Of a DNA stretch of 38,842 bases, positions 1 to 38,842 are shown in pieces. The stretch's first letter is position 1; every line of letters starts with the position of its first letter. The translations under genes and the position numbers were made by a program. The stretch spans positions 1 to 38,842 of the IMG/VR virus record IMGVR_UViG_3300043449_001103; one strand, 5' to 3'. The DNA is from a virus. The notes beneath the pieces are model-generated. The model saw nothing but the letters and a program-made list of their open reading frames with translations. It made no database searches and was not told the origin of the DNA.

Positions 1-180
1 CTTCCTTTGTGCTTGGATGCCGCGCCAGATGACCATCGGCCAGAGTGCGACTTGCAGCCAGAAAGAGGCCGGGTGCAGGGGTATGTTTTCGCTGGCGTAC
101 CAGCCTCGGATTGTTCCACCTGTCCACGCAGCGCGGATTGTGTAGGCCCATAGCAAGGTGAGGACGACGGCTTCGGTCAT
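1..180 (-). CDS. small membrane protein, runs off the left edge
   Basis: Sixty codons are open from an ATG at 180 to the window edge. The sequence has one or two hydrophobic stretches rich in Leu, Val, Ile and Trp (near residues 4-14 and 42-53), so a small inner-membrane protein is likely. The ATG overlaps the stop of the upstream HNH gene as ATGA, so it belongs to the leftward early operon. If the two window ends are joined, it continues for nine codons and stops at 38813-38815, giving 69 residues. I do not recognise a family. Confidence 0.6.
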   Translation of the reverse strand, partial: MTEAVVLTLLWAYTIRAAWTGGTIRGWYASENIPLHPASFWLQVALWPMVIWRGIQAQRK

Positions 181-734
181 TCTTCGGTCTCCCTGATTTC
201 CAGCCCGCGCTTGCTCAAGTGCTGCCACGCCGCGCCCGATTTGATCCGCTGTATTGTCCCGAAGCCAACGCCGTATTCGGATGCGAGCGCGCGAATTGAC
301 TTTCCACTTGCCGCTATCGCAAGGACATCCGCTTCTTTGAGTTTTGCTGACCCATGGCGTTCGCCACGCGCTTTCAGGTGCGCCGGAATGAAGCGATATA
401 CCGTCCTGCCTTTGCGGTGACGGTCTGCGTTATTTTCAGCAGCCGTTCCTATAAAGAGGTGGGCTGGATTGACGCAGGGCGGATTGTCGCACTTGTGGCA
501 CGCGAACATCCCCTTGGGCGGCGCCTCTCCGGTCGCAAGGATTAGCGCCAAATGAGTGGCTCGCCATGATTTTTCCAATGCGTAGAGCGATCCATAGCCA
601 TCCGAAGTTTTACTTCCTAGCCATGGCCAGCATTCGTCATGGCCTCTACGATCTACACGCGCCCAAAAGCGATCCGCGACTTCATCCGGCAAATTGCCCG
701 CAGCTTCCTGGCGTGTCTTCTCGCTGTAGGTCAT
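177..734 (-). CDS. HNH homing endonuclease with C-terminal HTH
   Basis: Predicted 185-residue free-standing homing endonuclease. The middle carries a typical phage HNH_3 layout: CWPWLGSKTSDGYG near residue 35, then a Cys/His cluster HKCDNPPCVNPAHL near 80-93. The C-terminus (about 128-180) looks like a resolvase-type helix-turn-helix that would bind DNA next to the cleavage site. Start choice: an in-frame ATG at 785 exists, but the ATG at 734 has GAGGAAG just upstream and overlaps the previous stop as ATGA, the rule in this operon. Such genes are selfish elements in phage genomes. A second HNH protein with a similar tail lies at 1452-2012. Confidence 0.85.
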   Translation of the reverse strand: MTYSEKTRQEAAGNLPDEVADRFWARVDRRGHDECWPWLGSKTSDGYGSLYALEKSWRATHLALILATGEAPPKGMFACHKCDNPPCVNPAHLFIGTAAENNADRHRKGRTVYRFIPAHLKARGERHGSAKLKEADVLAIAASGKSIRALASEYGVGFGTIQRIKSGAAWQHLSKRGLEIRETEE

Positions 735-871
735 CCCTGCTTCCTCTCGTAATACTTGGGGTGCCTCTCGCGCGTGATCTGCCATGCGCGGGCTTCTATG
801 GGGTCCATCGGCAACGGGCGTTGGCCTACTGCGGACGGGTTGCTTGAGCGCCAGATGGGTAGGTGTGTCAT
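731..871 (-). CDS. small hypothetical protein, 46 aa
   Basis: A short basic protein ending in RHPKYYERKQG. Longer in-frame starts exist, but the ATG at 871 has AGGAG eight bases upstream and overlaps the methyltransferase stop as ATGA. It sits between the methyltransferase and an HNH endonuclease and also overlaps the latter by ATGA, so all three are probably translated together. No motif is visible and no function is proposed. Confidence 0.55.
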   Translation of the reverse strand: MTHLPIWRSSNPSAVGQRPLPMDPIEARAWQITRERHPKYYERKQG

Positions 872-1455
872 GCTGCTTGCTCCTGGCTGATTACGCCACC
901 CCATTGCTCGGCCATTGCTTGTCCGATACCGGCCAATGTGCGGCTGCGTTCTTTCCAACGGTCAGGCCCAGGGGCCATACGGTGAACGCGCGCCTCACGG
1001 CCTTCGACAACATTGGTCGGCGTCAGTTTGGGAAGGTTCTTGAGCCAGAGGCACGTGGCCTTGGTTTCCCCGTGGCCGAATTGCCAAGGCTGGATGATCT
1101 GGTCCGGCTTCCTGATCTTGCTCGAAATGACAGAAATCGGGTTTTCCAGCGCGATCATGGGAATGGGCGCGTCAAACAGCTTCTGGACGAAATCCAAGGC
1201 GCGCTGTTGCCTGCCGTCTGCAATCTTGGCGGCGAAGTGACGCGCACCGGAAACCGCGAGGTCCGTACAGGGGGGGTGAAAAACAGCCAAGTCCCATTCG
1301 CCAGAATAGGAAACCTTCAAAACATCATCCTGGATATGCCAACGCGGATCACCCTCCGTCGGTAGAAGGTCGCAAGACCAAGCATCGTGGCCCAGCAATC
1401 GGAACGCATCCCGTACAGTGGCCGAGTATTCGCACCCAATAAGAACGCGCATCAT
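868..1455 (-). CDS. phage C5-cytosine-methyltransferase-like protein
   Basis: About 195 residues. It starts with a Rossmann-like motif I (RVLIGCEYSATVRDAF), carries the catalytic-type Pro-Pro-Cys (HPPCTDLAVSG) near residue 61 and an ALENP motif near 104, followed by RKPDQIIQPWQFGHGE. This is the compact phage family annotated as DNA cytosine methyltransferase. It is far shorter than cellular Dcm enzymes and has ENP instead of the usual ENV, so a separate target-recognition domain is not evident. It could methylate phage DNA to evade restriction. The start is one of two adjacent ATGs (1455 or 1452) behind GGGGGGAA, overlapping the stop of the upstream HNH fusion gene. Its N-terminus is repeated in that upstream gene. 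Confidence 0.8.
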   Translation of the reverse strand: MMRVLIGCEYSATVRDAFRLLGHDAWSCDLLPTEGDPRWHIQDDVLKVSYSGEWDLAVFHPPCTDLAVSGARHFAAKIADGRQQRALDFVQKLFDAPIPMIALENPISVISSKIRKPDQIIQPWQFGHGETKATCLWLKNLPKLTPTNVVEGREARVHRMAPGPDRWKERSRTLAGIGQAMAEQWGGVISQEQAA

Positions 1456-2012
1456 ATTTCCCCCCAAGTGGAACCATTCAACAGGCGTGTGATCGTCGGG
1501 CGGCTGACGTGAAGGTGATCAGCTATTTTTTGTTGGCTCATGCCATCACCGGCCAGCCTCCTAGCCAACTCCCTTTGGCCCTCATTCAGTTTCCCATTAC
1601 GACGTGCTTCCCAAGTTCCATGATCACGCTTATCGGCCTCGTTTTCAGCGTGAGTTCCCCATGCAAGGTTCTCCGCTCTGTTGTCGTTCGCGATGCCGTT
1701 CAAATGGCGAACACATGGTAGGTTGTCGGGATTTGGTATGAAGGCTTCCGCAACAAGGCGGTGGACCCTCACCTTCCGATGCAAACCAACAGGGGAGCAG
1801 ATGGTGAGTCCGTAATAGCCTTTTGCATCTACGGACGGTGACATTGGCTTGAACCAACGCAGATGACCACTTGGATGGTTCCGGCTGAAAACCCGGCCGC
1901 AGCGGCTGACCACGTATGCAGGGAACCCATCGATCTCCCGCACGTCAAAACCCTTTTCGCGGAAGGCATCCCGCACGGTGGCGGAATACTCGCAAGCGAC
2001 GAGCACCCTCAC
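1452..2012 (-). CDS. HNH homing endonuclease fused to methyltransferase N-terminus
   Basis: A 186-residue hybrid. Residues 1-23 match the start of the neighbouring methyltransferase (18 of 23 identical, including CEYSATVRDAFR). From residue 24 it becomes a homing endonuclease: a NUMOD4-like segment (EIDGFPAYVVSRCGRVFSRN), an HNH_3 core with VHRLVAEAFIPNPDNLP and HLNGIANDNRAENLAWG, and a C-terminal HTH (SQQKIADHLHVSRPTITRLL). The GTG at 2012, behind GGGAGG, overlaps the previous stop as GTGA; a TTG at 2027 is the alternative. The simplest reading is that an HNH gene entered a methyltransferase gene after about codon 23 and uses its translation start. The fused piece is too short to methylate anything. 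Confidence 0.8.
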   Translation of the reverse strand: MRVLVACEYSATVRDAFREKGFDVREIDGFPAYVVSRCGRVFSRNHPSGHLRWFKPMSPSVDAKGYYGLTICSPVGLHRKVRVHRLVAEAFIPNPDNLPCVRHLNGIANDNRAENLAWGTHAENEADKRDHGTWEARRNGKLNEGQRELARRLAGDGMSQQKIADHLHVSRPTITRLLNGSTWGEI

Positions 2013-2131
2013 TCCCCCGCCTCCCAATCGATCTCATCACAAATGCGGTCACGGCTTGCCCACCATGCGCCCGCGAGAAACGTACAAGAGCCGTACACAA
2101 GAACGGCTGCGGTGATGTAAAAGGCGTTCAT
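2009..2131 (-). CDS. 40-aa single-pass membrane protein
   Basis: A very small gene with AGGGGG upstream of an ATG at 2131. Residues about 3-24 form one hydrophobic helix (FYITAAVLVYGSCTFLAGAW) followed by a charged C-terminal tail. It overlaps the NinB stop by ATGA and the next start by GTGA, so both borders fit the operon pattern. Function unknown. It is one of several mini membrane proteins in this early operon. Confidence 0.65.
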   Translation of the reverse strand: MNAFYITAAVLVYGSCTFLAGAWWASRDRICDEIDWEAGE

Positions 2132-2502
2132 AAATCCCCCTTTAGTTTGATGTTGTTTCTCGCGGCGTATTCCTCGATCACTAGAAACAGGTCGGAAAAT
2201 TGCTCTTTCGTCATCCGGCTTGTGCGGAAGCCCAGCGGGACAAAGCCCTTGCCATCCAGCGCCATTTCGAACCGCTGCTCATGGCCTAGCGCGTGGCAAA
2301 AGATGGCTTTCCAGCTTTCCGGGGTCAGTTCCCGGCCTTCCGGCTTGGCGGCGCTGATCTCGGAAAGCATAGCCCAGAGCCTATTATTCTGGTCCAGCGT
2401 CCGGGTGGGCTTGCTCACCTTCATCACGCTGCCTTCGGGCGCGCTCTGGATAAGGCGGTGAGCAAAGTCCCGGTTGCCGCGAAGGATGACGGTATGGGTC
2501 AC
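2128..2502 (-). CDS. ninB: NinB-like recombination protein
   Basis: A 124-residue protein with the NinB family signature: ILRGNRDFAHRLIQ at the N-terminus, then TRTLDQNNRLWAMLSEI, followed by a conserved helical half with WKAIFCHALG and TSRMTKEQFSDL. In lambda, NinB (Orf) is a recombination mediator that helps load annealing or strand-exchange proteins at SSB-coated single strands. That fits the SSB and ERF genes in the same operon. The GTG at 2502 overlaps the upstream stop as GTGA with GGAGG upstream; longer in-frame extensions are antisense-like and unlikely. Confidence 0.85.
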   Translation of the reverse strand: MTHTVILRGNRDFAHRLIQSAPEGSVMKVSKPTRTLDQNNRLWAMLSEISAAKPEGRELTPESWKAIFCHALGHEQRFEMALDGKGFVPLGFRTSRMTKEQFSDLFLVIEEYAARNNIKLKGDL

Positions 2503-2798
2503 AGCTTTCCCGCCTCCATTGCCATCTGACGGCAATTCGCTGCCTCTGCCGGGTAATCCGTCGCCGGATCGAAAGCGGCCTCGCTGCCAGCGCCATGCAG
2601 CGCCATGTGGCAAACAGCGCGCATGGGAACGACCATTTCATGATCCCTGCGCCACCGCTTGAGCGGGTGCTTACCAAGGACATGGTGCACAACCTCGCTA
2701 AAGCCACCGCAGCCGCAGATGCACAGGAAATTCTCCATCAACCAGAGATGGAAAGCCTTCTGGCGCGCCGTGGGCGTCGGGTTGTACTTGCGCTTCAC
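2499..2798 (-). CDS. HNH/Ref-like putative nuclease
   Basis: About 99 residues with a Cys-rich knuckle followed by histidines: CICGCGGFSEVVHHVLGKH, then VVPMRAVCHMALHG. This Cys-Cys-His-His spacing resembles small HNH-type phage recombination nucleases (Ref or DUF968-like), commonly encoded next to NinB and SSB. I infer a role in recombination or DNA processing. The chosen start is the GTG at 2798, which overlaps the preceding stop as GTGA but lacks a strong ribosome site. A TTG at 2870 would give 123 residues and overlap the upstream small gene. Confidence 0.65.
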   Translation of the reverse strand: MKRKYNPTPTARQKAFHLWLMENFLCICGCGGFSEVVHHVLGKHPLKRWRRDHEMVVPMRAVCHMALHGAGSEAAFDPATDYPAEAANCRQMAMEAGKL

Positions 2799-2926
2799 CG
2801 CATCACCACAAGATTTGCCAGCACCTTTGCGCGGCGTTCTGGCGTCATGGCTCGCAAGCGGCGATCCCAATAGTCGGGCTGCGGGTTAGTCTTGACCTTG
2901 GACTTGCGGCGGAATAGGCGGATCAT
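2795..2926 (-). CDS. small basic hypothetical protein, 43 aa
   Basis: Starts at the ATG at 2926 with GGAG six bases upstream and ends in a GTGA overlap with the HNH/Ref-like gene. The product is strongly basic (MIRLFRRKSKVK at the N-terminus, MTPERRAKVLANLV near the end). An in-frame ATG at 2938 lacks a ribosome site. No family is recognised; the basic charge would allow nucleic-acid binding. Confidence 0.5.
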   Translation of the reverse strand: MIRLFRRKSKVKTNPQPDYWDRRLRAMTPERRAKVLANLVVMR

Positions 2927-2998
2927 ATTCGGCTCCATGCGGGGCTTTGGTTACGCGCATCCCCGCTGAGACCCGGCGCGTCGGGTTAACTGTTTGCT

Positions 2999-3382
2999 CT
3001 AGAACGGAATTTCGTCCGACAGTTCTTCAGCCTGCGGGAAAGCCTCGCGGGCTGCGCTCTGCATGGACTGCTGCGGGGCTGCGTCACGGTTGCCACCGCC
3101 CATCGGGGTCACGTTGTCCGCGCGGCACTGAAGGTAGGTCTTGCCGTTATGCTCGCGGGTGGACAGTTCACCCGAGACGGCAACCTTGGTTCCCTTGCGG
3201 AGAATGCCAGCAAGGCCGCTTGCACCCTTGCCCCACTTGGTAACGTCAACCCAAACGGTGGACTTGTTCTCGCCCCAGCCAACGGTGACGCCAACGGGGA
3301 AGGAGCAAAGTTCCTGGCCGTTCTGTGTGGTCTTGTATTCTGCATCACGGCCAAGACCGCCTGCGAGTGTGAGATTAAGCAT
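2999..3382 (-). CDS. ssb: single-stranded DNA-binding protein
   Basis: 127 residues forming an OB-fold: LNLTLAGGLGRDAEYK at the start, SFPVGVTVGW, STVWVDVTKWGKGA and GTKVAVSGELS within the first 95 residues. A flexible Gln/Ala-rich linker follows, ending in the acidic-hydrophobic tip DEIPF that SSBs use to recruit partner proteins. The start at 3382 is supported by AAAGG seven bases upstream; the longer in-frame ATG at 3430 overlaps the ERF gene. With ERF and NinB it makes a phage annealing-type recombination set. Confidence 0.95.
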   Translation of the reverse strand: MLNLTLAGGLGRDAEYKTTQNGQELCSFPVGVTVGWGENKSTVWVDVTKWGKGASGLAGILRKGTKVAVSGELSTREHNGKTYLQCRADNVTPMGGGNRDAAPQQSMQSAAREAFPQAEELSDEIPF

Positions 3383-3393
3383 TAGAGTACCTT

Positions 3394-4086
3394 TCAGGCT
3401 GTTGCGTAGGAGGCAGTCGTTGCGGCGCATTCACGCTGGCGACGGCTGATCTGGTCTGAGAGCGGCACGAATTCCTCCGGGTGCGGCATGGATTCCGGCC
3501 AGTTGTTCCCGTCCCAGAGGTGGGGCAGCTTCTCGCGCGTCTCGTTCACGATCCGAATGGCCTCGGGCGTTGCGAGGAAGGCGCTCAACTCGTCACCATC
3601 GCCGCAGCCGTTCATCTCGTGGACAAACTGGCGCAGTTCGGTTTTCAGCTTGCTATGCGCGGGCTGCTTGGCTGCTTGCTGGGCAGGCGGAGCCTTGGTG
3701 GCTGCATTGCCGTCATCGTCCTCGGTGGCGAGGCCAAAGGCAGTCTGGAGCGCATACCTACGGCAGTACGTGAGGGCAGAGCCAAAGCCTTGTGCATCCC
3801 GCTTGCTGGCCGGGGTGAAGGTAATCCCTGCCGAAAGCTGCTCGCCGCTGTCGTGGATGTAGAACGTCTCCACGCAAGCGCCGTCCGCGTGTTCGATGGT
3901 CACTTGCCGGAACCAGAGGCCATGCTTGGCAATCGGCTCAATGGCTTCGATCATCGCCGCTAGATCGGCATACTTGGACTTGAACGCGGGGTTAGCCTTG
4001 TTCTTCTTGGCGCTTTCCAGTTCGGGCAGGGCCTTGGCGAGGGCAGCGATAATTCCAGGCTGCTTGATCTTGGTAACTTCGTTCAT
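3394..4086 (-). CDS. erf: ERF-family single-strand annealing protein
   Basis: 230 residues. The N-terminal two thirds match the ERF superfamily: IIAALAKALPELESAKKNKA, NPAFKSKYADLAAMIEAI, then HDSGEQLSAGITF and GSALTYCRRYALQTAFGLAT (the conserved Y-x-R-R-Y block), ending in EDDDGN. ERF proteins of P22 anneal single strands, needed for genome circularisation and repair. The C-terminus (about 155-230) is a variable linker and tail that may contact SSB. The ATG at 4086 overlaps the upstream 32-residue gene as ATGA; the longer N-terminus read upstream is low-complexity and unlikely. Confidence 0.93.
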   Translation of the reverse strand: MNEVTKIKQPGIIAALAKALPELESAKKNKANPAFKSKYADLAAMIEAIEPIAKHGLWFRQVTIEHADGACVETFYIHDSGEQLSAGITFTPASKRDAQGFGSALTYCRRYALQTAFGLATEDDDGNAATKAPPAQQAAKQPAHSKLKTELRQFVHEMNGCGDGDELSAFLATPEAIRIVNETREKLPHLWDGNNWPESMPHPEEFVPLSDQISRRQRECAATTASYATA

Positions 4087-4181
4087 GGTTGCACCATTGC
4101 TGCTAGAAGGGTCACTTCGATCCCGATCAGGATCATGAAGAATGCGAACTTGGCGAAGTCGCTGGTGAGGAAGGGTTTCAC
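4083..4181 (-). CDS. 32-aa membrane micro-protein
   Basis: A tiny gene (GTG start at 4181) placed exactly between two others: it begins in a GTGA overlap and ends in an ATGA overlap with the ERF start. The product has one hydrophobic helix (FAFFMILIGIEVTLLAAMV). The fit at both borders and the clean transmembrane segment make it more likely real than chance. Function unknown; it may also serve to couple translation into ERF. Confidence 0.5.
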   Translation of the reverse strand: MKPFLTSDFAKFAFFMILIGIEVTLLAAMVQP

Positions 4182-4459
4182 AGTTGCGCCCCCAGTCTCC
4201 GCAGCCAGTTCTGGCCGAGGCCGATGTCCAGGAAGGCGTCAAACATCGCTTTACGCGCGTCCCATGCGGCTTCTTCCGCTGCGTCGATCTCGCTCTCTGT
4301 CCCTCCGGTGTGGATGGTTAGCGTCACCTGATCGGCAGCGAGGATTGCGGCCTTGATGGTGGCGGCAAGCGGGTGATCAGACAGGTCGGGCAGGAGATTG
4401 GCATAAAGCCCCTTGGCGGCGTCCTGCTCGCAGCGGTGCAGTTGTGCGGCGCGGCTCAC
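4178..4459 (-). CDS. hypothetical protein, 93 aa
   Basis: Mostly helical and acidic in the middle (ESEIDAAEEAAWDARKAMFD), starting MSRAAQLHRCEQDAAKG. The GTG at 4459 was chosen because GGAG lies eight bases upstream and it overlaps the previous stop as GTGA; a second GTG at 4468 is possible. No family is recognised. It is the second gene of the leftward operon. Confidence 0.7.
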   Translation of the reverse strand: MSRAAQLHRCEQDAAKGLYANLLPDLSDHPLAATIKAAILAADQVTLTIHTGGTESEIDAAEEAAWDARKAMFDAFLDIGLGQNWLRRLGAQL

Positions 4460-4758
4460 AGTTCGCACTCCTTGCGCGAAAGCTGACGGCCTTCCGTGAT
4501 GCTGTAGCGATGTTCCGAGAACAGGATGTCCGCACAGCTATCCATTGCGCCAGCAAGGTCATCTTCCTCGAACACGGCGACGGCTGCTTCTGCGGCCTCG
4601 TACTGAGCCTTGAGGCACCAGCTATCGTTACGGCGGGCGCTTTCGATGTTGGCGTCCTTGAGGGCAACAAGCTTGGCAATGAGGGTGTCGATGGCCGCAT
4701 TTTCTGCCAGCGCGCGTTCAACGCGGCGGATGCGGGGGTCGATCTGGGTGGTATGCAT
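4456..4758 (-). CDS. hypothetical protein, 100 aa, first gene of the leftward operon
   Basis: Begins at an ATG with GGAGG five bases upstream. The product is acidic and helical, with heptad-like stretches (DTLIAKLVALKDANIESARR; EAAEAAVAVFEEDDLAGAM). It lies directly downstream of the operator-covered leftward promoter, so it should be the first early product made on derepression. The family is unknown. In lambdoid phages this position often holds an antiterminator or host-takeover protein, but nothing in the sequence shows that here. Confidence 0.75.
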   Translation of the reverse strand: MHTTQIDPRIRRVERALAENAAIDTLIAKLVALKDANIESARRNDSWCLKAQYEAAEAAVAVFEEDDLAGAMDSCADILFSEHRYSITEGRQLSRKECEL

Positions 4759-4799
4759 TTAAGCCTCCATTTCGCCGGGCGAACCGACTTGATGGAGGC

Positions 4800-4828
4800 A
4801 ATATGCAATGTGCATACTCGTTATGCAA
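4800..4828 (-). promoter_or_regulatory. putative leftward early promoter PL
   Basis: On the minus strand, TTGCAT (4828-4823) and CATATT (4805-4800) are separated by 17 bases, which would start transcription about 35 bases before the ATG at 4758. The match to sigma70 boxes is modest (3/6 and 4/6). The perfect operator 4802-4816 overlaps the -10 box, so repressor binding would block it. This explains control of the whole leftward operon. Confidence 0.45.
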
Positions 4829-4890
4829 GTGCAAAATGCATACCGACAAAAATAATTCTGGACCTTGTACCACGCTATGCAATTTGCAAA
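4802..4890. promoter_or_regulatory. left operator cluster (TATGCA-N3-TGCATA)
   Basis: Three copies of an inverted repeat: 4802-4816 is a perfect TATGCA-ATG-TGCATA; 4828-4842 is AGTGCA-AAA-TGCATA and abuts an extra TATGCA half-site at 4822; 4876-4890 is TATGCA-ATT-TGCAAA. The same 15-bp motif recurs on the other side of the repressor gene (5532-5572). Presumably these are binding sites of the repressor at 5131-5508 and perhaps the Cro-like protein. Confidence 0.75.
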
Positions 4891-4997
4891 TGGTGGCGAT
4901 TAACACCTATGGGTAGGCTCCTCCAAGACGGGCGCGCAGGAGCATTGACTTGTAGGATTTGCAGTGGAACATTAGAGGAACAACAGGGGAATTGCGC

Positions 4998-5240
4998 GTG
5001 TTTGACGAAGTGTATCTGATTGAGCCAGCCTGTGATGCGGGGTGCAGCCCCTGCGCTATGCGTTGCGCTATTCTGCCTACCAGACTGGACTGGTGGGTAG
5101 GGGAGGTGGACCGGCTTGAGCGTCAGTTAACTACTTGCCCGAGCGACGATTTGCCCGATCTAATCGAAAGCGCGCAAGCTGTTCGAACAAGTTTGGAGCG
5201 ACGATTCGCGGCAAGTCCGAGAGCCGCGTTTGCACGGTAA
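4998..5240 (+). CDS. possible small Cys-containing protein, 80 aa
   Basis: A rightward frame starting at a GTG with AGGGG eight bases upstream. The product has four closely spaced cysteines near the N-terminus (CDAGCSPCAMRC) and then a helical part (DDLPDLIESAQAVRTSLERR). It ends tail-to-tail inside the repressor gene, overlapping its last 110 bases. A weak promoter, TTGACT at 4945 with AACATT 17 bases on, lies upstream. It is the only candidate in the 370-bp gap between the repressor and PL, but it could be a chance frame. Confidence 0.35.
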   Translation: MFDEVYLIEPACDAGCSPCAMRCAILPTRLDWWVGEVDRLERQLTTCPSDDLPDLIESAQAVRTSLERRFAASPRAAFAR

Positions 5241-5508
5241 CAACTTCCTCCAGTGCATCATGGAGCATCATTTCCAGCTCCTGGATCGTCGGCTCTCCGG
5301 TGGAAGACTTTCCATAGAGAATCCACTCTGGCGTCGTTTTGAAAATCCGCGCGTAGCTTAGGGCTTTATCCTTCGGAATGCCTCGCAGCCCGCTTTCATG
5401 TTGCGCGTAGGTCGGGAACTTCATCCCCAGCGCATTAGCTGCGTCTCTGACCGTGGCATAACCGGCGGCAATGCGCGCGGCCTGCAATCTTTCTGCGGGT
5501 GTGTCCAT
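5131..5508 (-). CDS. XRE-family phage repressor without a cleavage domain
   Basis: About 125 residues. Residues 6-65 are an HTH_3/XRE domain (RLQAARIAAGYATVRDAANA, then TYAQHESGLRGIPKDKALSY) closing with the typical TTPEWILYG. The remaining 60 residues are helical; there is no S24 (LexA/CI-like) peptidase domain, so RecA-driven self-cleavage is not expected. Start choice: an ATG at 5517 overlaps the likely -10 box, while the ATG at 5508 lies seven bases after that box and has no Shine-Dalgarno, suggesting a leaderless message as for lambda cI. It is divergent from the Cro-like gene and surrounded by operators, fitting the role of lysogeny repressor. Confidence 0.85.
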   Translation of the reverse strand: MDTPAERLQAARIAAGYATVRDAANALGMKFPTYAQHESGLRGIPKDKALSYARIFKTTPEWILYGKSSTGEPTIQELEMMLHDALEEVVTVQTRLSDLPRIVAPNLFEQLARFRLDRANRRSGK

Positions 5509-5515
5509 GAAACGC

Positions 5516-5544
5516 ATTTAATGCGAAGTGGTATGCAATAGGCA
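5516..5544 (-). promoter_or_regulatory. putative repressor promoter (PRM-like)
   Basis: Minus-strand TGCCTA (5544-5539), 17 bases, then TTAAAT (5521-5516). The expected transcript start falls on or next to the ATG at 5508, which has no ribosome site. The operator at 5532-5546 overlaps the -35 box and spacer, so repressor could regulate its own synthesis. The boxes are weak, hence moderate confidence. Confidence 0.35.
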
Positions 5545-5572
5545 CTTTACAAGTGGGTATGCTTTATGCATA
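5532..5572. promoter_or_regulatory. right operators (TATGCA-type repeats)
   Basis: Two further copies of the immunity motif: 5532-5546 reads TATGCA-ATA-GGCACT (right half diverged) and 5558-5572 reads TATGCT-TTA-TGCATA (one mismatch to the perfect site at 4802). They fill the space between the divergent repressor and Cro-like genes and overlap both promoters. Confidence 0.7.
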
Positions 5573-5574
5573 GT
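5546..5574 (+). promoter_or_regulatory. putative rightward early promoter PR
   Basis: TTTACA (5546-5551), 17 bases, CATAGT (5569-5574). The predicted start is near 5581, only about two bases before the ATG at 5583, so the Cro-like message would be leaderless or nearly so. The operator 5558-5572 covers the spacer and -10 box. Confidence 0.5.
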
Positions 5575-5582
5575 GCCTCACT

Positions 5583-5786
5583 ATGGACATTACCCACTCT
5601 GATATTGTGCGCCACGCCGGTAGGCCGGACGATGTGGCGCAATCGCTGGGCGTTTCGGTTCACACCGTGCGTTCGTGGATCAGGCGTAACAGTTTGCCCG
5701 CAGAACATTGGGCAAAGTTCGAGCGCGAGGGCTGGGCGACAACTCGCCAGCTTGCTGCTGCTGCTGACGTCCACCGGGCCGCATGA
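5583..5786 (+). CDS. Cro-like small HTH regulator
   Basis: 67 residues with one HTH: DDVAQSLGVSVHTVRSWIRR followed by NSLPAEHW, the carph-isopro/Cro-like pattern seen in many phages. It is the first gene rightward from the immunity region and divergent from the repressor, so it should compete for the same operators and favour lytic growth. No Shine-Dalgarno is visible and the mapped promoter places the transcript start at the ATG. Confidence 0.8.
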   Translation: MDITHSDIVRHAGRPDDVAQSLGVSVHTVRSWIRRNSLPAEHWAKFEREGWATTRQLAAAADVHRAA

Positions 5787-5866
5787 TTTCCGCCGGGCAA
5801 GTCCAACACCGGCAGGGGGCCAAAGCGGGCGGGGTAACTCCCGCCCGTGGAGGCGCGCCGCGTTGA
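5783..5866 (+). CDS. possible 27-aa peptide gene
   Basis: An ATG overlapping the Cro-like stop as ATGA opens a 27-codon frame rich in Gly, Ala and Arg. The overlap fits the operon style but the peptide has no features. It is the only candidate in the 155 bases between the Cro-like gene and the next clear gene, so chance is a serious alternative. Confidence 0.2.
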   Translation: MISAGQVQHRQGAKAGGVTPARGGAPR

Positions 5867-5941
5867 GCCTGCTCCGCGCATTTCTTTCAATCTGCAAACC
5901 AAGCGAGCTTGTGCGCTCGCGCTATCGGGACCGGGGGGTCT

Positions 5942-6301
5942 ATGGCATACACAACAGCGGACCAGATGTTCGAGGCTCTCGCTGCTCAAGTGAGCGACGA
6001 GGACTTTGTGATGAGGGCGGTAAAGACTGCGTTTCCTGAGTGGAAGCGCGACACACGCACCGCCCATCTGGCAGCAGAACGCGCGGAACGGATGCGCCGG
6101 ATTACCGAAGCCCGATGGCAGCTTCTCCTTGAGGAACAGCGCGAGAAGGCGATTGATCCCGACACGCTGAACAGCAGCCATCAATATGCGAAGATGCTGG
6201 AGGAGGGCAGTAAGCGATTGCTCCAGGCGCTTCACCTCTATCACCCGCGCATCATGGATTGCCTTGCAGCCCAGAAGGTGCCTGTGGTGGTCTATCCATG
6301 A
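5942..6301 (+). CDS. hypothetical helical protein, 119 aa
   Basis: Starts at an ATG behind GGGGGG, giving a charged, mostly helical product (HLAAERAERMRRITEARWQL; LLLEEQREKAIDPDTL). A TTG at 5909 would add 11 residues. No family is recognised. Its position after the Cro-like gene and before the resolvase suggests an early regulatory or replication-related role, but nothing in it proves that. Confidence 0.75.
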   Translation: MAYTTADQMFEALAAQVSDEDFVMRAVKTAFPEWKRDTRTAHLAAERAERMRRITEARWQLLLEEQREKAIDPDTLNSSHQYAKMLEEGSKRLLQALHLYHPRIMDCLAAQKVPVVVYP

Positions 6302-6489
6302 TCGGGGAGCCTAACGCGCATGAACTGGATGCGCTGCGCTTCATCTCCAAGATGGAATCCGACCTCGCCAAGCTGCGCGCCGAGCCTGAGTTGCTGACGG
6401 TCGAGCGGTGCCGGTTGAACGCTATCCGCTGGGAGAACCATGCGGAATGGCTGGTGGAGGCTGAGAAGCCCGCGAGGTGGGAGGCATGA
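6298..6489 (+). CDS. hypothetical protein, 63 aa
   Basis: The ATG overlaps the previous stop as ATGA. The product is helical and acidic (HELDALRFISKMESDLAKLR), possibly coiled-coil. It overlaps the RusA start in the same way. No function is inferred. Confidence 0.65.
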   Translation: MIGEPNAHELDALRFISKMESDLAKLRAEPELLTVERCRLNAIRWENHAEWLVEAEKPARWEA

Positions 6490-6818
6490 AGATCATCCTG
6501 CCATTTCCGTCATCGCGCCTTTCTGGGCACAATACGGGGCACTACCACGCCAAGGCGGGCGTTGTTGCCCAGCACCGCGAATGGGCGCGTAATGAGGCTT
6601 TGAAGGCCAATCTGACCGCCCCGGCAAAAGGTGACATTACCGTAAGCGTTCGGTTTATTCCGCCCGACAACCGTGGTGACCGAATCAACTTCCCCAATCG
6701 GATGAAGCCGTACTTCGATGGCATCGCTGACGCCTTGAAGGTCAATGATAAGCGGTTCATTCCGTTCTATATGTTTGCCGAACCTGCCAAGCCGGGTTGC
6801 GTAGAGGTGTGGCTGTGA
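6486..6818 (+). CDS. rusA: RusA-family Holliday junction resolvase
   Basis: 110 residues. The RusA core is clear: the N-terminal strand KIILPFP, then PPDNRGDRINFPNRMKPYFD with the metal-binding Asp residues and the conserved Lys, followed by GIADALKVND. RusA enzymes are dimeric endonucleases that cut four-way junctions. Here it would resolve recombination intermediates made by the ERF/NinB/SSB set encoded leftward, before packaging. Start by ATGA overlap. Confidence 0.92.
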   Translation: MKIILPFPSSRLSGHNTGHYHAKAGVVAQHREWARNEALKANLTAPAKGDITVSVRFIPPDNRGDRINFPNRMKPYFDGIADALKVNDKRFIPFYMFAEPAKPGCVEVWL

Positions 6819-7189
6819 AGGGCCGCAAACCAAGCCCAGCCATTGCGGCGCGCAACAAGGCGATTGCGGAAGCCTATGCAGCCGGGGAATTGGCTCGCGT
6901 TCTTGGCGAGCAGTACGGCCTTAGCCCTGACACGATCAGGACAATTGCCCAGCGCATGGGCGTTCCCGGTGATCCATTGCGCGGCTATCGCCAGCAGCTT
7001 CGCACCTACGAGCGCAATCCGGAACTGGCCGAGCGCCACCGTAGGAACGCACAGGAAGCCCTAGTCCATTTCCGCCCGCAACCTCGCGTGTGGCCCACCT
7101 GCCCACCTGAGAAGCGCCAGGATTATGAGACGCTGAAGGCATATTACGGCGCGCGTGAAGCCCGCCGGATGCTGGAAGGTGCGGCATGA
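6815..7189 (+). CDS. putative HTH protein, 124 aa
   Basis: GTG start with AGAGG seven bases upstream, overlapping the RusA stop as GTGA. Residues about 10-50 look like an HTH (AYAAGELARVLGEQYGLS, then DTIRTIAQRMGVPG). The C-terminal half is basic and rich in Arg and Tyr. It may be a DNA-binding regulator of the early operon (NinH-like position), but the family is not certain. Confidence 0.7.
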   Translation: MKGRKPSPAIAARNKAIAEAYAAGELARVLGEQYGLSPDTIRTIAQRMGVPGDPLRGYRQQLRTYERNPELAERHRRNAQEALVHFRPQPRVWPTCPPEKRQDYETLKAYYGAREARRMLEGAA

Positions 7190-7863
7190 GCATCAGACTG
7201 ATGTCCGCCGCGTGGGAACTGGAAATTCCCTCAACGGAAAAGATGGTGCTGATGTGCCTCTGTGACCATGCGAGCGATACGGGCGCTTGCTGGCCGTCTG
7301 TGGCCACTATTGCGCGCAAGACAAGCAAGAGCGAGCGGACGGTACAAGCTGCGCTGCGATGGCTGGAGCGTGAGGAATATTTTACTCGGGATTGCCGGAA
7401 CGGAACTAGCGCGATTTACCGGCTAGACCCCCGCAAAATCTGCACCCCCGCAAATTTTGCACCCCCGCAAATTTTGCATGAACCCCCGCAAATTTCGCAC
7501 CCCACCCCCGCAAAATCTGCACCCAAACCATCATTGAACCATCAAGAACCGTCAAGGGATATGTCGGCTGACGCCGACCGCCTGTCCGTTCCTGAGGTTG
7601 TGGAAGGTTGGAATGAGCGGCTTGGCCCTGTTGGCCTGCCTCGGGTTGTGAAGCTGACGGACTCGCGCAAGCGGCAAACCCAGCGAATGGCGAAGGCATA
7701 TCCCGTCGATGACTGGATCGCCGTGTTCGCCAAGGTTGAACAATCCCCGTTCCTGCGGGGAGACAATGACCGGGGCTGGAAAGCCGACTTCGACTTCGTG
7801 CTGAACGAAAAAAACTTCGTGAAAATCTTGGAGGGCAAATATGACCGGCAACAGGCTCGTTAA
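7186..7863 (+). CDS. O-like replication initiator, winged HTH
   Basis: 225 residues. The N-terminal 85 form a helix-turn-helix replication-protein domain (STEKMVLMCLCDHASDTGAC, WPSVATIARKTSKSERTV, then ALRWLEREEYF), as in lambda O-type initiators. Residues about 80-112 are an odd Pro-rich stretch that exists because five DNA iterons lie in this part of the gene. The C-terminal domain (about 130-215, with VEGWNERLGPVGLPRV and GWKADFDFVLNEKNFVKILE) matches a DUF-type tail common in phage replication proteins and could contact the host replisome. It lies after RusA and before the accessory cassette. Confidence 0.85.
   Translation: MSIRLMSAAWELEIPSTEKMVLMCLCDHASDTGACWPSVATIARKTSKSERTVQAALRWLEREEYFTRDCRNGTSAIYRLDPRKICTPANFAPPQILHEPPQISHPTPAKSAPKPSLNHQEPSRDMSADADRLSVPEVVEGWNERLGPVGLPRVVKLTDSRKRQTQRMAKAYPVDDWIAVFAKVEQSPFLRGDNDRGWKADFDFVLNEKNFVKILEGKYDRQQAR
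7427..7522. other. probable replication origin: five iterons within the initiator gene
   Basis: Five 19-bp direct repeats of consensus ACCCCCGCAAATTTTGCAC begin at 7427, 7444, 7461, 7482 and 7504 (spacings 17, 17, 21 and 22). Each holds a near-palindromic core GCAAAWTYTGC. The spacings place the repeats in three different reading frames, so selection acts on the DNA rather than the peptide. An AT-richer stretch (7523-7560) follows and could be the unwinding element. This is the lambda ori-in-O arrangement. Confidence 0.8.
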
Positions 7864-8095
7864 GGCCGCCCCAGTCACCATGAGCGGCCCGCCTTACGGC
7901 ACGCAGGCATGGTGCGACTGGCGCAACACCATGATGGTTCGAACTGACATCGAATGGGTGTTGGATGGTAACGGCGGGGCCTTCATCCGGGACAAACCGG
8001 AATGGAGCGCGAAGAACATGCGCGAGGTCGCGCAGCAGCACGAAAGCGAACGCCAAAAGTGGGCGCATCGGCTCCGCAATCCTATCAAAATCTAA
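7841..8095 (+). CDS. hypothetical protein, 84 aa
   Basis: ATG with GGAGG six bases upstream, overlapping the end of the initiator gene by 23 bases. The product is soluble and charged, with QAWCDWRNTMMVRTDIEW in the middle and a basic C-terminus (ERQKWAHRLRNPIKI). It is in the position of a helicase loader after an O-like gene, but there is no ATPase motif and it is too short; the role is unknown. Confidence 0.7.
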   Translation: MTGNRLVKAAPVTMSGPPYGTQAWCDWRNTMMVRTDIEWVLDGNGGAFIRDKPEWSAKNMREVAQQHESERQKWAHRLRNPIKI

Positions 8096-8143
8096 TAGTT
8101 TCCGCTATCAAACCAATGTGAGATCGAAAGGGAAAAGACCTCC

Positions 8144-8851
8144 ATGTTACCAGATCAAACTTGCGAACAACGGGCTGGCGACGGCCTCTCGGATGCAATT
8201 GCTTCCGTGGTGGCAATCCTCACGGCCCGCTATGAAACGGCTCTTGTCGAGGGCCTGAACGAGGCGCGACAGGCGCTCCATGAAATTTCGCCGTTCCGCA
8301 ATGAGCCGGTCGATTTTGTGCGGTGGGTTCCTAATTCAGCCGTTTACGCGAACGACTATAACCCGAACAGCGTTGCACCGCCGGAAATGGAGTTGCTGCG
8401 CCTGTCCATTGACGCGGATGGCTACACACAGCCGATTGTTTCCATGCCGGACCCAGATGGCCGGTTCGAGGTTATTGATGGCTTTCACCGGCACCGCGTC
8501 GGAAAAGAGTTTCCCGACATTCAAGCCCGCGTGCAGGGTTATTTGCCGCTGGTGGAAATTCGGGAAACACAGGCGGACAAGTCGGACCGCATGGCATCCA
8601 CTATCCGCCACAATCGTGCACGAGGCAAACACCGCGTCGAGGCGATGAGTGAAATCGTGATCGAACTGAAAAAGCGGAATTGGTCGGACGAGAAAATTGC
8701 CAAGAACCTCGGCATGGAACCGGATGAAGTCCTGCGGCTGTGCCAGATCAGCGGTCTTGCTGAATTGTTCAGCGATAGCGACTTTTCCTCATCATGGGAC
8801 ATTGACGATTTTGATGAAGTGATCGCCATTGAACTTGATGGGGAAGCGTGA
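8144..8851 (+). CDS. ibrB: ParB-like (IbrB-type) protein
   Basis: 235 residues. A ParB/Srx-type domain spans about 55-165, with the hallmark GFHRHR near 113-118 and RHNRARGKH near 155-163. An HTH-like helical part follows (WSDEKIAKNLGMEPDEVLRL, about 178-200). This matches the IbrB branch of ParB-like proteins, which is normally encoded beside a PAPS-reductase-like IbrA, as here with one gene between. Possible functions are DNA binding, nuclease or nucleotide hydrolysis; a partition role is unlikely. A 48-base gap precedes it, so it may have its own promoter, though I see no strong one. Confidence 0.8.
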   Translation: MLPDQTCEQRAGDGLSDAIASVVAILTARYETALVEGLNEARQALHEISPFRNEPVDFVRWVPNSAVYANDYNPNSVAPPEMELLRLSIDADGYTQPIVSMPDPDGRFEVIDGFHRHRVGKEFPDIQARVQGYLPLVEIRETQADKSDRMASTIRHNRARGKHRVEAMSEIVIELKKRNWSDEKIAKNLGMEPDEVLRLCQISGLAELFSDSDFSSSWDIDDFDEVIAIELDGEA

Positions 8852-9276
8852 TGGTCGAGCGCATCTATCACACCTGGGACAAGTGGGAGTGCTATCCCGC
8901 AGGCTTCTACGACCCTAAGCCGCCCAAAGGCATGACAATCGAAGAGTGCAAAAGCGCTTATTGCGAGTTCCTGCTGGATTACACGCGGTTCGGCAACGCG
9001 GCCCTGCGGCTCATCAAGGAATGGCCTAATAGCTGCGAGCATTACCTAACCAATGAGCGGATGAACCGCATTGCTTGGATAGGCCAAGCGGCGATGTGCC
9101 TGGAAACAGGCGTCTCGAAGTTCTTTTGTGGCGGATATTTCCAGATGTCGCAAGAACATCGGGACTATGCTGACTTCGTGGCTTTGTGCGCGCTGAATAT
9201 GTGGCTCGCAATCAACGGACACGCTCGCCTCTCGCCGGATGAGGCCAAGAGCAAGACACAGGCGGACCTTTACTGA
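8851..9276 (+). CDS. unknown protein inside the ParB/PAPS-reductase cassette
   Basis: 141 residues; the ATG overlaps the ParB-like stop as TGATG with GGGGAAG upstream, and its own stop overlaps the next start as TGATG. It is Trp-, Tyr- and Cys-rich: HTWDKWECYPAGFY at the start, LIKEWPNSCEHYLTNERMNR in the middle, then WIGQAAMCLETGVSKFFCGG and a hydrophobic helix FVALCALNMWLAING. No family is recognised. Strict coupling to both neighbours suggests it is a third component of the same system. The conserved-looking cysteines could bind metal or accept sulfur, but this is inference. Confidence 0.8.
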   Translation: MVERIYHTWDKWECYPAGFYDPKPPKGMTIEECKSAYCEFLLDYTRFGNAALRLIKEWPNSCEHYLTNERMNRIAWIGQAAMCLETGVSKFFCGGYFQMSQEHRDYADFVALCALNMWLAINGHARLSPDEAKSKTQADLY

Positions 9277-10493
9277 TGGCCAAGAAAATCTACCGCGAGC
9301 AAAACGTGCTCGACGCATCGCGCGAACGCATTTCCTATGCCTTCGACAATTTCGAGAAGCTCTATGTCAGCTTCTCAGGCGGCAAGGATAGCAGCGTGAT
9401 GCTTCACCTTGTCATGGATGAAGCAATCAAGCGTAACCGCACGGTTGGCGTCCTGATTATCGACCTGGAAGCGCAATACCGGGCGACCGATGAGCATTTG
9501 CGTGAAATGGTCGATTTGTACCGCGACCATATAGACCTGCATTGGGTCTGCCTGCCCATGTCGCTGCGCAACGCCGTAACCAACTATGAACCGCGTTGGA
9601 TGTGCTGGGATGAAACCAAGCGCGATATTTGGGTAAGAGAGCCGGTTGCCGATGGGATCACTGACCCGGCGTTTTATCCGTTCTTCGAGCCTGGAATGGA
9701 GTTCGAAGAGTTCGTCGTGCTGTTTGGGGAGTGGTACGGCGAAGGGAAGCCTTGCGGGGGCTTTGTCGGCATCCGCGCCGACGAAAGCCTAAACCGTTTT
9801 CGCACGATTGCCGTTTTCGATAAGCGCACTCACGGCGGGCACCGCTGGACAACGCAGGTGGTCGCGGAGACGTACAACCTCTACCCCATCTATGATTGGC
9901 GGACTGAGGACATCTGGCGCTATCACGCCAAGTTCCCTGACAAGCCGCACAATCACGTTTACGACCTGATGCAGCAAGCGGGTGTGCCGCTAAGCCAGCA
10001 ACGCCTTTGCCAACCCTATGGCGACGACCAGCGCCGGGGCTTGTGGCTATACCACATTCTAGAACCGCAGACCTGGTTCAAACTGATTGCCCGCGTGAAC
10101 GGGGCTAACTCTGGCGCGCTGTATGTCGAAGAAACTGGCAACATCATGGGTTATAACAAGATTAGCCGCCCCGAAGGGCATACATGGAAGTCGTTCTGTA
10201 ATCTGTTGCTTATGTCGCTGCCGAAGCCGACGCGGGATCATTACATCACGCGTTTTCGTGGATGGCTTAAAGGTTGGCGAGGGCGCGGTTACACTGAAAT
10301 TCCCGATGAAGCCCCGAAGATCTTGGAGGACCAGCAGTGGGCACCGTCTTACCGGCGCTTGTGTAAGGTTCTGCTGCGGAATGATTGGTGGTGCAAGGGA
10401 CTTGGCCTGACGCAACCCAAGTCTGAGGCATATGGCCGCTATCTCGACATGAAGAAGAAAAAGGCCGTGGAAGCCGCGGAGGCGGAGGCATGA
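9276..10493 (+). CDS. ibrA: PAPS-reductase-like PP-loop protein (IbrA/DUF3440 type)
   Basis: 405 residues. The PP-loop SFSGGKDSS at about 33-40 marks the adenosine-nucleotide alpha-hydrolase fold of PAPS reductases, DndC and thiolation enzymes. Further hallmarks are CGGFVGIRADESLNRF near 160-175, YDWRTEDIWRYHAKF, and a long C-terminal extension (WKSFCNLLLMSLPKP onwards) typical of DUF3440/IbrA. The enzyme would activate a substrate with ATP or handle PAPS; true sulfate assimilation is unlikely for a phage. In E. coli, IbrA with IbrB affects expression of immunoglobulin-binding proteins. DndC is a distant relative acting in DNA phosphorothioation. Both are known analogies, not proof. Confidence 0.85.
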   Translation: MAKKIYREQNVLDASRERISYAFDNFEKLYVSFSGGKDSSVMLHLVMDEAIKRNRTVGVLIIDLEAQYRATDEHLREMVDLYRDHIDLHWVCLPMSLRNAVTNYEPRWMCWDETKRDIWVREPVADGITDPAFYPFFEPGMEFEEFVVLFGEWYGEGKPCGGFVGIRADESLNRFRTIAVFDKRTHGGHRWTTQVVAETYNLYPIYDWRTEDIWRYHAKFPDKPHNHVYDLMQQAGVPLSQQRLCQPYGDDQRRGLWLYHILEPQTWFKLIARVNGANSGALYVEETGNIMGYNKISRPEGHTWKSFCNLLLMSLPKPTRDHYITRFRGWLKGWRGRGYTEIPDEAPKILEDQQWAPSYRRLCKVLLRNDWWCKGLGLTQPKSEAYGRYLDMKKKKAVEAAEAEA

Positions 10494-10813
10494 GGCGCGT
10501 TATTATCGAAAGCCCGTACGCGGGCGATGTGGCTGGCAATCTCGTTTACGCGCGCAAGTGTATGGCGGACAGTCTTGCGCGTGGTGAATGGCCGATTGCC
10601 AGTCATCTGCTCTACACGCAGAGCGGCATCCTTGATGACAATATACCTGAGGAAAGGGCGCGGGGAATCGCGGCGGGACAGGCTTGGGGGGAGATTGCTG
10701 ACGCGATAATCTTCTACATTGATTTAGGGTGGTCGCCAGGGATGGAGGCTGCACTGCAATTCTATGTAGAGAGCGGTAAGCCAATCGAAGAACGGCGGAT
10801 CAGGGCAGCTTGA
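10490..10813 (+). CDS. nucleoside 2-deoxyribosyltransferase-like (DUF7768-type) protein
   Basis: 107 residues with RRVIIESPYAGDVAGNLVYA, then RGEWPIASHLLYTQSGIL and AWGEIADAIIFYIDLGWSPG followed by MEAAL. This matches a small phage family related in fold to nucleoside deoxyribosyltransferases and SLOG proteins, with a helical G-M-E-A-A signature near the end. Possible roles are base exchange on nucleotides or nucleotide-derivative binding. It overlaps the PP-loop gene as ATGA, so it may belong to the same functional cassette. Confidence 0.7.
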   Translation: MRRVIIESPYAGDVAGNLVYARKCMADSLARGEWPIASHLLYTQSGILDDNIPEERARGIAAGQAWGEIADAIIFYIDLGWSPGMEAALQFYVESGKPIEERRIRAA

Positions 10814-10998
10814 ATGTCGCTCCCGGTTTCACCCCCATATCCGGCAAGCGCAGTCCCCCAAGGGACGGCAAACGCTATTTCATCCAGCTTCGCATGGGCT
10901 TTGTCGATGAGCGGGTATCCTACACGGCAGAGCAACTCCGCTGGATATGGGACGGAGGGCCGGGTGATGTTGTCGCGGTCAAACTGGACGAGGGGTGA
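10810..10998 (+). CDS. hypothetical protein, 62 aa
   Basis: TTG start overlapping the previous stop as TTGA. The frame has a natural-looking protein (GKRYFIQLRMGFVDERVSYT, then AEQLRWIWDGGPGDVVAVKL), whereas the overlapping frame from 10814 is Ser/Pro-rich and reads like a shadow. Short beta-rich domain; no family is recognised. Confidence 0.6.
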   Translation: MNVAPGFTPISGKRSPPRDGKRYFIQLRMGFVDERVSYTAEQLRWIWDGGPGDVVAVKLDEG

Positions 10999-11001
10999 GT
11001 G

Positions 11002-11268
11002 ATGGAGTTCCATCGCAAATGGCAGTCCGAGGGTGTGGAGTGGTGCGAATACACGGCAACCCTTTGGGAGGGGCCTTTGCGGTCGGGAGACAAGGGCCGC
11101 TCTATAACTACACGATGCGCAGACCGCGTTGTCGTGCAGCGCCTCAAGAAGGACGATGGGAGCGTTCTGGTCAGGCGCTCAATGGCAAACACATCACCCA
11201 GCGTTTCATATTACGGGCAGTTATCCAAGCGCATGGGTTTGCATGATTGGAAGCGAGGGGGTGAGTGA
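11002..11268 (+). CDS. hypothetical protein, 88 aa
   Basis: ATG with AGGGG six bases upstream; a GTG at 10999 is an alternative. The product is basic and beta-rich (WCEYTATLWEGPLRSGDKGR, then DRVVVQRLKKDDGSVLVRRS). No known motif. The leader (GAGGGGTGAGTGATGG) is nearly repeated in front of the next gene. Confidence 0.65.
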   Translation: MEFHRKWQSEGVEWCEYTATLWEGPLRSGDKGRSITTRCADRVVVQRLKKDDGSVLVRRSMANTSPSVSYYGQLSKRMGLHDWKRGGE

Positions 11269-11816
11269 TGGCAAAGCGTGGACGGAAGCGGAAAGAGGGT
11301 GACAGGTACGCATCTGGCAAGCTGCGGCCCGTTCACGACAAGGGTGGCGAGTGGGTTCAGAAGCGGCGGGACAGGTTCGGAACGTACTACAGCACGGCCA
11401 TTGGTCGCGCTTATGTCTCTGGCCTACTCGGTGACATTGCAGAGGCTAAAGACCGCCTGGATGGGGCAAGCCGGTTTGTGAGGACATACCAGCGCCATTT
11501 GGGTGGTGAGGGCTACCGCTGCCCGCTTGATGATACACCGCGCGGATTGCGCATTGTCGATCTAGAAGTAACTGAGCAGCAGACCCACGACCACGATTGG
11601 CTGTTGAAGGTTATCGATGCAATGGATGTTGCTGGGTGCCGTCCTTGGCTGGATCAACTCATTCACCGCGCGCATACGGATATGGGTCCGCCTTGGCTCG
11701 AAAGGCTACTTGATGGGGGTAAGCACCCGGCTGACCAAATGATTCTAAAGGCGGCATTGCGGGCGCTAGACATTGTTGCGCCACCGCGTCGAGCCATGCG
11801 TATATTAGTCGCTTGA
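11268..11816 (+). CDS. hypothetical basic protein, 182 aa, last gene of the early right operon
   Basis: The start ATG overlaps the previous stop; a GTG at 11265 is an alternative. The first 45 residues are strongly basic (AKRGRKRKEGDRYASGKLRP), the rest mixed helical with HDHDWLLKVIDAMDVAGCRP. I do not recognise it. Its place, last in the early operon and just before a 418-base gap with a hairpin, is where lambdoid phages carry the Q antiterminator. That would fit the terminators inside the late operon, but there is no sequence evidence of Q homology. Confidence 0.7.
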   Translation: MAKRGRKRKEGDRYASGKLRPVHDKGGEWVQKRRDRFGTYYSTAIGRAYVSGLLGDIAEAKDRLDGASRFVRTYQRHLGGEGYRCPLDDTPRGLRIVDLEVTEQQTHDHDWLLKVIDAMDVAGCRPWLDQLIHRAHTDMGPPWLERLLDGGKHPADQMILKAALRALDIVAPPRRAMRILVA

Positions 11817-12234
11817 CACGAATTGACGCTTAGGGTATTTTTACCGAAATGGAATTATTGGAATTGCGCCCGCGCTCCATGTGAGTTGCGGGCGTTGCTG
11901 TTTCCACGCTGGGTGGTGCGCCATTCAGCCCCCTTATGGTTCAGGCTGTAAGGGCAATTCACAAGGTTCCTGCTCTGCGTTCGCGCATCAGGCCTGATGA
12001 TGGTTTGGACTGGGGGTTCCCGGTTGCCGTCATTGTTACAAGACCCCGGATGCCTCTCGATGCGAAAGCCCTGATCAGGCGAGTAGTGAAGCACACTTCC
12101 GGGGTCGCTCTTTCCGGCGCTGTTTTCCTCCCTTTCCAGCGCCCGCCGATCCCCACCGCTGAAGCAGAACCACGCCCGATATAGATGGGGCGATGCAGCG
12201 TGATGCGCGGATCGGCAAACTCTAGGGGTAGCCC
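11817..12234. other. palindrome-rich gap between early and late genes
   Basis: No convincing gene in 418 bases. Seen directly: a hairpin CGCCCGC/GCGGGCG at 11867-11894; a perfect 14-bp palindrome CATCAGGCCTGATG at 11986-11999; CCTGATCAGG at 12070-12079; and a 9-bp inverted repeat GACCCCGGA / TCCGGGGTC enclosing about 50 bases near 12043-12110. TTGACG at 11823 could be a -35 box but no good -10 follows. By position it could hold the late promoter and its regulator site, a packaging (pac/cos) site, or a structured RNA. An 82-codon frame at 11936-12184 without a ribosome site is probably noise. Confidence 0.5.
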
Positions 12235-12351
12235 ATGCGCCTGTTGCTCCTTGGCACCGGCATAAGCGGCTATCTCGCAATAAGCGGTACGCCTGTAGGT
12301 CTGGCGATATTCCTCTGCGGTGCCATTGCCGGAATGGCTTACAGGCGATGA
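12235..12351 (+). CDS. 38-aa membrane micro-protein
   Basis: ATG with AGGGG six bases upstream; the stop overlaps the next start as ATGA. Nearly the whole peptide is hydrophobic (RLLLLGTGISGYLAISGTPV, then GLAIFLCGAIAGMAY), enough for one or two membrane passes, ending in Arg-Arg. Function unknown. Confidence 0.6.
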   Translation: MRLLLLGTGISGYLAISGTPVGLAIFLCGAIAGMAYRR

Positions 12352-12545
12352 CCGCGCTTGAGGAACTGTTGAGCCTCACTGCCGAGCCATACGATCACAA
12401 GGCTACCGTCTTTGAATGGGCCACCGGAAAGCAGTGGACCATGCCAGCTACTGAATGGCTGATGGACGAGTGCTGCGACTTCACGATGGCCGGTAAGCTG
12501 GAAGACTGGCTGGCCTACTACAACAATTTCGAGGGGCTTGAGTGA
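12348..12545 (+). CDS. hypothetical protein, 65 aa
   Basis: Starts by ATGA overlap. Acidic and Trp-rich (TVFEWATGKQWTMPATEWLM, then EDWLAYYNNFEGLE). No family is recognised. It is the second gene of the short set in front of the terminase genes. Confidence 0.65.
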   Translation: MTALEELLSLTAEPYDHKATVFEWATGKQWTMPATEWLMDECCDFTMAGKLEDWLAYYNNFEGLE

Positions 12546-12784
12546 TGGCGTATGAACCCCGCCCCATGAATTGCCTTGCAACGGTTGGCATCATCGGCAA
12601 GGGGCCAGTCGCCATCGCTCTTGCTGCAAAGGTTCGCCGCGCTGGCATTAGCTGCCACACAGAATACACCGGCAAGCGTGATAGCCAATACCGCCGCGCA
12701 GATGAGAACGCAGTCAACGTCTACGACGCCAACAAGCCCGAAGATGTAGCTGCGCTTGAACGCTACATGGAAGCTATGACCTGA
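12545..12784 (+). CDS. hypothetical protein, 79 aa
   Basis: The ATG follows GAGGGG and overlaps the previous stop. The N-terminal half resembles a small alpha/beta fold (TVGIIGKGPVAIALAAKVRR) with a glycine-rich turn, followed by an acidic helical end (VYDANKPEDVAALERYMEAM). A nucleotide-binding fold is possible but not shown. Next to terminase. Confidence 0.6.
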   Translation: MAYEPRPMNCLATVGIIGKGPVAIALAAKVRRAGISCHTEYTGKRDSQYRRADENAVNVYDANKPEDVAALERYMEAMT

Positions 12785-13158
12785 TGGCCTACGATAGGGA
12801 CGCCATCCTTGCCAAGGTCTATGACGCAATGTGCGAAGGCAAGACCGTAGACGAAATTTGCGCAGATCCTGACATGCCGCACGCCTCGACCATCTATCGG
12901 TGGTTGGTGGATAGCGAGAGATGCGAGCAATACGCGCGCGCGAAAGCCGTTCGGGCTGATCGGTTCTTCGAGAAGGTCATCTCCACTGCTGAGAGCGAAG
13001 TGATCGACCCGACTGACAAGAGGGTTCGCATTGACGCCTACAAGTGGGCGGCGGGCAAGCTTTACGGCAAGTACAGCGACAAGGTGAAGCATGTTGGCGG
13101 AGACGATGGAGACAACCCAATCGCCTTCACCGGCTTCAAGCGCCAGTTCATCGACTGA
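12784..13158 (+). CDS. terS: terminase small subunit
   Basis: 124 residues: an N-terminal HTH (AILAKVYDAMCEGKTVDEIC, then PHASTIYRWLVDSERCEQYA) followed by a helical oligomerisation part (RADRFFEKVISTAESEV; RIDAYKWAAGKLYGKYSDKV). This is the common phage small-terminase layout. It would recognise the packaging site and stimulate the large subunit, which begins 68 bases before this gene ends. Confidence 0.85.
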   Translation: MAYDRDAILAKVYDAMCEGKTVDEICADPDMPHASTIYRWLVDSERCEQYARAKAVRADRFFEKVISTAESEVIDPTDKRVRIDAYKWAAGKLYGKYSDKVKHVGGDDGDNPIAFTGFKRQFID

Positions 13159-14410
13159 CGTAATCCCCACGCCGCGCAAACTTGCGCCCCTGTTGCAGCC
13201 CGCGCGTTACAAGGGGCTTTATGGCGGGCGCGGCTCGGGCAAGTCGCACTTCTTTGCTGAGTTGCTGGTCGAAGAGGCAACAATGCAGCCCGGCCTTCGC
13301 GCCGTCTGTGTTCGTGAAGTGCAAAAGTCGCTTAAGCAGTCGGTCAAACTGCTGGTTGAGGATAAGATCAGGTCAATGGGCGTGGCCCACCTGTTCACCA
13401 TACTGGAAACGGAAATCAAGACGCCGGGGGGCGGCGTTATCATCTTCCAGGGGATGCAGAACCATACAGCAGACTCTATCAAGTCGCTGGAGGGTTTTGA
13501 CCGCGCATGGATCGAGGAAGCGCAGAGCCTAAGCCAGCGCAGTCTGGACTTGCTGCGCCCGACAATCCGTAAGCCGGGCAGTGAGATTTGGGCAAGCTGG
13601 AACCCCAACGCGCCGACCGATCCAGTTGACGCGCTGTTGCGTGGCGACAATCCGCCAACCGGCAGTGTCGTTATTGAATTGAACTTCAACGACAACCCGC
13701 GCCTTCCCGCAGAACTGATGCAGGAGCAGGAAGACGATAAGCGCCGCGACCCTGACAAGTGGCAGCACGTTTGGGGCGGTCATTACTCGCTCAACAGTGA
13801 GGCCCGCGTCTTTCGCAACTGGAAGGTGGAAGAATTTACAACCCCGGTCGATGCGATCCATCGGTTCGGGGCCGACTGGGGCTTTGCCATTGATCCCACC
13901 GTTCTGGTTCGCTGCCACATTGAGGGCCGCAAACTGTTCGTGGATGCCGAGGCTTGGCAAGTGGGCTGCGAGATCGACCACTTGCCCAAACTGTTCGATA
14001 CCATCGGCGGAAGCCGCAAGTTCCTGATCCGGGCAGACAGCGCAAGGCCGGAAACGGTCAGCTACATGAAGCGGCAAGGTTATCGCATCACCCCGGCCTT
14101 GAAGGGCCAAGGTTCAATTGAGGATGGCATCGAGTTCCTCAAGTCGTTCGACATCATCGTTCATCCCCGCTGCAAGAAGGTGGCGGAGGAGTTGACGCTC
14201 TACAGTTACAAGACGGACCAGCAGACGGGCGAGATACTGCCCTTCCTGGAAGACAAGAACAACCACACCATCGACGCGCTGCGCTACGCCTTAGAGGAAC
14301 TGCGCCGCACTGGTTATCGGCCTCAGGCTGAACCGGCCAAGGGGCCGCGCGACCGCTGGAACCGCGCATTTAGCGAGAAAGAGGACGGACCAAATTGGCG
14401 GACTCTATGA
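13091..14410 (+). CDS. terL: terminase large subunit
   Basis: 439 residues. ATPase domain: Walker A GGRGSGKS near 45-52, Walker B AWIEEAQ near 139-145 and the coupling-type ASWNPN near 168-173. The RNase-H-like nuclease follows, with acidic residues in GADWGFAIDPT (D262), RADSARPE (D316) and HTIDALRYA (D395). This is the PBSX/XtmB-like terminase type. The start at 13091 has AAGGTG upstream; ATG 13106 is equally possible. The first 25 residues are Ser/Pro-rich and overlap the small subunit gene. It motors DNA into the prohead through the portal encoded next. Confidence 0.95.
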   Translation: MLAETMETTQSPSPASSASSSTDVIPTPRKLAPLLQPARYKGLYGGRGSGKSHFFAELLVEEATMQPGLRAVCVREVQKSLKQSVKLLVEDKIRSMGVAHLFTILETEIKTPGGGVIIFQGMQNHTADSIKSLEGFDRAWIEEAQSLSQRSLDLLRPTIRKPGSEIWASWNPNAPTDPVDALLRGDNPPTGSVVIELNFNDNPRLPAELMQEQEDDKRRDPDKWQHVWGGHYSLNSEARVFRNWKVEEFTTPVDAIHRFGADWGFAIDPTVLVRCHIEGRKLFVDAEAWQVGCEIDHLPKLFDTIGGSRKFLIRADSARPETVSYMKRQGYRITPALKGQGSIEDGIEFLKSFDIIVHPRCKKVAEELTLYSYKTDQQTGEILPFLEDKNNHTIDALRYALEELRRTGYRPQAEPAKGPRDRWNRAFSEKEDGPNWRTL

Positions 14411-16503
14411 CCGATAAAGACATGGCCCTGCTCGACATGGTGCGCCAGTTCGAGGAAGCGGAAGACGCGACCCGAGACGCGCGCCTGCTTGCCCAGCGTG
14501 ACCGCGACTATTTCGACGAGAAGCAATGGACGGCGGAAGAACAGGCCGAGCTAAAGTCGCGCGGCCAGCCCGTTGTCACGTTCAACCGGATCAAACGCAA
14601 GGTCAACGCGCTCCAGGGCATCGAGAAGCAGAACCGCAAAGACCCGCGCGCCTTTCCGCGTAACCCTGACGATGAGGACGCGGCTCAGGCTGCGACCGAC
14701 GCGCTGCGGTACGTCTGCGACAATTCCAACTGGGATGACAAGCGTTCCGAGGCCTCCAAGGAACTGGCGATCGAGGGAACGTGCGCCATCATGGTGGGCG
14801 TGGAAAAGACCAAGGCCGGATATGATCCTGCCATCCGTCGCATTTCATGGGATCGCTTCTACTACGACCCGGCGTCGAGCGAGTTTGACTTTGCCGACGC
14901 AAGCTACATGGGCGTTGTGGTGTGGATGGACCTTGCCGATGCGGTAAGGAAGTATCCCGACGCCAAGGACGCGCTGGAAGGCACTTGGGCGCGCGCTCGT
15001 GATACCGAGACGTACGATGACAAGCCCAAGAATGGCTTCTGGGCGGACTACAAGCGCAAGCGCATCCGTCTGTGCGAGCATTACTACAATGATGGTGGCT
15101 GGAAGTTCTGCATCTTCACGCAGGCCGGTTACGTGGTGGAGCCGCAGGATAGCCCTTACATGGGCGAGGACGGGCCGGAATGCCCGATCAAGGCGGTTAG
15201 CCTCTACATAGACCGCGATAACAACCGCTATGGCGAAGTGCGGACCATGATCGGGCCGCAGGACGAGATCAACAAGCGCCGCTCCAAGGCGTTGCACCTG
15301 ATTAGCCAGCGTCAGGTTCGGGTTGATCCGGCGACGGGTCTGGATGCCAAGGCCATCCGCAAGGAGATGGCGCGTCCCGATGGCATCATCATGGGTGCGC
15401 CCGGTGATGTGGAGATTCTGCCGACCAACGACATGGCGGCAGCAAACGTCCAGCTTCTGCAAGAGGCCAAGGCCGAGATTGATATGCTTGGCCCGAATGC
15501 AGCGATGCAGGGCAAGAACGAGACGGCCATGTCTGGTAGGGCGCTGATCGCCCAGCAGCAAGGCGGGATGACCGAGAGCGCGACATATCTGGATCGCGTG
15601 CGGGTTCTGTCGATGGCTGTCTATCGTTCCATCTGGTGCCGTGTGCGCCAGTTCTGGAAAGAAGAACGCTGGGTCAGGGTTACCGACAACGAGCAGAACT
15701 TGCGCTTTGTCGGCATCAATCGCCCGGTGACGATGCTGGAGATGGCTGCCAAGCAATTGGGCGTCGATCCGAAGGATTTGAGCAAGGCTCCGCCTGAGGC
15801 GGTTCAACAGTTGCAGATGATCGCCCAAGACCCGCGCGCCCGCATGGTCGCAGGGGTTGAGAACGCGGTCAATGAACTGGACGTGGACATCATCCTTGAC
15901 GAGGGCATGGACACCCCGACGATTGCGGCGGAACAGTTCGACATTCTCGCCAAGATGCTGCCCGCGCTTGGCCCGGTTGGTCAATCGCCGGAAGTTCTGA
16001 AGCTGCTCATTCAAGCCTCTGCGCTGAGGAACAAGGATAGCCTTCTCAAACTGTTCGAGCCGAAGGACCAGCAAGGCCCCTCGCCCGAGGAACAGATGCA
16101 GCAGCAGGCCCAAATGCAGATGCAGTTGGCCCAGCAGCAAGCGCAGATGGATGGCGAGGTCGAGATCGAAAAGGCCAAGATCAACGCAATGGCCGACATC
16201 GAGGTCGCCAAGATCAAGGCCGAGGCGGACCACGAGATCAAGCAGCAGCAACTGCGCACCGAGGTCGCACTGGAGACGGAGCGCAAACTCGCAGAGGCAG
16301 AGGCGCAGGCGCAGGCCGATGAAGTCACTGGCAAGCGGGCAATGACCGACGCCGAGGCGCAGGATCGCAGGACGCAAGTCGAGGCCATGGCGCAACTTGC
16401 GCAGGCCATCGCAGAAATGACCCGGCCCAAGACCAAGGTGCCGGTGCGGGATGAACTAGGCAACATCATCGCCGTGCGCGATGTTTACGAGGACGCAGCT
16501 TAA
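14407..16503 (+). CDS. P22-like portal protein with long helical tail
   Basis: 698 residues, the size of P22-family portals. N-terminal helices (YFDEKQWTAEEQAELKSRGQ, then PVVTFNRIKRKVNALQGIEK) match the P22-like portal start. The central wing and stem follow (YNDGGWKFCIFTQAGYVV; TMIGPQDEINKRRSKALHLI; the conserved NAAMQGKNETAMSGRALIAQ). The last 150 residues are a Gln/Ala/Glu-rich coiled coil like the P22 barrel that guides DNA. ATG 14407 overlaps the terminase stop as ATGA; a TTG at 14395 is the alternative. The type argues for a podovirus. Confidence 0.93.
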   Translation: MTDKDMALLDMVRQFEEAEDATRDARLLAQRDRDYFDEKQWTAEEQAELKSRGQPVVTFNRIKRKVNALQGIEKQNRKDPRAFPRNPDDEDAAQAATDALRYVCDNSNWDDKRSEASKELAIEGTCAIMVGVEKTKAGYDPAIRRISWDRFYYDPASSEFDFADASYMGVVVWMDLADAVRKYPDAKDALEGTWARARDTETYDDKPKNGFWADYKRKRIRLCEHYYNDGGWKFCIFTQAGYVVEPQDSPYMGEDGPECPIKAVSLYIDRDNNRYGEVRTMIGPQDEINKRRSKALHLISQRQVRVDPATGLDAKAIRKEMARPDGIIMGAPGDVEILPTNDMAAANVQLLQEAKAEIDMLGPNAAMQGKNETAMSGRALIAQQQGGMTESATYLDRVRVLSMAVYRSIWCRVRQFWKEERWVRVTDNEQNLRFVGINRPVTMLEMAAKQLGVDPKDLSKAPPEAVQQLQMIAQDPRARMVAGVENAVNELDVDIILDEGMDTPTIAAEQFDILAKMLPALGPVGQSPEVLKLLIQASALRNKDSLLKLFEPKDQQGPSPEEQMQQQAQMQMQLAQQQAQMDGEVEIEKAKINAMADIEVAKIKAEADHEIKQQQLRTEVALETERKLAEAEAQAQADEVTGKRAMTDAEAQDRRTQVEAMAQLAQAIAEMTRPKTKVPVRDELGNIIAVRDVYEDAA

Positions 16504-16919
16504 TGGCTAACGCGATCTATCCGCTTTACAAGCAATCGCTCCTGGCGGGCGATACCAACGCGGATTTGGACAACAACACGGCAACTGACGGTGTTTATGT
16601 GGCGCTGGTTGATACCGGCACTTACACCTATTCATCGGCTCACCAGTTCTATTCCAGCCTGTCTGGCGTAGTGGGAACCGATCAGCGCATCACGACCCCG
16701 ACTGTCGTCAATGGCCTGTTTGATGGTGACAACGTGACGTTTACGGCGGTGACGGGCAACTCGGTCGAGGCGCTGGTGATCTATCGCAAGAACGCAGGCG
16801 CAAACACGACCTGGCGTCTGGTTGCCTATATCGACACGGGCGTCACGGGCCTTCCGGTCACCCCCAACGGCGGCGACATCACGATTACCTTCAACGCCTC
16901 GGGCATCTTCCAGCTTTAA
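16503..16919 (+). CDS. putative virion (decoration/head) protein, 138 aa
   Basis: Starts within the portal stop (TAATG). Beta-rich product, Asn/Thr/Gly-rich: IYPLYKQSLLAGDTNADLDN, DGVYVALVDTGTYTYSSAHQ, then ALVIYRKNAGANTTWRLVAY. Similar small beta proteins lie between portal and scaffold in phages of alphaproteobacteria; a surface or head-decoration role is inferred. Confidence 0.7.
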   Translation: MANAIYPLYKQSLLAGDTNADLDNNTATDGVYVALVDTGTYTYSSAHQFYSSLSGVVGTDQRITTPTVVNGLFDGDNVTFTAVTGNSVEALVIYRKNAGANTTWRLVAYIDTGVTGLPVTPNGGDITITFNASGIFQL

Positions 16920-16922
16920 GCC

Positions 16923-17786
16923 ATGGCAATCAGTCTCACCCACGCCTTTGTATCCGGCAAGGCGGACGGGGCCGACACCACGCTTGTCCAACCTTCCAAC
17001 TGGAACGCGGGCCATACGCTGTCCATGGCTACCTCGCGCCTGCTTGGGCGAACCACGGCGGGATCGGGAGCGGTTGAGGAACTGACGGTCGGCAGCAATC
17101 TGGTCCTATCGGGCGGATCGCTGGACTTGAATACCACGCTGGCAAGTGGCCTGACGCTGGTTGCAGGATCGACCACGGTCAAGCCGCTGACCTTCCAGTC
17201 TGGCGCGCTCAACACCTCTGCCACGGCGGGCGTTATCGAATATCAGGGTAACGACTTTTTCTGCACGCCGCACGCCACGACCGGACGCGGCTATATCCCG
17301 ACCACATTCGGATACACCTATGACACGGCTGGCTCGGCGCTGGGTTCCGCCATCGCGGATTATTTTCCCGCTACCAGTTCAATCAGCCTTCGCGCAGGGC
17401 AGTCCTATGAGGTCGAGGCTTTGGCCTACTTCCTCAAGTCTACATCCGGCACCGTCACATTCACTTGGCTGGCATCCTCCGCGCCTGATGTGATGATCTC
17501 CAGTTATGTTGGCTCGGCGGCGACCGGCTTCACAACGACTTCGACCACGGCAACCCCGGTACATGGCTTCGCGGCGATCCAGACGAATACCACGCTGGCC
17601 CATGCGGCTACCGCCTCGCTTACCAGCGCTGTGTATCATTCCTATTTGTTCCGCCTTCGCATTGAAACCAACGCGGCCACAAATATTCGCTTGCGGGTCA
17701 CCAGCAGCGCCGGAACGGTAACCCCGCAGCCTGGCAGCTACTATCGCGTAACCCGCTTGTTCACCAGCGGCGAATTTGCAGCATAA
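16923..17786 (+). CDS. putative virion surface/fibre protein, 287 aa
   Basis: Beta-rich, low in charge. Residues about 20-60 contain NWNAGHTLSMATSRLLGRTT and AGSGAVEELTVG, a motif found in tail-fibre and capsid-fibre proteins. The C-terminal part (about 130-287) looks like a jelly-roll or decoration module. A head fibre fits the location between portal and scaffold, but a tail fibre cannot be excluded. Confidence 0.65.
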   Translation: MAISLTHAFVSGKADGADTTLVQPSNWNAGHTLSMATSRLLGRTTAGSGAVEELTVGSNLVLSGGSLDLNTTLASGLTLVAGSTTVKPLTFQSGALNTSATAGVIEYQGNDFFCTPHATTGRGYIPTTFGYTYDTAGSALGSAIADYFPATSSISLRAGQSYEVEALAYFLKSTSGTVTFTWLASSAPDVMISSYVGSAATGFTTTSTTATPVHGFAAIQTNTTLAHAATASLTSAVYHSYLFRLRIETNAATNIRLRVTSSAGTVTPQPGSYYRVTRLFTSGEFAA

Positions 17787-17796
17787 GGGCTAGATC

Positions 17797-18891
17797 ATGG
17801 CGGCTGCGTTTGAATCCACCGCCTTCCAGAATACGGCATTTGAGCTTACGGCAGCGGGCGGCACGCAAACGCTCACCCCGTCGCTGTTCACCAATTCGCA
17901 GACCTTTTACGCGCCCACGGTAACGCGCGGAACGGTCACCCTGTCGCCCTCGCTGGTGACGAACACGCAAACCTTCTACGGGCCGACCGTCACCGCCACG
18001 CGGAACCTGACGCCCGCGCTGTTTACCAACTCGCAGACGTTCTACGCAGCCACCGTATCGGCTACGCGGAACCTGACACCTTCTCTGGCCACCAACAGCC
18101 AGACCTTCTACGCAGCCACGGTTTCGGCTATCCGGGACCTGTCCCCCTCGCTTCTAAGCAATGCGCAGACGTTCTACAGCGCCACGGTCACGCCGGGTTC
18201 GGTAACGCTTGCGCCCTCCCTGCTAACCAACAGCCAGACCTTCTACGGACCAACCGTAGCGGCGGGTTCGGTAACGCTTGCCCCATCGCCGGTCAGCAAC
18301 GCGCAGACATTCTACGCTCCTGCTGTAACGGCGGGCGCAATCACCCTGTCGCCTTCCCTGCTAACCAATTCGCAGACGTTCTATTCCCCGCTCGTCACCA
18401 ATGGCGAGTTGGTTCTCGCTCCTGACCTTTATACCAACAGCCAGACGTTTTACGGACCAAGTCTTACAATCGGGGCCGTAACGCTCGCGCCTGCCCTACT
18501 GGACAACCAGTCAACCTTCTACGGGCCAACCGTTACCGCGCCCTCCAGTGCAACACCGCTGCATGGTAGGCGGCGAGGGCGCTTGGTCCGCTTTGCTGAT
18601 GAGTTACCGCCCGAGGTGGTGGATGCGGTCAACGCGCTTGAAGCTGGGGATGTCCCGGTCGAATTGCCGCAACTGTCTGCCTACGTCGAAGGGCTGGCGG
18701 CACAAGTCGCAAGGCTATTGGCAGCGCGGATTGAGGCGGCCCAGCAGGCTATCAGGGCAGAGGCCCTTGCCGAGGTGCAGGCGGCCTATGATGACGCTGT
18801 AGCGAGCCTTGAACAGGCCCGTGCGGCAGAACAGGCGCTTATTCGCCGCATGAGGCAGGATGACGAGATCATGCTGCTGCTCGCGGCATGA
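17797..18891 (+). CDS. repeat-containing virion protein with helical C-terminus, 364 aa
   Basis: Residues 25-251 are ten tandem repeats of 22-23 residues built on TLxPSLxTNSQTFYxPTV. The last 105 residues switch to a charged helical domain (SAYVEGLAAQVARLLAARIE, then ALAEVQAAYDDAVASLEQA). The repeat block resembles a beta-solenoid or fibre shaft, and the tail may be a coiled-coil anchor. The surroundings are virion genes, so a head or tail fibre is likely. The family name is not known to me. Confidence 0.7.
   Translation: MAAAFESTAFQNTAFELTAAGGTQTLTPSLFTNSQTFYAPTVTRGTVTLSPSLVTNTQTFYGPTVTATRNLTPALFTNSQTFYAATVSATRNLTPSLATNSQTFYAATVSAIRDLSPSLLSNAQTFYSATVTPGSVTLAPSLLTNSQTFYGPTVAAGSVTLAPSPVSNAQTFYAPAVTAGAITLSPSLLTNSQTFYSPLVTNGELVLAPDLYTNSQTFYGPSLTIGAVTLAPALLDNQSTFYGPTVTAPSSATPLHGRRRGRLVRFADELPPEVVDAVNALEAGDVPVELPQLSAYVEGLAAQVARLLAARIEAAQQAIRAEALAEVQAAYDDAVASLEQARAAEQALIRRMRQDDEIMLLLAA
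17869..18549 (+). repeat. ten in-gene tandem repeats (66-69 bp)
   Basis: Each unit encodes the pattern L-[ST/A]-P-x-L-x-[TS]-N-[SA]-Q-T-F-Y-x-x-[TA]-V. Protein identity between units is much higher than DNA identity (synonymous changes are frequent), so the array is old and kept by selection on the protein. Units 3 to 5 have 22 codons, the others 23. Confidence 0.85.
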
Positions 18892-19025
18892 GTGAACAGC
18901 AATCATGGCCGCGCGTGGAAGTGGCCGAAATCATCGAAGACGGACAAGCCATCGGCATCCTCCTGCGTGAGTGGGATGGATCGGTCAGCGCCATCCGTAT
19001 TCCGGTCGAGCAATTGGCGGATTGA
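18888..19025 (+). CDS. hypothetical protein, 45 aa
   Basis: Starts by ATGA overlap with the repeat-protein gene. The product (VEVAEIIEDGQAIGILLREW, then DGSVSAIRIPVEQLAD) looks like a small beta-rich fold. No family is recognised; the codon use and overlap make it a likely gene. Confidence 0.55.
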   Translation: MSEQQSWPRVEVAEIIEDGQAIGILLREWDGSVSAIRIPVEQLAD

Positions 19026-19026
19026 T

Positions 19027-19197
19027 ATGGGTAACGATCAGATCATTGCGGAAGCCCGCCGCCTTTGCACCGAGATCGGATTGCAGACCTATGGCCGCAA
19101 GCCGCACGAAATGAATGCAACCGCCGATTGGCAAAAGTTGCAGATGGCCGAAGCAATGGCGCGGCAAGTCCGCAGCCTGCTTGAAGGGGTCAAGTAA
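19027..19197 (+). CDS. hypothetical protein, 56 aa
   Basis: ATG one base after the previous stop. A helical, charged product (NDQIIAEARRLCTEIGLQTY; WQKLQMAEAMARQVRSLLEG). Unknown; it lies just upstream of the scaffold gene. Confidence 0.6.
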   Translation: MGNDQIIAEARRLCTEIGLQTYGRKPHEMNATADWQKLQMAEAMARQVRSLLEGVK

Positions 19198-19279
19198 AGT
19201 TCAACGTCGTGATGACGTGGAATGGGTCGCCGCCATCTCGGGCGTTAGCGGGTCGCCGCCGCACAAACGGGCGCAGTGA
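19181..19279 (+). CDS. possible 32-aa peptide before the scaffold gene
   Basis: A short frame ending in a GTGA overlap with the GTG at 19276 of the scaffold gene, following the coupling style of this genome. The start is doubtful: TTG at 19181 or GTG at 19217, neither with a good ribosome site. Its SGSPP segment is identical to one in the scaffold protein, because an 18-bp DNA repeat is shared. It may be only leader sequence. Confidence 0.25.
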   Translation: MKGSSKVQRRDDVEWVAAISGVSGSPPHKRAQ

Positions 19280-20040
19280 GTGCCAACATGACAGAAGGAC
19301 AGTCTCTAGACGATATTCTCAACGATGAACCGGAAGCCGCAGTCGAACAGGCTGTGGAGCAGGAACCCGCAGGGGAACCTGTAAGCGTACCGCGCGATGA
19401 AAGCGGACGCTTTGCACGGAAGGGCGATGATAGCGGGTCGCCGCCGCAGATCGAGGAAGCAAAGCCAGAGGAACCCCCGCTGGATCATGCCGCCATCGTG
19501 GCGGAGCGCCGACGCAGGCAGGAAGCCGAGCAACGCGCTAGAGCACTCGAAGAACAGCTTCAGGCCATGCAGAACCCACCCGAGCCACCGCCTTCCATTT
19601 GGGAGGACGAGCAGGGCTGGCAGCAGCAGTTCGGAAGCCAGGTTGTGACGCAGGCGGTATCGCAGGCGACACTCAACGCCAAGCTGGACATGTCAGAAAT
19701 GATGGTCCGGCAGGCCAATCCCGATTTTGAGGACGTAAAGGCGGAATTTCTCGCCCTTGCCGAGCAGAATCCGGGGTTGGTTCAACAGGCGTTGGCCGAT
19801 CCGCATCCTTGGAACAAGGCGTATCAGATCGCCAAGAACCACAGGGCCATGCAGGAACTTGGTGCCACCAACCTTGATGACCTGAAAGCCAAGATCAGGG
19901 CGGAAATGATGGCAGAGATGCAGGGGCAAGCGCCTCTTGCAAATCCCATCCCGCCAACTCTCGCAACGGAGCGCAACGTAGGCGCAAGGTCCGGTCCCGC
20001 GTGGTCCGGTCCGAAGTCTATCGATGACCTTCTCCGCTAA
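19276..20040 (+). CDS. putative scaffolding protein
   Basis: About 254 residues from the GTG at 19276, or 250 from the ATG at 19288; neither has a strong ribosome site. Very acidic N-terminus (SLDDILNDEPEAAVEQAVEQ), Pro/Glu linker, then coiled coil (IVAERRRRQEAEQRARALEE) and helices (MSEMMVRQANPDFEDVKAEF). This composition, ahead of the coat gene, fits a scaffolding protein that directs prohead assembly and leaves the head. No direct family motif is recalled, so the call rests on context and composition. Confidence 0.8.
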   Translation: MSANMTEGQSLDDILNDEPEAAVEQAVEQEPAGEPVSVPRDESGRFARKGDDSGSPPQIEEAKPEEPPLDHAAIVAERRRRQEAEQRARALEEQLQAMQNPPEPPPSIWEDEQGWQQQFGSQVVTQAVSQATLNAKLDMSEMMVRQANPDFEDVKAEFLALAEQNPGLVQQALADPHPWNKAYQIAKNHRAMQELGATNLDDLKAKIRAEMMAEMQGQAPLANPIPPTLATERNVGARSGPAWSGPKSIDDLLR

Positions 20041-20103
20041 CCAATAACTCTCGGGTTTCCGCGTCGAGATGACGCTGCCCCTCCCTTTGATGGAACTTTT
20101 ACA

Positions 20104-21213
20104 ATGGCAGATACCACTCCGGCCACTGGCCTTGTCGTGCAGCAGTGGGAAGACAAGTTCTTCTCCGAATACATCCAGGACGGCGGCTTCAAGCCCCTCA
20201 TGGGTACCTCCGAAAACTCGGTTATTCAGGTCAAGGAAGACCTGACCAAGAAGGCCGGTGACTCGATCACCATTGCCCTTGTCAACCGCCTGACGAATGC
20301 GGCTGTAACCGGCACCTCGACGCTGGAAGGCAACGAGGAAGACATGGCTTCGCGCTCCATGCGCATCTATGTCGATAAGCGCCGTAATGCTGTCCGCGTT
20401 GCGGAAATGTCGGAACAGAAGTCGGCCATCTCGCTGCGTAACGCTGCCCGCGCTACCCTGCTCGACTGGTCGATTGAAGACACCCGCGACCTCATCATCA
20501 CGGCCCTCGGCTCGCTCAACGGCACCGCGTTTGTTGATCGTACCGCTGCTATCGGTGATGCGTGGCTGGTGGACAATGCCGATCGCGTTGTGTTTGGTGC
20601 GTCCTCGCCGGGTCTGACCGACCTGTCGGCTGACCTTGCCAACCTCGACACCACGGCTGACAAGTTCAACGCCACCGCTCTTGATGCGATGGTGCTGAAG
20701 GCCAAGACGGCCAGCCCGAAGATCCGCCCGATGCGTGACCCCGGCAACGGCAAGCGGTATTATGTCGCTTTCGCCAACCCGCACGCGTTCAAGGATCTGC
20801 GTGACAGCCTCGACACCGAAGTTCTGGCGGCAACCGCTGTCCAGATGGAGGCTGCCAAGCTGTTCGAGGGCGGCGACCTGTTCTGGAACGGCGTGATCGT
20901 CAAGGAAGTCGATAACATCCCGATCTGGGAAAACATCGGCAACGGCGGCACCACGGAAGTCACCCCGGTCTATCTCTGCGGCGCTCAGGCCCTCGCAATC
21001 GCTTATGCGAAGCGTTGGCGCACGGTCACCGAGGAGTTCGACTACGGCGACAAATACGGCGTTGCCATTGATGGCATCTACGGCGTCCGCAAGATCATGT
21101 TCGGAACCGGCGCTGGCGATACCGATGACACCAAAGATCATGGTGTTGTTTCGGGCTTCTTCGCCACCACCGGCACCGCCACGGTCGCTGCGGCCACCGC
21201 TGCCGAGAATTGA
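20104..21213 (+). CDS. major capsid protein (N4 gp56 / DUF4043-like)
   Basis: 369 residues. The beginning TGLVVQQWEDKFFSEYIQDG is typical of the N4-gp56-like or DUF4043 coat family, with VIQVKEDLTKKAGDSITIAL and LVNRLTN soon after, and a C-terminal AYAKRWRTVTEEFDYGDKYG followed by VAIDGIYGVRKIMFG. The fold is HK97-like. It follows the scaffold gene directly and is followed by a strong terminator, consistent with a high-level product. The last 35 residues are an Ala/Thr-rich tail. Confidence 0.92.
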   Translation: MADTTPATGLVVQQWEDKFFSEYIQDGGFKPLMGTSENSVIQVKEDLTKKAGDSITIALVNRLTNAAVTGTSTLEGNEEDMASRSMRIYVDKRRNAVRVAEMSEQKSAISLRNAARATLLDWSIEDTRDLIITALGSLNGTAFVDRTAAIGDAWLVDNADRVVFGASSPGLTDLSADLANLDTTADKFNATALDAMVLKAKTASPKIRPMRDPGNGKRYYVAFANPHAFKDLRDSLDTEVLAATAVQMEAAKLFEGGDLFWNGVIVKEVDNIPIWENIGNGGTTEVTPVYLCGAQALAIAYAKRWRTVTEEFDYGDKYGVAIDGIYGVRKIMFGTGAGDTDDTKDHGVVSGFFATTGTATVAAATAAEN

Positions 21214-21221
21214 GGCTAACA

Positions 21222-21255
21222 GGGGGCTGGTCTTCGGACTGGCCCCCACCTTTTT
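21222..21255 (+). terminator. rho-independent terminator after the coat gene
   Basis: An 11-bp stem, GGGGGCTGGTC with GACTGGCCCCC (two G-U pairs), is closed by a TTCG tetraloop and followed by ACCTTTTT. The c(UUCG)g loop gives high stability. It would end most transcripts after the coat gene, unless antitermination or readthrough serves the tail genes. Confidence 0.85.
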
Positions 21256-21267
21256 GGGAGGCCTCCA

Positions 21268-21693
21268 ATGGCATCTTACATTAGCGATAACGTACGCCTG
21301 AAGACGGGCGTTGCGGGCGGTGGTTCCGCTGGCGAGGTCAAGGTGGCCTTTGCCTCGGTAACTTGCGGCGCGGCTCCGGCCACGACCGACACCATCGAGT
21401 TCTTCTACCTTCCTGCGGGCGCTCGCGTTCTTCAGGCAGTGCTGGAAGCGACCGACATGGACACCGATGTTAGCCCAACGCTTACCCTCAACATTGGGGA
21501 TAGCGGCGATGTTGACCGCCTGTTCGCGGCCTCGACCGTTGGGCAGGCTGGCACGGCCTCGACTGCGGTTGCGGTGGCTGGTGCGGGTTACAAGTACTCC
21601 AGCAAGACCAAGATCACGGGCGTTGCCAATGCAAACGCTACCGCAGGCGCGGCGGGTACGATCTACCTGACCGTGATGTACGTGGTGGAATGA
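21268..21693 (+). CDS. putative capsid decoration protein, 141 aa
   Basis: Starts after GGGAGG. Beta-rich, Ala/Thr/Gly-rich: TDTIEFFYLPAGARVLQAVL, DTDVSPTLTLNIGDSGDVDR, and a C-terminal strand AGTIYLTVMYVVE. A small beta protein right after the coat gene is usually a head decoration or spike protein. Confidence 0.7.
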   Translation: MASYISDNVRLKTGVAGGGSAGEVKVAFASVTCGAAPATTDTIEFFYLPAGARVLQAVLEATDMDTDVSPTLTLNIGDSGDVDRLFAASTVGQAGTASTAVAVAGAGYKYSSKTKITGVANANATAGAAGTIYLTVMYVVE

Positions 21694-21704
21694 TGGGAGC
21701 GGTC

Positions 21705-21920
21705 ATGCGTTACAGGTTCACAGGCCAATACACGCATGGCCGCACCTCTCTTTGCCTGAATGGCGTGGAGTTTGAAGGGCGCGCGCCGTCCGAGGTTCCC
21801 GCTGAGTTAGAATGGCGTTTTGCGCGCCACCCCGAATTTGAGGTGATCCACCCGCTCGACCGAGACGGTGATGGACACAAGGGCGGGTCATTGCCCCGTC
21901 GCAAGCGAAAGGCTCGCTAA
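21705..21920 (+). CDS. small virion-region protein, 71 aa
   Basis: The ATG at 21705 has GGGAG five bases upstream; an earlier ATG at 21690 overlaps the previous stop and cannot be ruled out. The product starts MRYRFTGQYTHGRTSLCLNG, with a basic end (PRRKRKAR). It resembles small head-completion genes by position; no family is recognised. Confidence 0.6.
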   Translation: MRYRFTGQYTHGRTSLCLNGVEFEGRAPSEVPAELEWRFARHPEFEVIHPLDRDGDGHKGGSLPRRKRKAR

Positions 21921-22547
21921 ATGGCCTATGTTCTTGCAGCGAAGGCTCCAACGGAAGTTGTCGAGCGCCGCTGGACCGTACCTGTCGATAGCGAGGACGC
22001 GCCTAGCAGTGCATCCCTGTCTGCCACCGGGGTTACGGTCGATAGCAATTCCTTTGAAGGCGATGAACTGGTGCTGGTCCTGTCGGGCGGCACCGCTGCC
22101 ACGACTGGCCGGATAACGGCGACAATCACGACCGAGCAGGGCCTTGTCCTTGTTGAGACGCTGCTTGTTCCTGTTGTGCTGTCTGCAGCCACTCTGGCAC
22201 CCACCGCCCGCGATGTGGTCACATTTGCCTTGAGGAAGGTTGTCGGCAACGGCGTAACCCCCACTGCGGCGGAAATGGAAGACGGGCTGGAACGCCTGAA
22301 CATGATGCTTGCGGGCTGGAGGGAGGAAGGCGCTGATATTGGCGTTACGTCTCCCCTGACGGCCAGCACGGTGCTGTATTGCCCGGATTACGCGGTGGAG
22401 GCGGTCAAGTACGGTCTCATCCAGCAGATTGCGCCCTTGTATTCCTATGAACTGGACGCGGCGGAAGTGCTGCACGCGCGCCGGGGGCTGCAACGGGTCA
22501 AGCAGAGCGCCTTGAGTGAAGACCATAGCGCGGTGGCCTATTACTGA
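21921..22547 (+). CDS. gp4-like head-tail adaptor fused to an N-terminal beta domain
   Basis: 208 residues. The first ~85 form a beta-sandwich-like fibre-tail-adaptor domain (APTEVVERRWTVPVDSEDAP; TAATTGRITATITTEQGLVL). From about residue 93 the P22 gp4 (tail accessory factor) pattern follows: TARDVVTFALRKVVGNGVTP, AEMEDGLERLNMMLAGWREE, AVEAVKYGLIQQIAPLY. gp4 plugs the portal and starts tail assembly. P22 gp4 lacks the N-terminal beta module, so this is a domain fusion. The gp10-like gene follows by TGATG overlap, as in P22 order. Confidence 0.85.
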   Translation: MAYVLAAKAPTEVVERRWTVPVDSEDAPSSASLSATGVTVDSNSFEGDELVLVLSGGTAATTGRITATITTEQGLVLVETLLVPVVLSAATLAPTARDVVTFALRKVVGNGVTPTAAEMEDGLERLNMMLAGWREEGADIGVTSPLTASTVLYCPDYAVEAVKYGLIQQIAPLYSYELDAAEVLHARRGLQRVKQSALSEDHSAVAYY

Positions 22548-23881
22548 TGCGCATCCCCTTCGGCACAAGCGCACACGTAAGGCAACGTGGCGCGCTCGCT
22601 CCCGTTCGTCTCGTGAATATGTTCGCGGAAAAGACGCAAGTGACGCAGGACGGCCTGATCCTGCAATCACGGCTTGGACTGGTCGAGGACTTCAGCGTCG
22701 GAACGGGGCCAATCCGGGCTTCCGTTGCCAAGGATGGCGTGTTCAACGGCGACCGCTTCACCGTCTCGGGCAATGAGGTTTACCGGGGTTCCAACCCGAT
22801 CGGTGACATTACCGGAACCGGGCCGGTCTATATCGCTTGTTCCGACATGGAGGTGCTGATTTGCGCCGGGGCTGATGTCTACAGCTACGATGGATCGACG
22901 CTGGAACAGGTGGTCATGCCTTATGACGAGGCGACCACGGCGGTCATTCACATTGACGGCCTGTTCATCGCTCTGAGGGCGGGGACGGGCGAATGGTTCT
23001 TCTCTGCGGTGCTGGATGGCAGGACATGGAGCGGCACCGACTTTGCGACGGCTGAGAGTGAGGCCGATCAGCTTCTTGATATTACGACCCTTGCCGGTGC
23101 GTTGATCCTGTTTGGCACCGAGACAATCGAATTCTGGTCCAAGACCGGCGACCCTGAATTGCCCTATACGCCAGTGACGCAGAGGGTGTTCAAGCAGGGC
23201 ATCAAGGCGACGGGCTGCGTGGCCTCTGAGGACAATAGCTTCTTCTGGATCGGCGCGGATAACCTGTTTTACCGGCACGATACGGTTCCGGTGGCGGTTG
23301 ATGATGACGCGCTGGTCGAGAAGGTCGCGGCCTCCGAAACCCATAGGGTTTTCAAGATCACGGACGGACGCCACAAACTGATTTGCGTTCGCCTAGACGA
23401 TTATACTCACGCCTATGACGTAACGACCGGCGCGGCTTGCGAACTGGCTACGCAGGGTAGGGCGAATTTTCGGGCCGGTCCCGACATGGGCGACGATGAA
23501 ACCGGCACTGTCTGGACCTTCAGCGGGCATCTGGACAATGGCGAGCCGCTCTCTCGCGTGTTTACCGCTGGCATGGAATTGCAGCAGGCCGCCACGCTGA
23601 ACAATCTGCGGCTGGTTTGTGAGGTGGGCACGACTGCGGATCTCGAGGGCGAGTTTGCCGATCCGCAGATCGAAATGCGGCATTCACGCGATTACGGGCG
23701 CACGTGGTCCAACTGGCTTCCGGCCTCCTTGGGCGTGCAGGGCGATTATGACTTGCGGGTGGAATGGCGGGCGCTTGGTGCGTTCCGTGACCCCGGCGTG
23801 GTGTTCCAGTTCCGCGTCACCGCTCCGGTATCGTTCCGGGTGTCGGCTGTCGCGGTGAATGAACCTTACGGGGGCCGCTGA
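22547..23881 (+). CDS. gp10-like packaged-DNA stabilisation protein
   Basis: 444 residues, close to P22 gp10 in length. It starts RIPFGTSAHVRQRGALAPVR, then VNMFAEKTQ and a propeller-like series of beta repeats: GVFNGDRFTVSGNEVYRG, HIDGLFIALRAGTGEWFFSA, LAGALILFGTETIEFWSKTG, SFFWIGADNLFYRHD. The C-terminal part is a beta domain (RHSRDYGRTWSNWLPASLG). gp10 forms the tail hub below gp4 and closes the portal. Confidence 0.9.
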   Translation: MRIPFGTSAHVRQRGALAPVRLVNMFAEKTQVTQDGLILQSRLGLVEDFSVGTGPIRASVAKDGVFNGDRFTVSGNEVYRGSNPIGDITGTGPVYIACSDMEVLICAGADVYSYDGSTLEQVVMPYDEATTAVIHIDGLFIALRAGTGEWFFSAVLDGRTWSGTDFATAESEADQLLDITTLAGALILFGTETIEFWSKTGDPELPYTPVTQRVFKQGIKATGCVASEDNSFFWIGADNLFYRHDTVPVAVDDDALVEKVAASETHRVFKITDGRHKLICVRLDDYTHAYDVTTGAACELATQGRANFRAGPDMGDDETGTVWTFSGHLDNGEPLSRVFTAGMELQQAATLNNLRLVCEVGTTADLEGEFADPQIEMRHSRDYGRTWSNWLPASLGVQGDYDLRVEWRALGAFRDPGVVFQFRVTAPVSFRVSAVAVNEPYGGR

Positions 23882-24216
23882 TGGTTAGCGAACTACAGTT
23901 ACCCCGGCTTCCGGTAGGCGGCTGGACCGACTTCCAGTTCCAGGTGTGGTGGCAGGAAGTTGTCACCCGCGTCGAGGAATCCGTTAACAGCTTGAACGTG
24001 GCGGTCGATACGTTGCTCGCGGCGGAAACGGCCATTGGCAAGCTTGAGGCCAGCAGCAGCGTTGTGGCTGCAACCTTGGGCAATGTCTCCCGCACCATGA
24101 ACGAACTGCGCGAGCAGATGATGCTGGTTGAAAGCCTGATCGGCGCTTTGCAGGCGGCACAGAAAAAGCAGGCTTTGGGCCTTGAGAACGTGGAGTTGCT
24201 GACTTGGCTACCCTGA
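23881..24216 (+). CDS. coiled-coil tail protein at the needle position
   Basis: 111 residues, ATG overlapping the gp10-like stop. After LPRLPVGGWTDFQFQVWWQE, residues 30-105 form a long helix with heptads (SVNSLNVAVDTLLAAETAIG; TMNELREQMMLVESLIGALQ). In P22 the next gene after 10 is 26, the trimeric tail needle. This protein is half that length and lacks a C-terminal knob, so it could be a short needle or a trimerising adaptor. Confidence 0.65.
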   Translation: MVSELQLPRLPVGGWTDFQFQVWWQEVVTRVEESVNSLNVAVDTLLAAETAIGKLEASSSVVAATLGNVSRTMNELREQMMLVESLIGALQAAQKKQALGLENVELLTWLP

Positions 24217-24530
24217 CCCCCATCTATGGTTCATCCGTTGTCCTCGCGGCGACGGAAACCACGATCTACACGGCAGCGGAAAACACGCTGTCGGTCCTCC
24301 TACGGCTTGCCAACACCACGGCGGCGGCAAAGACGGTGACCCTGCACGTTGTTCCCTCGGGCGGCTCTGCCTCTGACAGCAACGCGCATCTGAAGGGCTA
24401 TTCGATCCCCGCAAACGACTATCTGGACATCCAGATTGGCAACGTGGCTGCGGACGCCGTGATTAGCGGTCTGGCAAGCGCAGGAACCTCTGTCACCGCC
24501 TCGATCCTGTCCGGGGCCGAGCGCACTTGA
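24204..24530 (+). CDS. virion beta protein, 108 aa
   Basis: TTG start with GGAG eight bases upstream; the frame overlaps the previous gene by 13 bases. Beta-rich: PIYGSSVVLAATETTIYTAA, LRLANTTAAAKTVTLHVVPS, YSIPANDYLDIQIGNVAADA. Such small beta-sandwich proteins occur in phage tails of this class. Function inferred as structural only. Confidence 0.6.
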   Translation: MATLTPIYGSSVVLAATETTIYTAAENTLSVLLRLANTTAAAKTVTLHVVPSGGSASDSNAHLKGYSIPANDYLDIQIGNVAADAVISGLASAGTSVTASILSGAERT

Positions 24531-24949
24531 TTGAGCGGGTTTTTGAACCCGGCACCATTAACGACCTGATAAACGACCCGGCCATTCGCCCTACGATAGG
24601 GGGAGAGGGCGAGTTAGACGCAACCGCGCTGGTGGAAGATCGGCGCAATGTCTTCCTGTCCGCTCCCGGTGGCGGGATGGCTTTTATCTGGCGCGGCCCC
24701 GGTATTTACGAGGGCCACACGCATTTTCTCTGCCGTGGTGGTGAGGCGTTGCACCTCGCCAAATGCATGATCGGCAGGCTTTGGACGGACTTTCCCGTCC
24801 GCATGGTTTGGGGGTTGACCCCCGTTCATCTGCGCAATGCGCGCTGGTTCACCCGCAAGCTAGGCTTTCAATCGCACGGTGTCATGGAGACGCCCGAAGG
24901 CCCTTGCGAACTTTTTGTGATGGAGGGCATATGGGCCTCGGAAATCTGA
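24527..24949 (+). CDS. gp14/DUF2824-like GNAT-fold protein
   Basis: 140 residues, TTG start overlapping the previous stop as TTGA. The body reads like a GNAT acetyltransferase: GGMAFIWRGPGIYEGHTHFL, then TPVHLRNARWFTRKLGFQSH with GPCELFVMEG near the end. This matches DUF2824, the family of P22 gp14 (head assembly). The gene order (after gp10/needle, before ejection proteins) is that of P22 gene 14. Whether it is an active acetyltransferase is unknown. Confidence 0.75.
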   Translation: MIERVFEPGTINDLINDPAIRPTIGGEGELDATALVEDRRNVFLSAPGGGMAFIWRGPGIYEGHTHFLCRGGEALHLAKCMIGRLWTDFPVRMVWGLTPVHLRNARWFTRKLGFQSHGVMETPEGPCELFVMEGIWASEI

Positions 24950-25728
24950 TTGGCGGAATTATCGGCGGCAACGCGCAGAAGAAGGCGGCGGATCGGGCCG
25001 CTGAAACTGCGCTGAAAACCGCAGAGATGAACAACCAGCTTGCGCGTGAGTTCAAGGCCGAGAATGTCGGATATAACGCGCCTTATGTGAACCGGGGCAA
25101 TATCGCCGGGGCTTATCTGAACGCGCTCCTTGGCCTTCCTGGGGCAGAATACAGCACACAAGCCCCGGCACAGCCCCAACAGCAACCAGCGCCGCAGTTT
25201 AATCCATCGTTCGGGAACATGGCGGGCGGGTTCGGTGGCAATTTCTCTTGGCTGCAACAGCCTCAACAGCAGCAGCCCCAGCCCCGGCAAGAAATGGTAA
25301 CGACCCGTGTGGGGCCGATCAGGGCTAACAAGGCGTTTAATACCTACCTGAATTCGAGCGGCTATCAGTTCCGCGTCAATGAGGGCGAGAACGCGCTTAA
25401 TCAGGGTTATGCGGCTCAGGGTGCATTGCGGAGCGGCAAGGCCCAGAAGGACTTCATGCGCTTTGGGCAGGGTATCGCGTCTGATGAGTTCGGGCGGTAT
25501 ATTGGCTATCTCGGCGGGCAGCAGGCAACGGGTCTTTCCGGTGCTGGTAACATCTCAGGTGTGGGAACAACCGCGCTTAACGCCATGACGCAGAACAACA
25601 ACAGCGCATCGGACGCGCGCCAGAATGCCTCACTGATGAAGGGGCAGATCAACGCGAATAACTGGCAGGCAGGCGGTAAGCTTCTGGATAGCTTTGCGTC
25701 CTCCTTCATGGGAGGCGGTGGCTTCTGA
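24931..25728 (+). CDS. putative DNA ejection protein (gp7-like position)
   Basis: 265 residues from the ATG at 24931 (GGAGG just upstream). The N-terminus is a Gly-rich hydrophobic motif (MGLGNLIGGIIGGNAQKKAA) typical of injected virion proteins, followed by Gln/Pro-rich spacers and a C-terminal SFASSFMGGGGF. Middle: GYQFRVNEGENALNQGYAAQ and RSGKAQKDFMRFGQGI. This pattern is known for small ejectosome proteins that build the trans-envelope channel. The call rests on composition and order. Confidence 0.75.
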   Translation: MGLGNLIGGIIGGNAQKKAADRAAETALKTAEMNNQLAREFKAENVGYNAPYVNRGNIAGAYLNALLGLPGAEYSTQAPAQPQQQPAPQFNPSFGNMAGGFGGNFSWLQQPQQQQPQPRQEMVTTRVGPIRANKAFNTYLNSSGYQFRVNEGENALNQGYAAQGALRSGKAQKDFMRFGQGIASDEFGRYIGYLGGQQATGLSGAGNISGVGTTALNAMTQNNNSASDARQNASLMKGQINANNWQAGGKLLDSFASSFMGGGGF

Positions 25729-25865
25729 TGGCCTTGCGCGATGAAATAAGGGCCTTGGAGGCCAAATTGGTCGCACGGCAAGGAAAGCCCGGCTGGGCTG
25801 ACAGCGTGGCGGTAATCCAGCGCCTTATTGACGAGAAGAAAGCGGAGTTGCGCAATGGCGGCTAA
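25728..25865 (+). CDS. hypothetical protein, 45 aa
   Basis: The ATG shares a base with the previous stop and the frame ends 11 bases into the next gene. A helical, charged peptide (ALRDEIRALEAKLVARQGKP, then SVAVIQRLIDEKKAELRNGG). The tight fit supports a real gene; function unknown. Confidence 0.5.
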   Translation: MALRDEIRALEAKLVARQGKPGWADSVAVIQRLIDEKKAELRNGG

Positions 25866-27405
25866 TTGGAACATCATGCAGCCGGTCGATACGGTTGGCG
25901 CGGTTGAACAGGGCTTTAAGCAATATCAGCAGGGGCGCGCACAAAACGCGATGGCCGCTTATGCGCAGAACCCGAACGACCAGACGCTGAACTCCCTTGC
26001 CAAGTTTGCGCCTGAATACGTGGTGCAGCAGAAGCAAAAGCAGGTCACCGACCAACAGGCCAAGATTGGCGAGCGCGTCAAGCTGATCGGGCAGGCTGCG
26101 CAATGGGCCGATACCCCTGAAAAGTGGGATGTTGCCATCGATCACCTTGTGGGCATGGGTTATTCCGACCTCGCTCAATACAAGGGGCGGTTCAGCGAAA
26201 ACGAGCGCATGGCCGCCATTACCGCTGCGGGCGAATATGAGAACTACGCCAAGCAGAACGAGCAATACACGCTCGCCCCCGGCTCGATCCGCTTTGACGC
26301 CAAGGGCAATCAGATTGCAGCAGCGCCATTCTCGCCGCACTACGCCACGGTAAAGCCGGGTGAGACGGTGGTTGCAGATCAGCCGGGGCAGGGCATTGAC
26401 ACGAAAAGCCTGTTCCCCCGCATGATTGGCGTGGAAAGCAATGGGCAGCAATTTGCCGCCGATGGCAAGCCGTTGACCTCTGGTGCGGGCGCAATCGGTA
26501 TCGCCCAAGTTATGCCGGGTACGGCACCGGAGGCCGCTCAACTGGCAGGCGTGGCGTTTGATGAAAACCGCTACCGTAACGACCCTGAATATAATCGCGC
26601 GTTGGGCGAAGCATATTTCAACAAGCAACTGTCTGATTTCGGAGATCCCGCGCAAGCTGTTGCAGCCTACAATGCAGGACCAGGCAGGGTGCGTGATGCC
26701 ATCGCCAAGGGTGGTGCTGATTGGCTATCCTATCTACCCGCCGAGACGAAGGCATATGTCGCCAAGGTCATGGGCAACAATGCACCTCGCGTGGTCGCAA
26801 GGGGTGGTGATGCACCTCCCAAGCCCAAATGGCGCACCCTGACGCCTCAAGAGGCAACACAGCGCGGCCTTCCCGCAGGAACGTGGCAGGAAAGCCCTGA
26901 TGGCGAGATCAAGCCTGTTTCTGGCACAACTGGGAATAATGCTCCAGCACCGGGAACCCCAGCCTATTCGCAAAGTGCAATGGACGCCTTTGACCGCGCC
27001 ATTGCCAGCGCAAGCAGGCTCTTGTCGCATGGCGGATTGAATGCCGCAGTAGGTGTCCCCTCGATCAACCCGCTTGACGGGAACCTTGCAGGCTACATCG
27101 TCCCCGGCTCGCGCGCTGCTGACTTCCGCGCAGAACTAGAAGCCATGAAAGCGCAAATCTTCCTCCCGATGGTCCAGAGCATGAAGGGTATGGGCGCGCT
27201 GTCAAACGCTGAAGGCGATAAACTGGCGGCCTCCATTGGCGCACTTGATCCCAAGATGAGCGAGGGGGCGTTTAAGGCGTCTCTTAAGCGCATCATTGGC
27301 GACCTGAACACCTACAAGGCACGTGCGACCAATGGCGCTCCAAGGGCTGCTGCGCCTGCACGCGGCCAAGCGCCTGCCCGCAAGCCTTCCGTCTCCAACT
27401 GGTAA
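25855..27405 (+). CDS. ejection protein with lytic transglycosylase domain
   Basis: 516 residues from the ATG at 25855. Residues about 185-315 form an SLT-type lytic transglycosylase: the catalytic Glu in RMIGVESNGQ (E194), GAIGIAQVMPGTAPEAAQLA, and AVAAYNAGPGRV. The first 130 residues are helical (QVTDQQAKIGERVKLIGQAA) and the C-terminus is a helical rod with Pro/Ala linkers. Virion-borne enzymes of this kind cut peptidoglycan locally during DNA entry. Placed between the ejection proteins, it fits the gp20/gp16 group of P22-like phages. Confidence 0.88.
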   Translation: MAANWNIMQPVDTVGAVEQGFKQYQQGRAQNAMAAYAQNPNDQTLNSLAKFAPEYVVQQKQKQVTDQQAKIGERVKLIGQAAQWADTPEKWDVAIDHLVGMGYSDLAQYKGRFSENERMAAITAAGEYENYAKQNEQYTLAPGSIRFDAKGNQIAAAPFSPHYATVKPGETVVADQPGQGIDTKSLFPRMIGVESNGQQFAADGKPLTSGAGAIGIAQVMPGTAPEAAQLAGVAFDENRYRNDPEYNRALGEAYFNKQLSDFGDPAQAVAAYNAGPGRVRDAIAKGGADWLSYLPAETKAYVAKVMGNNAPRVVARGGDAPPKPKWRTLTPQEATQRGLPAGTWQESPDGEIKPVSGTTGNNAPAPGTPAYSQSAMDAFDRAIASASRLLSHGGLNAAVGVPSINPLDGNLAGYIVPGSRAADFRAELEAMKAQIFLPMVQSMKGMGALSNAEGDKLAASIGALDPKMSEGAFKASLKRIIGDLNTYKARATNGAPRAAAPARGQAPARKPSVSNW

Positions 27406-27414
27406 GGGGCAACC

Positions 27415-29316
27415 ATGCCGCGCAATATCACCGTTACCTTTGAGGATGGCTCCACGCACGTTTACCGCAACGCGCCGGATAATGTCTCGCCTGCCCAAGT
27501 CTCACAGCGAGCGCAGCAGGAGTTCGGCAAGTCCGTTAAGGCGCTGGATGGTGGCCGCAAGCCACAACAGGCCACTACGGAACCGTCCATTGGTGACCGG
27601 CTGCTTACCTCTGCAAAGGGTGTGACTGGCAGCATTCTGGAGGGCGTTGGAAGCGTTCTTGATATTCCCGCTTCTGCCGGGAACCTTGTTAGCCGTGGCG
27701 TCACTATGGGCCTTGCCACGGTGGGCGAGCCGGTCTTGCGCGGCGTTGGGGCAACAGGCGCGGCAAATGCGCTTATGCGGGCCGGACAGGACGCAGAACG
27801 CGGCACGGGCGCTTACCGCAATTATTCCATGGCGGAACAGGCGGTGAAGGCCCTGCCAGAGACGGCGACCAGTTCCTCCCGGCTTGCTGGCAATATCCTT
27901 GGGGGCATGGCTGTCCCCATCGGCCCGAAGGCAAAGGCACCCCTACCCAAAGCACCTACAGCCATCGCCAAAGCAGCCCCGACTGCTGCCGGTGCAGTTG
28001 TGGAGGCTGGCAAACGCGCGGGCGTTCGGGTGCTTACCAGCGATGTAAAGCCGCCTAAAACCGCTATCGGGCGCTCCGCACAGAAGCTTGGAGAGATGAT
28101 CCCTATCGCCGGAACGGGTGGGGTTCGTGCGGCACAGCAAGGTGAGCGGCAGGCTGCAGTAGAAGCTTTTGCCAAGGAATTTGGCGCGGCTGATGGCGTG
28201 ATTGACGATGTGACCAAGAGCCTTGTCGCAAAGCGCGGCGCAGAACTTACCAAACTGACAGGCGCTAAGACGCGAGTGATTAACGCGCTCGACGGGCAAG
28301 AAGTGCCGATGGTCAACACCATAACTGCACTTGACAAGAAGATTGCTGAACTATCCGCCCGCAAGACTGACCTAAGCGCGGCGGTTGTAGGTGAGTTGGA
28401 ACGAATCAAAGCGCAGATCGGCGGCAAGACGCTCCCCCAGGTTGAGGCTCTGCGCGCTGATGAACTGTCTGGCATCTTTAAACGCAATGACCTTGGGCAT
28501 ATCCGCGACCTTGGCGAGAAGGCGCTTCGCCCGATCTACACCGCTTTGAATGACGATATGGGCGCATTCATCAAGCAGGCTGGCGGCAAGGATGCGTTTA
28601 TCAAGTGGAAGGGGGCTAATACCCGCCTTTCCATGATGGCAGGCGAGTTGAAGGGCAACCAGCTTGCTGGCGTACTCAAGACTGCCGATGCGACCCCGGA
28701 AAACGTCTCCCGCTTGCTATTCAGCACAAAGCCAAGCGATATTCGCCGCCTCTATAACGGCCTTGACGGCAAGGGCAGGGCGAAGGCCCAAGCGGCGCTT
28801 GTCTTTCGCGCCTTGGAGAAATCATCCGATGACGCCAGCAAGCAAATCAGCCCTGATAAGTTCCTGAACGCCATAAATGACCTATCCAAGTCAACCGGGG
28901 TCTTTTTCCAGCAAGGCGACAAGGTGCGCATTGAGGGGTTAAAGCGCGTTCTCGATGCTACCCGTAGGGCGGGGCAGGCCGGTGTGGTGCCTAATAACGG
29001 CTCGCAGGTGGTTCCCTATGCAATCCCCGCCGTCCTGACGCAGATTTTCGGCTTACAGGGTGGCATAGCTGTTGCTGGCGCTGCGGGTGGGGCCGCTCGG
29101 GCTTATGAGTCCGCAGCGGTTCGTGATGCACTTCTAAAGCTTGGCCGGACAAAGGCTGGAAGCCCGCAAGAGGCTATTCAGTTGAACCGCGTGGCATCTG
29201 CGCTTTCGGCGGCGCTTGAGGGCAGGATAGGGAACGCCCTCAACGATAACACGCGCGCAAACCTAGTAGCTGCCCAGCCCCCACAGGAACAGGAACAGCA
29301 GACACCGCTGCAATAA
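27415..29316 (+). CDS. large internal virion/ejection protein, 633 aa
   Basis: AAGGGG precedes the ATG. The N-terminus holds a small beta domain (ITVTFEDGSTHVYRNAPDNV, then SPAQVSQRAQQEFGK), followed by long Ala-rich amphipathic stretches (GVTGSILEGVGSVLDIPASA; AIAKAAPTAAGAVVEAGKRA), a helical core and a Gln/Pro tail. Size and order correspond to the gp16/gp20 ejection proteins of P22-like phages, which enter the cell with DNA. No enzymatic motif is seen. Confidence 0.75.
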   Translation: MPRNITVTFEDGSTHVYRNAPDNVSPAQVSQRAQQEFGKSVKALDGGRKPQQATTEPSIGDRLLTSAKGVTGSILEGVGSVLDIPASAGNLVSRGVTMGLATVGEPVLRGVGATGAANALMRAGQDAERGTGAYRNYSMAEQAVKALPETATSSSRLAGNILGGMAVPIGPKAKAPLPKAPTAIAKAAPTAAGAVVEAGKRAGVRVLTSDVKPPKTAIGRSAQKLGEMIPIAGTGGVRAAQQGERQAAVEAFAKEFGAADGVIDDVTKSLVAKRGAELTKLTGAKTRVINALDGQEVPMVNTITALDKKIAELSARKTDLSAAVVGELERIKAQIGGKTLPQVEALRADELSGIFKRNDLGHIRDLGEKALRPIYTALNDDMGAFIKQAGGKDAFIKWKGANTRLSMMAGELKGNQLAGVLKTADATPENVSRLLFSTKPSDIRRLYNGLDGKGRAKAQAALVFRALEKSSDDASKQISPDKFLNAINDLSKSTGVFFQQGDKVRIEGLKRVLDATRRAGQAGVVPNNGSQVVPYAIPAVLTQIFGLQGGIAVAGAAGGAARAYESAAVRDALLKLGRTKAGSPQEAIQLNRVASALSAALEGRIGNALNDNTRANLVAAQPPQEQEQQTPLQ

Positions 29317-29395
29317 CGGCGGCTCCACATAGCGCCAGATCAGGCCCGTAATAACGAGCGCCTGCCAAACAAGCATTCCATCAACCTACCACACC

Positions 29396-29420
29396 GGGGG
29401 CCATTGCGCCCCCTTTTTTT
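29396..29420 (+). terminator. rho-independent terminator before the tailspike gene
   Basis: GGGGGC (29396-29401) pairs with GCCCCC (29408-29413), loop CATTGC, followed by seven T. It lies in a 128-base gap between the ejection-protein and tailspike genes and should end the ejection-gene transcript. No clear promoter is seen between it and the ATG at 29445. Confidence 0.85.
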
Positions 29421-29444
29421 ATTGCTCTCGTTGGGAAACGATAC

Positions 29445-31397
29445 ATGGCCGCAGAACTGTTTGACCCGTACACCCGCGTAACCGATGCCAACGCAGACGC
29501 GCTGTCCGGTGCCAAGATCTACTTCTACCAGACCGGCACCCTTGTCCTGCAATCGGTCTATACCGATGCGGATTTACAGGTCGCGCACACCAACCCGGTC
29601 GAGGCGGACGCAGGCGGCTTGTTCGCGCCGATCTATCTGGACAGCAGCAAGACCTATCGCGCGATCTTCAAGGATGCTTCCGGCAATCCGCTGGGGCTGG
29701 ACATCGACCCTGTCGCCAACAGTTCATTCCTGCTTCCCCTGACCGGGGCGGTTAGCCGTTCAGATGATGAGAAGCTGGCTGATTTCGTCAGCGTCAAGGA
29801 CTTTGGCGCGGTGGGCGATGGCACAACCAGCGATCAGACTGCTTTGGCGGCTGCGGTGGCTGCGGCCTATGCAGACGGGCTGCATCTGTACTGGCCGGAT
29901 GGCACGTATAAATCAACGGCAAACATCCCCTATCTCAATTCCGTGCGCCACTTCGGGCCGGGTGCAATCCTGCGCTCCTCGAACACGTTCTACGTTGACC
30001 CCAAGCGGTCGCAATCGAACACGCTCTACGTCTCGACCACGGGCAGCACGGCGAACGATGGCCTGTCCACCTCGCAGCCCCTGACCATTCCTGGCGCATG
30101 GGATGCGCTTGCCAATTACGGCCCTGACCTTGCGGGCAAGTGGAATGTCTCGCTTGCAGCGGGAACCTATACCAGCATCAACTCGACGTTCCCCATCGGC
30201 CTCAAGTCGGAATATCCGGTGGTGATTGAAGGACCGTCTGTCGGTGGCTCGCCCAACGTCCCGACCGCGATCATTGACGGGGGCAGCAGCAGCAACATCG
30301 CCATTCGCGCGCGCGGGAATAACTCGCTCTACGTCAAGAACATCAAGTTCAAGAACCACAGCGTAAGCGGCGGTTGCGGCGTTGCGGTGATCGGCGGGGG
30401 CGGATTCCTTGCGACCGATAACGTCCATGGTGAAAACAACTATGACACGCTGATTTGCTACAGCGGCAGGCTCTATGTCGGCGGCGGCATCTTTGACCTC
30501 TCGGTCGGCAACTATTCCGGCGTCCGGTCGATGTTCAACACTACCCACACCATTGGCGGCGTCTATGACATTGACACTGGCCTTGCCCCCTATCCAGGAG
30601 TGGGGCTTGGCCCGCTGTTTACCGCCACGACCCGCACGGCGCGCGGCGTTCTCATTCAGGAAAACTCGACCGGCCACGTTGAAAGCTGCACCTTCAACAA
30701 CCTGTCGAACGGTATTAACGTCCTCTCCAGTTCCCGCGCTCACTCGGCAGACAACACCTTCAAGAAATGCACCGTCTGCTATGAGGTGGAATCCGGCTCA
30801 AACGTGTTTGACGGGGCCAGCAGCAACAATGCCTACAATGTCGGCACGGCTGATGCGAACCTCCAGATTGCCCACTATTACGGCCACTCGGAGGAAACCT
30901 ATTCCTTCTCCAGCAGCGTGGTTCCTGTCATCACCGACATGGAGTTCACCCCGACCCCAGGCAGTGTGACCGGCACCCTGACGGAAACCACGCTTCACAC
31001 CTTCACCGACTATCTGCGCGGCCATGAGTTCAGCCGCTTCGGAATGCTGCGAATGCGCGTTGTCGGCTCAATGGTCGGGACCGCAGGCAACAAGACCATT
31101 CGTATGCGGGTGGCCGGCAGCCTGACCTCCAGCATCATCTTCAACTCGGCAGCGAACGGCAAGTTCGTGGCGGAACTGACAATGGTCATGTCCGGGGCCA
31201 ACACGCAGCAGAACTATTCGTGGGGCATCACCAACGGCAACGGCACCGGCAGCGGCGTGGGCGATGGCGATAACACCACGACCGCTGTGACGCTGGCGAC
31301 TGGCTCTCCGGTTACGATCACCCTGACCGGTGAACTGGGCAATACCGGCGACACGCTCACCATTGCCTATATCGAGATGATCCGGGGCGGCTCCTAA
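29445..31397 (+). CDS. tailspike / receptor-binding protein
   Basis: 650 residues. Residues 1-110 are a virion-attachment domain (FDPYTRVTDANADALSGAKI; YFYQTGTLVLQSVYTDADLQ). VKDFGAVGDGTTSDQTALAA at about 116-136 is the classic entry to a pectate-lyase-type beta-helix, which fills the middle (YPDGTYK-like and GVAVIGGGGFLATDNVHGEN segments). The C-terminus (about 500-650) is a beta module (GTLTETTLHTFTDYLRGHEF). It should bind, and perhaps cut, a surface polysaccharide; no certain active site can be named. Its sequence would set host range. Confidence 0.87.
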   Translation: MAAELFDPYTRVTDANADALSGAKIYFYQTGTLVLQSVYTDADLQVAHTNPVEADAGGLFAPIYLDSSKTYRAIFKDASGNPLGLDIDPVANSSFLLPLTGAVSRSDDEKLADFVSVKDFGAVGDGTTSDQTALAAAVAAAYADGLHLYWPDGTYKSTANIPYLNSVRHFGPGAILRSSNTFYVDPKRSQSNTLYVSTTGSTANDGLSTSQPLTIPGAWDALANYGPDLAGKWNVSLAAGTYTSINSTFPIGLKSEYPVVIEGPSVGGSPNVPTAIIDGGSSSNIAIRARGNNSLYVKNIKFKNHSVSGGCGVAVIGGGGFLATDNVHGENNYDTLICYSGRLYVGGGIFDLSVGNYSGVRSMFNTTHTIGGVYDIDTGLAPYPGVGLGPLFTATTRTARGVLIQENSTGHVESCTFNNLSNGINVLSSSRAHSADNTFKKCTVCYEVESGSNVFDGASSNNAYNVGTADANLQIAHYYGHSEETYSFSSSVVPVITDMEFTPTPGSVTGTLTETTLHTFTDYLRGHEFSRFGMLRMRVVGSMVGTAGNKTIRMRVAGSLTSSIIFNSAANGKFVAELTMVMSGANTQQNYSWGITNGNGTGSGVGDGDNTTTAVTLATGSPVTITLTGELGNTGDTLTIAYIEMIRGGS

Positions 31398-31822
31398 TGG
31401 GGTTCGACATTACCGCCCGCAATTGGGCGCGCAAAGCCCTGAACCTGTTATCCAGCGTTCCCACGCTTTCCAGCAACACATACTCGCCAAGTGCGACCGG
31501 CGTGACCAATGTCACCACGGTAACGCCTCAAACTGCGCAGTACTCCCGTAACGGCAGCACAGTCACAGTTTCTGGGCGGGTTGATGTAACAGCCACGGCC
31601 ACGGGGAACACCACATTCAGGATGACATTGCCTGTTGCGTCCAATTTTGCCTCTACGGGCGAACTGGCTGGAGGCGCGTTTTATGCGACCAACACGGTCG
31701 CCAATAACTCCTTTGCGCGCATCTCGGCGGATACCACAAATGACGAGGCGTCCTTTGCCTTCAACTCAACGGTAAACACCAGTGCGAGCTGGTTCTACCA
31801 CTTCACCTACACGGTGATCTGA
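31397..31822 (+). CDS. tailspike-associated beta protein, 141 aa
   Basis: The ATG overlaps the tailspike stop (TAATG). Ser/Thr/Asn-rich beta product: SPSATGVTNVTTVTPQTAQY, SRNGSTVTVSGRVDVTATAT, TTFRMTLPVASNFAS. Similar modules occur as receptor-binding tips or tailspike chaperones. It may attach to or assemble with the spike encoded upstream. Confidence 0.65.
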   Translation: MGFDITARNWARKALNLLSSVPTLSSNTYSPSATGVTNVTTVTPQTAQYSRNGSTVTVSGRVDVTATATGNTTFRMTLPVASNFASTGELAGGAFYATNTVANNSFARISADTTNDEASFAFNSTVNTSASWFYHFTYTVI

Positions 31823-32019
31823 TGAGGATGCGCGACATCTGGGAGCAGATTCCCAACGGCCTCAAGCATCTTGCTGATGCGCTTTCCATCACAACTTTGC
31901 TGGGGACGCTTGCACAGATGCTTCCGCACATAGCCGCCGCTCTGACAATCATCTGGACAGCTATTCGCATCGTCGAGACGCGAACGGTTCAAGGCTGGCT
32001 GCGCAAGAACAAGTCCTGA
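31822..32019 (+). CDS. membrane protein, holin candidate 1
   Basis: 65 residues with IPNGLKHLADALSITTLLGT and then a hydrophobic segment LPHIAAALTIIWTAIRIVET, ending in a basic tail (WLRKNKS). This motif is known from small podovirus membrane proteins near lysis genes. It has one long or two short membrane segments. A holin or holin-regulator role is inferred. Confidence 0.65.
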   Translation: MRMRDIWEQIPNGLKHLADALSITTLLGTLAQMLPHIAAALTIIWTAIRIVETRTVQGWLRKNKS

Positions 32020-32051
32020 AATAACTCCCTGCAACAATACGGGAAAGCCAT

Positions 32052-33221
32052 GTGCAAATTGACCCCAAGTTGTATGATTTCTGCACGCCCCGGCAACGGG
32101 AATTGCTGGAAGCCATCGAAACGCACGGAACTTGTTTAGCGGCGTCCCTCGCCTTGGGGATGCACAAAAGCACCGCATCCGCCGCACTGAATGATGTAAA
32201 GCGCAAGGCCGCAAAGGAAGGTTACGCACCGGGCCACTTTGTCCAAGGCACTGCGCCCGGCTTCACCATGTCCAAGGTTACCGTCCAGCGCGGCCCTGAC
32301 GGCACTGTAGAGCGAACATGGGAGCGGCAGTCTCCTGATAGGCTGGAGGCTATAAACGCGCTGCAAGGGGCCTTGGCGGGCATCCTTGAGGACTGCAAGG
32401 GGGTAATGCCTCCGGTTGCTCCCCCGGCCCATCATGACAAAGACCTTTTGACGCTCATTCCGATGGGTGATCCCCATTTCGGCCTTCTCGCATGGGCCAA
32501 GGAAGTGGGCGACAATTTCGACCTTAAGATTGCGGAAGACCTGACCTTTGCGGCGGTTGATCGGCTTTGCTCCATGACGCCCTCAAGTGAGACGGCTATG
32601 CTGCTCAATCTCGGGGACTTTTACCACGCTGATAATTCCAGCAACCGCACGCCTCAAAGCGGCAATGCACTAGATGTTGACGGGCGCTTTCAGCTTATCG
32701 CGCAAGTGGGCCTTAGGGCGCTTGCCCGCTGCATCGTCCGCCTGCTGGAGAAGCACGCCAAGGTTATCGTGCGGAATAACAGGGGCAATCATGACCCCCA
32801 TCAAGCCTTCATGCTCTCGCTCGCCCTTGACGCACTGTTCTCCAATGAACCGCGTGTCGAAGTAGAGATGACCCCGGCCAGCTTCTACTACTACCGCTTT
32901 GGCAAGACGCTGATCGGCTCGACCCATGGCGATGGGGCCAAACTGGCAGACCTCCCGCTTATCATGGCGACGGACGTTCCGCAGGACTGGGCCGCTGCAA
33001 CGTGGCGCGTGTGGCATTGCGGCCATTTTCATCACGATCAACTCAAGGACCATCCCGGCTGCACGGTGGAGACGCACCGCACGTTGGCGGTCAATGACGC
33101 TTGGCACAAACACAATGGCTATCGCTCGGGCCGGGACATGAAGGCGCTGATCTATCACCGTGAGCATGGCGAGGTGAGCCGCATCCGGTGCGGTCTATCC
33201 ATGATGATGGAGGCAGTATGA
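32052..33221 (+). CDS. wHTH plus calcineurin-like metallophosphoesterase
   Basis: 389 residues from a GTG start behind GGGAAA. Residues 10-60 are an HTH (TPRQRELLEAIETHGTCLAA, then SLALGMHKSTASAALNDVKR). From about 130 the metallophosphoesterase motifs are in order: MGDPHFG (139-144), NLGDFYHADN (186-195), NRGNHD (243-248), STHGDGAK (290-297) and GHFHHD (324-329), with two-metal ligands complete. Such DNA-binding phosphoesterases appear among late genes of several podoviruses; a role in nucleic-acid or nucleotide processing is inferred. It sits between the two holin candidates, an unusual place for an enzyme. Confidence 0.88.
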   Translation: MQIDPKLYDFCTPRQRELLEAIETHGTCLAASLALGMHKSTASAALNDVKRKAAKEGYAPGHFVQGTAPGFTMSKVTVQRGPDGTVERTWERQSPDRLEAINALQGALAGILEDCKGVMPPVAPPAHHDKDLLTLIPMGDPHFGLLAWAKEVGDNFDLKIAEDLTFAAVDRLCSMTPSSETAMLLNLGDFYHADNSSNRTPQSGNALDVDGRFQLIAQVGLRALARCIVRLLEKHAKVIVRNNRGNHDPHQAFMLSLALDALFSNEPRVEVEMTPASFYYYRFGKTLIGSTHGDGAKLADLPLIMATDVPQDWAAATWRVWHCGHFHHDQLKDHPGCTVETHRTLAVNDAWHKHNGYRSGRDMKALIYHREHGEVSRIRCGLSMMMEAV

Positions 33222-33445
33222 CATACCATCACCTAGGCGCAGACCATCCCGAGCGGGAAGAAGTACGGCGCAAATTGGGCCTTACCCCGCAAAACGTCCC
33301 GAGCGGTAAGGAACGCTCTGACCACGTAGAGGCCACCATAGAGGCATTGCAGCGGGTTGTAGACCGCCTGCGCGGCGGAACCTCGCCAGAGGACTGCGGG
33401 CGCGATGTGGTGCTGATCGGGCGCATGATGGAGCGGCGGATATGA
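33218..33445 (+). CDS. hypothetical protein, 75 aa
   Basis: ATG by ATGA overlap with GGAGG upstream. Helical, charged: HLGADHPEREEVRRKLGLTP, then VEATIEALQRVVDRLRGG. It follows the phosphoesterase and overlaps the lysozyme start, so it is within the lysis operon. Function unknown. Confidence 0.65.
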   Translation: MTYHHLGADHPEREEVRRKLGLTPQNVPSGKERSDHVEATIEALQRVVDRLRGGTSPEDCGRDVVLIGRMMERRI

Positions 33446-33882
33446 GATCCACAAACGCGGCAGGCATTGACCTCATCAAGCATTTCGAAGGGCTATCCCT
33501 GAGGGCCTATCCAGACCCCGCAACGCATGGCCCGCCTTGGACCATTGGCTACGGGCATACAGGGCCGGAAGTGGTGCCGGGACAGGTTATCAGCGAGGGG
33601 CAGGCGCACGCGCTCCTGAAGGCTGATGTGGCAAAATTCGAGGCGGGCGTTGCCAAGTTGGCACCAAAGACAACCGACAACCAGTTCGCGGCCCTTGTCT
33701 CCTTTGCCTACAATTGTGGTTTGGCGAACCTGAAAGCCTCCACGCTCCTGCGGCTGCATAACGCCGGGGACTATGTGGGCGCTGCAAAGCAGTTTTTTCG
33801 CTGGAATCGCGGCGCTGGTAAAATCTTGTCGGGTTTGACAAGGCGGCGGGCAGCGGAGTCCGAACTCTACAAGAAGGACTGA
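33442..33882 (+). CDS. endolysin, GH24 lysozyme
   Basis: 146 residues. The T4/P22-lysozyme triad is visible: HFEG (E16), AYPDPAT (D25) and WTIGYGHT (T34), followed by FAALVSFAYNCGLANLKAST and a C-terminal SGLTRRRAAESELY. It hydrolyses the sugar backbone of peptidoglycan. There is no signal or SAR segment at the N-terminus, so it depends on a holin for release. Confidence 0.95.
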   Translation: MRSTNAAGIDLIKHFEGLSLRAYPDPATHGPPWTIGYGHTGPEVVPGQVISEGQAHALLKADVAKFEAGVAKLAPKTTDNQFAALVSFAYNCGLANLKASTLLRLHNAGDYVGAAKQFFRWNRGAGKILSGLTRRRAAESELYKKD

Positions 33883-33884
33883 CC

Positions 33885-34043
33885 ATGATCGCATACGTCA
33901 AAGCCCGCCTCCTTGAGCGCACCACTTGGGCTGGTGTTGTCATCGCCGTAACTGGTGGCAGTGCCTTGGCAGCGCCCTATTCGTGGATTGCCATTGCCGC
34001 AGGGGTGATTGCGGTGATCGTGCCTAACAAGGGCGCGGAGTGA
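33885..34043 (+). CDS. small two-TM protein, holin candidate 2
   Basis: 52 residues; AAGGA six bases upstream of the ATG. Two hydrophobic helices (WAGVVIAVTGGSALAAPYSW, then IAIAAGVIAVIVP) with a basic N-terminus (KARLLERTT). This is the type of small class II holin common beside GH24 lysozymes in alphaproteobacterial phages. Confidence 0.7.
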   Translation: MIAYVKARLLERTTWAGVVIAVTGGSALAAPYSWIAIAAGVIAVIVPNKGAE

Positions 34044-34209
34044 TGCTGCGGGCCGGGTTTGATACCGACTAGGGTTTGGTTCTCATGGGCTGACCATTCT
34101 CCCGAACACTGTTGCGAAGCCAACAGCAACCGGCCTTTGTCTAATGCTCCGCGTGTCCTTCCACGCCGCCGCAGCCCCAACTACCTAGCAAAAACAACAG
34201 GAATCCGCA
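34044..34209 (+). other. gap before the spanin genes
   Basis: 166 bases with no convincing gene. A short frame from the ATG at 34043 stops after nine codons. A longer frame (34059-34319) runs into Rz without a ribosome site and reads like a shadow. Confidence 0.5.
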
Positions 34210-34710
34210 ATGCTTTTCGCCCTCCTAACCCGGTTCCTGGCGCTTCCACGGTGGGTCCATTTTGTGCTTGCCGGTGCGGGCCTTGCGCTGGCCTTTGCCC
34301 TCTGGCTGCGCATCCATGACGCTGGTGTGAGAAATGAACAAAAGCGGCTTGATCGTGCAGAATATGAACAAGCCCTAGCCGAGGCGGAATTGCTCGCCAT
34401 CAAGGCCCGCGCCGATGCCGAGGCAGAATCCAGAAGGAAAGCCAATGTTGCCCAAGCCAGCCACGATGCGGAAATGTCTCGCGCTGTTGACCTTGCCGCT
34501 GCTTATAAGCGCGCTAACCGCCTGCACACCGTCTCCGGTCAAGGTGCGTCCTGCCAAGCCATTGCCACATCCAGAGATAGCGGTTCCAGCCTTCCTGAAA
34601 GCCCCGCCTCCGCAGCCGTCATGGTTGCGGTGAGCGAGGAGGATGTAAACGCCTGCACTGGCGCGGCGGTCTATGCTCGGCAGGCGTTCGAGTGGGCTAG
34701 GGGGCTGTAG
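34210..34710 (+). CDS. Rz-like inner-membrane spanin
   Basis: 166 residues, AGGA seven bases upstream of the ATG. One N-terminal membrane helix (WVHFVLAGAGLALAFALWLR) is followed by a periplasmic coiled coil rich in Ala, Glu and Arg (EYEQALAEAELLAIKARADA). It should form the i-spanin that fuses inner and outer membranes at lysis. The outer-membrane partner is embedded in its sequence in another frame. Confidence 0.88.
   Translation: MLFALLTRFLALPRWVHFVLAGAGLALAFALWLRIHDAGVRNEQKRLDRAEYEQALAEAELLAIKARADAEAESRRKANVAQASHDAEMSRAVDLAAAYKRANRLHTVSGQGASCQAIATSRDSGSSLPESPASAAVMVAVSEEDVNACTGAAVYARQAFEWARGL
34466..34633 (+). CDS. Rz1-like outer-membrane lipoprotein spanin, nested in Rz
   Basis: 55 residues in the alternative frame. 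The signal peptide KCLALLTLPLLISALTAC ends in a lipobox with Cys20, then a Pro-rich tail (PSPVKVRPAKPLPHPEIAVP) as in lambda Rz1. The gene lies completely inside Rz (34210-34710). The start at 34466 was chosen so that the signal peptide stands at the N-terminus; a start at 34415 would add 17 unlikely residues. Confidence 0.85.
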   Translation: MRKCLALLTLPLLISALTACTPSPVKVRPAKPLPHPEIAVPAFLKAPPPQPSWLR

Positions 34711-34767
34711 CCCGGTCGATCTAGGCCCGGAGATTGTGCTGTTTGCTAGGGTGCTGGCTCACAGGAC

Positions 34768-35004
34768 TTAGGCGGTTTGCCGCTTATGCTCCGCCATAAC
34801 AGCCTCAACCGCGGCGGCTTCCATTTGCCAATCGCAAGCCCTGCATTCGCTGGCCGTCCCGTGCTGCGCCTCCATGTAGCATTTCCCCATCGGGCAGCAT
34901 ATCGCGCGGGCTAGCTTCTCGAATAGCGGGGTGCAGGTGCAAGAGCCGGGATAGGCTCCGGTGTGGTCTTCGCAATCGCGGTGGTGGATCTTCTGCATGG
35001 TCAT
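34768..35004 (-). CDS. small Cys-rich protein, 78 aa
   Basis: Starts by TGATG overlap with the upstream gene. Eight cysteines lie in pairs (DCEDHTGAYPGSCTCTPL; AICCPMGKCYME; ECRACDW), suggesting zinc binding. No known domain name. It is the last leftward gene, ending convergent to the spanin genes, and would lie at the prophage end after integration. Confidence 0.65.
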   Translation of the reverse strand: MTMQKIHHRDCEDHTGAYPGSCTCTPLFEKLARAICCPMGKCYMEAQHGTASECRACDWQMEAAAVEAVMAEHKRQTA

Positions 35005-35297
35005 CAGCCCTTCGGTGGCGCAGGCATAGGCATCCAGTGGCTAGCACTATAGATTGTGCCTTTGGGGACGCTACGGACCTTGCCTTTGGCATCACCCTTC
35101 CACTTGTGGGCGACAAGAACCTCTCCGCCTGGTGCATCGAAGCCAAACGCCATTCGCAGTTTTCTCTCCGCCTCATTCGGCATGACGTAGGCAAGGAAAT
35201 AGCGATCCTTGGGCGCGGTTGATATGTCGCGCCATTCGCCAGCACCAGCGCGATAGCACCAGCATGTGCGCTTAATTTCGGCCTGATCCTCATCCAT
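35004..35297 (-). CDS. DUF551-like protein, 97 aa
   Basis: Contains WRDISTAPKD near the beginning and HWMPMPAPPKG at the C-terminus, the two ends of the DUF551 phage/prophage family of unknown function. Start: the ATG at 35297 has GGGAGGA six bases upstream, whereas the ATG at 35303 is too close to that site. It is one of three leftward genes between the spanins and attP. Confidence 0.75.
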   Translation of the reverse strand: MDEDQAEIKRTCWCYRAGAGEWRDISTAPKDRYFLAYVMPNEAERKLRMAFGFDAPGGEVLVAHKWKGDAKGKVRSVPKGTIYSASHWMPMPAPPKG

Positions 35298-35299
35298 CG

Positions 35300-35629
35300 T
35301 CATTCCTCCCAGATGATCGGCTCGCCGGGGCGGGCGCTTTCGTGCATGTCGGCGGTGTTCCACCAGTCATGCAATTGGTTTGCCAGTTCCGCTAACCGCT
35401 TTTTGGTTAGGCGCGTGCCAACATACTGGCCGGTGGCAAACACCCGGAAATGATTGTCCAGCAGCCATTGCAATTCGTCAGCATGGTGCAGGATGAGGGC
35501 GGATAAGTCCTCTCTGCTCATCGAGGCGTTGGCGCGGTCGATCAGTTTTGGGTTCAGGTATTTTCGCTTGGCCTCGCCAGCGGTGATGCGCTCGCTCAGA
35601 TTGCGGTAGAGGCGCTGTTTGCCGCCCAT
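35300..35629 (-). CDS. hypothetical protein, 109 aa, next to attP
   Basis: AAGGGA stands seven bases before the ATG. Helical, charged product (DLSALILHHADELQWLLDNH; KKRLAELANQLHDWWNTADM). In the lysogen it would lie at the prophage edge, cut off from the PL operon. Unknown function. Confidence 0.7.
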   Translation of the reverse strand: MGGKQRLYRNLSERITAGEAKRKYLNPKLIDRANASMSREDLSALILHHADELQWLLDNHFRVFATGQYVGTRLTKKRLAELANQLHDWWNTADMHESARPGEPIIWEE

Positions 35630-35664
35630 TCGGTTTTCCCTTCGTTCGCTAGGTGTTGAAATAG

Positions 35665-35684
35665 TGGTCAGAAAATGGTCAGCA
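35665..35684. repeat. arm-type repeat left of attP core
   Basis: TGGTCAGAAAATGGTCAGCA: two TGGTCAG units 11 bases apart. Its 19/20 match at 35884-35903 lies on the other side of the attP core. Probably an integrase arm-binding site. Confidence 0.6.
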
Positions 35685-35765
35685 GATTACGCTTTGTTCC
35701 CCATTGAATCACGCTCCGTTCGCAATCTAAATGACGGAAAACCGCCATTTCTTGCGTCTTACTCC

Positions 35766-35812
35766 CGTTTACACCGAGAGGGTCGGGGGTTCGAGCCCCT
35801 CACCGCCCACCA
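35766..35812 (+). other. attP core: 3' part of tRNA-Val(TAC)
   Basis: This 47-base stretch runs from the anticodon loop (TTTACAC, anticodon TAC at 35770-35772) through the T-arm GGGGGTTCGAGCCCCTC to ACCGCCC, A and CCA of a tRNA. No 5' half is present, so it is not a working tRNA gene. Phage integrases often use tRNA 3' ends; insertion here would rebuild the host tRNA-Val. It is 18 bases from the end of the integrase gene, the normal attP layout. Confidence 0.88.
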
Positions 35813-35830
35813 TTTCAAAGCCCTGTAAAC

Positions 35831-37033
35831 CTAGGCTTTTTCACGTTCCCTAGCAACCACAATTTTCTTGTTGTCTGCCGTAATGGTCAGAAAGTGGTCA
35901 GCACTCCAGCGGTTCGCCTCCCGCTCTACCTCGTTCCAAAGTTTGGTCAGCGCCTTCTCGGCCTTCGCCATTTTCAACGGGTCATGGTGCGCATAACGCT
36001 CGCTTGTAGCCATCAGGCTATCGTCGCGGTCCTTGTGGCCCAGCAAGCCGCTGATCTGCTCACCCGGCACACCTTCGTTCCGTAGATAGCTTGCGACGGT
36101 ATGGCGGATTGTCTTTGGCACGTATTCGGCAGGGATGCCTAGTTTGGCGCGCATGGTTCGCCACCATCGCTTGCGGGACTTCACCGCGTCCATCTGCCAG
36201 CCCTCCAGGACTGCCCGTAGAGGCGGAATAACCGGCGCAACGGGGTTCCGCTTGTCTGTTAGGGGCCATGCAGGCGGGTGGAGGTCTATCAGCCCGCCTT
36301 GCCGCTGGATCGCGGGATTGAACGCAAGGGCTGCATCTGGCCTTGCGCCTGTTGCCAGCATCAACTGCAACCACTGCCGCGCGCCGGGTTCTTGCATGGC
36401 ATAGCCAAGCATCGCCCCTAACTGCTTCGTCGTGAAGATATGCGAGCGGGCAGGGGAGCGCATCTTCTTGTCTACGGACGGGATGCGCGGCCTCATCGGA
36501 ATCCGGTTAGCCGCCTCGGCGTGGTTCAGGGCGCTGCGCAAATCCTCGATATTGCGCTGGACTGCCTCACCACTCACGCCTTGCGATGTGTGACGATAGA
36601 CCTTGCCGCCCCATTCCACTTCCCATCCATGCGGCCCCATACGCCAGCGACGGAAGCGCGCCACCGATACCTTGTTGATGTCGGCAACCAGCGCGCCGGT
36701 CCCAAGTTCATCCTGTTGCAGGAAGCCGATCCACGCGCGAAAACTGGACTTGATCGTATCAACCCGGCGAACGTCTGGTCCATGCTCGCGCAGATAGTTG
36801 AACAGGTGCGGCAACAGTTCGGCGTGTTCGATGGATTGGGGTTTGCGCGACCGCTGATCGGCCTCAAACGCGCGCAGGACGGCCTTTGCTTGCTCTAGAT
36901 CCCGGCACTTAGTTGAGCGATAGACAACGGTCCGGTTGCGTTTTGTGGCGATTTGCCAAGCGTCGGATTTGCCGTCGCGGCGTTTTTCGAGCCAGTAGTC
37001 CCCAACGATGAAGGGGGAGTTTTCGCGGGACAT
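35831..37033 (-). CDS. int: tyrosine integrase
   Basis: 400 residues; GAGG upstream of the ATG at 37033. A core-binding SAM-like domain lies at about 65-175, the catalytic domain from about 198: Arg in LATGARPDAA (R231), RHT (R310, H311) in PKTIRHTVASYL, GHK (H333) in LLGHKDRDD, and the Tyr nucleophile in SERYAHHDP (Y347). The first His of the usual HxxR box is Lys (K307), a tolerated variant. It would recombine attP (35766-35812) with a host tRNA-Val gene. Confidence 0.93.
   Translation of the reverse strand: MSRENSPFIVGDYWLEKRRDGKSDAWQIATKRNRTVVYRSTKCRDLEQAKAVLRAFEADQRSRKPQSIEHAELLPHLFNYLREHGPDVRRVDTIKSSFRAWIGFLQQDELGTGALVADINKVSVARFRRWRMGPHGWEVEWGGKVYRHTSQGVSGEAVQRNIEDLRSALNHAEAANRIPMRPRIPSVDKKMRSPARSHIFTTKQLGAMLGYAMQEPGARQWLQLMLATGARPDAALAFNPAIQRQGGLIDLHPPAWPLTDKRNPVAPVIPPLRAVLEGWQMDAVKSRKRWWRTMRAKLGIPAEYVPKTIRHTVASYLRNEGVPGEQISGLLGHKDRDDSLMATSERYAHHDPLKMAKAEKALTKLWNEVEREANRWSADHFLTITADNKKIVVAREREKA
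35884..35903. repeat. arm-type repeat right of attP core
   Basis: TGGTCAGAAAGTGGTCAGCA, inside the end of the integrase gene, 72 bases from the attP core. It has the same tandem TGGTCAG arrangement and orientation as the copy at 35665-35684. Confidence 0.6.
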
Positions 37034-37173
37034 AATTCCTCTGCCTCAATTTCTGCCAGAAGGCGCAATACACCGAACTGGCCAAGTTCTTGCAATTGGT
37101 CGTGCGTGAAGGCTGCGCCGGTTTCATTGCGAAGGGCGCGGCGGAATTTCGAGGCGATGCTGTGCGCGCTCAT
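36895..37173 (-). CDS. small protein overlapping the integrase start
   Basis: 92 residues, ATG at 37173 with GGAGG five bases upstream. The first 46 residues are helical (HSIASKFRRALRNETGAAFT; QLQELGQFGVLRLLAEIEAE) and look like a genuine domain. The second half overlaps the first 139 bases of the integrase gene in another frame and is Ser/Thr/Asn-rich, probably disordered. The position upstream of int is where an excisionase often lies, but there is no clear Xis motif. Confidence 0.6.
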   Translation of the reverse strand: MSAHSIASKFRRALRNETGAAFTHDQLQELGQFGVLRLLAEIEAEELCPAKTPPSSLGTTGSKNAATANPTLGKSPQNATGPLSIAQLSAGI

Positions 37174-37223
37174 TCGGTCCTCCGCTTGATGTCGGCTTCC
37201 TTGAAGCGTGCTGGCGCGGTCAT
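37170..37223 (-). CDS. 17-aa peptide, possibly a truncated int-associated small protein
   Basis: A frame MTAPARFKEADIKRRTE, with ATGA overlaps at both ends. Its start resembles the conserved N-terminus of a short protein often found next to integrases in alphaproteobacterial phages; the rest of that protein is missing. It could be a remnant kept for translational coupling. Low confidence. Confidence 0.35.
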   Translation of the reverse strand: MTAPARFKEADIKRRTE

Positions 37224-37504
37224 ACGTCCTTCCTCCTGCGCGTCCAATCGCGCCAATGCTCATCATGTTGCAGGCGAATGATGCCTCCTAAGGGCGTGGG
37301 TGCGCTTCTGAACCCCATGTATCGCTCGGGCGGATATTCCCATATCCAAGGGCTGCCGGCCACCACGGTATAGCGCGGCCAGCATTCGCATGGCTCGATA
37401 CCGCATGGTTCCGGCTGCGGCCCTATCAGCCAGCGATATTGCTCGGGGTAGAGGTATCCCTCCTCCGGCATCTGCTCGCGCATGGCTTGGTGATAACAGA
37501 TCAT
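37220..37504 (-). CDS. hypothetical protein, 94 aa
   Basis: GGAGG seven bases before the ATG. Trp-, Pro- and Tyr-rich: GYLYPEQYRWLIGPQPEPCG, then ECWPRYTVVAGSPWIWEYPP. No known domain recalled. An accessory early gene in the stretch upstream of int. Confidence 0.65.
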   Translation of the reverse strand: MICYHQAMREQMPEEGYLYPEQYRWLIGPQPEPCGIEPCECWPRYTVVAGSPWIWEYPPERYMGFRSAPTPLGGIIRLQHDEHWRDWTRRRKDV

Positions 37505-37538
37505 TTGCCTGCCTCCTCCTGGGGCCAGTGGGGCGCGG

Positions 37539-37799
37539 TCATGGCTTGCTCCTGTGTTCGCCTGCTTCGATCTTGTCGGCTATGCAGCGCCCGACATAAC
37601 CCATGCCTACACGGGGCTGGCGCAACCACTCCGCAATCTCCCGCTCTATCTCGAGGCGCATCGCTTCGATTGCGGCGGTGGCTTCGGGCGTGTATTTAAG
37701 CCATTCGTTGTCCTTGTCGGGAATAGCATCACATCCGTAGAGGTCTTTATGCATGGCGATAACAATCGCCCGCGCGACCTTCTCGACCAGTTCAGTCAT
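37539..37799 (-). CDS. hypothetical protein, 86 aa
   Basis: The ATG at 37799 has GAGGAAG upstream and shares ATGACTGA with the stop of the preceding gene; a longer start at 37847 has no such support. Helical product (ELVEKVARAIVIAMHKDLYG; EAMRLEIEREIAEWLRQPRV). Typical small phage accessory protein of unknown role. Confidence 0.65.
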   Translation of the reverse strand: MTELVEKVARAIVIAMHKDLYGCDAIPDKDNEWLKYTPEATAAIEAMRLEIEREIAEWLRQPRVGMGYVGRCIADKIEAGEHRSKP

Positions 37800-37938
37800 C
37801 GCTTTGCTTCCTCTCGATGGTGAAACTTTGGCTTTCGTCATCGTCACGAACCACGGTGAAGCTGACCATTCGGAAGTCCGGGTTCTCCTTGGCGATGCGA
37901 CGGCAAAGGGTGATGAGTTCGTGTTCTGGTTCAGTCAT
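37792..37938 (-). CDS. hypothetical protein, 48 aa
   Basis: The ATG at 37938 lies in ATGACTGA, overlapping the preceding gene by eight bases, exactly as at its own 3' end. The product (EHELITLCRRIAKENPDFRM, then VSFTVVRDDDESQSFTIERK) is charged, with a likely alpha/beta fold. No family is recognised. Confidence 0.55.
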   Translation of the reverse strand: MTEPEHELITLCRRIAKENPDFRMVSFTVVRDDDESQSFTIERKQSDD

Positions 37939-38155
37939 CGTTCAGTTCCTTCAAGAGTTGGGTGAGACCGCAGTCGCAGGGGGATGGGTTGGGCCAAACT
38001 ATGCCGCTGGCACACCCATCGTCATGCACCGCATACCCCCGCAGCTTTTCGAGCGCGTCGGCGGCTTTCGTCAGGCCGTCAGGAACGCCGTGTGTGCCCC
38101 ACATTTCCTCGTAATATGCAGCATCCTTCCGCAGCCTCTCAATCAGTCCCGGCAT
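37931..38155 (-). CDS. hypothetical protein, 74 aa
   Basis: ATG at 38155 with GGAG seven bases upstream. Helical N-terminus (LIERLRKDAAYYEEMWGTHG) and a Cys-containing C-terminus (DDGCASG; PCDCGLTQL). Possibly metal-binding; unknown role. Confidence 0.6.
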   Translation of the reverse strand: MPGLIERLRKDAAYYEEMWGTHGVPDGLTKAADALEKLRGYAVHDDGCASGIVWPNPSPCDCGLTQLLKELNDD

Positions 38156-38378
38156 CTGGCGTCTCCTTGATTGGCAGAATGGCGATGCGATATTCCGGCA
38201 CACCATTGCACTCGACGGTGACTTCGTGGCCAATGCCGATCTTGTCCTTGACGGCTTTCAGAACGTCGCTGGTCACATCGTAGCGGGGTTCTTTGAAGCC
38301 TCGCCCGTCTTTGGTGAGGCGGCCCGCAAAGATGCGTTCACTAAGCACAGCAGTTGCCACGCGGATTGGGCTAGTCAT
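38139..38378 (-). CDS. conserved-type phage protein, 79 aa
   Basis: Starts by TGATG overlap. SERIFAGRLTKDGRGFKEPR followed by YDVTSDVLKAV and a beta-like end (EVTVECNGVPEYRIAILPI) is a pattern I have seen in small phage proteins of unknown function. Overlaps the next gene by 17 bases. Confidence 0.65.
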   Translation of the reverse strand: MTSPIRVATAVLSERIFAGRLTKDGRGFKEPRYDVTSDVLKAVKDKIGIGHEVTVECNGVPEYRIAILPIKETPDAGTD

Positions 38379-38554
38379 CAGGCGTCTGCCTTGATTGGCA
38401 GGGCGCGGATGGCGATTTGCTTGCCGCCCGATAGCGCCGCCCGCAGCCTCTCCACCTCAGCCTTGAGCACGGCGTTCTCGGCCTGTAGCTGGCGGATATG
38501 TGAACGGATGAAATCGTTATGGGCGGCCAGTTCTTCTTCTAGCTTATTGCTCAT
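38378..38554 (-). CDS. small coiled-coil protein, 58 aa
   Basis: The ATG at 38554 overlaps the upstream gene by 11 bases. Leucine-heptad helix (SHIRQLQAENAVLKAEVERL) followed by a short basic tail. A leucine-zipper-like dimer is likely; role unknown. Confidence 0.55.
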   Translation of the reverse strand: MSNKLEEELAAHNDFIRSHIRQLQAENAVLKAEVERLRAALSGGKQIAIRALPIKADA

Positions 38555-38831
38555 GGCTCTTGTCCTTCCATTGTGCGAGGGCTGCGCGGGCGATCAGTTC
38601 CATGTTCCGCGCTTCTGAGTTTGGCTCATCGCCGTGGTCCGGTATGTATTCCACACCTTCGCCGGGGCGACTGGCAATCCGCTCCAACGCCTCCACCAGC
38701 ACGGCGGGGTCGGGTTGGCGGGTGTTCCATGCTTCGGCTGCTGTTTGTTTCACTGCGCCCCAATCAATTGAGGCGCAGAGATGCGCCGACTGTTCGTCAT
38801 CAACGCAATGATCTAGGTCGCGCCTAAACAT
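38544..38831 (-). CDS. Lar-like small protein, 95 aa, at the right edge
   Basis: The middle VKQTAAEAWNTRQ resembles the AWN-R motif of Lar/restriction-alleviation-like and other small phage proteins, followed by a helix (AVLVEALERIASRPGEG) and NMELIARAALAQW. Only 11 bases stand in front of the ATG in this window; if the ends are joined, AAAGGAAG from the left edge lies upstream. Family assignment is weak. Confidence 0.6.
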   Translation of the reverse strand: MFRRDLDHCVDDEQSAHLCASIDWGAVKQTAAEAWNTRQPDPAVLVEALERIASRPGEGVEYIPDHGDEPNSEARNMELIARAALAQWKDKSHEQ

Positions 38832-38842
38832 TCCAGTGACAG

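Follow-up and report, generated by a model that had tools for sequence, protein, structure and literature searches.

The pairs known as IbrA/IbrB are the closest described relatives of the phage locus considered here. Database records describe IbrA and IbrB as co-activators of prophage gene expression, and in the open-access literature we found no biochemical function or mechanism for IbrAB, DUF3440, YbdN/YbdM or COG3969. PP-loop enzymes adenylate an oxygen, which is then displaced by a nucleophile. The ParB-type fold can bind CTP, ATP or GTP (PMC12704722), and ParB-like proteins serve two kinds of DNA modification enzyme. DndB is a ParB-family protein working with DndC (PMC12839542, PMC12704722), and in 7-deazaguanine DNA modification the enzyme DpdA is served by the ParB-like DpdB (PMC12839542).

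The DNA analysed is a stretch of 38,842 bases from a virus record, referred to as the window. It encodes a ParB-fold protein (B, IbrB-like), a middle protein of 141 amino acids (M) and a PP-loop/DUF3440 enzyme (P, IbrA-like), followed by a fourth gene. The features discussed below are the following.

8144..8851, plus strand: B, ParB/Srx-fold protein (IbrB-like), 235 aa (PHROG 2159, ParB_N, PDB profile matches, alignment)
8851..9276, plus strand: M, uncatalogued all-alpha protein, 141 aa, the third component (54 homologous viral loci, AF2, alignments)
9276..10493, plus strand: P, PP-loop ATP pyrophosphatase-type enzyme with DUF3440 (IbrA-like), 405 aa (PF11922, PF01507, SGGKDS)
10490..10813, plus strand: gene 4, DUF7768 nucleoside-deoxyribosyltransferase-like protein, 107 aa (PF24963)
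868-1467, minus strand: cytosine-methyltransferase-like protein (PHROG 757 'DNA methyltransferase', 2.2e-70; no Pfam match)

The four genes overlap successively by 1, 1 and 4 bases, and a gap of 48 bases separates B from the preceding open reading frame, which stops at 8095. M is 141 aa long if translated from the ATG at 8851 and 142 aa from the GTG at 8848. Genes for replication and recombination lie on the 5´ side of the cassette (SSB, ERF, RusA and an HTH_36/DnaD-like protein), and terminase and portal genes on its 3´ side. The original prediction for this DNA had described four coupled genes with overlaps of 1-4 bases after a 48-base break, the motifs GFHRHR, RHNRARGKH and SGGKDS, a cytosine-methyltransferase-like protein encoded by the same phage, and a location between replication and packaging, and in each of these points it is borne out. 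GC content is 0.55-0.56 in the four genes and 0.59-0.60 in the flanks, a weak hint that is compatible with import as a block.

B belongs to the ParB-like family PHROG 2159 (E 2.3e-67), and its match to Pfam ParB_N (E 2.8e-4, 21.3 bits) falls below the curated cut-off of 26.3. The alignment places DGFHRHR at box II and further contains a basic IRHNRARGKH box and a C-terminal HTH-like region. Profile matches in the PDB include ParB (4umk) and the serine kinase SbnI (5uje), and in the profile alignments the DGFHR of box II is closer to DGVHR of SbnI than to GERR of partition ParB. P matches DUF3440 (PF11922, E 1.9e-34, 119.4 bits against a cut-off of 25) and PAPS_reduct (PF01507, E 1.9e-12), and has a complete PP-loop signature, SGGKDS, with many active-site residues invariant or nearly so. 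Cys373 in its C-terminal module is kept in 98% of relatives. An Fe-S cluster was considered for P and set aside, as the cysteines form no clear pattern and only Cys373 is near-universal among them. The model of P is of moderate quality (pLDDT 78.8), and the nearest structures found with Foldseek are CysH, FAD synthase and the tRNA thiolase TtuA. Assignment of P as a CysH reductase was rejected at 27 bits against the TIGR02057 cut-off of 254.2, and neither E[CS]G[IL]H nor CGLH occurs in any P of the first 144 loci. Assignment as DndC was likewise rejected (TIGR03183, 25.4 bits against a cut-off of 290.4); a short stretch of P matches the DndC of PADLOC (E 1.8e-7).

Viral 'PAPS reductase/cysH' was the most common sulfur-related viral AMG in one survey (PMC8319345), and virome reports often treat such phage genes as auxiliary sulfate-reduction genes. 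For the window's clade the sulfate-reduction reading looks wrong, given the missing CysH motif and the association of P with the ParB-fold B and the newly recognised M. A wider metabolic role can be envisaged, in which B would be a SerK/SbnI-like kinase and P would transfer sulfur or an amine to a free metabolite or nucleotide as an auxiliary metabolic module. The likeness of box II to SbnI and the PHROGs label of P, phosphoadenosine phosphosulfate reductase, point in this direction, as does an ectoine-synthase-type cupin that is fused to B in one clade. We nevertheless regard such a role as distinctly unlikely: P lacks ECGLH and misses the CysH equivalog cut-off widely, B retains its HTH-like region and a basic HNRARGxH box, and the cassette is not part of a biosynthetic operon.

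Searches with the window's M against Pfam, PHROGs, NCBIfam, PADLOC and PDB sequences were all negative, and divergent members of its family likewise match nothing in Pfam or PHROGs. The AlphaFold2 model of M, made from 43 sequences, is confident and all-alpha (pLDDT 93.4, pTM 0.88). Foldseek retrieved no fold relative of this model from the PDB (best E 2.5) and a single match from BFVD, the viral protein model A0A649V0K8 (E 1.7e-4). The prediction had called the middle protein unrecognised, and the profile searches and the PDB fold search leave it so. The possibility that M is concealed in the ParB family phrog_2159 (365 columns) was discarded, as in five ParB-M fusions the match ends at or near the ParB part and M is uncovered. 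M is a large phage protein family despite having no catalogue entry. In a diverse alignment of 13 rows, E13, W58, L66, N72, A75, G78 and A111 are invariant. The presence of a Glu and an Asn among these residues, in so small a helical protein, hints at a catalytic or ligand-binding site.

A search of viral contigs that used only M gave 54 loci, and B and P lie alongside M in 54/54. The association is beyond chance, because every one of these M-found loci carries the ParB and PP-loop genes alongside. Surveys in the reverse direction, seeded with P alone and scoring M within 2.5 kb, served as an unbiased test. They drew on IMG/VR contigs, many of which are fragmentary; scans based on patterns are biased toward conserved members. 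Among the matches listed, M is present at 75 of 78 new loci in the window's clade, at 76 of the 80 loci of a Gaia-like clade whose P is ~35% identical to that of the window, and at 48 of the 80 loci of a mixed clade around a Streptococcus phage P. Some of the loci without M are situated at contig edges. When P proteins that are at least 90% identical are removed, the P-seeded figures among the matches listed become 63/66 for the window's clade, 32/34 for the Gaia-like clade and 26/51 for the clade around the Streptococcus phage P. The pooled non-redundant set has M at 160/199 loci among the matches listed and includes the M-found loci, so the fairer estimate comes from the surveys seeded with P. 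Pairwise distances of M and P are correlated (Mantel r 0.76; 0/999 permutations as high). The presence of M on the P tree requires at least 7 changes, from which it follows that M was gained or lost several times and not once. B, M and P thus form a conserved unit, and the partnership with M is conserved in most phage versions.

The fourth gene stands apart. Its product matches DUF7768 (PF24963, E 2.9e-28, 98.5 bits against a cut-off of 26) and PHROG 355, nucleoside 2-deoxyribosyltransferase (E 2.8e-21). Relatives of it occur beside M cassettes at 0/54 loci, it is a singleton cluster among the neighbours within four genes, and members of the DUF7768 family turn up, scattered, in 369 phage records. 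On these three grounds it was rejected as a component of the system; gene 4 is a passenger, despite its 4-base overlap with P. The surveys seeded with P, of the kind that had been proposed for phage DUF3440 genes, found M conserved; at the 54 M loci the deoxyribosyltransferase-like gene is not. The idea of a multi-component system of the IbrB/IbrA type survives for B, M and P in the P-seeded surveys and falls for the fourth gene.

Neighbours of the cassettes vary and are mostly replication and recombination genes. Among the recurring neighbours there is no fixed fourth modification gene, no cysteine desulfurase was seen among the neighbour clusters, and none of the recurring clusters, read by eye, resembles DndD/DndE or SspB/SspC. 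Nor did a TGT stand out among the conserved neighbours. In Fusobacterium phage phiFN37, one ParB gene is next to P and a second adjoins a TGT-like gene. The genomic setting also bears on a regulatory explanation, according to which B, M and P would regulate phage or host genes through control of transcription or of the lysis-lysogeny decision. The co-activator label carried by the IbrA/IbrB records, the HTH-like C-terminal region of B and the antirepressor/Cro genes near the Streptococcus and Lactobacillus pairs all fit this idea, which we consider rather unlikely all the same. A regulator does not need a conserved ATP-pyrophosphatase active site, whereas SGGKDS and many active-site residues of P are invariant or nearly so, and the M cassettes sit in replication modules without a fixed regulatory neighbour.

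The pair also occurs without the third gene. Relatives of DUF3440 are present in 594 plasmid records, and M was found in none. In the four plasmid loci inspected, and likewise in the classical IbrAB loci inspected, P is followed by B and M is missing. Across 399 genomes of one bacterial phylum, DUF3440 was present in 7 besides the seed, with a ParB gene near it in 7/7 and M in 0/7. A hidden M at IbrAB loci lacking it was sought with hhalign on two candidate neighbours and by scanning 498 neighbouring ORFs from 52 loci with a superfamily HMM, and neither gave anything convincing. The early scan of bacterial contigs for M used strict patterns, which may miss divergent prophage copies. Judged by these searches, M looks like a phage-specific component, of which divergent forms could escape detection. 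The plasmid result also argues against a role in toxin-antitoxin, superinfection exclusion or host takeover, in which P, or M with P, would damage or modify host nucleic acid and B would restrain this activity. That proposal has a precedent in a chromosomal ParB/DUF3440 pair of Listeria, termed putative antitoxin/toxin by guilt of association only (PMC7020466), and would suit a compact cassette that differs in GC from its surroundings. It appears very unlikely, since no PADLOC defence model is matched beyond weak DndC/BrxP similarity, and B and M are often fused, unlike a separable antitoxin.

The arrangement of the genes is informative about the place of M within the unit. Most common is a B-M fusion followed by P (56 non-redundant loci), the fusion being a single uninterrupted open frame. 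The order of the window, B-M-P, is found at 38 non-redundant loci, P-B without M at 35, P-B-M-c at 31, M-c-P-B at 16 and M-P-B at 15, besides a few others. The prediction that M is placed strictly between B and P consequently does not extend to the family, in which M also precedes P-B, follows B or is fused to B. The gene denoted c is a stand-alone DUF3440 C-terminal module of 84-89 residues; one member matches PF11922 (E 2.9e-9), and in the sequences read the c proteins lack a cysteine equivalent to Cys373 of the window's P. Such stand-alone genes directly follow M in 114/114 cases, at -7 to 56 nt from the end of the M match, and in 49/49 after removal of redundancy. The Gaia-like clade has an ectoine-synthase-type cupin (PF06339, E 1.6e-40) encoded between the two genes P and B, and in 67/81 loci this cupin is fused to B; open-access papers on ectoine synthase and ParB offered no mechanism. 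Among cultured phages, Microcystis phage Mwe-JY13 carries the cassette and Mycobacterium phage Gaia its cupin version. From the B-M fusions, the c genes adjacent to M and the cupin variants, we infer that M acts where the ParB-fold protein meets the C-terminal module of DUF3440.

Our preferred reading, held tentatively and given slightly less than an even chance, is that B, M and P work as a complex that modifies nucleic acid, with phage DNA as its most likely substrate. It is drawn from the fold relatives of P, box II of B, the ParB partners of the Dnd and Dpd systems and the genes of phiFN37. The short match to DndC and the setting of the cassettes among genes for replication and recombination also favour it. 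Transfer of sulfur or adenylate to nucleic acid is plausible. P would adenylate an oxygen of the substrate and then swap in sulfur or an amine, and B may be an NTP-dependent subunit that engages DNA. M, through its links to B and to the C-terminal module of DUF3440, could couple B to P and might contribute specificity or catalytic residues (Glu13, Asn72). The target would most likely be the replicated DNA of the phage itself, and the benefit most likely evasion of host restriction. Several observations count against modification: an obvious Fe-S cysteine pattern and a fixed modification partner are both missing, the IbrAB pair carries its co-activator label, and B resembles small-molecule kinases. 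A more far-reaching version of the modification reading, possible but doubtful, sees in ParB-M-P the core of a widespread class of phage nucleic-acid modification machines that has gone unrecognised. The ParB-fold NTPase and the new helical subunit would steer the PP-loop enzyme, and clade-specific additions, either the extra DUF3440-C subunit or the ectoine-synthase-type cupin on ParB, would install or remodel different groups.

The conserved third subunit, together with fusions that hint at docking, provides a defined complex to express and assay, and the cupin and DUF3440-C variants are natural clues to its chemistry. The function of a very common viral gene set thereby becomes testable.

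The locus can be set against four known systems. CysH and PAPS reductases share the PP-loop fold with P, and CysH is among the solved structures nearest to its model, but P has no ECGLH motif, scores below the equivalog cut-off and keeps conserved non-metabolic partners. In the Dpd system the ParB-like ATPase DpdB accompanies DpdA, a TGT, whereas here the partner is a PP-loop adenylating protein and not a transglycosylase. The phosphorothioation systems DndC/DndB and SspD/BrxP have a PP-loop enzyme in common with the cassette; the P of the window is, however, far below the DndC equivalog cut-off, and the cassette has M and DUF3440. IbrA/IbrB, as found in enterobacterial islands, plasmids and Gram-positive phages, comes closest, with homologous P and B genes that are adjacent and co-directional. 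Classical IbrA/IbrB loci have the order P-B and no M, whereas the window has B-M-P with its third gene, and the phage family adds B-M fusions, extra DUF3440-C genes and cupin-ParB fusions. The system is a three-component variant of IbrAB with M as its conserved third partner.

Wherever a gene for a stand-alone DUF3440 C-terminal module occurs (114 of 114 loci), it immediately follows M, the uncatalogued all-helical protein of the cassette. Examples from the surveyed loci (L-numbers) are listed here, and further loci also carry such genes.

L176:3726-3977, stand-alone DUF3440 C-terminal module gene
L204:1456-1722, the same
L058:7613-7813, the same

In the members read, these modules are without the conserved cysteine (Cys373 of the window's PP-loop enzyme). 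At L053, ParB and M are flanked on each side by one of two PP-loop/DUF3440-tagged ORFs, the second of which may simply be a stand-alone C-terminal module.

L053, near 3698-7000, two PP-loop/DUF3440-tagged ORFs

The public record of Microcystis phage Mwe-JY13 labels M as ‘ParB/sulfiredoxin’, a label probably transferred from ParB-M fusion proteins; M itself has no ParB domain.

L056:6576-7001, M protein of Mwe-JY13

Fusobacterium phage phiFN37 has its PP-loop/ParB (P-B) pair in the same region as a second ParB-like gene, with a queuine tRNA-ribosyltransferase-like gene directly 3´ of the latter.

L144:8754-9245, second ParB-like gene

Elsewhere in the window, the N-terminal ~25 residues of an HNH/HTH protein (RVLVACEYSATVRDAFR) resemble the start of the adjacent methyltransferase-like protein, and the gene looks like an HNH insertion carrying or duplicating that start.

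1452-2027 (-), HNH/HTH protein
868-1467 (-), methyltransferase-like protein, encoded directly after it

Finally, in the distant Gaia-like clade, an ectoine-synthase-type cupin lies beside or is joined to the ParB-fold protein at 81 loci (fused in 67), a possible clue to the substrate.

L058:6329-6721, cupin adjoining or fused to the ParB-fold protein
L240:5275-6186, the same
L059:6302-7201, the same
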